Made by a program: the position numbers and the translations under genes. The notes beneath the pieces were generated by a model that saw only the letters and a list, made by a program, of their open reading frames with translations, searched no databases and was not told the origin of the DNA. A DNA stretch of 64,000 nucleotides from Pseudomonadota bacterium (GTDB lineage Bacteria; Pseudomonadota; Gammaproteobacteria; Burkholderiales; JAJZQI01). Positions 1 through 64,000 of this stretch are shown piece after piece (within the stretch, counting starts at the first letter, position 1; the number at the start of each line of letters is the position of its first letter). Location of the stretch: assembly GCA_021851875.1 (NCBI GenBank), contig JAJZQI010000014.1:1-64000 (forward strand). The letters are read 5' to 3'.

Positions 1-57
1 TTTCTTCACGACATCGTAGTTGTACTGCTCAGTACTGGCTAGGTCTACCGCTGCCAT
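1..57 (-). CDS. ccoN: cbb3-type cytochrome c oxidase subunit I, N-terminal fragment
   Basis: Only the first 19 codons are inside the window; the rest lies to the left of position 1. The visible N-terminus ends in the motif QYNYDVVKK, which matches how CcoN proteins begin just before their first membrane helix. CcoN is the haem-copper catalytic subunit of the high-affinity cbb3 terminal oxidase in the inner membrane. The ATG at 57-55 has a good Shine-Dalgarno (AGGAG at 64-68, six bases away). A SCO1/SenC copper chaperone and an Rrf2 regulator lie directly upstream on the same strand, which supports the call. The identification rests on a short stretch and on context. Confidence 0.75.
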   Translation of the reverse strand, partial: MAAVDLASTEQYNYDVVKK

Positions 58-118
58 AATCTTCTCCTTACTCTAAGCCCAACCGCTCAGGGAACCCAAT
101 TTGGTTTTTGCGCCGCAA

Positions 119-147
119 ATAATACACGCCCATCCGAAATTCCTCAA
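119..147 (-). promoter_or_regulatory. sigma70-type promoter for ccoN
   Basis: On the minus strand TTGAGG (142-147) is followed after exactly 17 bases by TATTAT (119-124). Expected transcription start is near 112, giving a leader of about 55 bases before the ccoN ATG. I found no clear FNR/Anr half-site pair in the 139-base gap between the SCO gene and ccoN. Prediction only. Confidence 0.5.
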
Positions 148-196
148 GCTAAATTGCGACAAATTGCCGCACCCCCACTTAAGCCAGAGTCTTAAT

Positions 197-778
197 TCAA
201 GCGCCCTGGAGCAATATGCGCAGATCGTGCACGATATCCGCCGGAGGTTGACCATAGGGCAATATCAGTCGCAAACGCCCATCCCGATCAAAGACATAAC
301 TGTTCGCGCTATGGTCGATGGAGTAACTGCCATCCGACTGCGGATGGCGCCTGTATACCGCCTTGAAACCGGCAGCCGCCTGCGCGGTTTCCGCATCCGT
401 GCCGCGCAGGCCGATAAATGAAGCGTTGAAGGCCGGCACATAGCCATTCAGCAACTGCGGCGTGTCGCGCGCCGGATCAAGCGTCACGAACAGCACCTGC
501 ACTTTTGCCGCCGATGTCCCCAGCTGTTTCATGGCCACCGCCATGTCGCCCAATGTTGTCGGGCACACGTCAGGACAATGGGTGTAGCCGAAAAACAGCA
601 CGACCACTTTGCCGCGGTAATCCTTCAGGCTGCGTGTCGCGCCTGCCGCGTCATGCAGCCTGAAATCCTTCGCATAGGCCGACGCATCGGCCTCGGGCGC
701 AAGAAACGGCGAAGGCTCAGCCGGCCCCTTGCCGCACGACGCCAGCAGCAGGATGAATGCCAGCCACAGCAGCCGCAC
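197..778 (-). CDS. SCO1/SenC-family copper chaperone lipoprotein
   Basis: SCO proteins carry copper to the CuA or CuB centre of haem-copper oxidases at the periplasmic face of the membrane. The protein of about 193 residues starts with a lipoprotein signal (LLWLAFILLLASC), then a thioredoxin-like fold with the copper-binding CxxxC of the family (GYTHCPDVCPTTL) and the distal conserved histidine (SIDHSANSY). I chose the GTG at 778, two bases after the stop of the upstream Rrf2 gene, because it gives a compact signal peptide. A frame continuing further upstream would add a non-homologous tail that overlaps the regulator. Its position just before ccoN indicates a role in cbb3 oxidase assembly. 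Confidence 0.88.
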   Translation of the reverse strand: MRLLWLAFILLLASCGKGPAEPSPFLAPEADASAYAKDFRLHDAAGATRSLKDYRGKVVVLFFGYTHCPDVCPTTLGDMAVAMKQLGTSAAKVQVLFVTLDPARDTPQLLNGYVPAFNASFIGLRGTDAETAQAAAGFKAVYRRHPQSDGSYSIDHSANSYVFDRDGRLRLILPYGQPPADIVHDLRILLQGA

Positions 779-780
779 AG

Positions 781-1263
781 TTAAACCGGCTCCCCTGCAG
801 GTTGCCCCGCCCCAGCCATAAGCACAGCCGGGACATCGGCCAGGCGGTATTTTCCGGTCATCACTGCTTTGGCCAATTTCTCCAGTGTTTGTTCGCGCAA
901 CAGCGCCACTACTTTTTCCTTGATCGGCTTCCATTTAAAGTGCATGGGGCAGGCCGTCTCGTCGGAACAGATTTTCAGCCCCAGCACGCATTCGTGAGTG
1001 AAGCCGACGCCTTCGGTTAAAACCAGTATCTGCATCAGGTCGGTTTTTTCCGCTCCCTCCCGCAGACAGAAGCCGCCCAGACGACCGCGGAAGGAATACA
1101 GCAGACTCCCCTTGCACAATGATTGCATGATTTTCGCCAGATAGGCCGGCGGCACGTTCAGGTGCTCAGCGATTTCGCGATTGAGGACAGGCTCACCGCT
1201 TGGCTTGGTGGCAATATATATCAGTGCCTGGATGGCGTATTGGCTCGTTCGTGACAGGATCAT
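781..1263 (-). CDS. Rrf2-family transcriptional regulator with three conserved cysteines
   Basis: A winged-helix DNA-binding protein of 160 residues of the Rrf2 family (IscR, NsrR, RsrR relatives). The N-terminus MILSRTSQYAIQALIYIA is the typical first helix, and the ATG at 1263 matches the family start. The C-terminal half holds three cysteines in the order CVLGLKIC...SDETACPMH (spacings of seven and six), the arrangement that binds an Fe-S cluster in this family. It is followed after two bases by the SCO gene and then ccoN, so it probably senses redox state, oxygen or NO and controls the oxidase operon. The exact signal cannot be read from sequence. Confidence 0.85.
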   Translation of the reverse strand: MILSRTSQYAIQALIYIATKPSGEPVLNREIAEHLNVPPAYLAKIMQSLCKGSLLYSFRGRLGGFCLREGAEKTDLMQILVLTEGVGFTHECVLGLKICSDETACPMHFKWKPIKEKVVALLREQTLEKLAKAVMTGKYRLADVPAVLMAGAGQPAGEPV

Positions 1264-1280
1264 GATTAATTGGGATTCCG

Positions 1281-1297
1281 ATATCTTGTTTTGATAA
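1281..1297. promoter_or_regulatory. possible operator of the Rrf2 regulator
   Basis: Imperfect AT-rich dyad ATATC-N7-GATAA lies 18-34 bases upstream of the Rrf2 start codon and overlaps a possible minus-strand -10 sequence (TATTAT, 1294-1299). Rrf2 proteins usually bind such dyads and often autoregulate. No second copy was found before ccoN, so this is weak. Confidence 0.25.
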
Positions 1298-1365
1298 TAG
1301 CGCAAATTCCAGCACTTACGGACATTATTATCCTTAATATTTCCTTAACCGGCAGCATTTTTCTG

Positions 1366-2040
1366 TCACGCAAGCCGAATCCGCTCCGCCAACTCCGTTG
1401 CCGACGCCTGCGGCGCATAGGGCAGCACGGCCAGTAGCGGTGCTGCGATGCGCTGGCGCAACGCTGCAACCACGTCATCCTGCAGCGGCATGGCCGGCTC
1501 CAGCGCGTTGGCGACCCAGCCGTAAAGGCGCAACCCTCTTTGTTGTAACGCTGCCACAGTGAGCAACGCATGATTGATGCAGCCCAATCGCAGCCCCACC
1601 ACCAGCAGCACCGGCAATTTGAGCTGCAGCGCCAGATCGGCGGTATCTTCCCGGTCATTGAGCGGCACCAGCAAACCGCCCACCCCCTCCACCACCACCG
1701 TGTCGGCCAGCTTCTGCAATTGCCCGTAACAGTCCCGAATATGCTTCAGGCTGATGGTCTGGCCCGCCATTGCAGCGGCCAGATGCGGTGCCACCGGCGG
1801 CACGAAGCGGTATGGATTGATCCATTCCTGCGGAGCGCCAACGTTGGCGGCTGCCGCCAGCTGCCGCACATCGTCGCACAGCGCTGTACCACTGGCCGGG
1901 CAGCCACTGGCCACCGGCTTCATACCCACCACTGTGCGGCCCTGCGCGGCGATATGCGCAATGCAGGCAGCGGCGATGCGGGTTTTGCCCACGCCCGTAT
2001 CGGTCCCGGCCACGAACAATCCGGTCAAATCAGACGCCAT
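1366..2040 (-). CDS. bioD: ATP-dependent dethiobiotin synthetase
   Basis: BioD closes the ureido ring of dethiobiotin from 7,8-diaminopelargonate, CO2 and ATP. The protein of 224 residues begins MASDLTGLFVAGTDTGVGKTRI, containing the P-loop GTDTGVGKT, and later carries the conserved VEGVGGLLVPL segment. The start at 2040 is favoured because it places the P-loop about ten residues from the N-terminus, as in homologues; a longer upstream frame overlaps bioC too far. The true overlap with bioC is 11 bases. It is the last gene of the biotin operon. Confidence 0.95.
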   Translation of the reverse strand: MASDLTGLFVAGTDTGVGKTRIAAACIAHIAAQGRTVVGMKPVASGCPASGTALCDDVRQLAAAANVGAPQEWINPYRFVPPVAPHLAAAMAGQTISLKHIRDCYGQLQKLADTVVVEGVGGLLVPLNDREDTADLALQLKLPVLLVVGLRLGCINHALLTVAALQQRGLRLYGWVANALEPAMPLQDDVVAALRQRIAAPLLAVLPYAPQASATELAERIRLA

Positions 2041-2935
2041 GCCTGGCCCGCCGCTGCTCAATATTGAACCGGATGATCTGGCGCCCGTCATCCAGCTTGC
2101 TACGCTTCTGTTCCGGCACCCAGGCATGGCCGTAAATCACCTCGAAAGTCGCCGGCAGGCGGCCATCGCGGCGGAACCGTTCGTAAGCCTGCTGCAAGGC
2201 CAGCCACTCGCCGCGCCCCATCAAGCCGTGGCGACGGCCAACGGTCGCATTGTGCGCGCCGATATCTTTCAACTCCTTCAGCATCGAACGCAAATCGGCA
2301 TATGTCAGCGTCAAACACTCCATTTCCATGACCGGGGCGGCAAAGCCGCTGTGACTCAAGGCATCGCCAATATCATGCATGTCGACGAAACGGCTGACGT
2401 GCGGGTAACCGTCCAGGTCGGCAAAGACAGTGCGCAACTCCTTCAGCGTGTCGGGACCGAAGGTGCTGAAGAACAGCAGACCGCCGGGATGCAAGGCGCG
2501 ATAGAACTCGCCGAAGGTATTTTCCAGATTGTTGCACCACTGCAGGGTGACGTTGGACCAGATCATGTCGAGGCTGCTGCTTTTCAGCGGCAGGGCATCG
2601 GCATCGGCGCAGACGTGCCGAACCGACGGCTTACTCCAGGGCAGACGGTCTTTCCAGCTGCTCATCTTGGCACGCCCCTGTTGCAGCATGGTCAATGCCA
2701 GATCGAGCGCGATCACATCGCTTTCCGGATAGCGCTGGCGCAGCACGCGCGTCCCTTCGCCCGTACCGGAGCCCAGGTCCAGCAGCGTTTTGGGTTGCAG
2801 ACGCATGATATCGAGCCGTTCCAGCATGCGGTCGCAGATCTCCCGCTGCAATACGGCTGCGGCATCGTAGGTTTGGGCGGCCCGCTCGAAAGAGCGCCGG
2901 ATGGCGCGCTTATCGAGTGTATCCGGTTCAGTCAT
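2030..2935 (-). CDS. bioC: malonyl-ACP O-methyltransferase
   Basis: BioC methylates malonyl-ACP with S-adenosylmethionine, disguising it so the fatty-acid enzymes can build the pimeloyl chain. The protein of 301 residues has the class I methyltransferase motif I at residues 51-60 (LLDLGSGTGE) and the family N-terminus RRSFERAAQTYD. It overlaps bioH by eight bases and bioD by 11, so all three are translationally coupled. Together with BioH it supplies the BioC-BioH pimelate route. Confidence 0.95.
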   Translation of the reverse strand: MTEPDTLDKRAIRRSFERAAQTYDAAAVLQREICDRMLERLDIMRLQPKTLLDLGSGTGEGTRVLRQRYPESDVIALDLALTMLQQGRAKMSSWKDRLPWSKPSVRHVCADADALPLKSSSLDMIWSNVTLQWCNNLENTFGEFYRALHPGGLLFFSTFGPDTLKELRTVFADLDGYPHVSRFVDMHDIGDALSHSGFAAPVMEMECLTLTYADLRSMLKELKDIGAHNATVGRRHGLMGRGEWLALQQAYERFRRDGRLPATFEVIYGHAWVPEQKRSKLDDGRQIIRFNIEQRRARHGV

Positions 2936-3689
2936 GGAGAAAATCCTTCATTTCGGCGATGAATTCCTGCGGATGGGACAGGAAAGGCGCGTGAGCTGCG
3001 CCACGAAACACCTTCAGCTGCGCCGCCGGCATGTGCCGAGCCAGCCAGCCAGCCGCAGCCGCGGGTGTCAGCGTGTCATACTCACCCGCCAGCAACAGGG
3101 TGCGGGCAGGCAAGCGCACGGCGTCGTGCCGCAGGTCCGACTCAGCCAGCAGCCGCAGACCGGCATTGAGCACAGCCATGGTCGGCTCGCCGCGGGCGAA
3201 CAGCTCCTGCCGCAAACGGGCGATCACCTGCCGGGCCGCATCGCCGCTGCGGGCTTGCAGGGAGAGAAAGCGCTTAAGGGTGGCGGCATAATCCTGCTGC
3301 AACTGGCGGGCAAAATCATCGAACACGGAGCCGTCCACGCCGTGCTCCCACCCGTCACGCGTGACGAAACAGGGCGTGGCCCCCACCAGGCTGAGCGAAC
3401 GAATCTGCTCGGGATGGCACCGAGCCCAGCGCTGTGCTAGCAAGGCGCCGAGCGACCAGCCGCACAAATGCACCTGCGCCGGTACTTGCGGCGCCAGCGC
3501 ATCGGCCAGCTGTTCCAGCGTATAGGGCGCGACTGTGTCGCTGCCGCCGTAGCCGGGCAGATCAAGCTGCCAGACGGTAAATGTCTCGGCCAGCTGTTCG
3601 GCGACACTATTCCATACGCCCGCATGCATGCCCCAGCCATGCAGCAACACCAGATCCGGCCCCGCGCCGGCTTTACGGTACAGGTGCAT
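2928..3689 (-). CDS. bioH: pimeloyl-ACP methyl ester carboxylesterase
   Basis: BioH removes the methyl group that BioC added, ending chain elongation at pimeloyl-ACP. The protein of 253 residues is an alpha/beta hydrolase with the nucleophile elbow GWSLG (Ser79), the acid Asp205 (GEYDTLTP) and His233 (GAAHAPF). The start is the ATG at 3689, which forms a TGATG junction with the bioF stop. A TTG one codon earlier is also open but unnecessary. Confidence 0.94.
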   Translation of the reverse strand: MHLYRKAGAGPDLVLLHGWGMHAGVWNSVAEQLAETFTVWQLDLPGYGGSDTVAPYTLEQLADALAPQVPAQVHLCGWSLGALLAQRWARCHPEQIRSLSLVGATPCFVTRDGWEHGVDGSVFDDFARQLQQDYAATLKRFLSLQARSGDAARQVIARLRQELFARGEPTMAVLNAGLRLLAESDLRHDAVRLPARTLLLAGEYDTLTPAAAAGWLARHMPAAQLKVFRGAAHAPFLSHPQEFIAEMKDFLHD

Positions 3690-4843
3690 CAACGGCCTCG
3701 TGCCAAATGAGCCAGCGCCTGCGCCAGCGCGGCCACATCGTCAGCCGTGTGCGCCGCGGAAAGGGAAATGCGCAGGCGGGCAGAGCCGGTCGGCACCGTC
3801 GGCGGTCGAATTGCCGGCACCATGATGCCGCTCTCGCGTAGAGCGTCCGCCAGTTCGACGGCCGCTACCGCATCCCCCACCAGCAGGGGCTGAATCGGTG
3901 TGACCGAGGACATTAACTGCCAAGGCAGACCTTCCAGGTCGTTACGCAACTGGCGGATCAGTTGCTGCAAATGCTGTCGCAACCGGTCGTCGGCCATCAG
4001 CTCGAAGGCCGTCAGACTGGCTTGCGCCAGCATGGGCGGCAGGGCCGTGGTGTAGATATAGGTGTGCGCCTTTTGCAGCAAGTATTCGATGAGGCTCTCG
4101 CTGCCGGCCACCAGCGCACCAAAGCTGCCCATCGCCTTGCCCAGAGTGGCCAGATAAATCAGCCGGTCCGACTTGAGGCCGAAGTGCTGCAGAATGCCCC
4201 TGCCCCCTTCACCCAGGACGCCGAAACCGTGGGCATCGTCGACGAACAGCAGGGCGTCATGCCGTTCGCACACCGCCAGCATGTCCGTCAGCGGGGCCAT
4301 ATCGCCATCCATGCTGAACACGCCGTCCGTCACCACCAGCTTGCGTTGAGCGCTTGAGCGGCCCAGCAATTCATCCAGATGAGCCGCATCGGCATGACGA
4401 AAGCGCTGCAAATCGGCGCGCGACAGCAGTGCGGCATCATTGAGGGAGGCGTGATTGAGCCGGTCGGCAAAAATGGCGTCATGGCGACTCAGCAAGGCGG
4501 TAATGACGCCCAGATTGGCCATATAGCCGGTCGAGAACAGCAATGCGCGGGGAAAATTGGTCAGCGCGGCAAAACGCTGCTCCAGTTGCTCATGCAATTC
4601 ATGGTGCCCCAGCACCAGGTGGGAGGCGCCGGCGCCCACGCCGGCTACGCGCGCAGCCTGGCAGGCGGCTTCAGTCAGGGCCGGGTGGGCCGCCAGGCCG
4701 AGGTAATCGTTACTGCAAAATGACAGATACTCGCGCCCGTCGACCCGGATGCGTGGCCCCTGGGCGCTGGAGAGGGTGCGCCGCCGCCGTTGCAGCCCGG
4801 CCCGGCTGATCTGTGCCAGACGGGATTCCAGCTCCCAGGCCAT
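3689..4843 (-). CDS. bioF: 8-amino-7-oxononanoate synthase
   Basis: BioF is the PLP enzyme that condenses pimeloyl-ACP (or CoA) with alanine to make 8-amino-7-oxononanoate. The protein of 384 residues shows the family blocks SFCSNDYLGLAAHP, FVDDAHGFGVLG and the PLP lysine at about residue 236 (LATLGKAMGS). It follows bioB after three bases and is coupled to bioH through TGATG. No bioA (the next enzyme) lies in this window. Confidence 0.96.
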   Translation of the reverse strand: MAWELESRLAQISRAGLQRRRRTLSSAQGPRIRVDGREYLSFCSNDYLGLAAHPALTEAACQAARVAGVGAGASHLVLGHHELHEQLEQRFAALTNFPRALLFSTGYMANLGVITALLSRHDAIFADRLNHASLNDAALLSRADLQRFRHADAAHLDELLGRSSAQRKLVVTDGVFSMDGDMAPLTDMLAVCERHDALLFVDDAHGFGVLGEGGRGILQHFGLKSDRLIYLATLGKAMGSFGALVAGSESLIEYLLQKAHTYIYTTALPPMLAQASLTAFELMADDRLRQHLQQLIRQLRNDLEGLPWQLMSSVTPIQPLLVGDAVAAVELADALRESGIMVPAIRPPTVPTGSARLRISLSAAHTADDVAALAQALAHLARGR

Positions 4844-4846
4844 TGG

Positions 4847-5833
4847 TCAGTGGGAAGCCTGCATGCTCGGGTGCATTCCCAGCTTTTGCAGCAGCGCCTG
4901 GTCGCGCTCGACTTCCGGGTTGCCGGTGGTCAGCAGCTTGTCGCCGTAGAAAATCGAGTTGGCGCCGGCGAAAAAACACATCGCCTGCAGATGTTCGGCC
5001 ATTTGCTGCCGGCCGGCGGACAAGCGCACGTAGCTGGTCGGCATGGTGATGCGGGCAACCGCGATGGTGCGGACGAACTCCAGCGGATCAAGCTGCTCGG
5101 TACCGTGCAACGGTGTTCCCTCGACCTGTACCAGCTGATTGATGGGTACGCTCTCCGGCGGCGGAGTCATGCTCGCCAGCGCGGCCAGCATGCCGGCACG
5201 CTGGGTGCGGCTCTCGCCCATACCGATAATGCCGCCGCTGCAGACGTGGATGCCGGCATTGCGCACTTTGCGCAGCGTCTCCAGGCGATCCTCGAATTCG
5301 CGGGTGCTGATGATGTTGCCGTAGAATTCCGGCGCGGTATCGATGTTGTGGTTGTAGTAATCCAGGCCGGCCTGACGCAATTCTTCGGCCTGACCTTCTT
5401 GCAGCATGCCCAGAGTGGCGCAGGTTTCCAGACCCAGCGCGCGCACTTCCCGGATCATCTGCGCCACCGGCTCAATATCCTTCTGCTTCGGTCCGCGCCA
5501 GGCAGCGCCCATGCAGAAACGGGTCGCACCGTTGGCCTTGGCGGCCTTGGCCGCTGCCACAACCTGCTCCACCGGCAACAAGCCCTGCTTTTCCACGCCA
5601 GTGTCGTAGTGCGCCGACTGCGGGCAATAGCCGCAATCTTCGGAACAACCGCCGGTCTTGATCGAAATCAGGGTGGACAGCTGCACCTCGGTCGGATCAA
5701 AGTGCTGGCGATGCACGCTTTGCGCACGGAACAGCAACTCGTTGAAAGGCAGCTCGAACAGGGCCTCGAGCTCGGCCACACGCCATTCGCGCTGACTCAT
5801 TTCAATGGGTTGTGCTACCGCTGCCTTAACCAT
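4847..5833 (-). CDS. bioB: biotin synthase (radical SAM)
   Basis: BioB inserts sulfur into dethiobiotin using a radical-SAM [4Fe-4S] cluster and an auxiliary [2Fe-2S] cluster. The protein of 328 residues holds CxxxCxxC at Cys63, Cys67 and Cys70 ([10 protein letters not shown]). It also has the conserved later motif [12 protein letters not shown]. The start at 5833 overlaps the stop of the upstream membrane-protein gene by eight bases, implying translational coupling. Confidence 0.97.
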
Positions 5834-6272
5834 GTACCGCTTCCTCCACTGTCATTTCCATCCACGGCTCACGCACGGCCGCAAAAATATCCCACAGACT
5901 CCAGGGAATCACCACCAGCGCCATGACTGCCCACACCGCCACAATCCCCGTGCCGTTACCGAAAAGTTCGTAAATGGGCTGACCGAACACCACCATGGCC
6001 CCGGCCGCGCCATAAAAACGGTATCCCGCCCATTTATTAAAATGCCGTACCCGCAGATTGGGATGATGGGCAATCGCCGCATAGACAAAAATCGAACCGG
6101 CCAGCCACAGCATCACCGGCACCACCACCACGACATACTTGATCATGGGCGGCAAATTGACTACTGTAGACAAGCCCCACACAGCCGGTGCAACAAGCAG
6201 CGCAATAATGCTGGCCAGATTGAACAGAATTGCATTTTTCCGCTGCGACGAAGACGTCAGGGTAAGCGACAT
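5826..6272 (-). CDS. uncharacterised four-helix membrane protein, first gene of the biotin operon
   Basis: I do not recognise this family. The predicted protein has 148 residues and four likely membrane helices (about 14-36, 43-67, 86-105 and 107-130), with a short acidic C-terminus. The ATG at 6272 is preferred because GGAG lies eight bases upstream; an ATG two codons earlier sits too close to that site. The gene overlaps bioB by eight bases and is the only gene between the operon promoter and bioB, so it is co-transcribed with and probably coupled to biotin synthesis. A transport or assembly role is conceivable but nothing in the sequence proves it. Confidence 0.75.
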
Positions 6273-6306
6273 GACCATTTCTCCAGTAAAAGGACCGTGA
6301 CGTCCC

Positions 6307-6334
6307 ATTTTACGAACCCGCCACATTCTGTCAA
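6307..6334 (-). promoter_or_regulatory. strong sigma70-type promoter of the biotin operon
   Basis: Minus strand: perfect -35 TTGACA (6329-6334), 16-base spacer, -10 TAAAAT (6307-6312). It lies about 35 bases upstream of the first operon gene and divergent from comF. No recognisable BirA operator dyad accompanies it. Confidence 0.6.
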
Positions 6335-6342
6335 ATATTTTA

Positions 6343-7038
6343 ATGGAAAAAATGAACTGGCGTCGATTTATTGTGCAGCTATTGCCGCCGCAAAGCTGCG
6401 CCTTGTGTTCCGCCACCGCCGGAAACAACGTGTGCGACGCCTGTTGCGCCGATCTGCCCTGGCTTGAGCAGGATCGCCTGTGTCCCGTTTGCGCCAGTTT
6501 GTCGCCAGCGGGACTGGTCTGCGGCGATTGCCTTAAAACGCCGCCAGCCTTTTACCGCACCTTATCGCTGCTGGAATACCGCTTTCCGGTCAGCCAGCTG
6601 GTCAGCCGCCTCAAATACCGCCAACACCTGCCGCTGGCCAACTGGTTTGCCGAACAGTTCCTGCTACGCATGCCGCCAGCGGGGGAGAAAATCGACGCGC
6701 TCATTCCCGTTCCACTGCATCCCAACAGACTGAAAGAGCGCGGCTTCAATCAGAGTCAACTCATCAGCCGGCAGCTGGCCAAGCGCCTGGGTACGGCACA
6801 CCTGCCCCAGTTGGTCGAGCGCAGCTTCGACACCTCACAGCAGGCCGGACTGAGTCGGACAGAACGTCAGCGCAATATGCGCAACGTGTTCACCTGCCGC
6901 GAAAACATGAGCGGCCTGCGTCTTGCGATTGTCGACGACGTCATCACCACCGGCAGCACGGCCGACAGCCTCAGCCGCACTTTGCTGGATGCCGGCGCGG
7001 CTGCGGTGGAAGTCTGGAGCATCGCCCGCACACACTAA
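6343..7038 (+). CDS. comF: ComF-family phosphoribosyltransferase-like protein
   Basis: ComF/GntX proteins combine an N-terminal double zinc ribbon with a phosphoribosyltransferase fold and are linked to DNA uptake in competent bacteria. The protein of 231 residues has four CxxC pairs (CALC, CDAC, CPVC, CGDC) in the first 65 residues and the PRPP loop AIVDDVITTGST near the C-terminus. The ATG at 6343 lacks a ribosome site; the ATG at 6352 with GGAA just before it is an equally good start. It is divergent from the biotin operon, an arrangement seen in other proteobacteria. Confidence 0.9.
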   Translation: MEKMNWRRFIVQLLPPQSCALCSATAGNNVCDACCADLPWLEQDRLCPVCASLSPAGLVCGDCLKTPPAFYRTLSLLEYRFPVSQLVSRLKYRQHLPLANWFAEQFLLRMPPAGEKIDALIPVPLHPNRLKERGFNQSQLISRQLAKRLGTAHLPQLVERSFDTSQQAGLSRTERQRNMRNVFTCRENMSGLRLAIVDDVITTGSTADSLSRTLLDAGAAAVEVWSIARTH

Positions 7039-7073
7039 CAGCATGGACCACGATCTTTCCGCCGGATGATCCG

Positions 7074-7102
7074 TTCGCCTTCGCCAAGTCCGGTGTTACA
7101 AT
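7074..7102 (+). promoter_or_regulatory. possible promoter of trmL
   Basis: TTCGCC (7074-7079), 17-base spacer, TACAAT (7097-7102) in the 118-base gap after comF. The -35 match is poor and the -10 match is good. The predicted leader is about 48 bases. Confidence 0.35.
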
Positions 7103-7156
7103 CCCACGACCGCAATAAAGCGAAGATTTGCAACAAACCCGGCTGCATTCACCATC

Positions 7157-7621
7157 ATGTTTGATTTGGTCCTGTTCGAACCCGAGATCCCGCCCAACAC
7201 CGGCAACATTATCCGCCTGTGCGCCAATACCGGAACGCAGTTGCATCTGATACGACCGCTTGGCTTCGAGCTGAACGACAAACAGCTGCAGCGCGCCGGC
7301 CTGGATTACCACGAGTATGCCACGCTGCGGGTCTACGACACGCTGACACAGTGCCGCGCGGCGCTGCCGGGCGGGCGCTGGTTTGCCCTGACAACCAAGG
7401 GCAGTCGCTCCCACCATTTGCCGCAATACCGGGCAGGCGACGTTTTTCTGCTGGGGCCGGAAAGTCGCGGATTGCCCGCCGAGGTGCTGGCCGAATTCGA
7501 CGGCGAAACCCGTCTGCGCATTCCCATGCGGCCGGACAACCGCAGCCTCAACCTGTCCAATGCGGCCGCTGTTATCCTGTATGAGGCCTGGCGGCAAAAC
7601 GATTTTGCCGGATCGATCTAG
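7157..7621 (+). CDS. trmL: tRNA (cytidine/uridine-34 2'-O)-methyltransferase
   Basis: TrmL methylates the wobble ribose of two tRNA-Leu isoacceptors. The protein of 154 residues is a minimal SPOUT enzyme: it begins MFDLVLFEPEIPPNTGNIIR and has the knot motifs LLGPESRGLP and IPMRPDNRSLNLSNAAA. It is convergent with gpsA; the stop codons of the two genes lie in a small dyad (CTAGCC-GGC-GGCTAG, 7618-7632) that has no U tract. Confidence 0.95.
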   Translation: MFDLVLFEPEIPPNTGNIIRLCANTGTQLHLIRPLGFELNDKQLQRAGLDYHEYATLRVYDTLTQCRAALPGGRWFALTTKGSRSHHLPQYRAGDVFLLGPESRGLPAEVLAEFDGETRLRIPMRPDNRSLNLSNAAAVILYEAWRQNDFAGSI

Positions 7622-7628
7622 CCGGCGG

Positions 7629-8618
7629 CTAGGCCGCTTCCGCTTTCGGCTCGCGGTTCAGCAATCGCTCCACCGCATCCTTGGGCGATAGGCCGCCATA
7701 CAGAATATCGTGCACCACCTCCACCACCGGCATGGCCACGCCCAGCTTGTGCGCCAGCTTGCGCGCTCCCTGCACGGCATACACCCCCTCGGCCACGTGC
7801 CCCAGCGACGCCAAAATTGAATCGATGGTCTCGCCGGCAGCAAGTCGCAGCCCGACCGTTCGGTTGCGCGACATATCCGCCGTGCAGGTCAGAATCAGAT
7901 CGCCGGCCCCCGCCAAACCGAGAAAAGTCTCCGAGCGGCCGCCCATGGCCACCCCCAGCCGGCTCATTTCCGCCAGGCCGCGGGTAATCAGTGCGGCCCG
8001 CGCGTTATAGCCCAGGTGCAACCCGTCGCTCAGCCCGGCCGCAATAGCCATGACATTTTTCAGCGCACCGCCCAGTTCGACACCTACCACATCCGTGCTC
8101 GAGTAGATGCGCAAATGATGCGCATGCAGCTGCGGCGCCAGCGTGCGCGCCAATTGCTCGTCCGTGGATGCCAGCGTCAGCGCGGTCGGCAAACCGGCCG
8201 CCACTTCCTGGGCAAAACTGGGGCCGGACAACGTGGCCGAAGGATAATCGGCCCCCAGCTCTTGCGTCACCAATTGATGCGGCAGGCAGGCGGACTCCAC
8301 CTCAAAACCCTTGCAGGCCCATACCAGCGGTTTTCTGCAGTTGAGTCCGCGCAGTTTGTGCAGCAGCGCACGCATGGCGGCAACCGGCGTCATGATGATG
8401 ATGACGTCAGCCGCTGCCGCCGATTGCTCGAAGTCGGCACTGACTTGCAATGCGGCCGGAAAGGGAAAACCGGGAAGATAGTGATCATTTGCCCGAGCCG
8501 CCGCCATGGCCGCCACAGCCGCCGCGTCGCGCGCCCACAAAGTGACATTGTGCGAGGCTGCCAGGGCTATGCCCAGTGCCGTACCCCAGGCACCGGCTCC
8601 CAGTATCGTGATATTCAT
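7629..8618 (-). CDS. gpsA: glycerol-3-phosphate dehydrogenase [NAD(P)+]
   Basis: GpsA reduces dihydroxyacetone phosphate to sn-glycerol-3-phosphate, the backbone of phospholipids. The protein of 329 residues starts [16 protein letters not shown], the NAD(P)-binding GxGxxG, and carries the catalytic region LGGALKNVMAIAAG and GAGDLILTCTADMSRNR. The start at 8618 overlaps the SH3 gene stop by four bases. The secB-gpsA neighbourhood is conserved in many proteobacteria. Confidence 0.96.
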   Translation of the reverse strand: MNITILGAGAWGTALGIALAASHNVTLWARDAAAVAAMAAARANDHYLPGFPFPAALQVSADFEQSAAAADVIIIMTPVAAMRALLHKLRGLNCRKPLVWACKGFEVESACLPHQLVTQELGADYPSATLSGPSFAQEVAAGLPTALTLASTDEQLARTLAPQLHAHHLRIYSSTDVVGVELGGALKNVMAIAAGLSDGLHLGYNARAALITRGLAEMSRLGVAMGGRSETFLGLAGAGDLILTCTADMSRNRTVGLRLAAGETIDSILASLGHVAEGVYAVQGARKLAHKLGVAMPVVEVVHDILYGGLSPKDAVERLLNREPKAEAA

Positions 8619-9067
8619 TCGCCCCACACGTCGCTGACAGAAATATAACCGTTCACACCGTCGCGATGATGGACCTTGACCCAACCGGCCGGCGCGCCGT
8701 CCAGCCGATCCAGCACCACATCCTGAGCCACCCTCAGCACAACGGATGCATTGCTGTCGGGTGACTGGCGAATCATGCCCACCTGAGCCGTGACGACCAC
8801 GGTACGCTGGGTGCTGAGCGATTTGGCCTGAATCCAGGCCAGCGCGCCTTTGCTGTCCCTCACCTTGGTCCAGCCGCTCAGATCAACCACCACCTCGACC
8901 GGAAAGCCCGCGCTGACCACATAGAGTTTCTTGCCGGCCAGCGCGGGACTGTCATACAGCACCGCCGGAGCAGCCACGGAGCGATACTCCAGCGCCTGGG
9001 CTGCCGCGGGCAAAACCGCCAGCAGCAGCGTCAGCGCCATAAGCGGATAACGCTTAATGGCTGGCAC
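8615..9067 (-). CDS. secreted protein with bacterial SH3 domains
   Basis: An exported protein of about 150 residues with a signal peptide ([21 protein letters not shown]) and two SH3b-like segments typified by [18 protein letters not shown] and [15 protein letters not shown]. Such domains usually bind cell wall; no catalytic domain is present. I prefer the GTG at 9067, which overlaps the end of secB and gives a signal peptide with Lys-Arg before the hydrophobic core. The ATG at 9040 would remove the positive charges. Neither start has a clear ribosome site, so coupling to secB is likely. The same type of protein sits in this operon position in other betaproteobacteria. Confidence 0.8.
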
Positions 9068-9494
9068 CTTCGGCCTGCGGCATTTGTTGCTGATACAGCG
9101 CCTCAAAGTTGATCGGGTTGAGCAATACCGGCGGGAAACCTGCGCGGGTGGTCATGTCGGACACCACTTCACGGGCATAGGGGAAAAGGATGTTGGGACA
9201 AGCGATGCCCAGCACCGGATCGATCTCTTCCTGCGGGATGCCGGCAATGCGGAAAATCCCCGCCTGCGCCACTTCATTCAGGAACATGACCTTGTCGCCC
9301 AATTTGGCGGTCACGGTCACGGTGACGGTGATATCGTAATAGTCCTCACCCATGGCGGAGCCTTCGGTATGCAGCTGCACGTCGATTTGCGGCGCTTCAC
9401 GCTCCAGGTAGATGGCGGGTGCATGCGGCACTTCCAGCGAGGCGTCCTTGAGGTAAATTTTTTCCAGGGCGAAAACAGGGGATTGTTCAGACAT
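9054..9494 (-). CDS. secB: protein-export chaperone SecB
   Basis: SecB keeps preproteins unfolded and delivers them to SecA. The protein of 146 residues contains typical SecB blocks: [39 protein letters not shown] and [11 protein letters not shown]. Length matches the family. It lies between trxC and gpsA in the same-strand run, consistent with co-transcription with glutaredoxin and thioredoxin. Confidence 0.97.
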
Positions 9495-9516
9495 TATCGA
9501 CTTTCATTAAGGACAG

Positions 9517-9948
9517 TTATAGTTTTGAGTTCAGCCAGCGGTTCAAGCCCGCCTGATCCTGCGCACCGGCCAGGCGGTCAAATTCCCGGCCGTTGCGGAA
9601 CAGCACAAGACTGGGAATGCTGCGGATGGCGTAGCGCGCGGCCAATTGCTGCTCGGCCTCGGTGTCCACCTTGGCGAAAAGCACGCGCGGACTCCACTCG
9701 GCGGCGGCTTTTTCGAACACCGGCGCCATCATGCGGCAAGGCCCGCACCAGGAAGCCCAGAAATCCACCAAAACCGGCAGCTCACTATTGGCGATCACCC
9801 GATCGAATTGCGCGGTGGTCAGGTTGACCGGCTTACCCGGCAACAGCGGCGCTTTGCATTTGCCGCACTTGGGTCCGTCGGTCAGACGTTCCTGCGGCAC
9901 CCGGTTTACAGCACCACAAGCCGTACATGCCAGGTTCAGCGTCGCCAT
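9517..9948 (-). CDS. trxC: thioredoxin 2 with N-terminal zinc ribbon
   Basis: A cytoplasmic disulfide reductase of 143 residues. Two CxxC pairs (Cys8/11 and Cys28/31) form the N-terminal zinc site that distinguishes TrxC from TrxA. The active site is WCGPC (Cys68, Cys71), followed by the cis-proline segment SIPSLVLF. It begins immediately upstream of the secB gene and one base after the grxC stop. In related bacteria trxC is induced by peroxide; no OxyR site is visible here because the genes are packed. Confidence 0.95.
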   Translation of the reverse strand: MATLNLACTACGAVNRVPQERLTDGPKCGKCKAPLLPGKPVNLTTAQFDRVIANSELPVLVDFWASWCGPCRMMAPVFEKAAAEWSPRVLFAKVDTEAEQQLAARYAIRSIPSLVLFRNGREFDRLAGAQDQAGLNRWLNSKL

Positions 9949-10206
9949 TCAACCCTCCAGCAAGGCATCCAGCTTGCCGGCCCGATCCAGCGCCGACAAA
10001 TCATCGTAACCGCCGACATGCGTATCGCCGATATAGATCTGCGGCACAGTCCGGCGGCCGGTTTTATGCATCATTTCCATGCGTCGCTCAGGCTGCAGGT
10101 CGACGCGGATTTTTTCGATATCTTCCACCCCCTTGATCAGCAGCAGCTTTTCCGCCATGACGCAGTAGGGGCAAACACCCGTCGCATACATCACAACCTT
10201 GGGCAT
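9949..10206 (-). CDS. grxC: glutaredoxin 3
   Basis: A glutathione-dependent disulfide reductase of 85 residues with the active site CPYC (Cys12, Cys15), the TVPQIYIG cis-proline loop and the GGYDDL glutathione-binding motif. The ATG at 10206 is one base after the rhodanese stop. Its place between rhodanese and trxC fits a thiol-handling operon. Confidence 0.96.
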   Translation of the reverse strand: MPKVVMYATGVCPYCVMAEKLLLIKGVEDIEKIRVDLQPERRMEMMHKTGRRTVPQIYIGDTHVGGYDDLSALDRAGKLDALLEG

Positions 10207-10207
10207 C

Positions 10208-10615
10208 TTATTTCTCCACCGGCAGACTGGCCTGCTCCCAGGCGATGATCCCGCCGCGCAGGTTAAACACATTGAACCCGGCCTTGCTCAGAGTACCACA
10301 AGCACTGGCGGAACGGGCACCGCTACGGCAGTTCACCACAATCGGGCGCCCCTTGAATTGCGCCAGCTCGGACAGGCGACCGGCCAGTTGGCTCAGCGGG
10401 ATATGGCGCGCATTCGGAATGTGTCCGGCGCGGTATTCGTTGTCTTCCCGGACATCGAGTACCAGAGCGTCCTCGCGGTTGATTTTCTGCACCGCCTCAG
10501 CCGGCTGCACTTCACCGACACCGCTTACGCGGCGGGAAATACTCGGCCAAATCAGCATGAACGCCGCAGTCAGCGCAATCAGAATCAGCCAGAAATTATT
10601 TTGCACGAACGACAC
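10208..10615 (-). CDS. membrane-anchored rhodanese-domain protein
   Basis: A sulfurtransferase-like protein of 135 residues. One membrane helix (about 8-26) is followed by a single rhodanese domain with the conserved DVREDNEYRAGHIPNA and the active-site loop CRSGARS (Cys96). It overlaps the preceding O-antigen-ligase-type gene by 20 bases and leads into grxC. Single-domain membrane rhodaneses of this kind (YibN-like) lie next to grxC and secB in many proteobacteria; a persulfide carrier role is plausible. Confidence 0.9.
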   Translation of the reverse strand: MSFVQNNFWLILIALTAAFMLIWPSISRRVSGVGEVQPAEAVQKINREDALVLDVREDNEYRAGHIPNARHIPLSQLAGRLSELAQFKGRPIVVNCRSGARSASACGTLSKAGFNVFNLRGGIIAWEQASLPVEK

Positions 10616-12380
10616 TTGCTTTTTTCTCCATTAACAATTGGGTTGCATAGGCTGCCAAAGCCGCCAGCCTGGGTTCATCTTCGGACTGCTCAAGCAGACG
10701 CTGCTGAACGGCCGGAAGATCCCGCGGGTACGATACCGAGGCCAGCCGCAGCTGGCGCTCGGCCTGAGCCTCCGCACCGGCGAGCGCCAGCAGGGCTGCC
10801 TGCTTGTATACGACCGTATTGGTCGGCGCAAATTCCTCGGCCGACTGCATAAACTCAACCTTGGTCCGCACATCCTTGTTTTCAACCTCGACCATGCCCG
10901 TATAGATCTGATCGACATAGGGTGCCAACAGGGAGTTTTCACGGACCCGCCGCAAACCGTTCAGGTAATCTTCCCGCTGCTTCGCGTTGAACGAGGCAAT
11001 ATGATAACGCTTTGCCGTCAGCTCTTCCAAGACACGGTCGTACACCATCAGGTTTGCCAAGGCATAGCCGGCCGACAGCAAAATGAGCCACAGCGCCAAA
11101 CGCCCCAGCCGGCTCAGCCGCACCCGCAGCCGCTGCGGATCGCCATAGCCCAGCCAGAACGCCGTCAAACCCAGGAAGAAGGTGTACCACATCGGGTATT
11201 CCAGCAGGGCATGAATCCCCTCCACCGCCAGCAGCATCAGCAGCCAGAGCCGCGCGGGCGTCCATGGCTGACGCACGTAGGCCCACACCCAAGTAAGCGC
11301 GGAAATCACCAGCAGCAGCCCGGCAAAAATACCCAGCTCGGCCAGCAACATCAGCACGATGTCATGCGCATTGGTGAAATACACCCCGGTTTCCACCCGC
11401 TGACCGACCGTGTCGCCCAGCAGAAAATGCTGCCAGGCAAATTGACCGACCCCCGCCCCGAGCCAGGGGTGATGCAGGAAGATTTCCTTCCCCACCGTCC
11501 ACAGCTGCGCCCGCGGACTGGCTCCGCCCACCCGGTCCCCGATCTTTTCCTGAATGGTATAGGAGGCAACGCCAGCCCAGTCGGACACGATACTGCCGAG
11601 ATATTGCATTAATACGAAACCGGCCAGGAAAAACACGGTGATCGCCAGCAGACGGTTACCGGTATCGCGGTCGCGCAACCGGTAAATGGCCGCCATGACA
11701 ATAAAAGCGGCGATGTAAAACCAGGCGGTGCGCGAGGCGGACAAACCGATCACAAACAGCAACAGCAGCGACGCCGCAACCCAGACCAGCAGCCCCTGCG
11801 GATAGCGCAGCCACAACCAGGCCACCGCCACCAGACCGAGCGAAGAATAATTGGCGAAGTGGTTGTGCTGCGCCAGGTTGCCATACACCTCGGGCGCCAC
11901 CTTGCTCATGATCATGCCGTTAAACGGCGTGGGGATATGAAAATGCTGGATCAGACCGGTCAGCGCCGACAACAGCGCCCCCGCCAGCAAAAAGGCCGAG
12001 AGCACGGTGGCCAGCCGCTCTTCGTCCACCTGTTGCCGCAAGGTGGCGCCCAACGCCATGAGCAGGGCCGCCCACAACAGATACAGCGCAAACAGAAAGT
12101 AACTCTGCGGATAATTGATCGAATACAGATTCAGCTGCAGCAGCACCAGCAGCAGCAAACCGGTCGGCAGGACAAAACGGTAGGGCAGCGAAAAATCACG
12201 CCACAAATCACGCTGCAGCAGCGGCACCAGCGCCAGGACGCCGAGCAAGGCCGCCCACCATTCACTGTGAAAACTGGCTATCGGATAGCGGTGCCGAGAA
12301 ACAAGAAACGGGATGACGGCCAGCAGGCCGACCAGCCACAAACTGATTGTGGCCGGCGTCAAGGCAGTGCGTTTTAGCAT
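10596..12380 (-). CDS. O-antigen ligase/polymerase-type membrane protein (PglL-like, Wzy_C)
   Basis: A protein of 594 residues with at least ten hydrophobic segments and a C-terminal soluble tail rich in helical repeats. It carries the PglL-type motif NLAQHNHFANYSSLG and the Wzy_C signature of a large periplasmic loop, HPWLGAGVGQFAW followed by NAHDIVLMLLAELG. Such proteins join or transfer lipid-linked oligosaccharides, either to lipid A core (ligase), between O-units (polymerase) or to pilin serine (PglL/PilO). The AQHNH motif favours an O-oligosaccharyltransferase. It overlaps genes on both sides, an odd partner for thiol-redox genes. Confidence 0.82.
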   Translation of the reverse strand: MLKRTALTPATISLWLVGLLAVIPFLVSRHRYPIASFHSEWWAALLGVLALVPLLQRDLWRDFSLPYRFVLPTGLLLLVLLQLNLYSINYPQSYFLFALYLLWAALLMALGATLRQQVDEERLATVLSAFLLAGALLSALTGLIQHFHIPTPFNGMIMSKVAPEVYGNLAQHNHFANYSSLGLVAVAWLWLRYPQGLLVWVAASLLLLFVIGLSASRTAWFYIAAFIVMAAIYRLRDRDTGNRLLAITVFFLAGFVLMQYLGSIVSDWAGVASYTIQEKIGDRVGGASPRAQLWTVGKEIFLHHPWLGAGVGQFAWQHFLLGDTVGQRVETGVYFTNAHDIVLMLLAELGIFAGLLLVISALTWVWAYVRQPWTPARLWLLMLLAVEGIHALLEYPMWYTFFLGLTAFWLGYGDPQRLRVRLSRLGRLALWLILLSAGYALANLMVYDRVLEELTAKRYHIASFNAKQREDYLNGLRRVRENSLLAPYVDQIYTGMVEVENKDVRTKVEFMQSAEEFAPTNTVVYKQAALLALAGAEAQAERQLRLASVSYPRDLPAVQQRLLEQSEDEPRLAALAAYATQLLMEKKASVVRAK

Positions 12381-12592
12381 GTACCACAGGATTCCGGCAC
12401 GCCGAGTTTTTTCAGAATCCTATCCAGCGGACAGAAGTTGGTGAAACCGCTTTGCAGCAGATTGAAGCCGACAAAGGCGGTAAACCACAGCCAGTAATGG
12501 CTGACAAACAGCGGACTGCCTTCGACTCCGAGCGCCAGCGAGAGCAGCACGAAGAATCCGGCGACGATTCGAACGATGCGATTGACTGTCAT
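12374..12592 (-). CDS. DUF2892 (YgaP-type transmembrane) small membrane protein
   Basis: A protein of 72 residues with two membrane helices and the DUF2892 signature LLQSGFTNFCPLDRILKKLG. DUF2892 also forms the membrane part of the rhodanese YgaP. It ends in two further cysteines (ESCGTC). It overlaps the RND permease stop by four bases and the next gene by seven, so it is translated as part of the ArsR-RND unit. The pairing of DUF2892 with sulfur-related transporters suggests a role in sulfane sulfur handling, but this is inferred. Confidence 0.85.
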   Translation of the reverse strand: MTVNRIVRIVAGFFVLLSLALGVEGSPLFVSHYWLWFTAFVGFNLLQSGFTNFCPLDRILKKLGVPESCGTC

Positions 12593-15500
12593 GATTTTTC
12601 CTTATGCAAGTGTGAAGCGTCTATTTTCTTGTACATTGCCGCGTAATACAACACCGGAATCACCACCAGCGTCAGCAAGGTGGACACCAGAATACCGAAT
12701 ATCAGCGAAATTGCCAGCCCGTTGAAGATCGGATCATCCAGAATGAAGAAGGCGCCCAGCATGGCCGCCAGCCCGGTCAGAACAATCGGTTTCGCCCGTG
12801 TTGCGCCGGAGCGGATGACCGCCTCGGCAAACGGAATGCCCTCGGCCACCTGCAGATTGATGAAATCGACCAGCAGAATCGAGTTGCGCACGATAATGCC
12901 GGCCAGCGCGATCATGCCGATCATCGACGTAGCGGTAAACTGCGCTCCCAGCAGCGCATGCCCGGGCATCACGCCGATAATGGTCAGTGGAATGGGCGCC
13001 ATGATCACCAGCGGCACCAGGTAGGAGCCGAACTGCGCCACCACCAGCAGGTAGATCAGGATCAGCCCCACGGCATAAGCCAGCCCCATGTCGCGGAAAG
13101 TCTCATAGGTCACCTGCCATTCGCCGTCCCACTTGATGCTGTAGTTGCGCCAGACGGTCTCCGGCTGGGAAATGAACGTCTCGCCCAGCACCCCGCCCTG
13201 CGGCAGCTTCAGGCCTTCTGTCCGCTTGCGGATATCGAACATGCCATACAACGGACTGTCCAGCTTGCCGGCCATGTCGCCCTCGACGAACACCACCGGC
13301 AGCAGGTCCTTGTGATAAATCGTGTTCTCACGCTTCACATCGAGCACCTGCAGCACTTCCGACAAGGGAATGTCGCGCCCGTCGCGGGATTTGACGGTCA
13401 GCGACAGCAACGCCCGCAGGTCGTTTTTGCGCACATTGTCCAGCTTCAGCCGGACCGGCATTTCATATTTGTTGTTGCCGCTGTGAATCGGCGTCACATC
13501 CTCGCCGCCCAGGCCGACTTTCATCACATCGACGATATCTTTCTGCGCCACGCCGAGCAGCGCAGCCTTCTGCTGCATCACCCGCAGCAGAAAACGCGGG
13601 GCGACGGCATCAACCGTATCGTCGATGGCCACAATGTCGGGCGTCCCGGCAAAGGCCTGACGCACCTCCTTGGCCACCTGGATCTGACCGGTATAGTCCG
13701 GCCCATACACCTCCGCCACGATAGGCGACAGCACCGGCGGCCCCGGCGGCACCTCCACCACCTTCACCACCGCACCGTACTTGCGTCCGATCGCCTCGAT
13801 GGCCGGCCGGACGGACTGGGCTATCTCATGGCTCTTGCGGCTGCGCAGGTGCTTATCGGCCAGATTCACCTGGAAATCGCCCAGCTCGCTGCCGCTGCGC
13901 AGGTAGTATTGCCGCACCAGGCCGTTGAAGTTGATCGGCGAAGAAATGCCCACATAGGCCTCGTAATCGGTCACTTCAGCCAGCGTATTGAGCACCCCGC
14001 CGATTTCGTGCATCACCTTGGCGGTCTGTTCCAGCGGCGTACCGACCGGCATATCGACCACCACCTGAAACTCCGATTTATTGTCGAACGGCAGCATTTT
14101 CAGCACCACCAGCTTGACCACCGCCAGCGAGATGGCCAGCAGGATCGCCACCAGAATGCCCAGCCAAAGCTTGCGCCGATTGGCCCTCCCCTGCGAACTT
14201 GTCAGGAATGGGGTCAACAGACGGCGGAAAAACGGCAGCAGCTTGTCGCCGCCTTCCGCCTGCTGGTGCCCGCCGGAGCGGCCCAACAGCTTGTAGGCCA
14301 GCCAGGGCGTGACGATGAAGGCAATGGCCAGCGACAGCAGCATGCCGATGCTGGCGTTGATGGGAATCGGACTCATGTAGGGTCCCATCAGCCCGCTGAC
14401 GAAGGCCATCGGCAGCAGCGCGGCAATAACGGTCAGGGTCGCCAGGATGGTCGGCCCGCCCACCTCATCGACCGCGCGGGGAATGATCGCCAGCAGGCCA
14501 TCGTGGTCAAGCTGCATGCGGCGGTGGATGTTCTCCACCACCACAATCGCATCGTCCACCAGGATGCCGATGGAAAATATCAGCGCAAACAGCGACACCC
14601 GGTTGAGCGTAAACCCCCAGGCCCACGATGCGAACAGCGTCACCGCCAGGGTCAGCAATACGGCCGTACCGACGATCAAGGCCTCGCGCTTGCCCAGCGC
14701 AAACAGCACCAGCACCACCACCGAGGCGGTGGCGAACATCAGTTTATGAATCAGCTTCTCGGCCTTGTCGTTGGCGGTTGCGCCATAATTGCGGGTTTCG
14801 GTCACGCGCACGCCTTCGGGAATGACGGTTCCGCGCAGCTGCTGCAGCCGCTCGGCCACCGCCTCAGCCACCTTGACGGCGTTCTCGCCCGGCTTTTTCG
14901 AAATCGCCAGCGTCACCGCCGGAAACTCGCCATGTCTGGCCACCTGCTTGTCATGCCCCCCGGCCGGCCCCAGCCCCAACCAGACATAATGATCCGGCTG
15001 ATCCGCGCCTTCGCGCACCTCGGCGATATCGTGCATGAACACCGGTCTGCCGTTCTGCACGCCCACCACCAGATTGCTGACATCGCGCACGCTCTGCAGG
15101 AAACTGCCGGTTTCGACCAGCACCTCTTCCCGCCCGTTGACCAACTTGCCGGACGGCTGCGAGGCATTGGACAACTGCAGGGCATCGCGGATGTCCTGCG
15201 CCGTCAGATGATAGGCCAGCAAACGTTCCGGATCGAGCAGCACCTGCACCACCTGCTTCATGCCGCCAACCGTGTAGACCTCCCGGGTGCCCGGGATGCG
15301 CTTGAGATCGACTTCCATGGCATGCGCCACATGCTGCAGATCAAACGCCGAACGCGCGGGGTCCAGCGTCCACAGCGTCAGCGTGACAATCGGCACGTCG
15401 TCGATACCGATCGGCTTGATGACGGGATCCTGCACGCCCAGATTGGGCGCCACCCAGTCACGGTTGGCCTGAATGGTGTCATACAGGCGCACCAGCGCCT

Positions 15501-15822
15501 GTATGCGGTCTTCGCCCACCTTGTACTGCACGGTCAGAACCGCCATTCCCGGTTTGGAAACGGAATAGATGTGATCGATACCGGAAATCTGCGACAGCAC
15601 CTGTTCGGCCGGGGTTGCCACCAGCGACTCGACATCCTTGGCCGACGCGCCCGGGAAGGGAATATAGACATTGGCCATGGTGACGTTGATCTGCGGTTCT
15701 TCCTCCCGCGGCGTCACCATGATGGCAAACAGTCCCAGCAAAAAACCCACCAGCGCGATCAGCGGGGTGATCTGGGACGTCAAAAAGGCTTTGGCGATAC
15801 GCCCGGAAATGCCCATGGACAC
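12589..15822 (-). CDS. RND-family efflux transporter permease
   Basis: An inner-membrane proton antiporter of 1077 residues, the usual size of an RND pump. It shows the family N-terminus, the proton-relay pair in TM4 (SIGILVDDAIVVVEN, two adjacent Asp as in AcrB-type pumps) and the TM11-12 region LTLVVIPVLYYAAMYKK. It begins two bases after the adaptor gene. No outer-membrane TolC partner lies in the operon, so it must share one. The substrate is not predictable; the regulator suggests thiol or sulfur stress. Confidence 0.93.
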   Translation of the reverse strand: MSMGISGRIAKAFLTSQITPLIALVGFLLGLFAIMVTPREEEPQINVTMANVYIPFPGASAKDVESLVATPAEQVLSQISGIDHIYSVSKPGMAVLTVQYKVGEDRIQALVRLYDTIQANRDWVAPNLGVQDPVIKPIGIDDVPIVTLTLWTLDPARSAFDLQHVAHAMEVDLKRIPGTREVYTVGGMKQVVQVLLDPERLLAYHLTAQDIRDALQLSNASQPSGKLVNGREEVLVETGSFLQSVRDVSNLVVGVQNGRPVFMHDIAEVREGADQPDHYVWLGLGPAGGHDKQVARHGEFPAVTLAISKKPGENAVKVAEAVAERLQQLRGTVIPEGVRVTETRNYGATANDKAEKLIHKLMFATASVVVLVLFALGKREALIVGTAVLLTLAVTLFASWAWGFTLNRVSLFALIFSIGILVDDAIVVVENIHRRMQLDHDGLLAIIPRAVDEVGGPTILATLTVIAALLPMAFVSGLMGPYMSPIPINASIGMLLSLAIAFIVTPWLAYKLLGRSGGHQQAEGGDKLLPFFRRLLTPFLTSSQGRANRRKLWLGILVAILLAISLAVVKLVVLKMLPFDNKSEFQVVVDMPVGTPLEQTAKVMHEIGGVLNTLAEVTDYEAYVGISSPINFNGLVRQYYLRSGSELGDFQVNLADKHLRSRKSHEIAQSVRPAIEAIGRKYGAVVKVVEVPPGPPVLSPIVAEVYGPDYTGQIQVAKEVRQAFAGTPDIVAIDDTVDAVAPRFLLRVMQQKAALLGVAQKDIVDVMKVGLGGEDVTPIHSGNNKYEMPVRLKLDNVRKNDLRALLSLTVKSRDGRDIPLSEVLQVLDVKRENTIYHKDLLPVVFVEGDMAGKLDSPLYGMFDIRKRTEGLKLPQGGVLGETFISQPETVWRNYSIKWDGEWQVTYETFRDMGLAYAVGLILIYLLVVAQFGSYLVPLVIMAPIPLTIIGVMPGHALLGAQFTATSMIGMIALAGIIVRNSILLVDFINLQVAEGIPFAEAVIRSGATRAKPIVLTGLAAMLGAFFILDDPIFNGLAISLIFGILVSTLLTLVVIPVLYYAAMYKKIDASHLHKEKS

Positions 15823-15824
15823 CC

Positions 15825-16829
15825 CTACTCCGTTCCGCTTTTAGCCAGACCCGCCTCTACCGCGGCTTTGACAGGGTCCAGCGCAACCCGCTCCCCGTCG
15901 GCCAAACCGGCCAGCACCTCAACCTCGCCGCCGGCCACCGGCTCACCCAAACGCACCTGCCGCAGGTGCAGCTTGTTCTGCGCATCCGCCACGTACACGG
16001 CGGTCAGTTCGCTGCGGCGCAGGATGGCCGCTGCCGGCACCAGCAGCTTGCGTACCGTGCCGACGCTGAACCAGGCCCGCGCACTCATTCCCGGAGCCAG
16101 CAGCGGATCGCTCGGCAAATTGATGCGCACGGTGCTGGTATGCGAGCGCGGATCGAGGGCCGGCAGCACGGTAAACGACTTGCTGTCGAACCGCGCATTC
16201 AGCGCCGGAATCTCCACCGTCACACGGCTACCGGCCCGCGCCCCGGCCAACACCTTGGTCAGCTGGTACTGCGGCACCTCGGCCACCACCCGCATGCGGG
16301 TAGGGTCAAACAGGCTGAACAGGGGCGTTCCCTGGGTCGCCATATCCCCCACCTCGACCTGGCGCGAGGCGATGCGGCCCGCGTAGGGGGCGACAATGCG
16401 GGAATAACCGTGCACGGCGGATGTCTGACCGACGGCGGCCCGGGCGGCCAAATAATCGGCCTGCGCCTTGTCCACCGCAGCCTGACTGACGAATTTCTGC
16501 TGGAACAACTGCTGCGTGCGCTGATAGTTGAGACGGGCCGTATTGAGCTGCGCCTGTGCGCCGGAAAGCGCCGCGGCAGACTCGCCGGCATCGATCGTCA
16601 GCAGGAGCTGCCCCGCTTTGACGGTGTCGCCGCTGTCAGCCTTGAGCTCGACGACCCGTCCGGCCACCTGACTGGCCAAGACGGATTGGCGCACGGCCTC
16701 GACCTGCGCTTCGACCGAAACCGTCTCGTCGACATTGCGCAACTCCGCCTTGCCCGTGACGAACGACTGCGCCTGCGCGGCCAGCGCCAGCCCCCCGAGC
16801 ATGACCCCGATTAGAACCCTATGATCCAC
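15825..16829 (-). CDS. RND efflux periplasmic adaptor (membrane fusion protein)
   Basis: An adaptor of 334 residues linking the RND pump to an outer-membrane channel. It has a cleavable signal (LIGVMLGGLALAAQAQS), a split lipoyl/barrel-sandwich domain (VVELKADSGDTVKAGQLL and YAGRIASRQVEVGDMA), an alpha hairpin around residues 85-135 and a beta-barrel. There is no lipobox cysteine. First gene after the promoter at 16919-16946. Confidence 0.93.
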   Translation of the reverse strand: MDHRVLIGVMLGGLALAAQAQSFVTGKAELRNVDETVSVEAQVEAVRQSVLASQVAGRVVELKADSGDTVKAGQLLLTIDAGESAAALSGAQAQLNTARLNYQRTQQLFQQKFVSQAAVDKAQADYLAARAAVGQTSAVHGYSRIVAPYAGRIASRQVEVGDMATQGTPLFSLFDPTRMRVVAEVPQYQLTKVLAGARAGSRVTVEIPALNARFDSKSFTVLPALDPRSHTSTVRINLPSDPLLAPGMSARAWFSVGTVRKLLVPAAAILRRSELTAVYVADAQNKLHLRQVRLGEPVAGGEVEVLAGLADGERVALDPVKAAVEAGLAKSGTE

Positions 16830-16918
16830 AAGCGTGCCTCCAGTTAAGGCAAATTGTTAGTTTAAGCGTCTGGAAAATCTCTGCGGACAGTCCGTCCGGC
16901 AGATTGTTTCTGTTCTTT

Positions 16919-16946
16919 AATTTAAGTCTAGTTTTATTTTTGACAA
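16919..16946 (-). promoter_or_regulatory. promoter of the RND efflux operon
   Basis: Minus strand TTGTCA (16941-16946), 16-base spacer, TAAATT (16919-16924), in an AT-rich stretch. It lies about 90 bases upstream of the adaptor start codon. It would allow expression independent of the arsR promoter. Confidence 0.45.
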
Positions 16947-16967
16947 TTGCACAAATACAGTGCAGCA

Positions 16968-16987
16968 ACGGCCCGTGCAGGGGCCGT
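16968..16987 (-). terminator. GC hairpin after the ArsR-type gene, no U tract
   Basis: Perfect seven-base stem ACGGCCC/GGGCCGT with loop GTGCAG, 12 bases beyond the arsR stop. No T run follows on either strand, so it may be a pause, an mRNA-stabilising hairpin or a weak terminator. Confidence 0.35.
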
Positions 16988-16998
16988 CCGGCCATCCG

Positions 16999-17319
16999 TC
17001 AGCCTTTGGCAAAGCCGCAGAAAACATCGCGCATCATGCTGATCAGCTTGAGCGTGCGGGTATCGCCCACGCGATAAAACACGCGATTGGCATCCTTGCG
17101 GGTGCGCAACACGCCCTTATCGCGCAAAATTGCCAGATGCTGGGAAATATTGCTCTGGGATGTTCCGACTCGATCGACGATATCCTGCACGCTGACTTCA
17201 CGATCGCCCAGCACGCACAGAATCTTCAACCGCAAGGGGTGCGACATCGCCTTCATGGCGCGCGACGCCTGCTCGATATGCTCATCTCTGTCGATCAGTT
17301 CAATTTCATCCAAATCCAT
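16999..17319 (-). CDS. ArsR-family repressor of the SqrR/BigR persulfide-sensor type
   Basis: A winged-helix repressor of 106 residues. The start ATG at 17319 has GGAG five bases upstream. It contains exactly two cysteines, Cys35 (RLKILCVLGD) and Cys101 (MMRDVFCGF), 66 residues apart. SqrR (Cys41/Cys107) and BigR (Cys42/Cys108) also have a 66-residue spacing, with the cysteines at the same helix positions. In those proteins the pair forms a disulfide or polysulfide bridge that releases DNA. The recognition helix is TSQSNISQHLAILRDKG. It precedes the RND-DUF2892 genes on the same strand and probably represses them. No classic ArsR metal motif (ELCVCDL) is present. Confidence 0.88.
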   Translation of the reverse strand: MDLDEIELIDRDEHIEQASRAMKAMSHPLRLKILCVLGDREVSVQDIVDRVGTSQSNISQHLAILRDKGVLRTRKDANRVFYRVGDTRTLKLISMMRDVFCGFAKG

Positions 17320-17431
17320 ACTGCTCCATTCCTGTCCGATTCGGCCTGCAGCCAGGCGCATTTATCTGGAACCCGTCTTTGCCGGCTGCACCGGCTAAAA
17401 CGGGCTTGCAGAATTTATTTAAACAGATTCT

Positions 17432-17448
17432 AAAGCATGTAATGCTTT
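17432..17448. promoter_or_regulatory. palindrome upstream of the ArsR-type gene, candidate operator
   Basis: Perfect dyad AAAGCATGTAATGCTTT (seven-base arms around GTA) lies 113 bases upstream of the repressor start and 70 bases before gpmI, in an AT-rich intergenic region of 198 bases. Size and symmetry fit an ArsR-type site. No second identical copy was found before the RND adaptor. Confidence 0.4.
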
Positions 17449-17517
17449 TATCATCCGCATATATTAAAATAACACCATATTTACAAACAACAGCTTGACA
17501 CATTTTTTTACAAAACG

Positions 17518-19056
17518 ATGAAAGTTACCCCTTCACTGCTGCTTATTCTGGACGGCTTCGGCTGCCGTGAGGAGCGCGCCGACAACGCGATCGCCCAGGC
17601 ACGCAAACCCAACTGGGACACCTTGTGGGCCAACAACCCTCATACCACCATTCACGCCTCGGAATCGGCAGTCGGCCTGCCCGCCGACCAGATGGGCAAT
17701 TCTGAAGTCGGCCACCTCAATATAGGTGCGGGCCGGGTGGTTTACCAGGAATTCACCCGCATTGACCGCGCCATCAGCAGCGGCCACTTCTTCACCAATC
17801 CGGCGCTGCAGCAGGCGGTCGCCACCGCCAGGCAGCCGGGCAAGGCATTGCACATCCTCGGCCTGCTGTCGGACGGCGGCGTGCACAGCCACGAACTGCA
17901 CATCCACGCCATGCTGGACATGGCGGCGCGCGAAGGCGTTGCAGACATCTACCTGCACGTTTTCCTCGACGGCCGCGACACACCGCCGAAAAGCGCGGAA
18001 ACCTATTTGCGCCGGCTGCAGGACAAAATCGACCAGCTCAAGACCGGCCGCATCGCCAGCATCATCGGCCGCTACTTCGCCATGGATCGCGACCGCCGCT
18101 GGCAACGCGTGCAGGCAGCCTACGATCTGCTGACCCAGGGGCAGGCCGAATTCACCGCCAGCGACGCGCTGACCGGCCTGGAAATGGCCTATGAACGAGG
18201 CGAAACCGACGAATTCGTCAAAGCCACCGCCATCATCCCGGCCGGCGCCAGCCCGGTCAAGATGAACGACGGCGACGCCATCGTGTTCATGAACTTCCGC
18301 TCCGACCGCGCCCGCCAGATCAGCCGCACGTTCATCGAGCCCGATTTTGCTGAATTCCAGCGCCGCCATACGCCCAAACTGGGTATGTTCTGCACCCTGA
18401 CGAGCTACAGCGAAGATTTTGACATCCCGGTGGCTTTTCCGCCGGAAAAAATCCGCAACGGCTTCGGCGAATACATTGCCAACCAGGGTCTGCACCAGCT
18501 GCGCATTGCCGAAACGGAAAAGTACCCGCACGTCACCTTCTTTTTCAACGGTGGCGAAGAAGTCGCCTACAACGGCGAAGACCGCATTCTGGTGCCCTCG
18601 CCGGATGTCGCCACCTATGACATGAAGCCGGAAATGAGCGCCCCCGAAGTGACCGACAAGCTGGTCGCCGCCATCGAAAGCGGCAAGTACGACGCCATCA
18701 TCTGCAATTACGCCAATGCCGACATGGTCGGCCACACCGGCAATCTGGCCGCCGCCACCAAGGCAATCGAAGCCTTGGACGTTTGCGTTGGCCGGGTAGT
18801 CGATGCCATGAAAAAAGCCGGCGGCGAAGTGCTGATCACCGCCGATCATGGCAATGCCGAAATGATGCTCGATCTGAACACCCAGCAAGCGCATACCGCG
18901 CACACCCTGAACGTTGTCCCCTTCATCTACGTCGGTCGCCCGGCAAAACTTGCCCCCACCGGCGCGCTGGAAGACGTGGCACCGACCCTGCTGAAGATGA
19001 TGGGCCTGCCACAGCCGCCGGAAATGACCGGGCACGCCCTGATCGAGTTTGAATAA
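17518..19056 (+). CDS. gpmI: 2,3-bisphosphoglycerate-independent phosphoglycerate mutase
   Basis: Interconverts 3- and 2-phosphoglycerate in glycolysis and gluconeogenesis with a phosphoserine intermediate and two Mn ions. The protein of 512 residues has the catalytic serine at about 62 ([15 protein letters not shown]) and metal-binding motifs [23 protein letters not shown] and [11 protein letters not shown]. Length matches the family. No convincing ribosome site precedes the ATG. It overlaps the next gene by eight bases. Confidence 0.97.
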
Positions 19057-20239
19057 CCGCCCCACCTGTCTGCTTGCTTTCTGCCGCCAGCTGATACTGG
19101 CAGGCATGCTGCTGGGTGCGGCGCAATCGTCTATCGCCGCGAACGAAAAGCAGCAACTCAATACCGTCCGCAACCAACTGCAAAGCCTGCAAAAAGAGGT
19201 CGCATCGGCGCAAAACCGGCGCGAATCCGCCACCCACTCGCTGCAGGTGTCGGAAAAAGCCATCGACAGCCTCAAGCACAAGCTGCTGGAACTGGAGCAA
19301 CAGCACAACAGCGCGCGCCAACAACTGGACAGCCTGGCCCGCCAGCAGCTGCAACTGGGTAAAACGTTGCAGTTGCAACAGCGCCAGCTCGAACGCCTGC
19401 TGGTCGTCGCCCAACAGCACCCGGCCCCCGCTCCGCTGGCCTTGCTGATCCAACCGCAAGACCCCAACCAGTTGCAACGAGAACTCTATTGGCTGGGACA
19501 GCTGAGCCAGGCACGCGGCGAATTGCTGCACGCCATCCGCGACAACCAGACTCAGCTCAAAAGCAACAGCGACAAGATCGCCGCGCAGGAAGAGACCCTG
19601 CAACAGCTTGTCGCCTCGCGCCAAAATGAGAAGCAGCAGCTTGAAACCCAGCAGCAGGCCAAAAAACAGGCGCTCGACCAGCTGAATTCGCAAATCCAGA
19701 CCAAGCAGGAACAAATCACCCGCCTCAAACAGGATGAGGCCCGCCTGGCCAGCGTGCTGCAAGCGCTGCAAAAAGCCAGCCGCCGCCGTGCCGAAGAAGC
19801 GGCCCGCCACCGCCGCAAGGAACCCACGGCGGCGCCGATTGTCACACCGCATATTCAGGGACGCTTGGGAGCACCGCTGAAAGGGGAATTGCTGTTCCGC
19901 TTCGGCGCCACCCGCCCGGACACCGGCACGGCATGGAAAGGCATCTTCCTGCGCGCGCCGGCCAACCAGCCGGTGCGCGCCGTTGCGGCAGGGCGGGTGG
20001 TGTTCGCCGACTGGCTGCGCGGCTTCGGCAACCTCATCATCATTGATCACGGCAACGGCCTGATGTCGCTGTACGGCAATGCCGACTCCCTGCTCAAGCA
20101 TGTGGGAGAAAGCGTCAAGCAGGGTGACAGCATCGCCCTCACCGGCAACAGCGGCGGCGGCTTGCGCCAGACCGGCCTGTATTTTGAAATCCGCGTACAG
20201 GGACAGGCGGTCGACCCGCTACGCTGGATCAGCCTGTAA
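19049..20239 (+). CDS. EnvC-type murein hydrolase activator (coiled coil plus degenerate LytM domain)
   Basis: A periplasmic protein of 396 residues: signal peptide ([17 protein letters not shown]), a long coiled coil rich in Gln/Leu to about residue 265, then a LytM/M23 fold. The zinc ligands of active LytM peptidases are missing: the first HxxxD region reads TAWKGI, the middle motif LYGNAD and the HxH motif GLYFEIR. As in EnvC, it should therefore activate amidases at division rather than cut peptidoglycan itself. The start is a TTG at 19049 inside the gpmI stop region; no ATG fits before the signal peptide. The gpmI-envC-ctpA order is conserved in proteobacteria. Confidence 0.92.
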
Positions 20240-20266
20240 AGGCAAAACCGGGGCTTGCCAAACCAC

Positions 20267-20293
20267 TTGCGGCCGGGTAAAAATCGTTATAAT
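20267..20293 (+). promoter_or_regulatory. promoter of ctpA
   Basis: Perfect -10 TATAAT (20288-20293) with a weak -35 (TTGCGG at 20267, 15-base spacer) in the 87-base gap after the envC-type gene. The predicted leader is about 27 bases. Confidence 0.5.
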
Positions 20294-20326
20294 CAGTACA
20301 CATTCGCTCAAGGGAACAACATTATC

Positions 20327-21751
20327 ATGTCCGGCAAGTTGCAACGCATCCGTCTGATCTCTTATGGTGCCGTCATCGGCACGGCGTTTGGCGCCATGCT
20401 CACGCTCAACCTGTCGGCCCTGGCGGACAAGAACCCGCCGCTGAATCTGCCGATTGCGGAACTGCGCGAGTTCGCCGACATTTTTGGCAAGATCAAGAGC
20501 GACTACGTCGAACCTGTGAACGACAAAAAGCTGATCACCTCCGCCATCAACGGCATGCTGTCAGGTCTTGATCCGCACTCCGCCTATCTCGACACGGAAG
20601 AGTTCAAGGATCTGCAAGTCGGCACCCAGGGCGAATTCGGCGGTCTGGGCATCGAAGTCGGCATGGAAGACGGCTTCATCAAGGTGGTTTCCCCCATCGA
20701 GGATACCCCTGCCTACCGCGCCGGCCTGAAGAGCGGCGATCTGATCATCAAGCTGGACGACACGCCGGTCAAAGGCCTGACCCTGAACGATGCCGTCAAG
20801 CGCATGCGCGGCAAACCCAACACCAACATCACCCTGACGGTTCTGCGCAAGGGCGCGAACAAGCCGCTGGTAGTCACCCTGACGCGCGCCGTCATCCAGA
20901 TCAAGAGCGTGAAATACAAGCTGCTGGAAAACGGTTTCGGCTATGTACGCATCACCCAATTCCAGGAACGCAGCGGTGAAGACCTCGCCAACGCGCTGAA
21001 GTCGCTGTACAAGAGCAACGGCTCCGACCTCAAGGGCCTGGTTCTCGACCTGCGCAACGACCCGGGCGGCCTGCTGAATGCCGCCGTAGCGGTATCGAGC
21101 GCCTTCCTGCCGGCCGATGCGCTGGTGGTATACACCGACGGCCGCACCGATGACGCCAAGATGCGCCTGTCGGCCAACCCGATGTATTACCTGCATAACG
21201 GCGAAAAGGATTACATGGCCTCCTTGCCGACGGCCGTGAAGAGCCTTCCCATGGTCGTGCTGGTTAACAGCGGCACGGCATCGGCTTCCGAAATCGTCTC
21301 AGGCGCTCTGCAGGACCACAAGCGCGCCGTGATCATGGGCACCCAGACCTTCGGCAAGGGCTCGGTGCAGACCGTTCTGCCGCTGGGCAACGGCACCGCC
21401 ATCAAGCTGACCACCGCGCGCTACTACACGCCAAGCGGCCGCTCGATCCAGGTCAAGGGCATCACGCCCGATATCGTGGTGGAAGACGCCAGCGTAGTCG
21501 GCAGCGATCCGAACAACCCGCTCAGCCTGCGCGAAGGCGATCTGGAAAACCACCTGCAGAACAACACTGCCGGCGGCGACAGCAAAGCCAAGGATGCCGT
21601 CAAGATCATTGCCCCGCCGGCCAAAGGCAAGGACAGCAAGGATGACAAATCCTCCAAGGACAGCAGTACCGATGTCGTCTCCAAGAATGACTTCCAGGTG
21701 ATCCAGGCCGTCAATCTGCTCAAAGGCCTGCAAATTATGCAGCAAAAATAA
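20327..21751 (+). CDS. ctpA: carboxyl-terminal processing protease (S41, CtpA/Prc type)
   Basis: A periplasmic serine protease of 474 residues that trims C-termini of envelope proteins and often controls peptidoglycan hydrolases. It has an N-terminal hydrophobic anchor (AVIGTAFGAMLTLNLSALA), a PDZ domain (GLGIEVGMEDGFIKVVSPIE on), and the Ser-Lys dyad in VNSGTASASEIVSGALQD and TQTFGKGSVQT. A Lys/Asp/Ser-rich linker (SKAKDAVK to DDKSSKDSS) precedes the C-terminus. The ATG at 20327 gives a proper signal; the frame is open further upstream but crosses the promoter. Confidence 0.95.
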   Translation: MSGKLQRIRLISYGAVIGTAFGAMLTLNLSALADKNPPLNLPIAELREFADIFGKIKSDYVEPVNDKKLITSAINGMLSGLDPHSAYLDTEEFKDLQVGTQGEFGGLGIEVGMEDGFIKVVSPIEDTPAYRAGLKSGDLIIKLDDTPVKGLTLNDAVKRMRGKPNTNITLTVLRKGANKPLVVTLTRAVIQIKSVKYKLLENGFGYVRITQFQERSGEDLANALKSLYKSNGSDLKGLVLDLRNDPGGLLNAAVAVSSAFLPADALVVYTDGRTDDAKMRLSANPMYYLHNGEKDYMASLPTAVKSLPMVVLVNSGTASASEIVSGALQDHKRAVIMGTQTFGKGSVQTVLPLGNGTAIKLTTARYYTPSGRSIQVKGITPDIVVEDASVVGSDPNNPLSLREGDLENHLQNNTAGGDSKAKDAVKIIAPPAKGKDSKDDKSSKDSSTDVVSKNDFQVIQAVNLLKGLQIMQQK

Positions 21752-21771
21752 TCCCTTGCTGGATTAACCCG

Positions 21772-21811
21772 AAAAACGGCCCGCACTGCTGTGCGGGCCG
21801 TTTTTATTTTT
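21772..21811 (+). terminator. rho-independent terminator after ctpA
   Basis: Perfect 15-base stem (21772-21786 pairing with 21791-21805), loop TGCT, followed by a T-rich tail to 21811. It sits 20 bases after the ctpA stop. Confidence 0.92.
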
Positions 21812-21832
21812 GGCCGCGGCTTCAGTCAGGCT

Positions 21833-21861
21833 TTGTTTTTGTCTCCAAGTCGGACTATACT
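21833..21861 (+). promoter_or_regulatory. promoter of the small unknown gene and moeB
   Basis: TTGTTT (21833-21838), 17-base spacer, TATACT (21856-21861), placed just after the ctpA terminator and 33 bases before the next start codon. Confidence 0.5.
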
Positions 21862-21894
21862 GCTTTCACTCGCACGCAAAACGGGGAACGTCGC

Positions 21895-22293
21895 ATGGGT
21901 TGCAGCGAAACCTTCAAAGTTCGGGAACTGTATTTTCACAGAACGCCGCCGGGCCAGGTTGATGACGCCTACCGCCTGCTGGAGGGTATTGTCGGCCTGG
22001 AAGTTGCCCGCAGCGCCCGCCCCGACTGCCTGATCATCCGTTACGAGGTCACCGAATACACCCTGGAAGGCCTGGAAAATGCGCTTATCGCGCAGGGCTT
22101 CCACCTCAGCTCCACCCTGCTGATCAAACTCAAGCGCGCCATGATCTACTATTGCGAAAGCGTGCAACGCTGCAATACCGCTATACTGCCGCGCCAGACC
22201 AAGCAGACCAACTCCATCTACATCAAGGCCTGGGAGCATCACCCGCACGGCGACTCCGACGCCACCCCCAAGGAGTGGCGGGAATACCGCTAA
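21895..22293 (+). CDS. conserved-looking hypothetical protein with HMA-like topology
   Basis: I do not recognise this protein of 132 residues. It has no signal or membrane helix. The first 75 residues look like a beta-alpha-beta-beta-alpha-beta unit (ELYFHR, helix DDAYRLLEGI, VARSARP, CLIIRYEV, helix LEGLENALIAQGF), the layout of heavy-metal-associated and ACT domains. The CxxC of metal-binding HMA domains is absent. The tail is charged and His-rich (WEHHPHGD). GGGGAA lies seven bases before the ATG. It has its own promoter and is followed after 63 bases by moeB, so a co-transcribed unit is likely. Confidence 0.8.
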   Translation: MGCSETFKVRELYFHRTPPGQVDDAYRLLEGIVGLEVARSARPDCLIIRYEVTEYTLEGLENALIAQGFHLSSTLLIKLKRAMIYYCESVQRCNTAILPRQTKQTNSIYIKAWEHHPHGDSDATPKEWREYR

Positions 22294-22356
22294 GTTCTCC
22301 GCCTTGGGCCTCACCCTATGCGGGCAAACCGGGCGATAAGCGGGTAAAATAGGCGC

Positions 22357-23124
22357 ATGGATGACAATCAGCTGCTGCGCTACAGCCGCCACATTTTGCT
22401 TGAAGAAGTCGGCATCGAAGGCCAGAGCGCTTTTCTTCGCGCCCGCGCCCTGATTGTCGGCGCCGGCGGACTGGGATCACCGGCGGCGCTGTACCTGGCC
22501 GCCGCGGGCGTGGGCCAGATCACCCTGGCCGACCCGGACACGGTGGAACTGTCGAATCTGCAGCGCCAGATCGCCCACAGCATGGACTGGCTGCACATCA
22601 ACAAAGCCGTCTCGGCCCGCAACGCGCTTTATGGCATCAACCCCGACACCCGGGTCGAAGTCATCACCGAGCGGCTGGAGGGCGATAAGCTGCTGCACGC
22701 TGTCGCCCACGCCGACATTGTGCTGGATTGCAGCGACAACTTTGCCACCCGGCACGCCATCAACCGCGCCTGCGTGGCCCACAAAGTGCCACTGGTGTCA
22801 GGCGCCGCCATCCGTTTTGACGGGCAGGTCAGCGTATTCGATGCGCGCGCCCCGGCCAGCCCCTGCTATCACTGCCTGTTTCCGGAAAGCGCCCAGGAAG
22901 AAACCCTGCGCTGCAGCGAAGCCGGCGTATTTTCACCGCTGACCGGCATTGTCGGCACTCTGCAAGCGGCCGAAACACTCAAACTGCTGGGCGGTTTCGG
23001 CACGCCGCTGACAGGCAAACTGCTGCTGCTCAACGCCCTCGATATGCAGCCGCGCATCATCCGCCTGCCGCGCGATCCGGCTTGCCCCGTATGTGGAGAA
23101 ACAGGGCTGAGGGCTGAGGGCTGA
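22357..23124 (+). CDS. moeB: ThiF/MoeB-family sulfur-carrier adenylyltransferase
   Basis: An E1-like enzyme of 255 residues that adenylates the C-terminal glycine of a ubiquitin-like sulfur carrier (MoaD or ThiS). It has the ATP-binding GAGGLGSPAALYLAAAGVG, the DPDTVELSNLQRQ region and two zinc CxxC pairs (CYHC, CPVC). There is no C-terminal rhodanese domain, so it is MoeB-like rather than MOCS3-like; ThiF is the alternative. The last six codons (GLRAEG and stop) are read from the first copies of a heptanucleotide repeat, so the natural C-terminus right after CPVCGE has been altered. Confidence 0.88.
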   Translation: MDDNQLLRYSRHILLEEVGIEGQSAFLRARALIVGAGGLGSPAALYLAAAGVGQITLADPDTVELSNLQRQIAHSMDWLHINKAVSARNALYGINPDTRVEVITERLEGDKLLHAVAHADIVLDCSDNFATRHAINRACVAHKVPLVSGAAIRFDGQVSVFDARAPASPCYHCLFPESAQEETLRCSEAGVFSPLTGIVGTLQAAETLKLLGGFGTPLTGKLLLLNALDMQPRIIRLPRDPACPVCGETGLRAEG

Positions 23125-23214
23125 GGGCTGAGGGCTGAGGGCTGAGGGCTGAGGGCTGAGGGCTGAGGGCTGAGGGCTGAGGGCTGAGGGCTGAGGGCTG
23201 AGGGCTGAGGGCTG
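23103..23214. repeat. 16-copy tandem heptanucleotide repeat AGGGCTG
   Basis: Exactly 16 perfect copies of the seven-base unit AGGGCTG (112 bases). The first three copies lie in the 3' end of moeB and supply its stop codon (the TGA in GGGCTGA). Perfect identity indicates recent expansion by slippage. A trace of similar structure (CAGTCCT twice) occurs at about 23364-23378. Confidence 0.97.
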
Positions 23215-23260
23215 CAAAGTATAGTCCTCGCGACAGCTCAGGCAAGAACTTGCTGACGCA

Positions 23261-23352
23261 AATCCCCCTTTTACAAAGGGGGAAATGGCGACTCGCGCTG
23301 CCCCTGCCACTGACTTTCTTCCCCCTTTGCAAAAGCGGGAACGAGGGGGATT
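23261..23352. mobile_element. 92-bp MITE-like palindromic element
   Basis: Begins AATCCCCC and ends GGGGGATT, a perfect eight-base inverted terminal repeat. Each end carries a further nested hairpin: CCCCCTTTTACAAAGGGGG at the left and a related CCCCCTTTGCAAAAGCGGG at the right. It is too short to code. Similar CCCCCTTT...AAAGGGGG repeats are scattered in many bacterial genomes. No clear target duplication was found. Confidence 0.55.
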
Positions 23353-23399
23353 CCGCTTTTCACTCAGTCCTCAGTCCTGCCTTTTATCTCAACCCTGAT

Positions 23400-23981
23400 T
23401 TAAACTCCGCCCAACAGCAAATCGCGCTGCGCTTCCCAGCCGTCCATCGGCTGGCGCTTGAAGCCGCTTTTGACGAATTGGTGCCAGCGGCCATCGACCA
23501 CGCACACCAGCAGATTGGCCAGATTGCCCGCGTCCAGGTCGGCACGCAGCTGCTGCTGCCCCACCCCCAGCTTGACGGCCTGTTTGAGCGATGCTTCCAG
23601 CCGGTCGTGCAGCTGGTTGACGCGCTGCTGCAAACGCTCATCCTCGTTGACCAGCACTTCGCCGATCAGCACGCGGGTCATGCCGGGGTTTTTCTGTGCA
23701 AAACCGAGCAGCAGCGACAGGATGGCATCGATCTGCCGCAGGCTGTTGGCCTCCTCGCTGGTAATGCGGTTGATCAGGCCGAATAGAGTGTGCTCGACGA
23801 ATTCGATCAGGCCCTCGTACATTTGCGCCTTGCTGGCAAAGTGGCGGTATAGCGCCGCCTCCGACACGTCCAGCCGGGCGGCCAGCGCGGCGGTGGTGAT
23901 TTTTTCCCCGCGCGGATTTTCCAGCATGTGTGCCAGCGTCTGCAAAATCTGCTGTTTGCGTTCTCCTGCCTGTACTGCCAT
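23400..23981 (-). CDS. slmA: nucleoid occlusion factor SlmA (TetR family)
   Basis: SlmA binds specific chromosomal sites and blocks FtsZ ring assembly over the nucleoid. The protein of 193 residues starts MAVQAGERKQQILQTLAHML, with the TetR helix-turn-helix KITTAALAARLDVSEAALYR and the SlmA-type C-terminus (DGRWHQFVKSGFKRQP). The ATG at 23981 has AGGGGA about six bases upstream. A longer upstream frame overlaps the HAD gene and is not homologous. It follows the HAD and argB genes in the same direction. Confidence 0.92.
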   Translation of the reverse strand: MAVQAGERKQQILQTLAHMLENPRGEKITTAALAARLDVSEAALYRHFASKAQMYEGLIEFVEHTLFGLINRITSEEANSLRQIDAILSLLLGFAQKNPGMTRVLIGEVLVNEDERLQQRVNQLHDRLEASLKQAVKLGVGQQQLRADLDAGNLANLLVCVVDGRWHQFVKSGFKRQPMDGWEAQRDLLLGGV

Positions 23982-24019
23982 GGTTTTCCCCTGAGTTATC
24001 GTTATGACCGGTTTTTGAG

Positions 24020-24670
24020 TTATTTGAGCCGCAGCAGCACGTCGGGCAATTCGCGCATGCTGCCGATGCGGGCGTCGACGTAAGCGGGACTGGCCGGGCC
24101 GTTGCCCACCCACAGCGTGCGCATGCCCAGCCGTTTGGCGGCCGCCAGATTGGGCAGCGAATCCTCCACCATAATGGCTTGGTGCGGCCTCGCCCGCAGG
24201 CGCTGCAGCACCCGGCGGAAGCCGTGCAGATCGGGTTTGGGGCGGTATTGCACGCGCTCGACGGTGAACACCTCGGCAAACAGATCGCGAATGCCCAGCA
24301 CGTCCAGCACATCGCGCGTATAGTGCGCCGGCGCATTGGAAAACACCACCTTGCGACCGGGCAGACGCTGCAGCACCCGGCGCAGCCCCTTTTCCGCCAC
24401 CACCATCGACGACAGTGCGGGAAACTGGTGGGTATGCCAGAGAAAATGCAGCGGATCGGTGCCATGATGCCGCATCAGCCCCAGCAATGTGGCGCCGTAG
24501 CGCTGCCAGTAATCCATCCGCATGGCGTTCGCGGCCGGCTCATCGAGCGCCAGATGCTCCATCAGGTAAGCCGTCATGGCCCGATTGATGTGCGGGAAAA
24601 TATGCGGACTGGCATTATGCAGGGTGTTGTCCAGATCGAACACCCACAGCGGAGTCGGGGCCGCGCGCAT
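24020..24670 (-). CDS. HAD-family pyrimidine 5'-nucleotidase-like hydrolase
   Basis: A protein of 216 residues with the HAD motif I FDLDNTLHNA, motif II VFSNAP, motif III lysine in YRPKPDLHG and motif IV VEDSLPNLAAAKR. The pattern matches the Sdt1/Phm8-type pyrimidine nucleotidase group common next to argB and slmA in betaproteobacteria. The substrate is inferred from family only. It starts 13 bases after argB. Confidence 0.88.
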   Translation of the reverse strand: MRAAPTPLWVFDLDNTLHNASPHIFPHINRAMTAYLMEHLALDEPAANAMRMDYWQRYGATLLGLMRHHGTDPLHFLWHTHQFPALSSMVVAEKGLRRVLQRLPGRKVVFSNAPAHYTRDVLDVLGIRDLFAEVFTVERVQYRPKPDLHGFRRVLQRLRARPHQAIMVEDSLPNLAAAKRLGMRTLWVGNGPASPAYVDARIGSMRELPDVLLRLK

Positions 24671-24683
24671 GAACGCTCCGGAG

Positions 24684-25607
<924 letters not shown>

Positions 25608-25627
25608 TTACCGGTGTTGCGCGCAAC

Positions 25628-25653
25628 AAAAAAGGCGGCACGCGGCCGCCTTT
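25628..25653 (-). terminator. rho-independent terminator after hsp20
   Basis: Nine-base stem AAAGGCGGC/GCCGCCTTT (25631-25653), loop of five, followed on the minus strand by a T run ending at 25628. It lies 35 bases beyond the hsp20 stop and separates it from argB. Confidence 0.88.
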
Positions 25654-25687
25654 GGATTTTTTACGCCAAAATTTATTGCGCCGTGCT

Positions 25688-26116
25688 TTATTTCACTTCC
25701 AGCTTGCGGCCGGCGACCGCTGCTTTCTTCGGCAAGACCAGCTCCAGCACACCATCGGCGTATTTGGCCTCGGCCGCGCCGTCATCGATATCCTGCGCCA
25801 GGGTGAACATGCGCTGCACCTTGCCGTAGTAGCGCTCGCTGCGCAGCACTTTTTCGCCGTCCTTGTCTTCCTTCTGTTTCTTCACCTCGGCGCTGATGGT
25901 CACCTGCGGCCCTTCGATATTGACGTGAATATCATCCTTGGCCACACCAGGCATTTCGGCATGCACGGTATAGGCCTTGTCGTCTTCCTTCACGTCCATC
26001 TTGATCTGCACCTGGGGCTGGCCTTCAAACTGTACCGGGCGAACAAAAAAACCGCGGAACAAGTCGTCGAACACGCTATCCAGATTGTAAGGGTCACGTC
26101 GAGTAATGTTAGCCAT
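25688..26116 (-). CDS. Hsp20/alpha-crystallin family small heat-shock protein
   Basis: An ATP-independent holdase of 142 residues. The alpha-crystallin domain runs from about residue 40 (VQIKMDVKEDDKAYTVHAEM) to the terminal strand (DGVLELVLPKK). The Ile-X-Ile tail motif of many Hsp20s is replaced by LEVK. I chose the ATG at 26116 because AGAGG lies seven bases upstream; a GTG three codons earlier would sit on the ribosome site. A sigma32-like promoter lies upstream. Confidence 0.93.
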   Translation of the reverse strand: MANITRRDPYNLDSVFDDLFRGFFVRPVQFEGQPQVQIKMDVKEDDKAYTVHAEMPGVAKDDIHVNIEGPQVTISAEVKKQKEDKDGEKVLRSERYYGKVQRMFTLAQDIDDGAAEAKYADGVLELVLPKKAAVAGRKLEVK

Positions 26117-26174
26117 TGTCTTCACCTCTAGATTGGTTGATCACAGCGGGGGAATCCCACCCCTCTGTTTACCA

Positions 26175-26202
26175 ATATAGGAGCCCGATTCAGGATTTCA
26201 AG
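26175..26202 (-). promoter_or_regulatory. sigma32-like heat-shock promoter of hsp20
   Basis: Minus strand CTTGAAA (26196-26202), 12-base spacer, CTCCTATAT (26175-26183), close to the sigma32 pattern CTTGAAA with CCCCATNT. The leader of about 50 bases contains a hairpin (GGGG-tgggatt-CCCC) before the ribosome site. Confidence 0.5.
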
Positions 26203-26208
26203 GTCGCA

Positions 26209-26712
26209 TTACTGCATCTTCATGTGCGGGTCCATGGCGCCATTCATATCGTGGCCGTGATCCATCCGCATCTGCCCGCCAGGCGCTTTCTCCGCCACCA
26301 CGGCATCGGCATCCAGCTCGACCAGCTTGCCGCCGGCCTGTTTGACGGTCAGATGCAGCGGCACATGGTCGCCCACGCGCAGCGGCTTGCTCAGATCGAT
26401 CAGCATGATATGGTTGCCGCCCGGCTGCAGCGTCACCGCTTTGCCGGCGGGCAGGGGCAGCGAAGCAATCTCGCGCATTTCCATCATGCCGTCTTTCATG
26501 GTCATGGTATGCAGTTCGACTTTCCTGGCCACCGGACTGCCCACTTTCACCAGCTCGGCATTGGCCGCACTGGTCAGCGTCACATACGCCGCGCCAACCG
26601 GCTGTGCCGGCATGGTCGGGCGTGCCCAGGCATTGCTCACCTGCACATCGGCCGCATAAACACTGCCTGCCACCATTGCAGCCACCGCTGCCACCAGCCA
26701 TTTTGCTTGCAT
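26209..26712 (-). CDS. periplasmic copper chaperone PCu(A)C
   Basis: PCu(A)C proteins bind Cu(I) in the periplasm and hand it to CuA oxidase or to SCO proteins. The protein of 167 residues has a signal peptide (KWLVAAVAAMVAGSVYA). The family copper site of His and Met residues is visible in HTMTMKDGMMEMRE and GGNHIMLIDL. A Met/His-rich tail (HGHDMNGAMDPHMKMQ) adds likely copper ligands. It follows the copper-type TonB receptor after 26 bases on the same strand. Confidence 0.93.
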   Translation of the reverse strand: MQAKWLVAAVAAMVAGSVYAADVQVSNAWARPTMPAQPVGAAYVTLTSAANAELVKVGSPVARKVELHTMTMKDGMMEMREIASLPLPAGKAVTLQPGGNHIMLIDLSKPLRVGDHVPLHLTVKQAGGKLVELDADAVVAEKAPGGQMRMDHGHDMNGAMDPHMKMQ

Positions 26713-26738
26713 GCTTGTTTCTCCTTTTGCCGACCCGA

Positions 26739-28799
26739 TTACCAGGTCCAGTTTACATTCACATAACCGTAACGGCCGGGCGAGGGAATCTTGCCGCCCA
26801 CCGGCACGTCGCTGCCGCTCACCCGGTTTACGCCACCCAGATGATCGACATAGTAGCGGTCAAACAGATTGTTCACGCCGACGGTCAGGCGTACCGCCTT
26901 GCCAAGCGGATAACGCATCTGCCAGTTGACGATGCCGTAGCCGCCGGTCGGGGTTTCACCGTTGTAGGCGGACACGCGGTTTTGCCGTGAGGCCAACTGC
27001 CACTCGATTCGCTGCTGCCAGCTCCCGCCATCATATACTGCATTCAAACTTGCGTGCAGCGGAGCCAGGCGGTAAAGATTATCACCGTTGTCGCGGTTTT
27101 TGCCACGCACATAGCTGACGGTACCGTCCAGCGCCCAGGTGGATGACAGCTTGCGCGCCCATTCGCCGTCGATACCGTACAACTCGGCATTGACGTTCTG
27201 GTACTGCAGCACCGGCGAACCGCTGCTATCCAGCATGCTGGTCGGTGTGCCCTGGATGAAGCCCTCCACGCGCTGGTAAAACAGTGTCGGCTTGACGCGC
27301 CAATCGGCCTGCTTCCACTCGGCGCTGGCGCTCAGCTGGTTCGACACCTCCGGCTTCAGATTGAGATTGCCCAGATAGGTGCGGCCGTCGGCCTGACCGG
27401 CGCTGGCGTTGCTGGCAGACCACAGGTAGCGCTCCAGAACACTGGGCGAGCGCGTTTTGCGGGCAAAACCGAATTCGTATGCGGTCGATGCATCCACCCG
27501 ATAGCGTGCCAGTGCAATGGCATCCCAGTTGCTGTCGGTTTTGCTGCGGCCGGCGGCATTGAACGCCGCCGCAGCCGCCGCATTGGCGCCGAAATACTGG
27601 CTAATCGCACCGGCATTCATCGCCACCGTGTCGCTCCGCAAACCCAACAGGCTGCTCCAGTTGGCGCCGTGCTGCTGTTCCACTTCGCCGTACACACCGA
27701 GGCGCTTGCGGGTGGCATTGTTGAACATGGTCTGGATCGGCTGGCTCATCATGCTCATGTTCTGCTGCCAGGCATTGAATTCGTTGCCGAACCACTCCAC
27801 TCCTGCGCGGTAAGTCTTACCGTCACGCGGCAGCACAACACGCGCGGCCAGGCCGCTGTCGTCGCTGGTCGCCGGCGCGCGCATGCGCATGCCGGACGTG
27901 GACCGCAACGTGTAATTGTCCATCAGATGGGCAATGTCGTGCTGGTACGCCTCCAGCGACAACTGGCCCCAGACATGTTTGCCCTTCAGCTCGGCCCGTA
28001 CACTGTCGGCACCGTCGCTGATCATGTCCATCGGCAGAGCGGGCGTACCGGCGTTGCGGGTATCGTGGCGGCTGGCATCCAGCGTCAGCGCATGCGCGTC
28101 GCCCAGTTTGGTCGCCAGCGTGACGCCGTTCTGGCTGGTTTCATAGCCGGTATCCTTGACCGTGCCGCCGGGGAAGCGCATGTCCCGCCCCTTTATGTAG
28201 CTGCCGCGGTAACGCAAGGCGGACTGTTCCGTCGCCACATTGGCCACTGCCGTATATGCCTGACCGTCATTGGCGCCGCTGTACTCCGCCCCCAGCTGGC
28301 CATGGAAACCCGGCGCGGCAAACAGATCCTGCGGCACCGTGCTCACCACCACGGTGCCGGCAATGCTGTCGCCGCCCTGACTCACCGGCGTCACCCCGGC
28401 CACCACCTGCATGGTTTCCACCTGGCCCGGCAGCGCATAGTGCAGCGGCGGGTCCATGTGGTTGGGACACGCCGGAGTGATGTTCATGCCGTCCAGACTG
28501 ACCTTCACCCGCTCGCCGAACAAACCGCGCAACTGCACGATACCCGTCTGCTCGCCGTTGCGCACCACTGCCACGCCGGGTGCCGCGGTCAGCAGCTGGG
28601 CGCTGTCCACCAGAGTGCCGGCCGGCGCCTTGCTCACCGAATACGACGACAACGTGGCGCCCGCATCACCCTGACCGAGCACGGTGATGCCGGGCAACTC
28701 GGCAACCACTTCGGCATCCTGAGCGAAAACCGGCGCAATGGGGGAAAAGACCAGCAACACGGCCAAGGCAAGAGGCTTGTGGCGGAACCGGCGAGACAT
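26739..28799 (-). CDS. TonB-dependent copper receptor of the OprC/NosA type
   Basis: An outer-membrane beta-barrel of 686 residues: signal peptide (LALAVLLVFSPIAPVFA), plug domain (VVRNGEQTGIVQLRGLFGERV) and a C-terminus ending in aromatic residues (VNVNWTW). Two features mark it as a copper receptor: the plug CxxxM motif CPNHM and an HxM motif in the barrel (AHLMDNY), the ligand set described for OprC. The start at 28799 begins MSRRFRHKPLAL; an upstream extension would run through the promoter. It forms a unit with the PCu(A)C gene. Confidence 0.93.
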   Translation of the reverse strand: MSRRFRHKPLALAVLLVFSPIAPVFAQDAEVVAELPGITVLGQGDAGATLSSYSVSKAPAGTLVDSAQLLTAAPGVAVVRNGEQTGIVQLRGLFGERVKVSLDGMNITPACPNHMDPPLHYALPGQVETMQVVAGVTPVSQGGDSIAGTVVVSTVPQDLFAAPGFHGQLGAEYSGANDGQAYTAVANVATEQSALRYRGSYIKGRDMRFPGGTVKDTGYETSQNGVTLATKLGDAHALTLDASRHDTRNAGTPALPMDMISDGADSVRAELKGKHVWGQLSLEAYQHDIAHLMDNYTLRSTSGMRMRAPATSDDSGLAARVVLPRDGKTYRAGVEWFGNEFNAWQQNMSMMSQPIQTMFNNATRKRLGVYGEVEQQHGANWSSLLGLRSDTVAMNAGAISQYFGANAAAAAAFNAAGRSKTDSNWDAIALARYRVDASTAYEFGFARKTRSPSVLERYLWSASNASAGQADGRTYLGNLNLKPEVSNQLSASAEWKQADWRVKPTLFYQRVEGFIQGTPTSMLDSSGSPVLQYQNVNAELYGIDGEWARKLSSTWALDGTVSYVRGKNRDNGDNLYRLAPLHASLNAVYDGGSWQQRIEWQLASRQNRVSAYNGETPTGGYGIVNWQMRYPLGKAVRLTVGVNNLFDRYYVDHLGGVNRVSGSDVPVGGKIPSPGRYGYVNVNWTW

Positions 28800-28858
28800 A
28801 TCTGGACTCCTGCATCTGAAAAACCCGCAGTCTAGCCAGATAGTTCCCCTGCGGGAAT

Positions 28859-28873
28859 GTGACAAATTGTCGC
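28859..28873. promoter_or_regulatory. RegA-like box overlapping the copper-receptor promoter
   Basis: GTGACAAATTGTCGC fits the RegA/ActR-type pattern GNG(G/A)C(A/G)-N4-GNCGC, missing only the central TT. On the minus strand its TTGTCA can act as the -35 of the receptor gene, with TATCTG 17 bases further. It lies between the receptor gene and regB, which are divergent. Confidence 0.45.
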
Positions 28874-28909
28874 AGAGCCATTTCCGGCGTTCGGTATTAA
28901 AATGCTGTC

Positions 28910-30211
28910 ATGATCGCCAACACCTCCATTGTCAGCCACGTTCAGCGTCTGCTCTACCTGCGCCATCTGGCCCTGCTCACCCTGCTGCTGAGCACCAGCT
29001 TCGCGCACAACCAGCTGGACATCCACCTGCCCTGGACGCCGCTGTCCATCGTCAGCGCCATCCTCATCGGCACCAGCGTGTGGGCCTATACGCTGCTGCG
29101 CTCCGGCCGGAACATCAGCGAACGCACGCTGGCCGGGCAAATGCTGACCGATCTGATCGCCCTGACCCTGCTGCTGTATTACACCGGCGGCTCGGCCAAC
29201 CCCTTCGTCTCGCTCTACCTGGTACCGGTGATGATCGCCGCCACGGTGCTGAGCGGCTGGCGCCTCGGCCTCATCACCCTGGCCGCCGTGGCCGCCTACA
29301 CCGGCCTCATGTTCCTGCCCGGCCCCGTGAGCGACAGCTTCGACTTCATCACCCCCGGCAGCAGCGCCTTCGTCTGCTCCACCTCGCTGCACGATCATGA
29401 CGCCGAACCCGGCCGCATCAACTGGCACGTGGTCGGCATGTGGCTCAACTTCATGTTCAGCACCGGCATCATCGCCTTCTTCGTCGTACGCATGGCGCAA
29501 AGCATCCGCCAGCGTGACGAAGCGCTCGCCCAGGCGCGCGAAAGCACCCTGCGCAACGAGCGCATTGTCGCCCTCGGTACGCTCGCCGCCGGCGCCGCCC
29601 ACGAACTCGGCACGCCGCTGGCCACCATGGCCGTGGTGGCGGGCGAACTGGAAGAAACACATACGGCAGACGAAGATCTGCAACAATCGCTCGCCATCAT
29701 CAAAACGCAAATTCAACAGTGCAAGCGCAGCATCTCGCAGCTCGCTGCCGACGCCGGCGGCGACCGGCCGGAAACCCTCGGCAGCCAGCCGCTGGATCGC
29801 TATCTGAGCCACCTGCTGGGCCAGTGGCGACTGATCCGGCCGCAAACCATGCCGCAAATCAGCCTGCCCGACACACAAGCGGCCCCCGCCATCATCGGCG
29901 ACGCCACACTGCAGCAAGCTCTGCTCAATCTGCTCAACAACGCCGCCGACGCCTCGCCCGAGCATGTTGAGCTGAATGCCGCCTGGGATGAAAAGCACAT
30001 TTATCTGGACATCAACGACCGCGGCGCCGGCATCCCCGCCGAGATTGCCGAACAGTTGGGCAAACAGGCCGTCAGCAGCAAGCACGGCCAGGGCATCGGC
30101 TGGCTGCTCAGCCACGCCACCATCGAGCGCTTCGGCGGCACGGTCGAATGGCGCCCGCGCGAAGGCGGCGGCACCTGCATCCACATCACCCTGCCGCGGA
30201 GAAACACATGA
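28910..30211 (+). CDS. regB: redox-sensing histidine kinase RegB/PrrB type
   Basis: A membrane sensor kinase of 433 residues that senses respiratory redox state. Six hydrophobic segments fill the first 200 residues and include the quinone-binding family motif YYTGGSANPF (about 90-99). The phospho-acceptor is His231 (GAAHELGTPLATM). Cys271 lies 40 residues later, the same distance as between His225 and the redox cysteine Cys265 of Rhodobacter RegB. The ATPase domain has the N-box LLNLLNNAADASP. There is no Shine-Dalgarno; TAAAAT at 28898-28903 would start transcription at about the ATG, suggesting a leaderless mRNA. It overlaps regA by four bases. Confidence 0.94.
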   Translation: MIANTSIVSHVQRLLYLRHLALLTLLLSTSFAHNQLDIHLPWTPLSIVSAILIGTSVWAYTLLRSGRNISERTLAGQMLTDLIALTLLLYYTGGSANPFVSLYLVPVMIAATVLSGWRLGLITLAAVAAYTGLMFLPGPVSDSFDFITPGSSAFVCSTSLHDHDAEPGRINWHVVGMWLNFMFSTGIIAFFVVRMAQSIRQRDEALAQARESTLRNERIVALGTLAAGAAHELGTPLATMAVVAGELEETHTADEDLQQSLAIIKTQIQQCKRSISQLAADAGGDRPETLGSQPLDRYLSHLLGQWRLIRPQTMPQISLPDTQAAPAIIGDATLQQALLNLLNNAADASPEHVELNAAWDEKHIYLDINDRGAGIPAEIAEQLGKQAVSSKHGQGIGWLLSHATIERFGGTVEWRPREGGGTCIHITLPRRNT

Positions 30212-30753
30212 GTGACAGCGACATCCGCCCCACCCTGCTGCTGGTGGAGGACGACGACACCTTGCGCGGGGTGCTGCAACGGGCATTCAGCCGCAAAGGC
30301 TATGCCGTCAGCACCGCCGGCTCCATCCCCGCCGCCATTGAACTGGCGAGGCAGGACGCTCCCGAATACGCCGTGGTCGACCTGAAGCTGGGCGACGAAT
30401 CCGGCCTGGAACTGGTGGTCGCCCTGAAAGAGCTCGACGACGCGACTCGAATCGTTGTCCTCACCGGCTACGCCAGCATCACCACCGCCGTCGAAGCCAT
30501 CAAACTCGGGGCAACGCATTATTTAGCCAAACCTGCTGATGCCAACGAGATTCTGGCCGCCCTGCATAAAACCGAGGGCGACAGCAGCGTGCCGGTCAGC
30601 ACCGATCCGCTGTCAGTCGATCGACTGGAGTGGGAACATATTCAAAAAGTACTGGCCGAACACGATGGGAATGTTTCGGCGACCGCACGGGCGTTGAAGA
30701 TGCATAGACGGACGTTGCAGAGGAAACTAGGGAAAAAACCTGTACGCGGGTAA
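30208..30753 (+). CDS. regA: RegA/PrrA-type response regulator
   Basis: A two-domain regulator of 181 residues: receiver domain with acidic pocket (LLVEDDDTL), phospho-acceptor Asp58 (VVDLKLGDESG) and Lys108 (LAKPAD), then a proline-poor linker and a Fis-like helix-turn-helix (GNVSATARALKMHRRTLQRK), nearly invariant in RegA orthologues. The ATG at 30208 overlaps the regB stop. In this family it controls oxidases, hydrogenases, carbon and nitrogen fixation. Confidence 0.96.
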   Translation: MSDSDIRPTLLLVEDDDTLRGVLQRAFSRKGYAVSTAGSIPAAIELARQDAPEYAVVDLKLGDESGLELVVALKELDDATRIVVLTGYASITTAVEAIKLGATHYLAKPADANEILAALHKTEGDSSVPVSTDPLSVDRLEWEHIQKVLAEHDGNVSATARALKMHRRTLQRKLGKKPVRG

Positions 30754-30822
30754 GCCGCCTATGCTCCCAGCATTTTCGCAAAGAAATGCTATATTGCAAA
30801 TAGTCTTCGGCGGTGAAAACCC

Positions 30823-33531
30823 ATGCGCGATCCAACTTCATCCAACCGATATTATCCCCGGGCCATTTTCCTTGTTCTGTTACTGCTCATTTTCACAGCA
30901 GAAACAGTGACCATGCTTATCATTAAGTGGCTGTTTGCACATAAATCAGCGCTATGGCTGGAAATCCTCGTTGACGCCAGCCTGCTCACCCTGATGTGCA
31001 CTCCATTCATCTGGCGCCTGATCGTCGTTCCCTTAAAGAAAGATAACCAATTCACAGCCAGCCGCGCCCAAGCTGTTCTCGATACCGCAGCCGAAGGCAT
31101 CATCACTATCGACCAGAGTGGCCACGTACTCAGTTTCAATAAAGCGGCTGAACGCATTTTCGGTTATTCAGCAACGGAAATGCTTGGTCAAAATGTCAAC
31201 CAATTGATGACCTCGCCTCAACGGGAGGAGCACGACAACTATATCGCACGCTATCTTGCAAGTGGTCAAGGTATGATTGTTGGCCGGAGTACTGAACTCA
31301 AAGGCCAGCACAAAGACGGCTCGGTCATTCCCCTGCGGTTGGCCATCAGTGAAACCATAAACAGTGAACAAAAAATATTTACCGGCATCGTCACCGACCT
31401 GCGTCTGCAACAGCAGACAGAACAGAAGTTTCGCACCATTTTCAATAGCGCCAACGATGCCATTCTGATCCTCGATCAGACAGGACACTTTCTTGAAGTC
31501 AACGACATTGCCTGTGAACGCCTTGGCTACAGTCGTGCCGAGTTGCGGCATATGACACTGCAAGACATTGACACACCAGAATATGCCGGCCGAATCAATG
31601 AGCGTGTCACCCAATTGCAGCAACAAGGTTGGCTGTTGGCTGAAACAGCTCATGTCAGCAAAGACGGGCGCATCATTCCCACTGAAATCAGCAGCCGAAT
31701 CATCGAATACGAGGGCAAACCAGCCTTTCTCACCATTGCTAGAGATATCTCAAAGCGTAAACAGATCGAGGCAGCCCTCCATGAAAGCCAATCCAGCGCC
31801 CGTGTCCTGCTCGACATCAACACCGAGTCGGCCATGCTGCTGTCCTGCGACGGGGAAGTCCTTGCCATTAACCAGACAGGTGCTCAGCGCTTTGGCAAAA
31901 GCATCGAAGAACTAACTGGAAAAAATATCTATGCGTTTATGCCCGCAGATGTTGCCGCAAGTCGCAAGCAACGGGTAGCCGAGACCCTGCAAAGCGGCAA
32001 GCCAATGCATTTTGAGGATAGACGTGACGGCCTGTATTTTGAGTCTGCACTTTACCCTATAGAAGACTTGCATGGCCGCATTAGCAAACTCGCCGTCTTT
32101 GCTCGTGAAGTGACCCAGGCACGCCAGCGTCAGGCAGTGGACACGCTGCTGCATGAAATTGACCAACTCGTCCTGCAATACACTGATTTCGAACATATTC
32201 AGCAACACATCTGCAACAAGCTGACTGAACTGTTCGATTTGGAAATGGCCTGGATTGGCCACAAGGAAGCTGATGGCAGCATTCGCATCAACTGTTATGC
32301 CGGGCGAGTCAGTGACTACAAGGCCGCAATAGAACAAATCGGCATCCGCTGGGATAACACACCGCTTGGCAAAGGCCCATCCGGCATGGCCATCCGTACA
32401 GGCCAAGTAAACAAGCTTGCAATCAGCGACTTCCCTTACCCCCCCTGGCGCGACTGCGCCATCAAACATGGCCTAGCCAGTATGATCGCGCTGCCTCTCA
32501 TTATCCGCGGACAGATCTACGGCGCCCTGAGCCTGTACTCTGCTCGTACCCATGCATTTGATGATGAGCAAATGCTACAACGACTAAGTGATATTTCCTC
32601 ACGCATCTGCATTACCCTGGAAATGGCACAAGACCAGGAGCAACTACACCTTCTCAGCGCCGCACTCGCCACTGCCGGCAATGCCATTTTCATCACTGAC
32701 AACAATGGCCGCATCGTATGGCTCAACCAGGCATTTACAGAACTGAGTGGTTACAGTCACGCAGAAGTCCTGGGGCACCCCCCCCGCATCCTTAACTCCG
32801 GTATGCACCCCCCCGACTACTATGAACACTTGTGGTCCACCATCAGTGCGGGCGAAGTCTGGAACAGCGAAACCACCGAGCGCAGCAAAACAGGACAACT
32901 TTATACTGTGCAACAAACCATCACTCCCATTAGCGATGGTACTGGGCATATCACTCATTACATTTCCATTCAGGAAGATATTACAGCTCAGAAGCAGGCC
33001 GAGGCTCGCATCCACCACATGGCCCATCACGACATGCTGACCGACCTGCCCAACCGTGCTCTCTTCCAAGACCGCCTGCAGCAAGCCATCTATCAGTCGA
33101 CTCGTAACAACCACAAAGTCGCCTTGCTGTTTCTAGACCTTGACCACTTCAAGTCCATCAATGACACACTTGGTCACGACATTGGCGATCAACTGCTCAT
33201 CTGCGTAGCCAAGCGGTTGTGCCACAGTATCCGCGAAAGCGATAGTATTGCCCGATTAGGCGGCGATGAATTCACTGTCATCTTGCCATTAGTACACGCA
33301 ACCACAGATGCAATTCTTGTCGCTGAAAAAATTACCCAAGCACTTGCCCAGCCATTTCCGCTTGGTAAGCATGAAATACATACTAGCGCCAGCATCGGCG
33401 TCGCCCTGTTCCCCGACGATGCCAACAATGCCGAAAATCTGATCAAAATGGCCGACACAGCCATGTATCAGGCGAAAAACAGCGGGCGCAATGCTTTTAG
33501 GCTAGTCAGTCATGCTCTCCCTACTCCTTAA
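30823..33531 (+). CDS. membrane diguanylate cyclase with PAS and GAF sensor domains
   Basis: A protein of 902 residues. Two membrane helices (about 13-34 and 46-68) are followed by three PAS domains (starting near 78, 200 and 320), a GAF domain (about 440-605), a fourth PAS (about 610-735) and a GGDEF domain (about 740-900). The active site is intact (RLGGDEF) and an RxxD inhibitory site (RESD) lies five residues before it, so it should make c-di-GMP with product feedback. No EAL domain. Sampled lines have about 50 percent GC against roughly two thirds in regBA, and codon choice is more AT-rich, which hints at acquisition by transfer. It overlaps the next gene by 20 bases. Confidence 0.92.
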   Translation: MRDPTSSNRYYPRAIFLVLLLLIFTAETVTMLIIKWLFAHKSALWLEILVDASLLTLMCTPFIWRLIVVPLKKDNQFTASRAQAVLDTAAEGIITIDQSGHVLSFNKAAERIFGYSATEMLGQNVNQLMTSPQREEHDNYIARYLASGQGMIVGRSTELKGQHKDGSVIPLRLAISETINSEQKIFTGIVTDLRLQQQTEQKFRTIFNSANDAILILDQTGHFLEVNDIACERLGYSRAELRHMTLQDIDTPEYAGRINERVTQLQQQGWLLAETAHVSKDGRIIPTEISSRIIEYEGKPAFLTIARDISKRKQIEAALHESQSSARVLLDINTESAMLLSCDGEVLAINQTGAQRFGKSIEELTGKNIYAFMPADVAASRKQRVAETLQSGKPMHFEDRRDGLYFESALYPIEDLHGRISKLAVFAREVTQARQRQAVDTLLHEIDQLVLQYTDFEHIQQHICNKLTELFDLEMAWIGHKEADGSIRINCYAGRVSDYKAAIEQIGIRWDNTPLGKGPSGMAIRTGQVNKLAISDFPYPPWRDCAIKHGLASMIALPLIIRGQIYGALSLYSARTHAFDDEQMLQRLSDISSRICITLEMAQDQEQLHLLSAALATAGNAIFITDNNGRIVWLNQAFTELSGYSHAEVLGHPPRILNSGMHPPDYYEHLWSTISAGEVWNSETTERSKTGQLYTVQQTITPISDGTGHITHYISIQEDITAQKQAEARIHHMAHHDMLTDLPNRALFQDRLQQAIYQSTRNNHKVALLFLDLDHFKSINDTLGHDIGDQLLICVAKRLCHSIRESDSIARLGGDEFTVILPLVHATTDAILVAEKITQALAQPFPLGKHEIHTSASIGVALFPDDANNAENLIKMADTAMYQAKNSGRNAFRLVSHALPTP

Positions 33532-34051
33532 GTTCTGGTTCGAGGAAATCGAACCCAAACAATGGTGGATAGCCGATCCGGCCTTTGACCAACTGATCCG
33601 CGACCGCTTCGAGACGACACTGCAACAAGCCGCTCAAGGCGAGCTTTTTAGTTGGCGCAGCGAGCCCAAAGGACGGCTAAGCGAGATCATTGTTTTGGAC
33701 CAGTTTTCGCGGAACATTTACCGCAGCACCCCAAGAGCCTTTTCGCAGGACCCGATGGCGCTGGCGTTGTCGCAAGAGGCGGTGGCTGCGGGCACACTCC
33801 AGCAACTGACGGAGCCGATGGAGCGCACGTTTCTGCTGATGCCGTATATGCACAGCGAATCACGCAAAATTCATGTAGTGGCGGAGCAGTTGTTCCGCGA
33901 GTTTGCCCCGGCTGGGAATTACGAATACGAGTTGAAACACAAGGCGATTATCGACCGGTTTGGGCGGTATCCACATAGGAATGCGATTTTGGGACGGGTT
34001 TCGACTGAGGAAGAGATTGAGTTTTTGAAAGGACCGGGGTCGAGTTTTTGA
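33512..34051 (+). CDS. DUF924 family protein
   Basis: A protein of 179 residues with the typical DUF924 blocks: LKFWFEEIEPKQWW, IIVLDQFSRNIYRSTPRAFSQDP, MPYMHSES and FGRYPHRNAILGRVSTEEE. The family has a TPR-like helical fold; no biochemical role is established to my knowledge. It begins inside the 3' end of the diguanylate cyclase gene and probably depends on it for translation. Confidence 0.9.
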   Translation: MLSLLLKFWFEEIEPKQWWIADPAFDQLIRDRFETTLQQAAQGELFSWRSEPKGRLSEIIVLDQFSRNIYRSTPRAFSQDPMALALSQEAVAAGTLQQLTEPMERTFLLMPYMHSESRKIHVVAEQLFREFAPAGNYEYELKHKAIIDRFGRYPHRNAILGRVSTEEEIEFLKGPGSSF

Positions 34052-34187
34052 GATTGTAGTTTTAGCTACGAGTGACTGAAACTTTAGACTTTGTTGGCCG
34101 GGCGCCCCTGGCCTACCTCCTCAGAACTCCAACTATCCCGGGGTTAAGCAAATGAATTCACACTGTACTGTTTGGTTGGCTTTGCCA

Positions 34188-34223
34188 AATAAGAAACGGG
34201 GACCGAAGTCCCCGTTTCTTATT
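34188..34223. terminator. bidirectional terminator hairpin
   Basis: Perfect 16-base stem (34188-34203 with 34208-34223) closed by a CGAA tetraloop, with A-rich left and T-rich right flanks so that it can work on both strands. It lies between the convergent DUF924 and NDUFA9-like genes. The rest of this gap (34052-34187) holds only a degenerate GGCCGGGCGCCCCTGGCC palindrome near 34096. Confidence 0.85.
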
Positions 34224-34240
34224 GATGCAGCAGATAAAGC

Positions 34241-35281
34241 TTATCGCCCTGCATTCTCGCGCAAATCCATGTAGCGTTCACGCGGGTTCTCGCCACCCAG
34301 ATAGCTCGGTACCACAGCCTCCATGGCTGCCGGCTTGCCGCCGAATACGGCGGGGTAGTCGCAACCGCACACGTTGTCGACCTTCATGGACAGCAGGTTG
34401 TCGCGGGTCAGCAGTTTGCCCGGCAGATGTTCCAGGATAGCAGCCTGAACGTAGGACAGACGCGGGCACAGCGGCATGATGCTGCGCTTCTTGCCGGTGA
34501 TGGTCATCACCAGTTCCATGATTTCCTGCAGGGTGTAGACTTTCGGGCCGCACAGCTCATAGGTTTTACCGAAGGTTTCCAGATTGGTGAGGCTGGAAGT
34601 AAAGGCGTTGGCCACGTCTTCCACGAATACCGGCTGGAACTTGGCGCCGGCGCCAGCCAGCGGCAGGATCGGGAAGGATTTGATCAGGCCGGCGAATTTG
34701 CTGACGAAGCTGTCGCCGCGGCCGAAAATGACGGACGGACGGAAGATGGTCACAGCCATGCCCTGGCCGCGGATGAATTTGGGACCGTTGAGGTACCAGT
34801 TTTCATGCTTGCTGTCCGGCAGACCGGCTTCGCGTACCAGATGCTCGCCGATGCCCTTGGAGCGCAGGTAACCGCTGTCGGCGGTCGGTTCGGCGCCCAG
34901 CGCGCTCATGTGCAGCAGGCGCGGTACCTGGTTGATGGCGCAGGCATGCACGATCTTGCGCGGCAGCTCGACGTGGGTTGCATGGAAATCGCCGCGGCGC
35001 GCCTGCGGCTTGTCGACGCGGCTGTTGTGGCAGCCGCGTTCGTGCAGGATGCCGACCAGGTTGATGACGGCGTCCATGCCTTCGAACTGCTTGTTCAGCA
35101 CGCGTTCGTCGTGAATGTCGGCTTCCACCACTTCAACGGTGGGCAGAACGATCAGGTCTTTCGAGCGTTCGCGCTTGCGCGTCAGCACGCGCACTTTATA
35201 GCCTTTTTCGACCAGCTGGCTGACGACATAGGTGCCGACGAAACCGCTGCCGCCCAGTACACATACGTTCTTGATGATCAT
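34241..35281 (-). CDS. NDUFA9-like NAD(P)-binding protein (extended SDR)
   Basis: A protein of 346 residues with the N-terminal Rossmann motif CVLGGSGFVGTYV, the NLVGILHE segment and FRPSVIFGRGDSFVSKF, characteristic of the atypical SDR group related to the complex I accessory subunit NDUFA9. The SDR catalytic YxxxK is replaced by YLRSKG, so catalysis is uncertain. It stands alone between a terminator and the slt gene. A link to complex I or ubiquinone is suggested by the family only. Confidence 0.88.
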   Translation of the reverse strand: MIIKNVCVLGGSGFVGTYVVSQLVEKGYKVRVLTRKRERSKDLIVLPTVEVVEADIHDERVLNKQFEGMDAVINLVGILHERGCHNSRVDKPQARRGDFHATHVELPRKIVHACAINQVPRLLHMSALGAEPTADSGYLRSKGIGEHLVREAGLPDSKHENWYLNGPKFIRGQGMAVTIFRPSVIFGRGDSFVSKFAGLIKSFPILPLAGAGAKFQPVFVEDVANAFTSSLTNLETFGKTYELCGPKVYTLQEIMELVMTITGKKRSIMPLCPRLSYVQAAILEHLPGKLLTRDNLLSMKVDNVCGCDYPAVFGGKPAAMEAVVPSYLGGENPRERYMDLRENAGR

Positions 35282-35384
35282 GCGAAATCCGTTAAATCTG
35301 ACAAGACAAAGCCGCCATTCTAACGGGGGTCGGCAGGCAAATCCAGTGTTAAGGGCTTCCTTCAGGGGGAAATTCCCCGCTTGC

Positions 35385-37313
35385 TCAGGGTTCCTGCGAG
35401 CTGATGGGCTGGCCTGGCGGACCGATGAGGCCCAGGCGCTGTTTCAACGAGATGATTTTGTCGCCCAGCCGGTGGCTGTAATAGACGGCATTGCTCATGA
35501 CCTTCTTCACGTAGTCGCGGGTTTCGGTGAAGGGGATCGATTCGGCGTAAATGGCGCCTTCCAGTCTGTCGCCCGGCTGCCAGCGGCGTGCTCGCCCCGG
35601 TCCCGCGTTATAGGCCGCCGTGGCCAGCACCGGCTGCCGGTCGAGCAGGTCGTAGACATGGCGCAGATAGTAGGTGCCCAGGGCGATGTTGGTTTCCAGG
35701 TCGTGCGCGTCTTGCGGCCGGAATTGCGACCAGCCCAGTTTCTTGGCGACCCATTGCGCCGTGCCGGGCATCAGTTGCATCCAGCCCATGGCGCCGACGC
35801 TCGATTTGGCCTGGGTGACAAAACGGCTCTCCTGCCGGATCAGGCCGTAAACCCAGGCCTCGTCCAGCAGATTCTGCTGGGCATATTGTTCGATGGCGCT
35901 GCGTTCGGGGGTCGGGTAGCGCTGGGCAAAATCGTGCAGCTGGCGGGTTTTGTCCGCCGTGTTGATGGCGCGGTCGAGCCAGTTGTTTTGTCGGGCCAGT
36001 TCGGCGGCGGCGAGCAGTTGCTTGTCGTTGAAATTCCTGCTGGCATAAAGCCATTCGCGGTTGGCCTCGTAGCGCATATCCTGCTGAAACAGCAGCAGGG
36101 CGCGCTGGATGCCGGGGGTTTGCGCAACCTGGCGAACTTCGTCGCCACCCGGATGATAGCTGACGTTGGGAGCGGACAGGACCGTGCCCATTTCTTCCGC
36201 CGCCAGCTGGCCGTAAAAGCTGTATTCGCGCGACAGCGGCAGGAACAGGGCATTGGCCTGCATGATCTGGCCCTGCTCCTTCAGTGCCCGGCCTTTCCAG
36301 TAGCGCCAGGCCGAGTCCTGCTGGCCGTCCGGCGTCATGCGGTTGATGCTGTCAAGCACCACGCCCCAGTTTTTCTGCCGCAGGGCGGCGCGCACTTTCC
36401 AGCCCAGCTGGAAGTCGGACAGCGTTGTGTTGCCGGCCCGGGCAAACCAGTCGAGCGTTTGCGGGTCCTGCCGGCGCGATGCCGCGGTGGCGATTTGCCC
36501 CCATACTTCCGCCCGTTCCGTCAAAGGAAAGGCGGTTTGCAGTTGCTGCCACTGCTCGGCGGCGGCCGGAGCGTTGCTGCGCGCCAGCTGCAGCACGGCA
36601 AAACGCACGGTTTCGCGGACGGAGCGTGTTTCCGGCGCCTTTTTCAGGCCGTCCAGATAGCGCTGCGGGTTTTCTGCCACGCGGGTCAGTTGCACCGGGC
36701 CGTGCGGCAGCAGATTGGCGATATTCTGCGCCGTACCGGCATTGCCGGCGGTCAGCGTGGCGCGCAGCCGGTCCCACAGGTCTTCGTTGTTCAGTTGGCC
36801 GAGTTGAATCAGCGTGGCAAACAGTTCCTCGCAGGCATCGGGCAGATTGTCGCCGTTTTGCCAGATGGCCCTGGCGTCAGCCGCCACGTTTTCCCCCTTA
36901 TTCAGTCGCGCCTGCAGATTAAAGCACTGCAACTGTTTGTCGGGGACGGCGAGCTGGGAATATTCGGCCAGATAATCCGGCCAACTTTTGCGTTTTCCCA
37001 GCACTTTCAGCCATTCGATACGCACGCGTTCGACCAGCGGGCTGTCCGGGTAGCGTTGGTAAAAACGCTGCACGTCGCTTTCGCTGGCGCCGCTGAGGTT
37101 GAGCAGCAGGGCGTAGTAAGCGGCGTAGGATTGCAGGGGGCTGCCGGCCATTCGCTGGACAATCTGATCCAGCCGGTCGGACTGGCGCAGGCGGTAGGCG
37201 TCGCGCGCAGGCTGCAGGTCGTCGTCCGCCGCGCTGGAGCCCGGCAGCAGACCAAGCAGAGCGAAGAGGAGGATCAGGCAGCGAGAAAAGGCGCGGGTGC
37301 TATAGTAAAACAT
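35385..37313 (-). CDS. slt: soluble lytic murein transglycosylase (Slt70 type)
   Basis: A periplasmic muramidase of 642 residues that cleaves MurNAc-GlcNAc bonds with formation of 1,6-anhydroMurNAc. It has a signal peptide (CLILLFALLGLLPGSSA), a long superhelical domain and a C-terminal SLT domain with the catalytic glutamate in RQESRF, then SVGAMGWMQLMPGTAQWVA and NAGPGRARRW. The ATG at 37313 gives a good signal peptide; the frame extends upstream into the divergent gene. Only 21 bases separate it from the aldehyde dehydrogenase start. Confidence 0.95.
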   Translation of the reverse strand: MFYYSTRAFSRCLILLFALLGLLPGSSAADDDLQPARDAYRLRQSDRLDQIVQRMAGSPLQSYAAYYALLLNLSGASESDVQRFYQRYPDSPLVERVRIEWLKVLGKRKSWPDYLAEYSQLAVPDKQLQCFNLQARLNKGENVAADARAIWQNGDNLPDACEELFATLIQLGQLNNEDLWDRLRATLTAGNAGTAQNIANLLPHGPVQLTRVAENPQRYLDGLKKAPETRSVRETVRFAVLQLARSNAPAAAEQWQQLQTAFPLTERAEVWGQIATAASRRQDPQTLDWFARAGNTTLSDFQLGWKVRAALRQKNWGVVLDSINRMTPDGQQDSAWRYWKGRALKEQGQIMQANALFLPLSREYSFYGQLAAEEMGTVLSAPNVSYHPGGDEVRQVAQTPGIQRALLLFQQDMRYEANREWLYASRNFNDKQLLAAAELARQNNWLDRAINTADKTRQLHDFAQRYPTPERSAIEQYAQQNLLDEAWVYGLIRQESRFVTQAKSSVGAMGWMQLMPGTAQWVAKKLGWSQFRPQDAHDLETNIALGTYYLRHVYDLLDRQPVLATAAYNAGPGRARRWQPGDRLEGAIYAESIPFTETRDYVKKVMSNAVYYSHRLGDKIISLKQRLGLIGPPGQPISSQEP

Positions 37314-37334
37314 CGTCACACAAGGATAGCATAG

Positions 37335-38699
37335 ATGCCTTATACCAGCCTTAATCCCGCGACCGGTCAAGTGGTCGCGCAGCTGCCTTCGCTAGCCGGG
37401 CTGCAGTGGCAGGCCGCGCTGGCAGACACGTATGCCGTTTGGCGGGTTTGGCGAGAAACCGGTTTCAGTCAGCGGGCCGCGTTGATGGAGCGGCTGGGTA
37501 TGCTGCTGAGAGAACAGCGCGACAGCCTGGCGGCGCTGATCACGCAGGAAATGGGCAAGCTGCGGCGCGAAGCGCTGGCCGAGATCGATAAATGCGCGCT
37601 GGCCTGCGACTACTACGCCGTGCATGGCGAACCTTTTCTGCGCGCCGAGATGATCCCGACAGATGCGACCAGCAGTTACGTGCTGTACGAACCGCTCGGC
37701 GTTGTGCTGGCCGTCATGCCGTGGAACTTTCCTTTCTGGCAGGTGTTCCGCTTCGCCGTGCCGGCCCTCATGGCCGGCAACGCCGGCGTGCTGAAGCCCG
37801 CTTCCAGTGTGCCGCAATGCGCCCAGGCCATCGAGCGCTTGTTTGGCGAGGCCGGTTTTCCCGCCGGCCTGTTCCGCACTATGCTGGTGGATGCCCGCGA
37901 GGTGGCGGATGTGATTGCCAGCCCCCATATCGCGGCGGTTACGCTGACCGGCTCGGAGGCCGCCGGCCGTGCGGTAGCAGCGGCGGCCGGGCAAGTGCTG
38001 AAAAAGAGCGTGCTGGAACTGGGCGGGTCCGATCCCTTTATCGTGCTGGACGATGCGGACATCGAGTTGGCCAGTACCGTGGCCGTGCAGGCGCGTTACC
38101 TGAATGCCGGGCAATCCTGCATTGCAGCCAAGCGGTTCATTGTGCTGCCGCAGGTGGCCGAGGCGTTTCTCGCACGTTTTGCCGCCAAGGTGGCGGCGCT
38201 GCAGCCGGGCGATCCGGCACAGGACGCGACGACGCTCGCACCGCTGGCGCGGGTCGATCTACGCGATCAGTTGCATCAGCAAGTGCTCGCTTCCATCGAG
38301 CTGGGCGCCGTCGCCCGGCTGGGCTGCCGGCCTTTGCCGGGCGACGGCGCCTATTATGCCGCCTCGATTCTGGATCAGGTTAAACCGGGCATGCCGGCCT
38401 ATCATGAGGAATTGTTCGGCCCAGTGGCTATTGTGCTGCGCGCGGCGGATGAAGAGGACGCCATCCGCTTGGCCAACGACAGCCGCTTTGGCCTGGGGGC
38501 CAGCATTTGGAGCCGCAACAGTCCCTGGGCGGAAAAGCTGGCCCGCCGCATCGAGTCCGGCAGTGTATTCATCAACGGCATGGTGAAATCCGATCCGCGC
38601 CTGCCATTCGGCGGCATCAAGGATTCGGGTTTTGGCCGCGAACTGTCCTACCACGGCATCCGCGAGTTCGTGAACGCCAAGACGGTTTGGGTGAAGTAG
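37335..38699 (+). CDS. NAD(P)-dependent aldehyde dehydrogenase, succinate-semialdehyde type
   Basis: A protein of 454 residues of the ALDH superfamily, with the conserved VMPWNFPFWQVFRF, the catalytic glutamate block LELGGSDPFIV and the nucleophile NAGQSCIAAKRF. The short N-terminus (MPYTSLNPATGQVV) and the overall pattern match succinate-semialdehyde dehydrogenases (GabD/Sad), but substrate cannot be fixed by sequence. Ends close to the convergent ilvA gene. Confidence 0.9.
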   Translation: MPYTSLNPATGQVVAQLPSLAGLQWQAALADTYAVWRVWRETGFSQRAALMERLGMLLREQRDSLAALITQEMGKLRREALAEIDKCALACDYYAVHGEPFLRAEMIPTDATSSYVLYEPLGVVLAVMPWNFPFWQVFRFAVPALMAGNAGVLKPASSVPQCAQAIERLFGEAGFPAGLFRTMLVDAREVADVIASPHIAAVTLTGSEAAGRAVAAAAGQVLKKSVLELGGSDPFIVLDDADIELASTVAVQARYLNAGQSCIAAKRFIVLPQVAEAFLARFAAKVAALQPGDPAQDATTLAPLARVDLRDQLHQQVLASIELGAVARLGCRPLPGDGAYYAASILDQVKPGMPAYHEELFGPVAIVLRAADEEDAIRLANDSRFGLGASIWSRNSPWAEKLARRIESGSVFINGMVKSDPRLPFGGIKDSGFGRELSYHGIREFVNAKTVWVK

Positions 38700-38716
38700 G
38701 CTAGGCGCGTAAGGCG

Positions 38717-38750
38717 GTGAACGGTGAACTGCTCACTGCTCACCGTTCAC
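38717..38750. terminator. hairpin between convergent aldehyde dehydrogenase and ilvA genes
   Basis: Perfect 11-base arms GTGAACGGTGA/TCACCGTTCAC with a 12-base loop. No long T tract follows on either side, so termination strength is uncertain. It fills the 59-base gap between the two stop codons. Confidence 0.5.
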
Positions 38751-38758
38751 TGTTCCTG

Positions 38759-40291
38759 CTACCCCAAAAACAGTTTCGCCGCGGCGTGCTTGCTTTCGTC
38801 CTTGTACGGGTAACCCAGCGTGTCGAGGAAAGCGGTAAAGTCGTCCTTCTCCGCCGCGGGCACCTGCATGCCGACCAAAACGCGGCCGTAGTCCGTGCCG
38901 TGGTTACGGTAGTGGAACAGGCTGATGTTCCAGTTGTGCGTCATGCCGTTGAGGAAGCGCATCAGCGCGCCCGGCCGCTCCGGGAACTCGAAACGGATCA
39001 GCCGTTCGTGTTTGGCCTGCGGGGCGCGGCCGCCGACCAGGTGGCGCAGGTGCAGTTTGGTCACCTCGTCGTCGGTCAGGTCGATGGCCGACAGGCCTTG
39101 CTGTTTCAGTTCTTCGATCAACCCTTCGATCTCGCTGCGCTGCTGGATCTGCACGCCCACCAGCACATGCGCCGCCTTGGAGTCGGCATAGCGGTAGTTG
39201 AATTCGGTGATGTTGCGCGGCCCCAGCAAGGTGCAGAAGGCTTTGAAGCTGCCCGGCTGCTCAGGAATGGTGACGGCGATCATGCCCTCGCGCTGTTCGC
39301 CCATCTCGGCCCGCTCGGCCACGAACTGCAGGCGGTCGAAGTTCATGTTGGCGCCGCTGGCAATCGCCACCAGCGTCTTGTCCCGGGCGCCGGTTTTTTT
39401 CGCCCAGGCTTTGGCGCCGGCCACGCTCAGGGCGCCGGCCGGCTCCAGAATGGAACGGGTGTCCTCAAACACATCCTTGATGGCGGCGCAGATTTCGTCC
39501 GTGTCCACCAGGACGATATCGTCGACGAACTTGCGGCACAGGCGGAAGGTTTCCTCGCCCACGTATTTCACCGCCACGCCGTCGGCAAACAGGCCGACAT
39601 GCTGCAGGGTGATACGTTCGCGCTTTTTCAGCGAACGGCGCATGGCGTCGGCATCCACCGGTTCCACGCCGATGATCTTGATATTGGGATACAGGCGTTT
39701 GACATAGGCCGCCACGCCGGCGATCAGACCGCCGCCGCCGATGGGGACGAATATGGCGTCGATCGGCTGGCGCGCCTGGCGCAGGATTTCCATGCCGACG
39801 GTGCCCTGCCCGGCGATCACGTCCGGGTCGTCATAGGGGTGTACAAAGGTGAAACCGTGTTTTTTCGTCAGCTCCATGGCGTGGTGGTAGGCCGCGTCGT
39901 AGGACTCGCCATGCAGCACCACTTCCCCGCCGCGCGCTTTGACCGCGTTGATCTTGATCTGCGGCGTGGTGGCCGGCATCACGATGACGGCCTTGCAGCC
40001 CATGCGCTGGGCCGACAGGGCGACGCCCTGGGCATGGTTACCGGCAGAGGCGGCGATCACGCCTTTGGCGAGCGCCTCGGCGGACAGTTTGGCCATCTTG
40101 TTGTAGGCGCCGCGCAGCTTGAAGGAGAACACCGGCTGCAGGTCCTCGCGTTTGAGCAAAACCGTGTTGCCCAGGCGGCGGCTCAGATTGCCGGCCACGT
40201 CCAGCGGGGTTTCAATGGCCACATCGTACACACGGGCGGTGAGGATGCGTTCCAGGTAATCGTCTTTGTTGTCTTTCACTCGGTCTTTCAT
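38759..40291 (-). CDS. ilvA: L-threonine ammonia-lyase, biosynthetic
   Basis: First enzyme of isoleucine synthesis: PLP-dependent conversion of threonine to 2-oxobutanoate. About 510 residues, with the PLP lysine in VFSFKLRGAYNKM, the glycine-rich phosphate loop VPIGGGGLIAGVA and two C-terminal ACT-like regulatory domains that bind isoleucine and valine. I list the ATG at 40291; a GTG three codons upstream is also possible and neither has a clear ribosome site. Divergent from rpiA. Confidence 0.94.
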   Translation of the reverse strand: MKDRVKDNKDDYLERILTARVYDVAIETPLDVAGNLSRRLGNTVLLKREDLQPVFSFKLRGAYNKMAKLSAEALAKGVIAASAGNHAQGVALSAQRMGCKAVIVMPATTPQIKINAVKARGGEVVLHGESYDAAYHHAMELTKKHGFTFVHPYDDPDVIAGQGTVGMEILRQARQPIDAIFVPIGGGGLIAGVAAYVKRLYPNIKIIGVEPVDADAMRRSLKKRERITLQHVGLFADGVAVKYVGEETFRLCRKFVDDIVLVDTDEICAAIKDVFEDTRSILEPAGALSVAGAKAWAKKTGARDKTLVAIASGANMNFDRLQFVAERAEMGEQREGMIAVTIPEQPGSFKAFCTLLGPRNITEFNYRYADSKAAHVLVGVQIQQRSEIEGLIEELKQQGLSAIDLTDDEVTKLHLRHLVGGRAPQAKHERLIRFEFPERPGALMRFLNGMTHNWNISLFHYRNHGTDYGRVLVGMQVPAAEKDDFTAFLDTLGYPYKDESKHAAAKLFLG

Positions 40292-40367
40292 GCGGCGCAC
40301 TACTGGCGAAAAATGAGATATGCGACTATGCTAACAAATTTTGTGACGAAAAGCGCAGGATTGCAGT

Positions 40368-41027
40368 ATGACGCAAGATGAATTGAAACAGGCCGTGGCG
40401 CGTGCCGCGGTAGAATATGTCAAAGGCGGCATTATCGGGGTGGGCACGGGCTCGACCGCCAACTATTTTATTGACGAATTGGCCAAGGTTAAAGGCCGCA
40501 TCGACGGCGCGGTGGCCAGTTCGGAGGCGACCGCCCAGCGTCTGCGCGGGCACGGCATCGACGTGGTTGACCTGAACAGCGTCGCCAGCATGGAAATCTA
40601 TGTCGACGGCGCCGACGAAATCACCAAGCACATGCACATGATCAAGGGTGGCGGCGGCGCGCTGACGCGCGAAAAGATCGTTGCCGCCGTGGCCAAAAAA
40701 TTCATCTGCATCGCCGACGAATCCAAACTGGTGGGCATGCTGGGCAAGTTTCCGCTGCCGGTGGAGGTGATTCCCATGGCCCGCAGCTACGTGGCGCGCG
40801 AGCTGGTTGCTCTGGGTGGCAACCCGGCACTGCGGCAGGGTTTTACCACCGATAACGGTAATGTGATTCTGGATGTGCACGGTCTGACCATCATGAACCC
40901 GGTCGAACTGGAAAACAAAATCAACTCCATCGTCGGGGTGGTGACCAATGGTCTGTTTGCCGCACGCGCGGCGGACGTGCTGTTGCTGGGAACGTCGGCC
41001 GGCGTGCAAACCATGAAGGCGGAGTAA
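40368..41027 (+). CDS. rpiA: ribose-5-phosphate isomerase A
   Basis: Interconverts ribose-5-phosphate and ribulose-5-phosphate in the pentose phosphate pathway and the Calvin cycle. The protein of 219 residues has the family motifs [18 protein letters not shown] and [15 protein letters not shown] lies seven bases before the ATG. The divergent ilvA-rpiA pair is common in proteobacteria. Confidence 0.97.
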
Positions 41028-41100
41028 GAAAAACTTCATAATCGGGCGGCGGCAACTATGCTTTAATTGACTGTTGCGAAAATAGCGGGAGCCTGCGCCA

Positions 41101-41820
41101 ATGGAATTGGAAAAAATGTCTGAGCACAGCTACAAGCAGTACGATGCTGATCTGGAAGCCATTCGTTCGCGTGTAATGGAAATGGGTGGTCTGGTGGAAG
41201 AGCAGATTCATCTGGCCATCGAAACACTCAAAACCGGCAGTGAAGAGCTGGCCGACCAGGTGATTGCCAACGACCTGCGCGTCAACGGTCTGGAAGTCAA
41301 TATCGACGAGCTTTGCACCATGCTGATTGCCAAGCGTCAGCCGGCCGCCGGCGATCTGCGCATGATCATGGCAGTGGTGAAGACCATTACCGATCTGGAA
41401 CGTATCGGCGACAAGGCGGAAAAAATCGCCCGCCTGACCAAGCAGATCAACCAGCAAGGCATGATTTCCCGTTTGCGCACCAACGAAATCGAACGCATGG
41501 CGCAAATCGTGGTGGAAATGCTGCGCGAGGCGCTCGACAGTTTTGCCCGCATGGACGCCACCAAGGCAGCGGTGATCGCCCGTCGCGACAAGGAAGTCGA
41601 CGAAGTGTGCGACGGCGTGTTGCGCCAGCTGATCACCTACATGATGGAAGATCCGCGCAACATTACCGCCTTCCTCGACGTGATGTTCGTGACCAAGGCG
41701 ATCGAGCGGATCGGCGACCATGCCACCAATATTTCCGAATACGTCGTGTACATGGTTAAAGGCAAGGATGTGCGCCACATCAGCGTGGAAGACCTGGAGC
41801 GCCAGATGCGCGGCGAATGA
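41101..41820 (+). CDS. phoU: phosphate transport system regulator PhoU
   Basis: PhoU links the PstSCAB phosphate transporter to the PhoR/PhoB system. The protein of 239 residues has two PhoU repeats with the metal-binding ExxxD motifs visible as ITDLERIGDKAEKIAR and KAIERIGDHATNISEY. The listed ATG (41101) has GGGAG nine bases upstream; an ATG five codons later gives the N-terminus MSEHSYKQYDADLEAIRSRV, closer to homologues. No pst or pho genes lie nearby, so the gene is separated from its usual operon. Confidence 0.95.
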   Translation: MELEKMSEHSYKQYDADLEAIRSRVMEMGGLVEEQIHLAIETLKTGSEELADQVIANDLRVNGLEVNIDELCTMLIAKRQPAAGDLRMIMAVVKTITDLERIGDKAEKIARLTKQINQQGMISRLRTNEIERMAQIVVEMLREALDSFARMDATKAAVIARRDKEVDEVCDGVLRQLITYMMEDPRNITAFLDVMFVTKAIERIGDHATNISEYVVYMVKGKDVRHISVEDLERQMRGE

Positions 41821-41835
41821 ACCGCCATTTGGACA

Positions 41836-41864
41836 AAAAAAGGGCGCCTCAGGCGCCCTTTTTT
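41836..41864. terminator. bidirectional terminator between phoU and yggX
   Basis: GGGCGCC-tca-GGCGCCC stem flanked by A6 on the left and T6 on the right, 15 bases after the phoU stop and before the convergent yggX gene. Confidence 0.9.
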
Positions 41865-41881
41865 ATTGCCGGCATTTACGC

Positions 41882-42154
41882 TCAGTGTGCCGGCGGGACA
41901 AAACCGGTCGGCATTTCGGCGCCTTCGCCAAAGAAGTAGGCTTCCATCTGATGCGACAGATACTGGCGTGCCTTGCTGTCGGTCAGGTTCAGGCGGTTTT
42001 CGTTGATCAGCATGGTCTGGTGTTTCAGCCAGGTTTGCCAGGCTTCCTTGGACACGTTTTCGTAAATGCGTTTGCCCATTTCTCCCGGTACCGGCGGGAA
42101 TGCCAGACCTTCGGCCTCGCGGCCCAGTTTGATGCAGTTGACCATGCGGGTCAT
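41882..42154 (-). CDS. yggX: Fe(2+)-trafficking / oxidative damage protection protein
   Basis: A small cytoplasmic protein of 90 residues that limits iron-mediated oxidative damage. The single conserved cysteine is in [14 protein letters not shown], followed by [21 protein letters not shown]. Size and pattern are typical. The ATG at 42154 has AGGAG upstream (CAAGGAGAATTC). Divergence from and function with argA are not evident. Confidence 0.96.
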
Positions 42155-42306
42155 GTGAATTCTCCTTGTTGAAGCATGTGCGGATATGCCCGCTAGGGCA
42201 AGTCGATGGACCCTAGTTTAGCGCGAAAGCGGCCGGGGGCAAAGCGGCACGAGCCGCGCAACGCATGTCGGGCCGGCGTGCGTTGTGGCATGCATACAGT
42301 GCGGAT

Positions 42307-43629
42307 TTACGCCAGGGTTTTGATAAACACCTTGGAGCGGCGCTGGTAATTGTACAGCGCCTGTTTTTCCGTCGGCAGGTCGTCGATCTTGGCCTGCTTG
42401 AAGCCACGCTCGACGAACCAGTGCTCGGTGCGGGTGGTCAGGGCGAACAGCCGTGTCAGGCCCTGATTGCGCGCCAGCGCCTGCATGTGATCGAATAGCC
42501 GCTCGCCCCGGCCGCTGTTGCGGTAGTCGGGGTGCACGGCCAGGCAGGCGAGTTCGCCCATGGCGGCGTCGGGGTAGGGGTACAGCGCCGCGCAACCAAT
42601 GACTCTGCCGTCGTGTTCGAGGAGATAGAACAGCTCGACTTCCATTTCCAGCCGCTCGCGTCCGCGCCGCACCAGAATGCCGGCCTGTTCCAGCGGCTCA
42701 ATCAGTTGCAGAATGGCGCCCACGTCGTCGATGTCGGCCTTGCGCAAGGTTTCCACCGGCTCGTTGGCGATCATGCTGCCGACGCCTTCGTGGGTAAACA
42801 ATTCCTGCAGCAGACCGCCTTCGGTGTGGCGGTTGATGAGGTGCACGCGGTGCACCCCGCCGCGGCAGGCATCGATGGCGCAGGGCAGGTAATAGTCCAG
42901 ATCGCTGTCGGTCGGCTCTTTTTGCGCCTTGAGCCATTTGGCGGCCTCGGCCGCGGTCAGCGTTTTCGGCAGGGCATCGTTGGGCGCGTCCGTCAGAAAC
43001 ATCAGCTTTTCCGCTTTCAGCGCGATCGCGGCGCTGGTGGCCACATCCTCCAGCGTCAGATTGAACACCTCGCCGGTGGGCGAATAACCCAGCGGCGACA
43101 GCAGCACGATGGCGCCGGAAGCCAGACTCTCGTTGATGGCGGCCGCGTCGATCTTGCGTACCTCGCCGGTATGTTCCAGGTCGACGCCCTGCCACACGCC
43201 GCCCGGTTTGGCGGTAACGAAGTTGCCGCTGGCCACGCGGATGTCGGCCCCCGCCATGGGCGAATTGGCCAGGCCTTGCGACAGCAGCGCCTCGATTTCC
43301 ACCCGCACGATGCCGACCGCTTCCTTCACGCAGGTCAAGGCGGCCGTGTCGGTCACGCGCAGGCCGTCGACATACTTGATGGTGGCGTTGATTTCCTTCA
43401 GCCGCGTTTCCACCTGCGGCCGCACGCCATGCACCAGCACCAGGCGCACGCCCAGGCTGTTGAGCAGATTGAAGTCGTGCGTCAGTTCGACGAACAAGCC
43501 GTCATCCACCACTTCGCCGCCGAAGGCGATGACAAACGTCTTTTTGCGAAAGCCGTGGATGTAGGGGGCGGCGGTGCGGAACCATTTGACGAACTGGGCG
43601 GGCTGGCAGTTATTGCCTGACTTGTTCAT
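42307..43629 (-). CDS. argA: amino-acid N-acetyltransferase (N-acetylglutamate synthase)
   Basis: First step of arginine synthesis, acetyl-CoA plus glutamate. The protein of 440 residues has an N-terminal amino acid kinase-like domain (VIAFGGEVVDDG, LVLVHGVRPQVETRL) used for arginine feedback, and a C-terminal GNAT domain with the acetyl-CoA loop NSGRGERLFDHM. The ATG at 43629 overlaps the rsmE stop by four bases (ATGA), so the two genes are coupled. A frame open further upstream belongs to the rsmE shadow. Confidence 0.95.
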   Translation of the reverse strand: MNKSGNNCQPAQFVKWFRTAAPYIHGFRKKTFVIAFGGEVVDDGLFVELTHDFNLLNSLGVRLVLVHGVRPQVETRLKEINATIKYVDGLRVTDTAALTCVKEAVGIVRVEIEALLSQGLANSPMAGADIRVASGNFVTAKPGGVWQGVDLEHTGEVRKIDAAAINESLASGAIVLLSPLGYSPTGEVFNLTLEDVATSAAIALKAEKLMFLTDAPNDALPKTLTAAEAAKWLKAQKEPTDSDLDYYLPCAIDACRGGVHRVHLINRHTEGGLLQELFTHEGVGSMIANEPVETLRKADIDDVGAILQLIEPLEQAGILVRRGRERLEMEVELFYLLEHDGRVIGCAALYPYPDAAMGELACLAVHPDYRNSGRGERLFDHMQALARNQGLTRLFALTTRTEHWFVERGFKQAKIDDLPTEKQALYNYQRRSKVFIKTLA

Positions 43630-44354
43630 GTGGCGAAATCTCCCCACAGGGTTTGCATGGCTGACAAGGCGGCCAGCGCCGCCGTTTCGGTGCGCAAAAT
43701 GCGCGGCCCCAGATGCACCCCCAAGGCTCCGGCGTGCTGGGCGGCCTGCCGCTCGGCCGGTTCGAAGCCGCCTTCCGGGCCGATCAGCAGGGTGGCCGAA
43801 TCGCAGCGCGGCAGGCTGGACAGCGAGCGTTCGCCGCCCGGATCGAGCATGATCAGGCTGTCGGCGGCGCGCTCGGCCAGCCACTGCGGCAGCGGCTTGG
43901 GCGGCAGCACCTGCGGCACCACGGCCCGGCCGCTTTGCTCGCAGGCCGATACCACCACATGTTGCCAGTGCTGCTGGCGTTTGGCGGCTTTTTCCGCCGA
44001 CAATTTGACCACGCTGCGCTGCGTTTGCAGCGGCTGAATGCAGTGAACGCCGAGCTCAACGGCTTTTTGCAGGGTGAATTCCATGCGCTCGCCACTGGAG
44101 ATGCCCTGCGCCAGGGTGATTTTCAGGATGGATTCGGCCAGCGCTTCCTGCCGCAGCAGAATTTCCGCTGCCACATATTTGCCGCTAACAACCAGCAAAG
44201 CGCGGTAGTCGTAGCCGTCACCGTTGAACAGCAGCAGGTTGTCGCCCTGGCTCATGCGCAGCACTTTTACCGCATGGTGGGCGGCCCACTGCGGCAGCTC
44301 AACCGTAATGCCGGGCTGGAGATGAGAAGGGATATAAAACCGCGAAACGCGCAT
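43626..44354 (-). CDS. rsmE: 16S rRNA (uracil-1498-N3)-methyltransferase
   Basis: A SPOUT-type methyltransferase of 242 residues that modifies U1498 of 16S rRNA. It has the N-terminal PUA-like start MRVSRFYIP and the knot motifs LLIGPEGGFEPAE and LGPRILRTETAALAALS. It is translationally coupled to argA. Upstream lies the 265-bp structured repeat, in the divergent gap to the thioredoxin-like gene. Confidence 0.95.
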   Translation of the reverse strand: MRVSRFYIPSHLQPGITVELPQWAAHHAVKVLRMSQGDNLLLFNGDGYDYRALLVVSGKYVAAEILLRQEALAESILKITLAQGISSGERMEFTLQKAVELGVHCIQPLQTQRSVVKLSAEKAAKRQQHWQHVVVSACEQSGRAVVPQVLPPKPLPQWLAERAADSLIMLDPGGERSLSSLPRCDSATLLIGPEGGFEPAERQAAQHAGALGVHLGPRILRTETAALAALSAMQTLWGDFAT

Positions 44355-44433
44355 GGGATTCCAAATACGAAATATATGTTAGAGTTTTCCGAAAGATTAC
44401 CATATTTTAAACCGGAGATTGGCGAATGGTATG

Positions 44434-44698
44434 GGAACCTCTGAACCGCTTGTTGCCCTGCACTGGCCCACAGGCCGGCTTGCAATCAAGGCGCGCTTTC
44501 GTAGGCATGCCGGGGCCTGTCAAGAAAGCGCAACGCCGAGTGCAAGCCGGCCCGTGGGCCCCGAAGGGCGCGGCATGAGCCGGCCACCTGCGGTGTTGCG
44601 CTTCTTGCCAAGGGCTACGGCCATTGTCTGCGAAGCGCGCCTTGCATCTGGCCGGCTCATGCCGCGCAGTGCAGGGCAACAAGCGGTTCAGAGGTTCC
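44434..44698. repeat. structured repeat element, copy 1 (three stems, two conserved cores)
   Basis: This fills most of the 345-base gap 44355-44699. Outer stem: 32 bases at 44434-44465 pair perfectly with 44667-44698. Inside are two hairpins. The first has 19-base arms 44466-44484 and 44541-44559 around a 56-base core, the second 19-base arms 44568-44586 and 44649-44667 around a 62-base core. The linker between them is CCCGAAGG. A second copy with identical geometry lies at 62714-62978. The second core is an inverted relative of the first (AGGCGCGCTT... against ...AAGCGCGCCTT). It has no coding capacity and no RT, transposase or integrase beside it. I do not recognise the family. Confidence 0.95.
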
Positions 44699-44699
44699 T

Positions 44700-45248
44700 G
44701 TGGAAACCCCCGTATGCGATTTTGGCTGGGAAGCCGTTGATTTTGATCTGCCGGGTGTTGACGGCAAACGGTATAACCTGCGTAATGCCATGGGGAAAAA
44801 CGGCCTGCTGGTCATGTTCATCTGCAACCATTGTCCCTATGTGAAGGCCATCCGGCAGCGTCTGGTGCGCGATGCGCTGGAACTGCGCACGTATGGCATC
44901 AACACCATCGCCATCATGTCCAACGACCCGACCGAATATGAGGAAGACAGTTTCGAAAACATGCGCCGGGTCGCGACCGATTACGCTTTTCCTTTTCCGT
45001 ATGTGCTGGATGAGACGCAGGCAGTCGCCAAGGCCTACGGCGCAGTCTGCACCCCCGATTTCTCCGGCTTCAACCGCGAGCTGCAATTGCAGTACCGCGG
45101 CCGCTTCGACGCCTCGCGCAAGGAAACCGCGCCGGACGGCGTGCGGCGCGACCTGTTCGAGGCGATGATGGAAGTGGCGCAAACCCGGCAGGGACCGAAG
45201 GAACAGATTCCCGGCATGGGCTGTTCCATCAAGTGGCGCGGTGAGTAA
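44700..45248 (+). CDS. thioredoxin-fold peroxiredoxin-like protein (AhpC/TSA, NHCPYV type)
   Basis: A protein of 182 residues with the redoxin fold. The first active-site region reads MFICNHCPYVKAI, typical of the PRX-like2/'thioredoxin family protein' group, with further cysteines at AVCTPDFSG and GMGCSIKW. The current start is a GTG at 44700 directly next to the structured repeat, with AGAGG of the repeat arm five bases upstream. An ATG with an ideal ribosome site (44426, GGAG eight bases before it) lies on the other side of the repeat; joining ATGGTATGG to GAAACC would restore an in-frame start. The repeat therefore seems to have landed at the beginning of this gene. Confidence 0.88.
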   Translation: METPVCDFGWEAVDFDLPGVDGKRYNLRNAMGKNGLLVMFICNHCPYVKAIRQRLVRDALELRTYGINTIAIMSNDPTEYEEDSFENMRRVATDYAFPFPYVLDETQAVAKAYGAVCTPDFSGFNRELQLQYRGRFDASRKETAPDGVRRDLFEAMMEVAQTRQGPKEQIPGMGCSIKWRGE

Positions 45249-45400
45249 GAGCGGGAGCGCGTGCCGGCAGGCCTTGCCGGTCGGCATAATGGCCTTTTTA
45301 CAGTAGTGTTAAAGCGGAATTTCGTGCTAACCTTTGCTTGGCTTGAATCGGGGCGCCCGGTCGGTGTGCCCGTCTCACGTTTTGCGTTTTGGACAAGGTC

Positions 45401-46183
45401 ATGCTCAAGCAGGTAATGAACGTAGTGCGCAAGGTGGCGGAAGAACAGGTTCTGCCTTACTACCTCAATGTCGCACGGCATCACAAGGCGGACGGCAGCA
45501 TCTTTACCACGGCCGACCTGGCGGCGCAGGAAGCGCTTACCAACGAGCTGATGTCGCTGCATGATTGTCCGGTGCTGGGAGAAGAAATGACGCTCGAGGA
45601 GCAGGAGCGCCTGTGGCACGATCACCCGGATGGCTTGTGGGTGGTCGATCCCATCGATGGAACCTCCAATTTCGTTAACGGTCTACCGTACTTCGCCGTT
45701 TCCGTCGCGCTGATGCGGCAGGGACGCAGCGTGCTGGCCTGTGTTTACTCGCCGATCGATTACGAGATGTTCTCGGCCGAGGTCGGCAAGGGCGCTTTTC
45801 TCAACGGCGAGCGTTTGCCGATCAAGCAGGCGGCCCCCAAGGAGCTGCATCAGGCCATGGCGGGCATCGACTTCAAACGCTTGTCCGGGCCGCTGGTGCG
45901 CCGCCTGGTGGACGAGCAGCCGTACAGTTCGCAGCGCAATTACGGCGCCAGTACGCTAGACTGGTGTTATGCGGCCGCCGGGCGCTTTGACGTTTACCTG
46001 CACGGCGGGCAAAAATTGTGGGACTACGCCGCCGGCTCGCTGATCCTGCAGGAGGCCGGCGGGCGCCTGTGCACGCTGGAAGAGGACGATTTCTGGCGGG
46101 CGCCGGTGTGGAAGCGGTCGGTGATCGCCGGTCTGGACCCGCAGCTGTTTGCCCATTGGCGCGATTGGCTGCGACAGACATAG
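45401..46183 (+). CDS. inositol monophosphatase-family phosphatase
   Basis: A Mg-dependent, Li-sensitive phosphatase of about 260 residues. Metal motifs: GEEMTLEEQ (Glu), WVVDPIDGTSNFVNGLPYF (the family DPIDGT) and GASTLDWCYAAAGRFD with KLWDYAAGSLIL. Members act on inositol phosphate, histidinol phosphate, fructose-1,6-bisphosphate or PAP; the substrate is open. I use the ATG at 45401; a TTG four codons upstream or an ATG at 45416 are alternatives. The gap 45249-45400 holds a small CCGGCA/TGCCGG hairpin at 45264-45280. Confidence 0.88.
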   Translation: MLKQVMNVVRKVAEEQVLPYYLNVARHHKADGSIFTTADLAAQEALTNELMSLHDCPVLGEEMTLEEQERLWHDHPDGLWVVDPIDGTSNFVNGLPYFAVSVALMRQGRSVLACVYSPIDYEMFSAEVGKGAFLNGERLPIKQAAPKELHQAMAGIDFKRLSGPLVRRLVDEQPYSSQRNYGASTLDWCYAAAGRFDVYLHGGQKLWDYAAGSLILQEAGGRLCTLEEDDFWRAPVWKRSVIAGLDPQLFAHWRDWLRQT

Positions 46184-46256
46184 CCGGCTTCCGCTGTTGC
46201 CCGCGCTGGGCGCGGGGCGTAGAATAATGACACTGCTATTATGGTGACCGGATAAC

Positions 46257-47504
46257 GTGGTTTTCTCGTTTTTTAAAAAGGGTAAGGCCGACGAGCCGAC
46301 TAGGGCTGGCGAAGTGATGCCGGCGCCCAAACCGGCCGCGCCCCCGGCGGCGGCAAGGGCGGTTGCACCCACGACCATCATGAAGGGAGAGCCGATCGAC
46401 CAGCTCACCACCATGATCGGCGATTTGCCCAGCCTGGGCGGCATGCTGGTCGAGGAGTCCGGTTTCGACGACAGCGGCGTCGCCCGCGCCCTGTCTCCCG
46501 TGGCTGAAGAAGCCGCCATCTATTTCGCCAACAACAAGCCGCTCGACGCCATCCGCGTGCTGAGCGAATGGGTCAAACAGCCGCAAGCCAGGGACGATGT
46601 GCAGCCCTGGTACATGCTGTTCGATCTGTATCAGTTGTCCGCTATGCAGCAGGCCTTCGACGAGTTGTGCATTCACTTCGTCGAGGTGTTTCTCTGTTCC
46701 CCGCCGCTGTGGCGCGGCAAAAAGCTTGCAAAGGCCGCTCCTGCGGCGGCACCGGTGGCCAACAAGGCGAGCAATTACCTCGCGCTCACCGGCGTGATGT
46801 CGGTTGATTCCAAACCGCAGATCGAGCAGATGCGGCAGATTCTGGAAACCCAGGGTGAACTGCAGCTGGACGTGTCCAAGATTCAGGCGCTCGAATCGTC
46901 CGGCAGCGCGCTGCTGTTGCAGACATTCCAGAAATTCCGCCGTAGCGGCTCCAAGGTGCAATTGGGCGGTACCGGCAACCTGATCGGCCTGCTGAAAAAA
47001 CATGTGCAGGATGCCGGTGCGGCAGAACATTGGCTGCTGCTGATGGAAATTTACCAGCTGCTCGGGCGCGAGGCCGATTTCGAAGAACTGGCCATCGAAT
47101 ACGCCGTCACGCTGGAAGTCTCCCCGCCGTCGTGGGAGGCGGCAGCCACCCGCATGACGGCAGTGGACAGTGAACCCGCAGCCGAGACGGTGGAGGAAAA
47201 GCCGGCCGACGTATTTCATCCGCAGGGCGAAATTACCGGCAATATCCAGCCCATCCTGCAGGCCTTCCGCGCCTACGTCGAGGCGCATCCGCAGGTGGTG
47301 GTCGACATGCAGGACGTCACCCGGGTGGATTTCGTTTCCGTCGGCGACCTGATGAACGAATTGATGAATCTGATGGCCAATGGCAAACAGGCCGACCTGC
47401 TTAACGTCAATGAACTGATCATCGCGCTGTTCCAGACCATGGGGCTGGACGATTTTGTCACCATGCACCGGGCCAAGGACCGCACCGCCCGGGCGAAAAA
47501 ATAG
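46257..47504 (+). CDS. cytoplasmic protein with two STAS domains and duplicated helical units
   Basis: A protein of 415 residues without signal or membrane segments. A Pro/Ala-rich N-terminus is followed by a helical region, a STAS-like domain (about 174-256), a second helical unit and a second STAS domain (about 319-403). The helical units are an internal duplication: residues 118-152 (WYMLFDLYQL...CSPPLW) and 259-293 (WLLLMEIYQL...VSPPSW). STAS domains bind nucleotides or lipids or act as anti-anti-sigma-like switches (MlaB, SpoIIAA). It starts with GTG at 46257 and lies 56 bases before hslV. Function unknown; the architecture is unusual. Confidence 0.85.
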   Translation: MVFSFFKKGKADEPTRAGEVMPAPKPAAPPAAARAVAPTTIMKGEPIDQLTTMIGDLPSLGGMLVEESGFDDSGVARALSPVAEEAAIYFANNKPLDAIRVLSEWVKQPQARDDVQPWYMLFDLYQLSAMQQAFDELCIHFVEVFLCSPPLWRGKKLAKAAPAAAPVANKASNYLALTGVMSVDSKPQIEQMRQILETQGELQLDVSKIQALESSGSALLLQTFQKFRRSGSKVQLGGTGNLIGLLKKHVQDAGAAEHWLLLMEIYQLLGREADFEELAIEYAVTLEVSPPSWEAAATRMTAVDSEPAAETVEEKPADVFHPQGEITGNIQPILQAFRAYVEAHPQVVVDMQDVTRVDFVSVGDLMNELMNLMANGKQADLLNVNELIIALFQTMGLDDFVTMHRAKDRTARAKK

Positions 47505-47560
47505 CTTTTTCTCCCGCAAGCGCCAGGCGCTTTATCACGTAGCCAAGTTCGAGAATTCCA

Positions 47561-48097
47561 ATGGATCAATATCACGGTACCACCATCCTTTCGGTGCGCC
47601 GCGGCAATCGTGTCGCCATGGGCGGCGACGGCCAGGTGACGCTGGGCAACATCGTCATCAAACCGACCGCACGCAAGGTACAGCGTTTGTATCGCGGGCA
47701 GATTCTGGCCGGCTTCGCCGGCGCCACAGCCGATGCCTTTACCCTGCTGGAGCGTTTCGAATCCAAGCTGGAAAAGCACCAGGGGCACCTGCTGCGCTCC
47801 GCCGTCGAGCTGGCCAAGGACTGGCGCACCGACCGCATGCTGCGCAAGCTGGAAGCCATGCTGGCGGTGGCCGATCGCGAAACCTCGCTCATCATCACCG
47901 GCAACGGCGACGTGCTCGACCCGCCCGACGGGCTGGTGGCCATCGGCAGCGGCGGCGCCTATGCCCAATCGGCCGCCCGTGCCCTGCTGGACGAGACCGA
48001 GCTGGACCCCGCCGCCATCGTGAAGAAGTCGCTCACCATCGCCGGCGATCTGTGCATCTACACCAACCAGAACCACGTTATCGAAATACTTGAATAA
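47561..48097 (+). CDS. hslV: ATP-dependent protease HslV, proteolytic subunit
   Basis: The proteasome-like threonine peptidase of the HslUV complex. The protein of 178 residues begins [14 protein letters not shown]; removal of the first six residues would expose the nucleophile Thr7, as in other betaproteobacteria that carry a short propeptide here. Later motifs GGDGQVTLG and [11 protein letters not shown] are typical. It is followed by hslU after 48 bases. No good sigma32 promoter was found directly upstream, only a short AAGCGCC/GGCGCTT hairpin at 47518-47532. Confidence 0.97.
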
Positions 48098-48145
48098 GGG
48101 ACAGGGGTTGCCCCACTCCCTAATTACCTACTTCCGAGTCCGACC

Positions 48146-49492
48146 ATGTCTGAAATGTCTCCGCAGGAAATCGTTCACGAACTGGACAAACACATCATCG
48201 GCCAACACGCCGCCAAGAAGGCCGTGGCCGTGGCGCTGCGCAACCGCTGGCGCCGCCGTCAGGTGGCCGAGCCGCTGCGGCAGGAAATCACGCCGAAAAA
48301 CATTCTCATGATCGGTCCCACCGGCGTGGGCAAGACCGAAATCGCCCGCCGTCTGGCGCGTTTGGCCAATGCGCCGTTCATCAAGGTCGAAGCCACAAAG
48401 TTCACCGAAGTGGGCTATGTCGGCCGCGACGTGGAAACCATCATCCGCGATCTGCTGGATATCGCCATCAAGCAGACGCGCGAGCTGGAAATGAAAAAAC
48501 AGCGCCATCGTGCCGAAGACGCGGCGGAAGACCGTATACTCGATATTCTGCTGCCCGGAGCGCGCGAGATTGCCGCCCGCCTGGGCGCGGAAAGCACTCC
48601 GAATGCCGAAGAATCCGCCACGCGGCAGAAATTCCGCAAGAAACTGCGCGAAGGCGAGCTGGACGGCAAGGAAATCGAGCTCGACGTGGCCGCCCCGCAG
48701 GCGCAGATGGAAATCTTCGCCCCGCCCGGCATGGAGGACCTGACCAGCCAGATTCAGGGCATGTTCCAGCAAATGGGCAACCAGCGCCGCGAGTCGCGCA
48801 AAATGAAAATCGCCGACGCCATGAAGCTGTTGGTGGAGGAAGAAGCCGCCAAGCTGGTGAACGAAGAAGAAATCAAACACGCCGCACTTAACAACGTGGA
48901 GCAGAACGGCATCGTCTTCATCGACGAAATCGACAAGATTTCCAGTCGCGGCGAGGGACAGAGCGGTGGAGAGGTGTCGCGCCAGGGCGTGCAGCGCGAT
49001 CTGCTGCCGCTGGTGGAAGGCACCACCGTGTCCACCAAGCACGGCATGATCAAAACCGACCACATCCTGTTCGTTGCCAGCGGCGCGTTCCACCTGGCCA
49101 AGCCGTCCGACCTGATCCCCGAATTGCAGGGCCGTTTCCCCATCCGCGTGGAACTGCAGTCCCTCAGCGTGGAAAACTTCGAGCAGATCCTCACCCAGAC
49201 AGATGCCTGCCTTACCCGCCAGTACGAAGCCCTGCTTGCCACCGAAGGCGTGACGCTGGAATTCCGCGAAGATGGCATCCGCCGGTTGGCAGAAATCGCC
49301 TGGCAGGTAAACGAAAAGACCGAAAACATCGGTGCGCGACGGTTATACACCGTCATGGAGCGGCTGCTGGAGGAGATTTCCTTCGAGGCGGGCCGGAAGG
49401 TGGGCGAAACACTCGTAATTGACGCGGCCTACGCAGATGAACGCTTGGGTGTCCTGTCGCAAAGCGAAGATCTGGCGCGCTATATCCTGTAA
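48146..49492 (+). CDS. hslU: ATP-dependent protease HslU, ATPase subunit
   Basis: AAA+ unfoldase of 448 residues that feeds substrates to HslV. Walker A is [14 protein letters not shown], Walker [12 protein letters not shown]. The pore loop region VGYVGRDVE, the I-domain (about 110-240) and the C-terminus ARYIL that docks into HslV are present. Length is as expected. Confidence 0.97.
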
Positions 49493-49512
49493 CCGCTTGG
49501 GCTTTATCAGGG

Positions 49513-50067
49513 CTAGTTCAGCACCTGGCAGTCCTGGGTTGTCTGCCCCAGCTGTTTGGCGAAGGCAATGCGCGACTTCGGGCAGGGCTTTTCCTTGTCC
49601 GGGCAGCCATGAAAGCCGCGGATACGCCGTGCCAGCACCATCAGATCTTCATCCCGGCAGCGTCGCGCATCGTGCGACGACAAATACCCTTCATAACGGG
49701 TGAAAAACTTGGCCAGCGCCGGCGGTATGGGCCTGAAGCTGCTGGCACTGCGCGTGCCGTGCATGGGGATCAGCTTGGCATGCAAATGATCCGTGCCGTG
49801 GCCTTCCAGAATCAGCCCCGTCTTGGCCACATCCTCCAGCGCACAATCCAGCAGGCGCGCCACTTTCTTGCTGGCAATCACCAGTCCGGACAAGGTGTCG
49901 TCTTCCAGCTCGAAGGCATAATTGGGGTGATGCGCCTTGGGGATCACCAGCGTCGCGCCCGGCGTGTTGGGGCTGGGCGACAGAAAAGCCAGATGTCTTT
50001 CATCTTCCCAGATGGGGTGGCAAGCAATCGTACCCGCGACAATCTTGCAAAAATAACAGTCCTTCAC
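49513..50067 (-). CDS. HIT-family protein with altered histidine triad (HxHxK)
   Basis: A protein of about 184 residues. The N-terminus has CYFCKIVAG, followed by the substrate region IPKAHHPNYAFEL and the triad HGTDHLHAKLIPMHG. The canonical HxHxH is HLHAK here: the second His (nucleophile) is kept, the third is Lys. The C-terminal third is extended and Cys-rich. I use the GTG at 50067, preceded by AGGA at eight bases; a more upstream start adds a segment without family match. Likely a nucleotide hydrolase or transferase, precise role unknown. Confidence 0.82.
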   Translation of the reverse strand: MKDCYFCKIVAGTIACHPIWEDERHLAFLSPSPNTPGATLVIPKAHHPNYAFELEDDTLSGLVIASKKVARLLDCALEDVAKTGLILEGHGTDHLHAKLIPMHGTRSASSFRPIPPALAKFFTRYEGYLSSHDARRCRDEDLMVLARRIRGFHGCPDKEKPCPKSRIAFAKQLGQTTQDCQVLN

Positions 50068-50115
50068 GCCCCGCTTCCTCGTGTTGGGGCGATACCAACA
50101 GTATGAATGCACATG

Positions 50116-50127
50116 TTGCGTACGCAA
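50116..50127. promoter_or_regulatory. 12-base perfect palindrome upstream of the HIT gene
   Basis: TTGCGTACGCAA lies 49-60 bases before the HIT start codon, in a 343-base gap (50068-50410) without a gene. It has the form of an operator, but no partner copy or known regulator match was found. Confidence 0.25.
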
Positions 50128-50257
50128 TTTGGGTGAGTGGAAGTGAAAAAGTTTACAAGATGAGGGCAGGGGTGTTTGTGAATCTTATGTGACGTTAAGG
50201 GATTGCCTTTAAACAGGTAAAGGTGTCGACTGAACTTACCTAAGTGAAATTTCAAGG

Positions 50258-50332
50258 CTGTAGGCCGGGAGCGCCCGGCCTACAGAGTTAACTACACAAA
50301 CATTCGGTGCAATGCCCTTTGGCTATTGCACC
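50258..50332. repeat. REP-like palindromes
   Basis: Two neighbouring inverted repeats: CTGTAGGCCGGG/CCCGGCCTACAG with loop AGCG (50258-50285), and GGTGCAAT/ATTGCACC with an 11-base loop (50306-50332). Palindromes of the form GTAGGCCGGG...CCCGGCCTAC and GGTGCAATRCC are common interspersed repeats in proteobacteria. A degenerate relative of the first lies near 34094-34116. Confidence 0.5.
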
Positions 50333-50360
50333 CGATCTCTGCCGCAAGTCGCCACGCCCA

Positions 50361-50392
50361 AAAACAAAACAGGGACCTAAGCCCCCGTTTTT
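50361..50392 (-). terminator. rho-independent terminator after ahpF
   Basis: Minus strand: 11-pair stem AAAACGGGGGC/GTCCCTGTTTT with two G-U pairs and loop TTAG, followed by GTTTTT. It lies 19 bases beyond the ahpF stop. Confidence 0.8.
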
Positions 50393-50410
50393 ACTACACA
50401 TACAACTTGC

Positions 50411-51973
50411 TTACGCCGCCACCGAACTCCTGATCAGGTAATCAAACGCACCCAGGCTGGCTTTTGACCCCTCGCCCATGGCGATGACAATCTGCTTGTA
50501 CGGCACCGTCGTGCAATCACCGGCAGCGAACACACCCGGCACGCTGGTCTGGCCTTTGGCATCGATCTCGATTTCACCGTATTTCGACAGGGCAATCGTT
50601 TCTTTCAGCCAGTCGGTGTTCGGCAACAAGCCGATTTGCACAAAGACCCCTTCCAGTTCGAGTTTCTTACTTTCGCCGCTGGCCCGGTCGGTGTACACCA
50701 GACCGCTGACTTTATTGCCATCGCCTACTACTTCCGTAGTTTGAGCCTGCTTGATCACAGTCACATTGGGCAAACTCGCGAGCTTGTTTTGCAACACCGC
50801 ATCGGCCCGCAATTGTTCGCCGAACTCAAGCACAGTCACGTGCGACACGATACCGGCCAGGTCGATCGCCGCCTCTACCCCGGAGTTGCCGCCGCCCACC
50901 ACCGCTACGCGCTTGCCCTTGAACAACGGGCCGTCGCAGTGCGGGCAGTAAGCCACGCCGCGGCCGCGGTAGGCCTGCTCGCCGGGCACATTGAGTTCGC
51001 GCCAGCGCGCGCCGGTGGCCAGAATCACGCTCCTGGCCTTGAGCACGGCGCCATTCACCAAACGCACTTCGTGCAGGTTGCCAGCCTCGGCCGGAATCAG
51101 CGCCTCGGCCCGCTGCAGGTTCATGATGTCCACGTCGTATTCCTTGACATGCTGTTCCAGCGCCTTGGCCAATTTAGGACCATCTGTCTGCGGCACCGAG
51201 ATAAGATTTTCAATGGCCATGGTATCCAGCACCTGGCCGCCGAAACGCTCGGCCACCACACCGGTGCGGATGCCTTTACGGGCGGAGTACACGGCTGCGG
51301 CGGAAGCAGCCGGCCCACCGCCGACGATGAGCACGTCGAAAGCTGCTTTTTCCGCCAGCTTGGCCGCATCGCGTGCAGCGGCGCCGCTGTCGAGCTTGGC
51401 CAAAATGTCTTCAATCACCATGCGCCCCTGCGAGAACACCTCACCATTGAGGAACACCGTGGGCACGGCCATGATCTGGCGCTCGGCCACCTCAGCCTGG
51501 TTGAGCGCGCCATCGATCATCACATGGTGGATATTCGGGTTGAGCGCCGCCATGGTGTTGAGCGCCTGCACCACGTCCGGGCAGTTGTGACAGGACAGCG
51601 AAATATAGGTCTCGAAACGGAATTCACCCGGCAGCGCCTTGATCTGCTCGATCTGCTCCGCCTCGATTTTGGGCGCGTAGCCGCTGGCCTGCAGCAGGGC
51701 CAGAATCAGCGAGGTGAATTCGTGCCCCATGGGCAGACCGGCGAAGTGGATACGCGCACTATCGCCCACGCGGGCAATGCTGAAAGACGGCCGGCGCTTG
51801 TCGTTGCCGGATTCCAGCAGGCGCACCCGGTCGGATACGCTGGCGATGTCTTCCAGCAGGCCGCGCATTTCGCGCGATTTATCGCTGTCGTCCAGCGAGG
51901 CCACGAGTTCGATCGGGTCCACCAGGCGTTCGAGGTAGCCTTTGAGTTGGGCTTTTACATTTGCGTCTAACAT
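50411..51973 (-). CDS. ahpF: alkyl hydroperoxide reductase subunit F
   Basis: The flavoprotein disulfide reductase that regenerates AhpC with NADH. The protein of 520 residues has two N-terminal thioredoxin-fold units with the Cxx[10 protein letters not shown], the FAD motif [14 protein letters not shown], the NADH motif [14 protein letters not shown] and the C-terminal active site YCPHCDGP. The start at 51973 begins [14 protein letters not shown]. It follows ahpC after 217 bases that contain a nested hairpin. Confidence 0.97.
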
Positions 51974-52081
51974 GGCGCAGCTCCTTGTGAGAGGGATGGC
52001 AATAGCAAACCGTCGTAAACTGCTTGCTGTTGCCATCCCCACCCTTGCGGGCGGGAATGAAGAAACAAAAACGAGCGAGAG

Positions 52082-52161
52082 GGTGTCAGGCTAGGAGCGG
52101 ACAGGCGAGAAAGCGCAATTTACATAGAGTAAATGAGCATTTTGAGCCTGTTTTCGACACC
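52082..52161. repeat. nested hairpin / REP-like element between ahpC and ahpF
   Basis: Three nested arms: GGTGTC/GACACC (52082-52087, 52156-52161), CAGGC/GCCTG, and at the tip ATTTAC-atagag-TAAAT. It sits in the 217-base ahpC-ahpF gap. Position suggests mRNA stabilisation or attenuation that lets AhpC be made in excess. It may also be a dispersed REP-type repeat. Confidence 0.55.
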
Positions 52162-52190
52162 GCATCACACCCGCGCAGCCGTTTTTAGGC

Positions 52191-52757
52191 TTAGATCTTG
52201 CCTACCAGATCCAGAGAAGGAGCCAGAGTGGCGTCGCCTTCCTTCCACTTGGCCGGGCACACTTCACCCGGGTGAGCCGCCACGTACTGAGCCGCCTTAA
52301 CCTTGCGCAGCAGTTCGCTGGCATCGCGGCCGATACCGCCGGCGTTGATCTCGATGATCTGAATCTTGCCTGCCGGATCCATTACGAAGGTACCGCGTTC
52401 AGCCAGACCGGCTTCTTCGATCATCACGCCGAAGTTGCGGGTGATGGCGCCGGTCGGGTCGCCGATCATCGGGAACTGGATCTTGCCGATGGTATCGGAG
52501 GTGTCGTGCCAGGCCTTGTGAGTGAAGTGGGTGTCGGTGGACACGGCGTAGATTTCCACGCCCATTTTCTGGAACTCGGCGTAGTTGTCGGCCAGGTCGC
52601 CCAGTTCGGTCGGGCACACGAAGGTGAAGTCGGCCGGGTAGAAGAACACGACGGACCATTTGCCTTTCAGATCGGCGTCGCTCACTTCGACAAATTTGCC
52701 GGCGTGGAACATGGTGGCTTTGAAAGGTTTGATTTCGGTGTTGATCAGGGTTTGCAT
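52191..52757 (-). CDS. ahpC: alkyl hydroperoxide reductase subunit C (2-Cys peroxiredoxin)
   Basis: The peroxidase of the AhpCF system. The protein of 188 residues has the peroxidatic Cys48 ([13 protein letters not shown]) and the resolving cysteine near the C-terminus (PGEVCPAKW). The ATG at 52757 has GGAG eight to ten bases upstream; the frame is open five codons further but without a better start. An OxyR-like site lies 107 bases before it. Confidence 0.97.
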
Positions 52758-52863
52758 GATGTTTCTCTCCATTCGGGTTTAAAAACTTTTGCAGCAACGC
52801 TGCTACGGTTGCCACTTTACCGAGAGGAGAACTATTGATCCAATGAATCGTTTAAATTGATTT

Positions 52864-52880
52864 GATAGTTTTTTGCTATC
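52864..52880. promoter_or_regulatory. OxyR-like site upstream of ahpC
   Basis: GATAGTTTTTTGCTATC contains ATAG-N7-CTAT, one full half of the OxyR pattern ATAG-N7-CTAT-N7-ATAG-N7-CTAT; the other half is poorly conserved. It is in the divergent ahpC-cca gap. Confidence 0.5.
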
Positions 52881-52931
52881 ATAAAGAAAACCCCTGACGG
52901 AACAGCCCGGAATTGCTATATAGTTAGCCGC

Positions 52932-54161
52932 ATGAAAACCTATATCGTTGGCGGCGCCGTACGCGACGGCCTGCTGGGACTGCCGGTACAAGACAGGGAC
53001 TACGTGGTGGTGGGCGGCACGCCCGAAGCCATGCAGGAACTCGGCTTCAAGCCGGTGGGCACCGACTTCCCCGTCTTCCTGCACCCGCAAACGCAGGAGG
53101 AATACGCCCTCGCCCGCACCGAACGCAAGACTGCGCTGGGCTACCATGGATTCAGCTTTTATGCCGCGCCGGACGTCACACTGGAACAGGACCTGGCAAG
53201 GCGCGATTTCACCATCAACGCCATGGCGCAGGACGACGACGGCAATCTGGTCGACCCTTACGGCGGTCAGCGCGACCTGGCCGCCCGCACCCTGCGCCAT
53301 GTGAGCGATGCCTTTGCCGAAGACCCCGTGCGCATACTGCGTGCCGCCCGCTTCATGGCGCGCTTCGCCGACTTCACCGTCGCGCCGGAAACGCTCGAAT
53401 TGATGCGCACCATGGTCGCCAATGGCGAAGTGGATGCGCTGGTGCCGGAACGGGTGTGGCAGGAATTGGCCCGCGGCCTGATGGAAGCCACACCCTCGCG
53501 CTTTTTCCTCACCCTGCGCGAATGCGGCGCACTGGAAAGATTGCTACCGGAAGTCGACCGTCTATTCGGCGTGCCGCAAAATCCCAAATCGCACCCGGAA
53601 GTCGACACCGGCGTGCATGTCATGCTGGTCGTCGATGAGGCGGCTCGGCGCGGCTTTGAACTGCCGGTGCGCTTTGCCGCCCTGCTGCACGATCTGGGCA
53701 AGGGCCTCACACCCAAGGAACACTGGCCCAACCACGGCGGCCACGAAGCCGGCGGCGTACCGTTGGTGAAAGCCGTCGCCAAACGCCTGCGCACGCCCAA
53801 CGCCTGCCGCAACCTGGCCGTGCTCACCGCCCAATGGCATGGCCAGGCGCACCAGGCCGACAACATGAAAGCGGAAAAACTGCTGGATATACTGCAAGGC
53901 ACGGATGCAGTACGTCAGCCAGACAGGTTTGAACTGTTCCTGCAGGCCTGTATAGCCGACCACTACGGCCGCCCCGGTTACGCGGACAAGGTGTTCGCTG
54001 CTGCACCACGGCTGCAAGAGGCATTAAAAACAGTCATGGCGGTGGATGCAGGGGCCATTGCGGCCGCCTGCGAGAATCCGGCGGGTATTCCCGGCGCTAT
54101 TCGCGCCGGTCGCTTGCAGGCGCTGGAACAGTGGCTGACACATGCCTCACAAGAGGCGTGA
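52932..54161 (+). CDS. cca: CCA-adding tRNA nucleotidyltransferase with HD domain
   Basis: Adds or repairs the 3' CCA of tRNA. The protein of 409 residues has the class II nucleotidyltransferase signature GGAVRDGLLG...DRDYVVVGG, the RRDFTINAMA and EDPVRILRAARF motifs, and an HD phosphohydrolase domain (LLHDLGKG, HGGHEAGG) as in the multifunctional E. coli-type enzyme. It overlaps the convergent methyltransferase gene by 15 bases. Confidence 0.97.
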   Translation: MKTYIVGGAVRDGLLGLPVQDRDYVVVGGTPEAMQELGFKPVGTDFPVFLHPQTQEEYALARTERKTALGYHGFSFYAAPDVTLEQDLARRDFTINAMAQDDDGNLVDPYGGQRDLAARTLRHVSDAFAEDPVRILRAARFMARFADFTVAPETLELMRTMVANGEVDALVPERVWQELARGLMEATPSRFFLTLRECGALERLLPEVDRLFGVPQNPKSHPEVDTGVHVMLVVDEAARRGFELPVRFAALLHDLGKGLTPKEHWPNHGGHEAGGVPLVKAVAKRLRTPNACRNLAVLTAQWHGQAHQADNMKAEKLLDILQGTDAVRQPDRFELFLQACIADHYGRPGYADKVFAAAPRLQEALKTVMAVDAGAIAAACENPAGIPGAIRAGRLQALEQWLTHASQEA

Positions 54162-55331
54162 CAAGTCGCCTCGACTGAAACCCGCCAGCGGCTCGGCGAG
54201 TCCCTTGCCCAGCGCGATCACCTTGAACAACTCGCCCATTTCCGCCGGGCTCATGAGCTTTTGCGCCGCGCTGGCGAGCGGCAGGTAACGCGCGGTATCG
54301 CGCGGGTCGACCGACATGAGCAGCTGGGTGATGCCGGCATTGACCAGAAAATTGGCCTGGGTGGTGTAGCCCAGATGTTGCAGCCCGGCGGCGATGCCGG
54401 CCCGCGCCACGGCGGAGAAGTCGACGTGCGCGGTGATGTCCTGCAGGCCCGGGTAAAGAAATGCGTTGTCGTGGGCATGGTGGCGGTAGTGGCACATGAG
54501 CGTACCGCGGTTGCGCTGCGGATGGTAGTACTCGCCGGCGCCGAAGCCGTAATCGATGAGCAGAATGAGTCCGGCCTGCAGTCGCTCCGCCAGGCTGCGG
54601 ATGTAAGCCTGGGCAGCAGGGCAAAGTTCGGTGACGTAATCGTCCGGCACCGCCAGCTGTTCGGCCTGCTGGCGCAATTCGTCTGGCAATGCATGATCCT
54701 GCCAGACGAATTGGTCGCTTTCCCATGTGACGCCCCGCAGCAGCCAGTTGCCCTGCTGTTTGACCACCAGCTCAACCGGCATGGCATCGAGCACTTCGTT
54801 ACCCAGCATGACGCCGGTGAATTTATCCGGCAGGCTGTCCAGCCAGACAACGCGCTCACTCAAGGCCGGCTGCAGCGCGGCCAGTGTTTCAGCCTGACGG
54901 GCGCGCAGGTCGCCGCTCAAGTCGAGAATGCAATACCGCTCGGGCAGCACGCCGGCGGCATCCAGCGCCAGCAACACGTCGCGCGCCAGCTTGCCGGTAC
55001 CGGCGCCGAATTCCAGCACGCTGCCGCCGGTGTGGCGCAACACCTGGGCGATCTGTTGCGCGACGGTCTGGCCGAATAAAGGACTGAGCTCCGGCGCGGT
55101 AACAAAGTCTCCCGCTTCGCCGAACTTGGCGCTGCCGCCGCTGTAATAGCCCAGTCCGGGTGTATACAACAGCGTTTCCATAAATCGGGAGAAGGACAGA
55201 AAACCGCCGGCAGCTTCGATTTCACGGCGCACCTGCTCGACCAGTCGGGCACTCTGCTCAAGGGCTGCGGCAGAGGGTTCAGGCAGACCGCCTGTTTGTG
55301 CTACATTCGCACTTTGGTTTACACATTTCAT
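54147..55331 (-). CDS. MidA/NDUFAF7-type SAM-dependent methyltransferase
   Basis: A protein of 394 residues of the DUF185 family. Motif I is VLEFGAGTGKLARDVL, and the family blocks GDFVTAPELSPLFG, LGNEVLDAMPVE and LLIDYGFGAGEYYHPQR are present. The eukaryotic members methylate an arginine of the complex I subunit NDUFS2; bacterial targets are less clear. It is divergent from the pteridine reductase gene; the two start codons are 23 bases apart. Confidence 0.92.
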   Translation of the reverse strand: MKCVNQSANVAQTGGLPEPSAAALEQSARLVEQVRREIEAAGGFLSFSRFMETLLYTPGLGYYSGGSAKFGEAGDFVTAPELSPLFGQTVAQQIAQVLRHTGGSVLEFGAGTGKLARDVLLALDAAGVLPERYCILDLSGDLRARQAETLAALQPALSERVVWLDSLPDKFTGVMLGNEVLDAMPVELVVKQQGNWLLRGVTWESDQFVWQDHALPDELRQQAEQLAVPDDYVTELCPAAQAYIRSLAERLQAGLILLIDYGFGAGEYYHPQRNRGTLMCHYRHHAHDNAFLYPGLQDITAHVDFSAVARAGIAAGLQHLGYTTQANFLVNAGITQLLMSVDPRDTARYLPLASAAQKLMSPAEMGELFKVIALGKGLAEPLAGFSRGDLSRLL

Positions 55332-55354
55332 TGCGCAAATATACCACGCCAGCC

Positions 55355-56101
55355 ATGCCTCTTAACGGAAAAGTCGCCCTCATCACCGGCGGCGCCAAAC
55401 GCGTCGGCGCCGCGATTTCACGCCGCCTGCACAGCCAGGGCTGCAACATCGTGCTGCATTATCGCAGCTCGCTCAGTGAAGCGCAGACACTGGCGGACGA
55501 GCTGAACAGGCTTCGCCCCGATTCGGTCGTGCTGGCCCAGGCGGACTTGCTACAGACCGAATCGCTGTCCCTTCTGGTTGATGCGTCTTGCAACGCCTTT
55601 GGCCAACTGGACATACTGGTTAACAATGCCTCCAGCTTTTACGCGACAGCCATAGGTGAAATGAATGAAGCCAGCTGGCAAGACCTCATTGGCACCAACC
55701 TGAAGGCCCCCCTGTTTCTGTCGCAGGCAGCGGTGCCGGAGCTGCAAAAAACACGCGGCTGCATCATCAACATCACCGACATTCACGCCGAACGCCCCAT
55801 GAAAAGCTACATTATCTACAGTATCGGCAAGGCCGGCCTAGTAGCACTCACAAAATCACTGGCGCGTGAGTTGGCGCCCGCCATCCGCGTCAATGCCGTC
55901 GCCCCCGGTCCGATCGCCTGGCCGGAAAACAACCCTGATTTCAGCGAGGCCACGCGACAGGAAATCATTGCTCATACTCCACTGCAAAGGGGTGGCGAGC
56001 CTGACGACATTGCCCGGGCAGTGAGTTTCCTGGTCCAGGACGGCCCTTTCATCACCGGCCAGGTTCTTGCAGTTGATGGCGGCAGGAGTGTACGTTTGTG
56101 A
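55355..56101 (+). CDS. pteridine reductase (SDR family)
   Basis: An NADPH-dependent short-chain reductase of 248 residues. It has VALITGGAKRVGAAISRRLH (cofactor motif with the Arg typical of pteridine reductases), NNASSFY and the catalytic YSIGK. The FolM/PTR1 group reduces dihydromonapterin or folates. The ATG at 55355 starts the conserved N-terminus. It overlaps ttcA by four bases (GTGA). Confidence 0.9.
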   Translation: MPLNGKVALITGGAKRVGAAISRRLHSQGCNIVLHYRSSLSEAQTLADELNRLRPDSVVLAQADLLQTESLSLLVDASCNAFGQLDILVNNASSFYATAIGEMNEASWQDLIGTNLKAPLFLSQAAVPELQKTRGCIINITDIHAERPMKSYIIYSIGKAGLVALTKSLARELAPAIRVNAVAPGPIAWPENNPDFSEATRQEIIAHTPLQRGGEPDDIARAVSFLVQDGPFITGQVLAVDGGRSVRL

Positions 56102-56820
56102 GTGAATGGATCAAGCCTCCACGTTCCCTGGTCAGCGCCACAGGGCGCGCCATCGGCGACTTCGACATGATCCGCGAGGGCGACCGGGTATTACTCGGCC
56201 TGTCCGGCGGCAAGGACAGCCTGTCGTTGCTGCATGTGCTGCATGCCCTGCAACAACGCGCTCCGGTCAAATTCGAGCTGGCCGCCTGCACGGTCGACCC
56301 GCAGTCGGACGATTTCGACCCGACCCCATTGCAGCCTTACATGGCCGATCTGGGCATCCCGTATTTCTACGAGAGCCAGCCGATCGTCGAGGATGCCAAA
56401 AGCAAAATGCAGGGCGACTCGTTCTGCGCGTATTGTTCACGCATGCGCCGCGGCATCCTGTACCGCGTGGCGCGAGAGCACGGCTATAACGTGCTGGCCC
56501 TGGCCCAGCACCTGGATGATGCGGCGGAAACCTTCATGATGAGCGCCTTTTTCGGCGGCAAGCTGCGCACCATGAAGGCCCACTACCTGAATGACGAAGG
56601 CGACATCCGCGTGATTCGGCCGTTCATCTACGCCCGCGAGCGGCAAACGCGCGATTTCGCCAAGACCGCCAAGCTGCCGGTGATCATGGAAAACTGTCCG
56701 GCCTGCTTTGGCATGCCCACGCAACGCCAGGCCATGAAGGAAATGCTGGCAGCGCAGGAGGCGGAACACCCGAAACTGTTCGCCTCGCTGAAAACAGCCA
56801 TGCTGCCGTTGCTCAAATAG
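56098..56820 (+). CDS. ttcA: TtcA-family tRNA 2-thiocytidine biosynthesis protein
   Basis: An Fe-S dependent PP-loop enzyme that thiolates C32 of tRNA. The protein of 240 residues has the PP-loop LGLSGGKDSLSLL, the cluster CxxC (SFCAYCSRMRRG) and a third conserved cysteine in NCPACFGMP. It is shorter than E. coli TtcA because the N- and C-terminal extensions are reduced, which is usual for the betaproteobacterial form. It starts with GTG inside the upstream stop codon. Confidence 0.92.
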   Translation: MSEWIKPPRSLVSATGRAIGDFDMIREGDRVLLGLSGGKDSLSLLHVLHALQQRAPVKFELAACTVDPQSDDFDPTPLQPYMADLGIPYFYESQPIVEDAKSKMQGDSFCAYCSRMRRGILYRVAREHGYNVLALAQHLDDAAETFMMSAFFGGKLRTMKAHYLNDEGDIRVIRPFIYARERQTRDFAKTAKLPVIMENCPACFGMPTQRQAMKEMLAAQEAEHPKLFASLKTAMLPLLK

Positions 56821-56829
56821 TACTTGAGC

Positions 56830-57825
56830 CTAAATTCCTCCCATCCGTTTGGCAAAGGAGAAGGCATACGCCGGCGAACGGAAATACAGAATCGGGTCAT
56901 CTGTGGCGGCAATACCCTTGCCCATCACCAGCGGATCGAAATTGATTTTTTCGCACGCCGCCCCCTTCTGCGGCATGGCGGCCGTAATGCTCAGGGTGCC
57001 GGCCTTGAACTCTTTTCGGTCAGCCGGCCAGGCTTTGGTCGGGTCCGTCTGCGGGTCGCCCGTCTCACCTAACGTAACAAGCATGTCCCACTTGACCGGT
57101 CCCTGACCGGTGCGCTCAATCAGCGCCGGCTCCAGGAAATTGGCGGGCCGGGTTTTCATTTCCTCGTCGCTCAGCGTCTTTTCCCCGTCCTGCGGCACGA
57201 AGCGCCAGCGTACCAGCGTCACCTTGCCCTGTTGGCTGATGAACTTGAAGGTGTGGATACCGTAGAAGGCGCTGTTGGCATAACTGGGCGGCGGGTTGTT
57301 GGCGGACAGGAACTCGGCCTGGCCGAGATTGTCCGGATGACTTTGCTTGAAAGCCTTGATCTTGTCCGGATTGGGCTTACCTGTTTGCGGGTCCGGCTGC
57401 ATGGCAACGATCATGTCGTAGAACGTCTGCGGTACCGCTGCGCCGAACATGGGCGTGTTCAGCATGGTCATGTGCTGCTTGCCGCCATCCGGCAAGGCAA
57501 ACTCGAGTGCCATGCCGCGAGCGCTTTTGGCGGTATCGGGCACCCGCGGGTTGCCGCCCGAAAGCGAGAAGCGCGCCACAACGGGCACCGCTTTACCGGT
57601 AAACAAGGGAGAGCTGGAATAAGCCCGTGCGGCGCTATCGCCGACAAATTCGCCGGTCGCGCACATGCCCTTGGTGTGATTGCGCCGTTCGCCCGGCGTC
57701 ACCCCGAACGTATGCTCCAGCGCCCCCACCACCTGATCCGCCGTCACCTCTTCCGCCCAGGCATACGCCGGCATGGTCAGGGTGATCAGCAATCCCGCCG
57801 TTGTCAATCGTGCTGTTGTGTTCAC
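56830..57825 (-). CDS. periplasmic catalase-related peroxidase (SrpA-like)
   Basis: A catalase-fold haem protein of 331 residues, far shorter than true catalases (about 480 or more). It has a signal peptide (TAGLLITLTMPAYAWA), the distal His (RRNHTKGMCATGEF), the conserved Asn region (MLNTPMFGAA) and the proximal Tyr in YFRSPAYAFSF with R-x3-Y. Such proteins show peroxidase rather than catalase activity. The GTG start at 57825 has AGGAG seven bases upstream. It follows the anti-sigma gene by 38 bases, so it is probably the target of the ECF sigma factor. Confidence 0.9.
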   Translation of the reverse strand: MNTTARLTTAGLLITLTMPAYAWAEEVTADQVVGALEHTFGVTPGERRNHTKGMCATGEFVGDSAARAYSSSPLFTGKAVPVVARFSLSGGNPRVPDTAKSARGMALEFALPDGGKQHMTMLNTPMFGAAVPQTFYDMIVAMQPDPQTGKPNPDKIKAFKQSHPDNLGQAEFLSANNPPPSYANSAFYGIHTFKFISQQGKVTLVRWRFVPQDGEKTLSDEEMKTRPANFLEPALIERTGQGPVKWDMLVTLGETGDPQTDPTKAWPADRKEFKAGTLSITAAMPQKGAACEKINFDPLVMGKGIAATDDPILYFRSPAYAFSFAKRMGGI

Positions 57826-57863
57826 TGCATTGCTCCTTTGTCGTTGGTCATTCTGTTGCTTCC

Positions 57864-58715
57864 TCAGGACGAGCGCGCCCGGCTTTGCTCATAAACCGCC
57901 AGCGCGACACGCCGCAGCTCGTTCTTGCCGATGCCGGCCGACAGCGCATAGCCGAAATGCCCTGTACCCCAGTAAAACACATTGACGGGCCCCTCCTGCG
58001 CATAGCGCAGGCCGTCTGCATGTTCGGGCCATTGGGCCGAACGTTCGGTAGTGATGTAAACGGTAATACGCTGCCCGGTAATGTCGTGATACATGAACTG
58101 GGCAACCGGCCCGCCGCCGCCGGGCAGCAACCGCCCGCCGATCAGCTCGAAACCGAATGCCGCCAGCCGCGGCGGACGCACGCTGGTTCCCATCCGCCTG
58201 GACAGCCAATTGACCAGCAGTCCTTCCTGATCGGCATTGATTTCCACTGGCCGCACCACATCCGGACTGTAGACCACATGCGCGATAGCGGCCTGCCGCG
58301 GCAGACTGGCCAGGGAGCCGGACATGGCGAGCATGGGCGTACGGCGGTCTTCGCCCGTGGCATCGAAATAGCCGCGCGCAATCCAGCCGGAGCCAACCGC
58401 GACCGCGAGCAGCAAGACCGCCGCCAAAGCCTGCAGCATCCGCCGGCTGTCACCACGGACCAGCCGGTTTGCGCGTCTTATCGGCGCCGTATCGGTACCG
58501 GCCTGGAAATCGCGCGCCCAGCCCGGCAGCGGCTCTGCCAGCATGGCGTCAAAGTGGCTGCGCAGAAGGTGCCGATGTGCAATGTACGCCTGCACGCGCG
58601 CCGCATCTTCGGGGCAGGCTGACAGATGGCGCTGCACTTCGGCATTCCGCTCGGGTGACAGCCGGCCGTCTACATAGGCCTGCAAATCCTCTTCTGTGAT
58701 TGCCGCCGAACTCAT
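57864..58715 (-). CDS. anti-sigma factor with single membrane helix
   Basis: A protein of 283 residues. The N-terminal 60 residues resemble an anti-sigma domain (LQAYVDGRLSPERNAEVQRHL, with Cys-Pro at SACPED). One membrane helix lies at about 93-113 (MLQALAAVLLLAVAVGSGWIA), and the periplasmic part ends in a compact domain. Part of the classic zinc anti-sigma motif HxxxCxxC (HLSACPED) is present but lacks the second Cys. It overlaps the sigma gene by four bases, the usual coupling of such pairs. Confidence 0.88.
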   Translation of the reverse strand: MSSAAITEEDLQAYVDGRLSPERNAEVQRHLSACPEDAARVQAYIAHRHLLRSHFDAMLAEPLPGWARDFQAGTDTAPIRRANRLVRGDSRRMLQALAAVLLLAVAVGSGWIARGYFDATGEDRRTPMLAMSGSLASLPRQAAIAHVVYSPDVVRPVEINADQEGLLVNWLSRRMGTSVRPPRLAAFGFELIGGRLLPGGGGPVAQFMYHDITGQRITVYITTERSAQWPEHADGLRYAQEGPVNVFYWGTGHFGYALSAGIGKNELRRVALAVYEQSRARSS

Positions 58716-59221
58716 TTGACCGCCTTAAGAGAAGTCGTCATGCGCCCACCCTCCATCAGCCAGCGCAGGCGTTCCCTGCCGCGCGACAGGCGCGACATGA
58801 CTGTACCGAGTGGAATGGCCAGAGTCGCAGCCACCTCGCCGTAATTCATTTCCTCTACTCCAACCAGCAAAAGAACCTCCCGCTGCTCCACCGGCAGCAT
58901 GCACAAGGCCGTCTGCACATCCCGCAGCTGCAGCGGTTCCTGCACGCCGGCGCAAGGAATCTCATAATCGGCCTCATCCAGCGAACGCGCCGCCAGTCCG
59001 GGTTGGCGCAACTGGTCGATATACAGGTTATGCATGACACTGAACAACCAGGCGCGCATATCGCGCCCGCGTTCGAACCGATGCAGCCTGTTCAATGCGC
59101 GCTCCAGCGTATCCTGCACCAGGTCGTCCGCCAGCGCGCCCTCGGCCAGCAATGTCCTGGCATAGCGTCGCAAACGCGGTATGCAATTCGCTATCTGTGC
59201 AGATTCTTCTTCAGTCGCCAC
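58712..59221 (-). CDS. ECF-type RNA polymerase sigma factor
   Basis: A sigma70-family factor of about 169 residues with region 2 (LADDLVQDTLERALNRLHRFERGRD, split here into LVQDTLERALNR and RDMRAWLFSVMHNLYID) and region 4 (LLLVGVEEMNYGEVAATL and IPLGTVMSRLSRGRERLR). I use the GTG at 59221, preceded by GGAGG and GGGGG. The ATG at 59257 has no ribosome site and its first base pairs lie in a strong hairpin. With the anti-sigma and catalase-like genes it forms a self-contained stress unit. Confidence 0.88.
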   Translation of the reverse strand: MATEEESAQIANCIPRLRRYARTLLAEGALADDLVQDTLERALNRLHRFERGRDMRAWLFSVMHNLYIDQLRQPGLAARSLDEADYEIPCAGVQEPLQLRDVQTALCMLPVEQREVLLLVGVEEMNYGEVAATLAIPLGTVMSRLSRGRERLRWLMEGGRMTTSLKAVK

Positions 59222-59242
59222 CTTACCCCCGGTTTCCTCCGC

Positions 59243-59282
59243 AGCTTTTCCCGCCATCTGCGCAAGCCGGCGGGAAAAAGCT
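59243..59282 (-). promoter_or_regulatory. strong hairpin in the 5' region of the ECF sigma gene
   Basis: Arms 59243-59255 (AGCTTTTCCCGCC) and 59269-59282 (GGCGGGAAAAAGCT) pair with one bulged base; the loop contains the alternative ATG at 59257. It lies 22 bases upstream of the preferred GTG. It could block the upstream start or act as an mRNA control element. Confidence 0.5.
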
Positions 59283-59293
59283 TCTTCTCACGG

Positions 59294-59322
59294 TATACGA
59301 GAAATCCTTACCGATTATTCCC
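59294..59322 (-). promoter_or_regulatory. candidate ECF-type autoregulated promoter
   Basis: Minus strand GGGAATAA (59315-59322), 15-base spacer, CGTATA (59294-59299). GGAA-type -35 and CGT-type -10 elements are characteristic of ECF sigma factors, which usually drive their own operon. No sigma70 promoter of similar quality is present in the gap. Confidence 0.5.
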
Positions 59323-59353
59323 GGCAGACGTCCATTTTATTTTTCCAGGCGAA

Positions 59354-59386
59354 GATAAATAAAAACGGCGCCTTACGGCGCCGTTT
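59354..59386 (-). terminator. rho-independent terminator after the M48 protease gene
   Basis: Ten-base stem AAACGGCGCC/GGCGCCGTTT (59363-59372, 59377-59386), loop of four, followed on the minus strand by TTTTATTTAT. It separates the protease operon from the ECF unit. Confidence 0.9.
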
Positions 59387-59416
59387 GGCAGACAGATACA
59401 GCCGAAAACCCCGGCA

Positions 59417-60253
59417 CTAACCCATTTTCTTGAAACGGTTCGCCAGCGTCGGCTTGTCGGCATACTGATCGAACTGCGTTCCCATCGCCTTGTCCAGTGC
59501 GTCAATGCGCGCCCCCGGCAACGGATGGGTTTTAAACAGCAAAGCCAGCGAGCTGTTCTTGGGATTCAGCGTTTCCAGCGTCTGCATGACCGCCGGCAGG
59601 CCGAACGGATCGTAGCCCGCCCTTGCCGCAATCACCACGCCGATCCGGTCGGCCTCGAATTCATCGTCCTTGTCCAAACCGCGCAGGTACAAATCACGCC
59701 CCAGGTTGAATATCTTGCTCACATTTTCTTTCTGGTCGTCCTTTGCCGCCAGCGCCGCCACATCCGCCAGCATATTGGTGCCGGCGGCCTTCTGAATGGC
59801 GTGCAGGTGGTGCTTTTTCAGCACGTGGGCAATTTCATGCGACAGCACTCCGGCCAGTTCGGCTTCGTTGCGTAATTGCCGCATAAGGCCCTCGGTCACA
59901 AACACATAACCGCCGGGCGCGGCAAACGCATTGATGTTCATGTTGTCGATCACGCCGAAGTGCCAGGGCAGATTCGGCCGTTCGGTTTGCGCGGCCAGGT
60001 AGCGTCCAACCAGATTGACATAGCGCTGCTCCTCCGCGTCCTTGCGCAGCGGCGAGGCCCCCAGCAGGGTGGACGCCAGCTCCTGACCGATCTTGATTTC
60101 CTCGGACTCGCTCATTTCGCGGGTGGCTTCCGTGGCATTTTTGAGCAAATTCCCAACCTTGTTCAGGTCGAGATTACCCAAGTCGAACGCATTGGCCGGC
60201 AGGCTGGTTGCCAACCCGGCAGTCAATAGAACCGCCAGCAATTTCAGTCTCAT
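59417..60253 (-). CDS. periplasmic M48-family metalloprotease
   Basis: A zinc protease of 278 residues with signal peptide (LLAVLLTAGLATSLPANA), the zinc motif HEIAH (in LSHEIAHVLKKHHLH) and the third ligand in DEFEADRIG. It lacks the TPR domain of BepA/YfgC and resembles the short LoiP/YcaL group, which cleave misassembled outer-membrane proteins. It is two bases downstream of the SH3 gene. Confidence 0.92.
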   Translation of the reverse strand: MRLKLLAVLLTAGLATSLPANAFDLGNLDLNKVGNLLKNATEATREMSESEEIKIGQELASTLLGASPLRKDAEEQRYVNLVGRYLAAQTERPNLPWHFGVIDNMNINAFAAPGGYVFVTEGLMRQLRNEAELAGVLSHEIAHVLKKHHLHAIQKAAGTNMLADVAALAAKDDQKENVSKIFNLGRDLYLRGLDKDDEFEADRIGVVIAARAGYDPFGLPAVMQTLETLNPKNSSLALLFKTHPLPGARIDALDKAMGTQFDQYADKPTLANRFKKMG

Positions 60254-60255
60254 GT

Positions 60256-60822
60256 TTATTCTCCCCAGGACGAGCGCGAGTTGCCAAAGCCGCTGCTGCT
60301 GTTGCTCGAACCGCCGCTCTCCCCTTTGGGTGCAGGCAGGTAATCAACGGTTTGGGATTTGAGGCCGCCTGCCGCCGCAAAACGCTGCGCTTCCGACGCG
60401 TTCACGTCATACTTATCCATCCGTTTGACCTCTTCCGGATTTGGCCGGGCATTTTTCAGATCTTCTTCCGACAGACCGCGGATGCCGGTGGTGGCGGTCC
60501 CTTGACTATTCATGGCGCGCCCCAGGCCTGCCAGAGTACCGCCCAGACTGTCGCCTTTCGTACCTGCACCGGTCCCGAGCCGGACATTCAGCATGCGCAC
60601 CCAGCCCCGTTTTCCATCGGCTGTTTTCACTTCCATCCAGGCCCCCTGCCGCTTGAGAATATCCAGGGACGTTTTGGCCGGCAGGCGCGCGGTCGTTTCC
60701 GCATCGAGAAAAGGGGCTTTCTTGAGCTCGCTCTGCACCGCGGTCACCCCCGGTTCCTGCGCCCAGGCGGGCAATGACAACCACAAAACCAGAGCGGCCA
60801 GCACTCCGTAACGAAATCTCAC
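60256..60822 (-). CDS. exported SH3-domain protein
   Basis: A protein of 188 residues with a signal peptide (LAALVLWLSLPAWAQ), one SH3-like domain (about 30-80, with ILKRQGAWMEVKTADGKRGWV) and a low-complexity Ser/Gly C-terminus. It overlaps the CHASE2 cyclase gene by four bases and sits directly before the M48 protease, so the three are one transcript. Function unknown. Confidence 0.88.
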   Translation of the reverse strand: MRFRYGVLAALVLWLSLPAWAQEPGVTAVQSELKKAPFLDAETTARLPAKTSLDILKRQGAWMEVKTADGKRGWVRMLNVRLGTGAGTKGDSLGGTLAGLGRAMNSQGTATTGIRGLSEEDLKNARPNPEEVKRMDKYDVNASEAQRFAAAGGLKSQTVDYLPAPKGESGGSSNSSSGFGNSRSSWGE

Positions 60823-62669
60823 GATCGAGCTCCTTCCTTGTTGTGTGGACTCGGTTCAAACAGCTGGACCTCCTGAGCCCGTCCTTTTACTTTATAAAAA
60901 CCGAAATCCCTGAAGTCAAATGCATTGTCGCATTGCGCCTTGGTTGCAGCCGATACCAGAATGCGCGCCCTGCCCTTGGTTTCGCCCTCGATCCGGCTGG
61001 CCAGGTTCACCGTGTCGCCAATTGCCGTGTAGTCCAGCCGTTTGACCGAACCGATGAAGCCGACCACGGCCGGACCGCTGTGCACGCCGATGCCGACATC
61101 GAAGTGAGCGCCCGCTTCGCCCAGTTCGCGGCGAAAATCCTCCAGCACTTGCGCCATTTCCAGCGCCGCGGCTATGGCATGGCAGGCATGCTGCGGGTCG
61201 CCCGCCGGCGCGCCCCAGAACGCCATGATGGCATCGCCGATGAATTTGTCCAGCGTGCCGCCGTGCTTGAATATCACTTCCACCTGGCGCGTGAAGTAGC
61301 GGTTCAGCAAACTGACGATTTCCTGCGGCGTGGACTTTTCCGACAAGGTGGTGAAGCCGCGGATATCGGAAAACAGGACGGTAATCTCGCGGCTTTCACC
61401 GGTCAGCGCATCGGCCGTCCGCCCCTGGTTCACCAGCTCTTTCACCACCCGCGGATCAAGGAAGCGGTTGAATATCTGGACGGTTTTCTCCCGCTGCAGC
61501 CGTTCGCGCACAAAGCCGTACAAAGCGGAGCCGAAGTAGAACGTCCAGGCCAGCAGCAGCGCGGCCGCCACCGGCACAACCAATAAACGCGCATAGAGCA
61601 GGTAACTGCCGGCCGACAACAGCAGGCTGGCCAGCAGCAGCAGGCCGCCGCTCAGCAACGGCTTCATTCCCCGGCTGAAAGCCTGCCACACGGCCAGCAG
61701 CAGCGCAACGGCCAGCAAAGGAGAAAGCCACGGCGGTCCGTTATGCAGGTAACGTCCGTTCTTAAGATTATCTATCGCCGTCGCCAATATTTCCACGCCG
61801 GGATACTGGCTGCTGATCGGGGTGGGACGAAAATCGACCAGCCCCGTGGCGCTGGTCCCGATGATGACAATCTTGCCGGTAAATTCATGCACCGGCCGTG
61901 CTGGCTTGCTGCGATTGAAATCGCGATACAAGTCAACATATGAAACATGCTTGAATGCCTGCCGCTCACCGCGCCAATGCAACTGCATACTGTCGCCCGC
62001 TGGCAACGGCCAGCCCTGCTGCATGGCCAGCGCGACCGGCAAGGAAGGCAACAGCCAACCGTGAGCCGGCATGTAAAGCCAGTAACGGCGGCCCACGCCG
62101 TCTGCATCGCTGAGGAAATTGATCAGCCCGCCGCGCCAATTGTCGGGCGACAGAACAGTCGGCAGCAGCAACGTCGCTTTGGCATGCGGGTCGGCCTGCG
62201 GCGAGCGGATAAATGGCGGCCGACCGGGATAATCCTGCAGCGGGTAGCCGTGCGCGTCCTCCGCCGGATTCATGCGTGTCAGCGGAAACAGGATGGATGG
62301 CTGGTTTCGCACACTGGCATTGAGAAATGCATCGCTGTCGGGGCGGAAATGGTCCGGATCGGAAAACTGCAAGTCGAAAACAATGGCCGCGGGATTCTGC
62401 GCCAGCAAACCGGCCGCCATTTCGCCGTGCACCGAGCGCGGCCAGGGCCAGTTGCCGGCCAGCTCGCCCATCTGCACCAAGCTCTTTTCGTCAATATCGA
62501 CAATGACGATAGCCGGATCAGGTTTCAATTGCTCTGCCCGGTGACGGGCAAACGCATCCAGCATGGCGTTGTCGAAGGGCGCCAGCCAATGCCCGCCGCC
62601 CCATTCGAAACCGGCGAACAGGATGAAGGCGATAAACAGATAGGTAAGAGGAGAAGGCCGCCGTGTCAT
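60819..62669 (-). CDS. CHASE2-domain adenylate/guanylate cyclase (class III)
   Basis: A membrane receptor cyclase of 616 residues: N-terminal helix, periplasmic CHASE2 sensor (about 30-310), three membrane helices (about 320-390) and a class III nucleotide cyclase domain (about 420-600). The metal-binding aspartates are in VLFSDIRGFTTLSE and in DKFIGDAIMAFWG; the transition-state region reads AIGDTVNLASRIE. cAMP is the more likely product. No ribosome site precedes the ATG. A possible promoter (CAGCAA to ATCGTA on the plus strand, 62676-62704) would give a nearly leaderless mRNA. Confidence 0.93.
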   Translation of the reverse strand: MTRRPSPLTYLFIAFILFAGFEWGGGHWLAPFDNAMLDAFARHRAEQLKPDPAIVIVDIDEKSLVQMGELAGNWPWPRSVHGEMAAGLLAQNPAAIVFDLQFSDPDHFRPDSDAFLNASVRNQPSILFPLTRMNPAEDAHGYPLQDYPGRPPFIRSPQADPHAKATLLLPTVLSPDNWRGGLINFLSDADGVGRRYWLYMPAHGWLLPSLPVALAMQQGWPLPAGDSMQLHWRGERQAFKHVSYVDLYRDFNRSKPARPVHEFTGKIVIIGTSATGLVDFRPTPISSQYPGVEILATAIDNLKNGRYLHNGPPWLSPLLAVALLLAVWQAFSRGMKPLLSGGLLLLASLLLSAGSYLLYARLLVVPVAAALLLAWTFYFGSALYGFVRERLQREKTVQIFNRFLDPRVVKELVNQGRTADALTGESREITVLFSDIRGFTTLSEKSTPQEIVSLLNRYFTRQVEVIFKHGGTLDKFIGDAIMAFWGAPAGDPQHACHAIAAALEMAQVLEDFRRELGEAGAHFDVGIGVHSGPAVVGFIGSVKRLDYTAIGDTVNLASRIEGETKGRARILVSAATKAQCDNAFDFRDFGFYKVKGRAQEVQLFEPSPHNKEGARS

Positions 62670-62713
62670 ACGCTTATCGTAGCTCGGCAGCCGGCAGACA
62701 GCAAATTAAGCAT

Positions 62714-62978
62714 GGGAAGACCTGACCAAGTTGTCGCCGCCACTGGCGCACAGGGCAGCTTGCAATCAAGGCGCGCTTTTGATGGCATGCCGGGGCCTGT
62801 CGAGAAAGCGCAACACCGAGTGCAAGCTGCCCTGTGTGCCCCGAAGGGCGAGGGCTGAAGGAGTCATCTGCCGCGTTGCGATTCTTGCCAAGGGCTACGG
62901 CCATTGCCTGCGAAGCGCGCCTTGCAGCTAACCCCTTCAGCCCTCGCAGTGGTGGCGACAACTTGGTCAGGTCTTCCC
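62714..62978. repeat. structured repeat element, copy 2 (three stems, two conserved cores)
   Basis: Same layout and exactly the same length (265) as the copy at 44434. Outer arms 62714-62745 and 62947-62978 (one G-U), first hairpin arms 62746-62764 and 62821-62839 (one G-U), second hairpin arms 62848-62866 and 62929-62947 (two A-C mismatches), linker CCCGAAGG at 62840-62847. The cores differ from copy 1 at about one base in ten, whereas 16 of 32 outer-stem positions differ with pairing retained. The right arm contains the metF stop codon. Confidence 0.95.
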
Positions 62979-63806
62979 CAACTTAAGCCGCTGCCAGATT
63001 TCACTGGTCAGACCTGCCTGGTTGAGGCTGTAGAAGTGTAAGCCCGGGGCGCCGCCGACCAGCAGGCGCTCGCACATCTGCGTCACCACATCCAGCCCCA
63101 GCGCCCGAATGGACTCGACATCATCGCCGTAGCCCTGTAGTTTCAAACGCAGCCAGCGCGGAATTTCCGCGCCGCAGGCGTCGGAAAAACGGGCCAGTTG
63201 ACTGAAATTACCGATCGGCATGATGCCCGGCACAACGGGAATATCGACCCCCTGTTGGCTGATCGCCTCGACAAAGGCAAAGTAGGCGTCGGCATTGAAG
63301 AAGTATTGCGTAATGGCCGAGTCGGCACCGGCCCTGACCTTGCGCACAAAATTCTGCAAATCGTCGGCAGCGCTTCTGGCCTGCGGATGCACCTCCGGGT
63401 AAGCCGCCACTTCAATGTGGAACCAGTCGCCGGTTTCCGCCCGCACGAATTCCACCAGCTCATTGGCATAGCGGAATTCGCCGGGATCGGCCATGCCGGA
63501 CGGCAGGTCGCCGCGCAGCGCCACCATGTGGCGGATGCCTTTGCTCTTGAACAGGTTGATGATGTCACGGATGCCGGCGCGAGTGGAACCGACGCAGGAC
63601 AAGTGCGGCGCCGCAGCAAACCCCTCGGACTGGATTTCGAGCACGGTTTCCAGCGTGTTGGCTTGCGTAGAGCCGCCGGCACCGTAGGTCACCGAGAAGA
63701 AACGGGGGTTCAGCGCAGCCAGCTGCCGGCGGGTTTCGCGCAGCTTTTCCACCCCTTCCGGAGTCTTGGGCGGAAAGAATTCGATGCTGAATGTGCGTGA
63801 ATTCAT
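62967..63806 (-). CDS. metF: 5,10-methylenetetrahydrofolate reductase
   Basis: The FAD enzyme of 279 residues that makes 5-methyl-THF for methionine synthesis. It has the N-terminal SIEFFPPKT, the FAD region SVTYGAGGS and the conserved PGIMPIGNFSQL. The last residues (KLGKT) and the stop codon are encoded in the outer arm of the structured repeat; homologues usually end a few residues earlier. It lies 70 bases downstream of ahcY on the same strand, as in many betaproteobacteria where both belong to the S-adenosylmethionine cycle. Confidence 0.96.
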   Translation of the reverse strand: MNSRTFSIEFFPPKTPEGVEKLRETRRQLAALNPRFFSVTYGAGGSTQANTLETVLEIQSEGFAAAPHLSCVGSTRAGIRDIINLFKSKGIRHMVALRGDLPSGMADPGEFRYANELVEFVRAETGDWFHIEVAAYPEVHPQARSAADDLQNFVRKVRAGADSAITQYFFNADAYFAFVEAISQQGVDIPVVPGIMPIGNFSQLARFSDACGAEIPRWLRLKLQGYGDDVESIRALGLDVVTQMCERLLVGGAPGLHFYSLNQAGLTSEIWQRLKLGKT

Positions 63807-63876
63807 GGTATTACCTCCAATCTGGAACAGGGGCGAAGCCCGCTATCAAAGCAGGCGACCCCTGTTCACGCGGCGC

Positions 63877-64000
63877 TTAGTAGCGGTAGTGATCGGCCTT
63901 GTACGGACCATCTACCGGTACACCGATATAGTCAGCCTGTGCCTTGGACAATACCGTCAGCTGGGCATTCAGCTTCTTCAGCTGCAGACGTGCCACCTTT
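63877..64000 (-). CDS. ahcY: adenosylhomocysteinase, C-terminal fragment
   Basis: The last 41 codons of a gene that begins to the right of the window. The C-terminus ends KADHYRY, preceded by GVPVDGPY, the strictly conserved end of S-adenosylhomocysteine hydrolase whose Lys and Tyr contact NAD of the neighbouring subunit. The enzyme splits SAH into adenosine and homocysteine. Any SAH riboswitch would lie upstream, outside this window. Confidence 0.95.

Follow-up and report, generated by a model that had tools for sequence, protein, structure and literature searches.

Integron attC sites are folded single-strand hairpins with extrahelical bases and variable stems, and the repeat described here, with its bulged hairpins and variable stems, would resemble them in these respects. 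Bacterial MITEs such as Correia/NEMIS, ERIC, RUP and QMITE are characterized (PMC10969869, PMC2229807) as small, non-coding, intergenic and multi-copy, with TIRs, a target duplication, a stable hairpin and presumed mobilization in trans, all of which are likewise found or proposed here. The REP and REPIN sequences associated with RAYT proteins (PMC3733652, PMC3116915) resemble the repeat in being palindromic and intergenic, in forming inverted pairs of bulged hairpins and in that some of their ends supply stop codons; the REPs themselves are 20–40 bp long and carry GTAG/CGTC tags (PMC3733652). Nearest in plan are the CIR repeats of Caulobacter and Brucella (PMC2229807), which have two long inverted-repeat arms separated by a linker and a conserved motif within the arm.

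The window, i.e. the whole stretch of 64,000 nucleotides that was analysed, contains two copies of the repeat, each of 265 bp and with a common layout (44434–44698 and 62714–62978). Rfam 15 contained no family that reached its gathering score on the window or on relatives of the element, the sub-threshold matches on the element being generic long-hairpin miRNA models; an unrelated tRNA was recorded at L080. The open-access literature, a scope that leaves aside subscription papers and preprints, yielded no description of the element, and no such family is named in the parts consulted of the MITE review (PMC10969869). Within Rfam and this literature the original prediction, which knew of no described family with this plan, is thus borne out, and the element appears to be undescribed, of a known kind (MITE) but with an unusual plan. 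Our preferred reading, to which we assign a probability of roughly 70%, is that the repeats are non-autonomous DNA transposons (MITEs) moved in trans by a DDE-type enzyme, with stems maintained through their palindromic nature and a core that is recognized as a folded strand.

Architecture and distribution of the element

In both window copies the canonical orientation, with hairpin A first, corresponds to the minus strand. Read along the window, copy 1 consists of a 32-bp TIR arm (44434–44465, pairing at 32 of 32 positions with 44667–44698), hairpin B (44466–44559, plus strand), the linker mini-hairpin CCCGAAGG (44560–44567), hairpin A with the conserved bulged core (44568–44666, minus strand) and the second TIR arm (44667–44698). 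Copy 2 has the same parts in the same order: TIR arm (62714–62745), hairpin B (62746–62839, plus strand), the identical linker (62840–62847), hairpin A (62848–62946, minus strand) and second TIR arm (62947–62978), the two arms being Watson-Crick paired at 31 of 32 positions.

The original prediction had described two copies of identical length and layout, which proved correct to the base, with variable but covarying stems around conserved cores. Of the 32 pairs of the outer stem, 16 differ between the copies; each of the 16 is changed in both arms, and 15 are Watson-Crick in either copy. The second hairpin stem differs at nine of 19 pairs, in seven of which both partners have changed with pairing intact in each copy, and the first hairpin stem differs at four of 20 pairs, two of them compensated. 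The cores are identical at 49 of 54 and 56 of 62 positions. Both copies fold far beyond chance expectation (RNA z = −15.8 and −13.9, 0 of 200 shuffles; DNA z = −16.7). The notion of a two-copy family did not hold, as the genome contains a third copy at another place and relatives occur across the order and the class.

These relatives, some of which had already been found in other genomes of the order by DNA similarity, were sought with a covariance model of the best-conserved hairpin, hairpin A (model R1; 65 columns, 21 pairs), a search that the original prediction had proposed. On the window copies R1 matches hairpin A on the minus strand (44585–44649, 82 bits, E 8.6e-18; 62865–62929, 80 bits). 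It also matches hairpin B, which lies about 105 bp from hairpin A and is recognized on the other strand. This second match is weak in many of the order's elements (29 bits at 44482–44542, plus strand, in copy 1) and almost as strong as that of hairpin A in some genomes of the class (66 and 62 bits in G594). Judged by these matches, hairpins A and B are related and inverted with respect to each other, hairpin B being the more degenerate in copy 1.

Apart from partial or chance matches, the sequence around full matches forms an outer stem, a pair of hairpins and a linker that is itself a mini-hairpin. The canonical order is a TIR of about 30 bp, hairpin A (about 100 nt), a linker of the form CCC-NNN-GGG, hairpin B and the second TIR. 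Elements could be delineated automatically for 163 of 184 matches, the commonest lengths being 268 and 269 bp, although a few of the shortest or oddest among these 163 reflect chance arms. Length is nearly constant at about 268 bp (mostly 163–422 bp), the elements are multi-copy and no transposase gene lies inside them. The core consensus reads GGATGC(AA)GGCGcg-NNN-gC(GCn)G-stem-GGTnnTtCC-stem-C(AA)Gc-NNN-cg(CAA)CGCcGCagacg, with unpaired bases in brackets, and in the bulges (AA, CAA) each A and C position is conserved at 89–100%.

Several variants were seen between good TIRs. Five loci (L112, L113, L059, L124 and L173; 163–188 bp, within a one-hairpin range of 163–190 bp) have a single hairpin, and two (L049, 422 bp; L044, 375 bp) have extra internal sequence. 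At one locus of the sister genome (L017, G001:C12:19558) the TIR and stem resemble those of the window family, the B-type hairpin resembles that of G046, and the element adjoins a GGGCGTATTAACAC-type end; on this pattern it is a possible chimera, which hints at recombination between elements.

Model R1 matched 120 genomes in a sample of 399 from the order (E ≤ 1e-3) and 88 in a sample of 369 from the class (E ≤ 1e-5), E-values being rough and calculated per genome, with fewer than one false genome expected in each set. Roughly one in four to one in three of the genomes sampled thus contain the family. Hosts named by a DNA pattern scan include Thiobacillus, Sulfuriferula, Parasulfuritortus, Methylobacillus, Gallionellaceae and Rhodocyclaceae; single MAGs labelled Rhizobium and Planctomycetota also appeared as carriers and may be misbinned. 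Copy numbers per genome are often at least 13, these values being lower bounds with about 13 candidates scored per genome, and 240-kb samples of three closed genomes contained three, six and three cores, from which very roughly 30, 110 and 30 copies per genome may be extrapolated. Many of the 14 matches found by DNA similarity in G046 are near-identical, and runs of equal R1 scores occur within G594, G343 and G161. Contigs often stop inside the element at the G046 loci L018–L029 and at several loci among L130–L199, as would be expected if palindromes or repeats interrupt the assembly of short reads. Phage records contained no family match. Two family pieces occur in plasmid records, on the Azotobacter plasmid pAcX50f (L259) and a plasmid of P. 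aeruginosa PA83 (L260), both with GGGTCTGTTGACG-type TIRs and in unannotated stretches.

Covariation and strand-specific pairing

Complementarity of the stems extends well beyond the window. In the core alignment of 114 distinct sequences, which was fitted to model R1 so that pairing is somewhat favoured, 94.0% of cells were paired compared with 78.2% after shuffling, with 352 against 101 double changes, and sliding the partners by one to three columns reduced pairing to 27–45%. In 121 elements analysed model-free, the TIR was 89.8% paired (42.8% shuffled) with 1336 double changes (371 shuffled) and the H1 stem 94.3% paired (54.2% shuffled) with 643 double changes (167 shuffled); these elements were delineated by their own inverted repeats, which favours the percentage paired, and the double-change count is a measure of sequence variation. 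The copies are related, so that pair and mismatch counts are non-independent. TIR and stem sequences are very different between lineages yet paired, and the bulged core persists. The stems thus remain complementary in other genomes, a check on which the original prediction had staked its claim of novelty. Between copies, uncompensated differences over 45 pairs reached a plateau at about 5–7.5 whereas compensated ones rose from 3 to 21 as divergence grew. The copies are thus at a steady state, changes in a single arm being resolved all the time, and this fits both arm-to-arm correction and compensatory selection.

Mismatch types bear on whether pairing is kept at the level of duplex DNA or in a single strand. 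A process acting on the duplex should leave G·T and A·C equally common, whereas a folded RNA tolerates G·T far better, and a folded DNA strand does so to a lesser degree. The TIR, H1 and H2 stems held 157 A·C and 115 G·T combinations; there is therefore no preference for pairing on the strand of hairpin A, and this lack of a G·T excess in the outer stems points to DNA-level maintenance of their pairing. Hairpin A behaved differently in its inner helix 2, with 34 distinct G·T against four distinct A·C combinations. The ratio was 12:2 in copies recovered by a DNA pattern in which those bases were unconstrained, and 4:0 in hairpin B on its own strand. Helix 1 leaned in the opposite direction with small numbers (1:6) and helix 3 was without clear bias (11:7), shared descent lowering the effective number of events behind such ratios. 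The split is suggestive of outer arms matched at the DNA level and an inner hairpin under selection as a folded single strand.

The same data bear on the possibility that the repeat is a structured-RNA gene, either the whole element of about 265 nt or hairpin A of about 100 nt, acting in trans or within a host mRNA and only secondarily mobile. Strong core covariation and very stable RNA folds would be expected of such a gene, and helix 2 tolerates G·T and avoids A·C on one strand as RNA would. We nevertheless consider this improbable, since the outer stems lack a G·T excess and show if anything the opposite tendency, orientation is indifferent to flanking co-directional genes (about 33 in the same and 30 in the opposite direction, counted by eye), and Rfam offers no match at gathering score.

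A second alternative dispenses with recognition altogether: the stems would be paired through descent from perfect palindromes with arm correction, and the core conserved through recent ancestry. Arm-to-arm correction does occur in palindromes, and the plateau of about 5–7 uncompensated changes per copy pair alongside accumulating compensated ones is as this account predicts. It sits poorly with the asymmetric AA and CAA bulges, which resist the correction that homogenizes the neighbouring stems, with a core kept across many families despite changed TIRs and with the G·T/A·C asymmetry of helix 2, and we regard it as unlikely.

The whole element is a palindrome, and on the preferred MITE reading its stem mutations would be copied from arm to arm by template switching in a hairpin during replication or, alternatively, be selected back into pairing, so that stems drift in sequence yet stay paired. 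In hairpin A, and in some lineages in hairpin B too, the bulged core would be held in sequence and fold on one strand, from which we infer that a protein or process recognizes the folded single strand; the inverted pair would present the same hairpin once per strand.

Insertion sites and mobilization

Among 79 flank pairs from five TIR classes, 39 consist of an identical 3-mer, in every case TNA (24 TTA, 13 TAA and 2 TGA), whereas shuffled flanks gave a mean of 20.4 and a maximum of 30 in 2000 shuffles. Some other TIR classes have a CTAG context or no clear duplication, so that more than one transposase type may take part. An open frame of 90 codons or more that enters the element has its stop codon exactly at the triplet in 27 of 78 cases, compared with 0–4 at other offsets. 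In the flanks of loci L072 and L099 of G376 the TNA triplet lies within a palindromic target (GCC-TTA-GGC, GGCC-TGA-GGCC), possibly inside terminator hairpins.

Copy 1 is missing from the orthologous site of a sister genome (G001:C10), where the joined flanks align without gaps over 436 bp at 88% identity, an empty site of the kind that the original prediction had suggested seeking; compared with this site, copy 1 has no readable target duplication. The insertion interrupts the start of a gene that we take from its translation to be thioredoxin-like, and it follows by a few bases an ATG which G001 has in frame (probable native ATG at 44426–44428, plus strand, the frame at the sister-species empty site being judged by eye). 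The gene may restart at GTG 44700, with AGAGG contributed just upstream by the second TIR arm. Copy 2 adjoins a minus-strand ORF (62967–63806), presumably metF-like from its translation, whose stop codon and last residues are provided by the second TIR arm. If the repeats are indeed MITEs, a DDE-type transposase acting in trans would cut and paste the element via its TIRs of about 30 bp, usually into a TNA triplet (TTA or TAA) that would be duplicated on insertion; many insertions would fall on stop codons, and the duplication would restore the stop.

The best evidence for a DDE partner, single and degraded, is a putative C-terminal fragment of an IS1380-like transposase in G046 (contig C8; L305:1135–1170; NF033539, 1.7e-12; PF01609, 2.8e-7), scoring 46.7 bits against an NF033539 cut-off of 180. 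Its ORF ends about 16 bp from GGCGTCGAGAAACAATAA, of which 18 bp are identical to the TIR of the G046 element and which lies beside TTA. A further split copy of the gene occurs on contig C2 of G046 (L303/L308). This protein was not found in 14 other carriers, and no intact autonomous partner was found among the carriers tested. PF01609 (DDE_Tnp_1) had no match in the many-copy closed genomes G044, G376 and G665 and was missing from most carriers tested, and PF13340 (DUF4096) was absent from nine of ten, G044 and G376 included, so partners of the DDE_Tnp_1 and DUF4096 types were rejected as a general driver. The driver in G044, G376 and G665 may have been lost or may lie outside the transposase families tested. 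Two further leads were abandoned: scanning by TIR pattern for a longer element bounded by GAGCC-type sequence gave only the short elements and solo ends, and the IS1380-like homologues of Polaromonas and Methylibium plasmids had no convincing common TIR. No relatives were found in viral contigs.

TIRs differ strongly between lineages (GAGCCTATTTCAG, GGGCTCGTTAATG, GAACGTGTT, GGGCGTGTTAACAC, GGAAGCTCTGAACAAG and GGCGTCGAGAAACA being examples) and the core persists, a pattern which suggests that the cargo has swapped termini over time or that TIRs evolve fast together with their transposases.

A third alternative would see REP/REPIN-like single-stranded DNA hairpins moved by a RAYT/Y1 (HUH) transposase, the TIRs being incidental. 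Y1 enzymes recognize bulged hairpins, Y1_Tnp genes were present in 12 of 16 carriers compared with six of 14 non-carriers tested, and hairpin A lay on the presumed lagging-strand template for 26 of 37 of the matches listed in three closed genomes (p about 0.02, a weak tendency that is possibly biased by the listing). The difference between carriers and non-carriers is not significant, however, four carriers have no Y1 gene, and R1 matched just twice around 23 Y1 loci, both times at chance level (E 0.17 and 0.67). To our knowledge Y1 enzymes do not make target duplications or long TIRs, both of which the element has, and we think this explanation very unlikely. Ordinary bidirectional transcription terminators, also stable hairpins that are often near stop codons, can be dismissed as a full account, being refuted by the clean insertion relative to the sister genome and by the target duplications, in addition to which the elements are 265 bp long, form an interspecies family with TIRs and lie between convergent genes in only 31 of 125 cases.

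The original prediction's central idea, that a structure (RNA or single-stranded DNA) is selected or that arms are corrected in a mobile palindrome, largely stands, and the repeats are better named a new and very widespread MITE family. It was incomplete in not recognizing the outer stem as a transposon TIR with target-site duplication, and it missed the relationship between the two hairpins, the occurrence of the family in a large part of the order and class and the split in G·T/A·C behaviour between outer stems and inner core.

Significance and relation to known systems

Should the MITE reading be right, the family is among the more widespread repeat families in these bacteria, apparently unnoticed, and offers a natural system for how palindromes keep their arms matched. 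Two questions would follow: why the ends of a MITE change when a hairpin motif away from those ends is retained, and what protein recognizes a folded single strand that carries CAA/AA bulges. A bolder version, which we put forward tentatively as possible rather than probable, is that an ancient hairpin cargo, read as a folded single strand by a protein, has been carried through much of the order and class by repeatedly acquiring different DDE termini, its inverted duplication offering the hairpin on either strand. Of practical relevance, the palindromes coincide with short-read contig ends (as in G046), and insertions change gene starts and ends.

Set beside the systems introduced above, the element differs from integron attC sites in that no R-box motif was seen by eye in the expected orientation and in that it inserts with TIRs and a duplication. 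IS1380-family insertion sequences, of which the G046 fragment is a putative representative with its 18-bp end identical to the element TIR, possess a transposase and lack the hairpin cargo. Unlike REPs, the element has hairpins of about 100 nt enclosed within 30-bp TIRs, a target duplication and no copies beside Y1 genes. The CIR repeats, compared by description only, are without an end-to-end TIR stem and carry a GANTC motif. From the described bacterial MITEs the element is set apart by its three-way-junction plan and near-constant length, by TIRs that enclose a pair of inverted bulged hairpins, and by a core that is common to much of the order and class while the TIRs differ from lineage to lineage.
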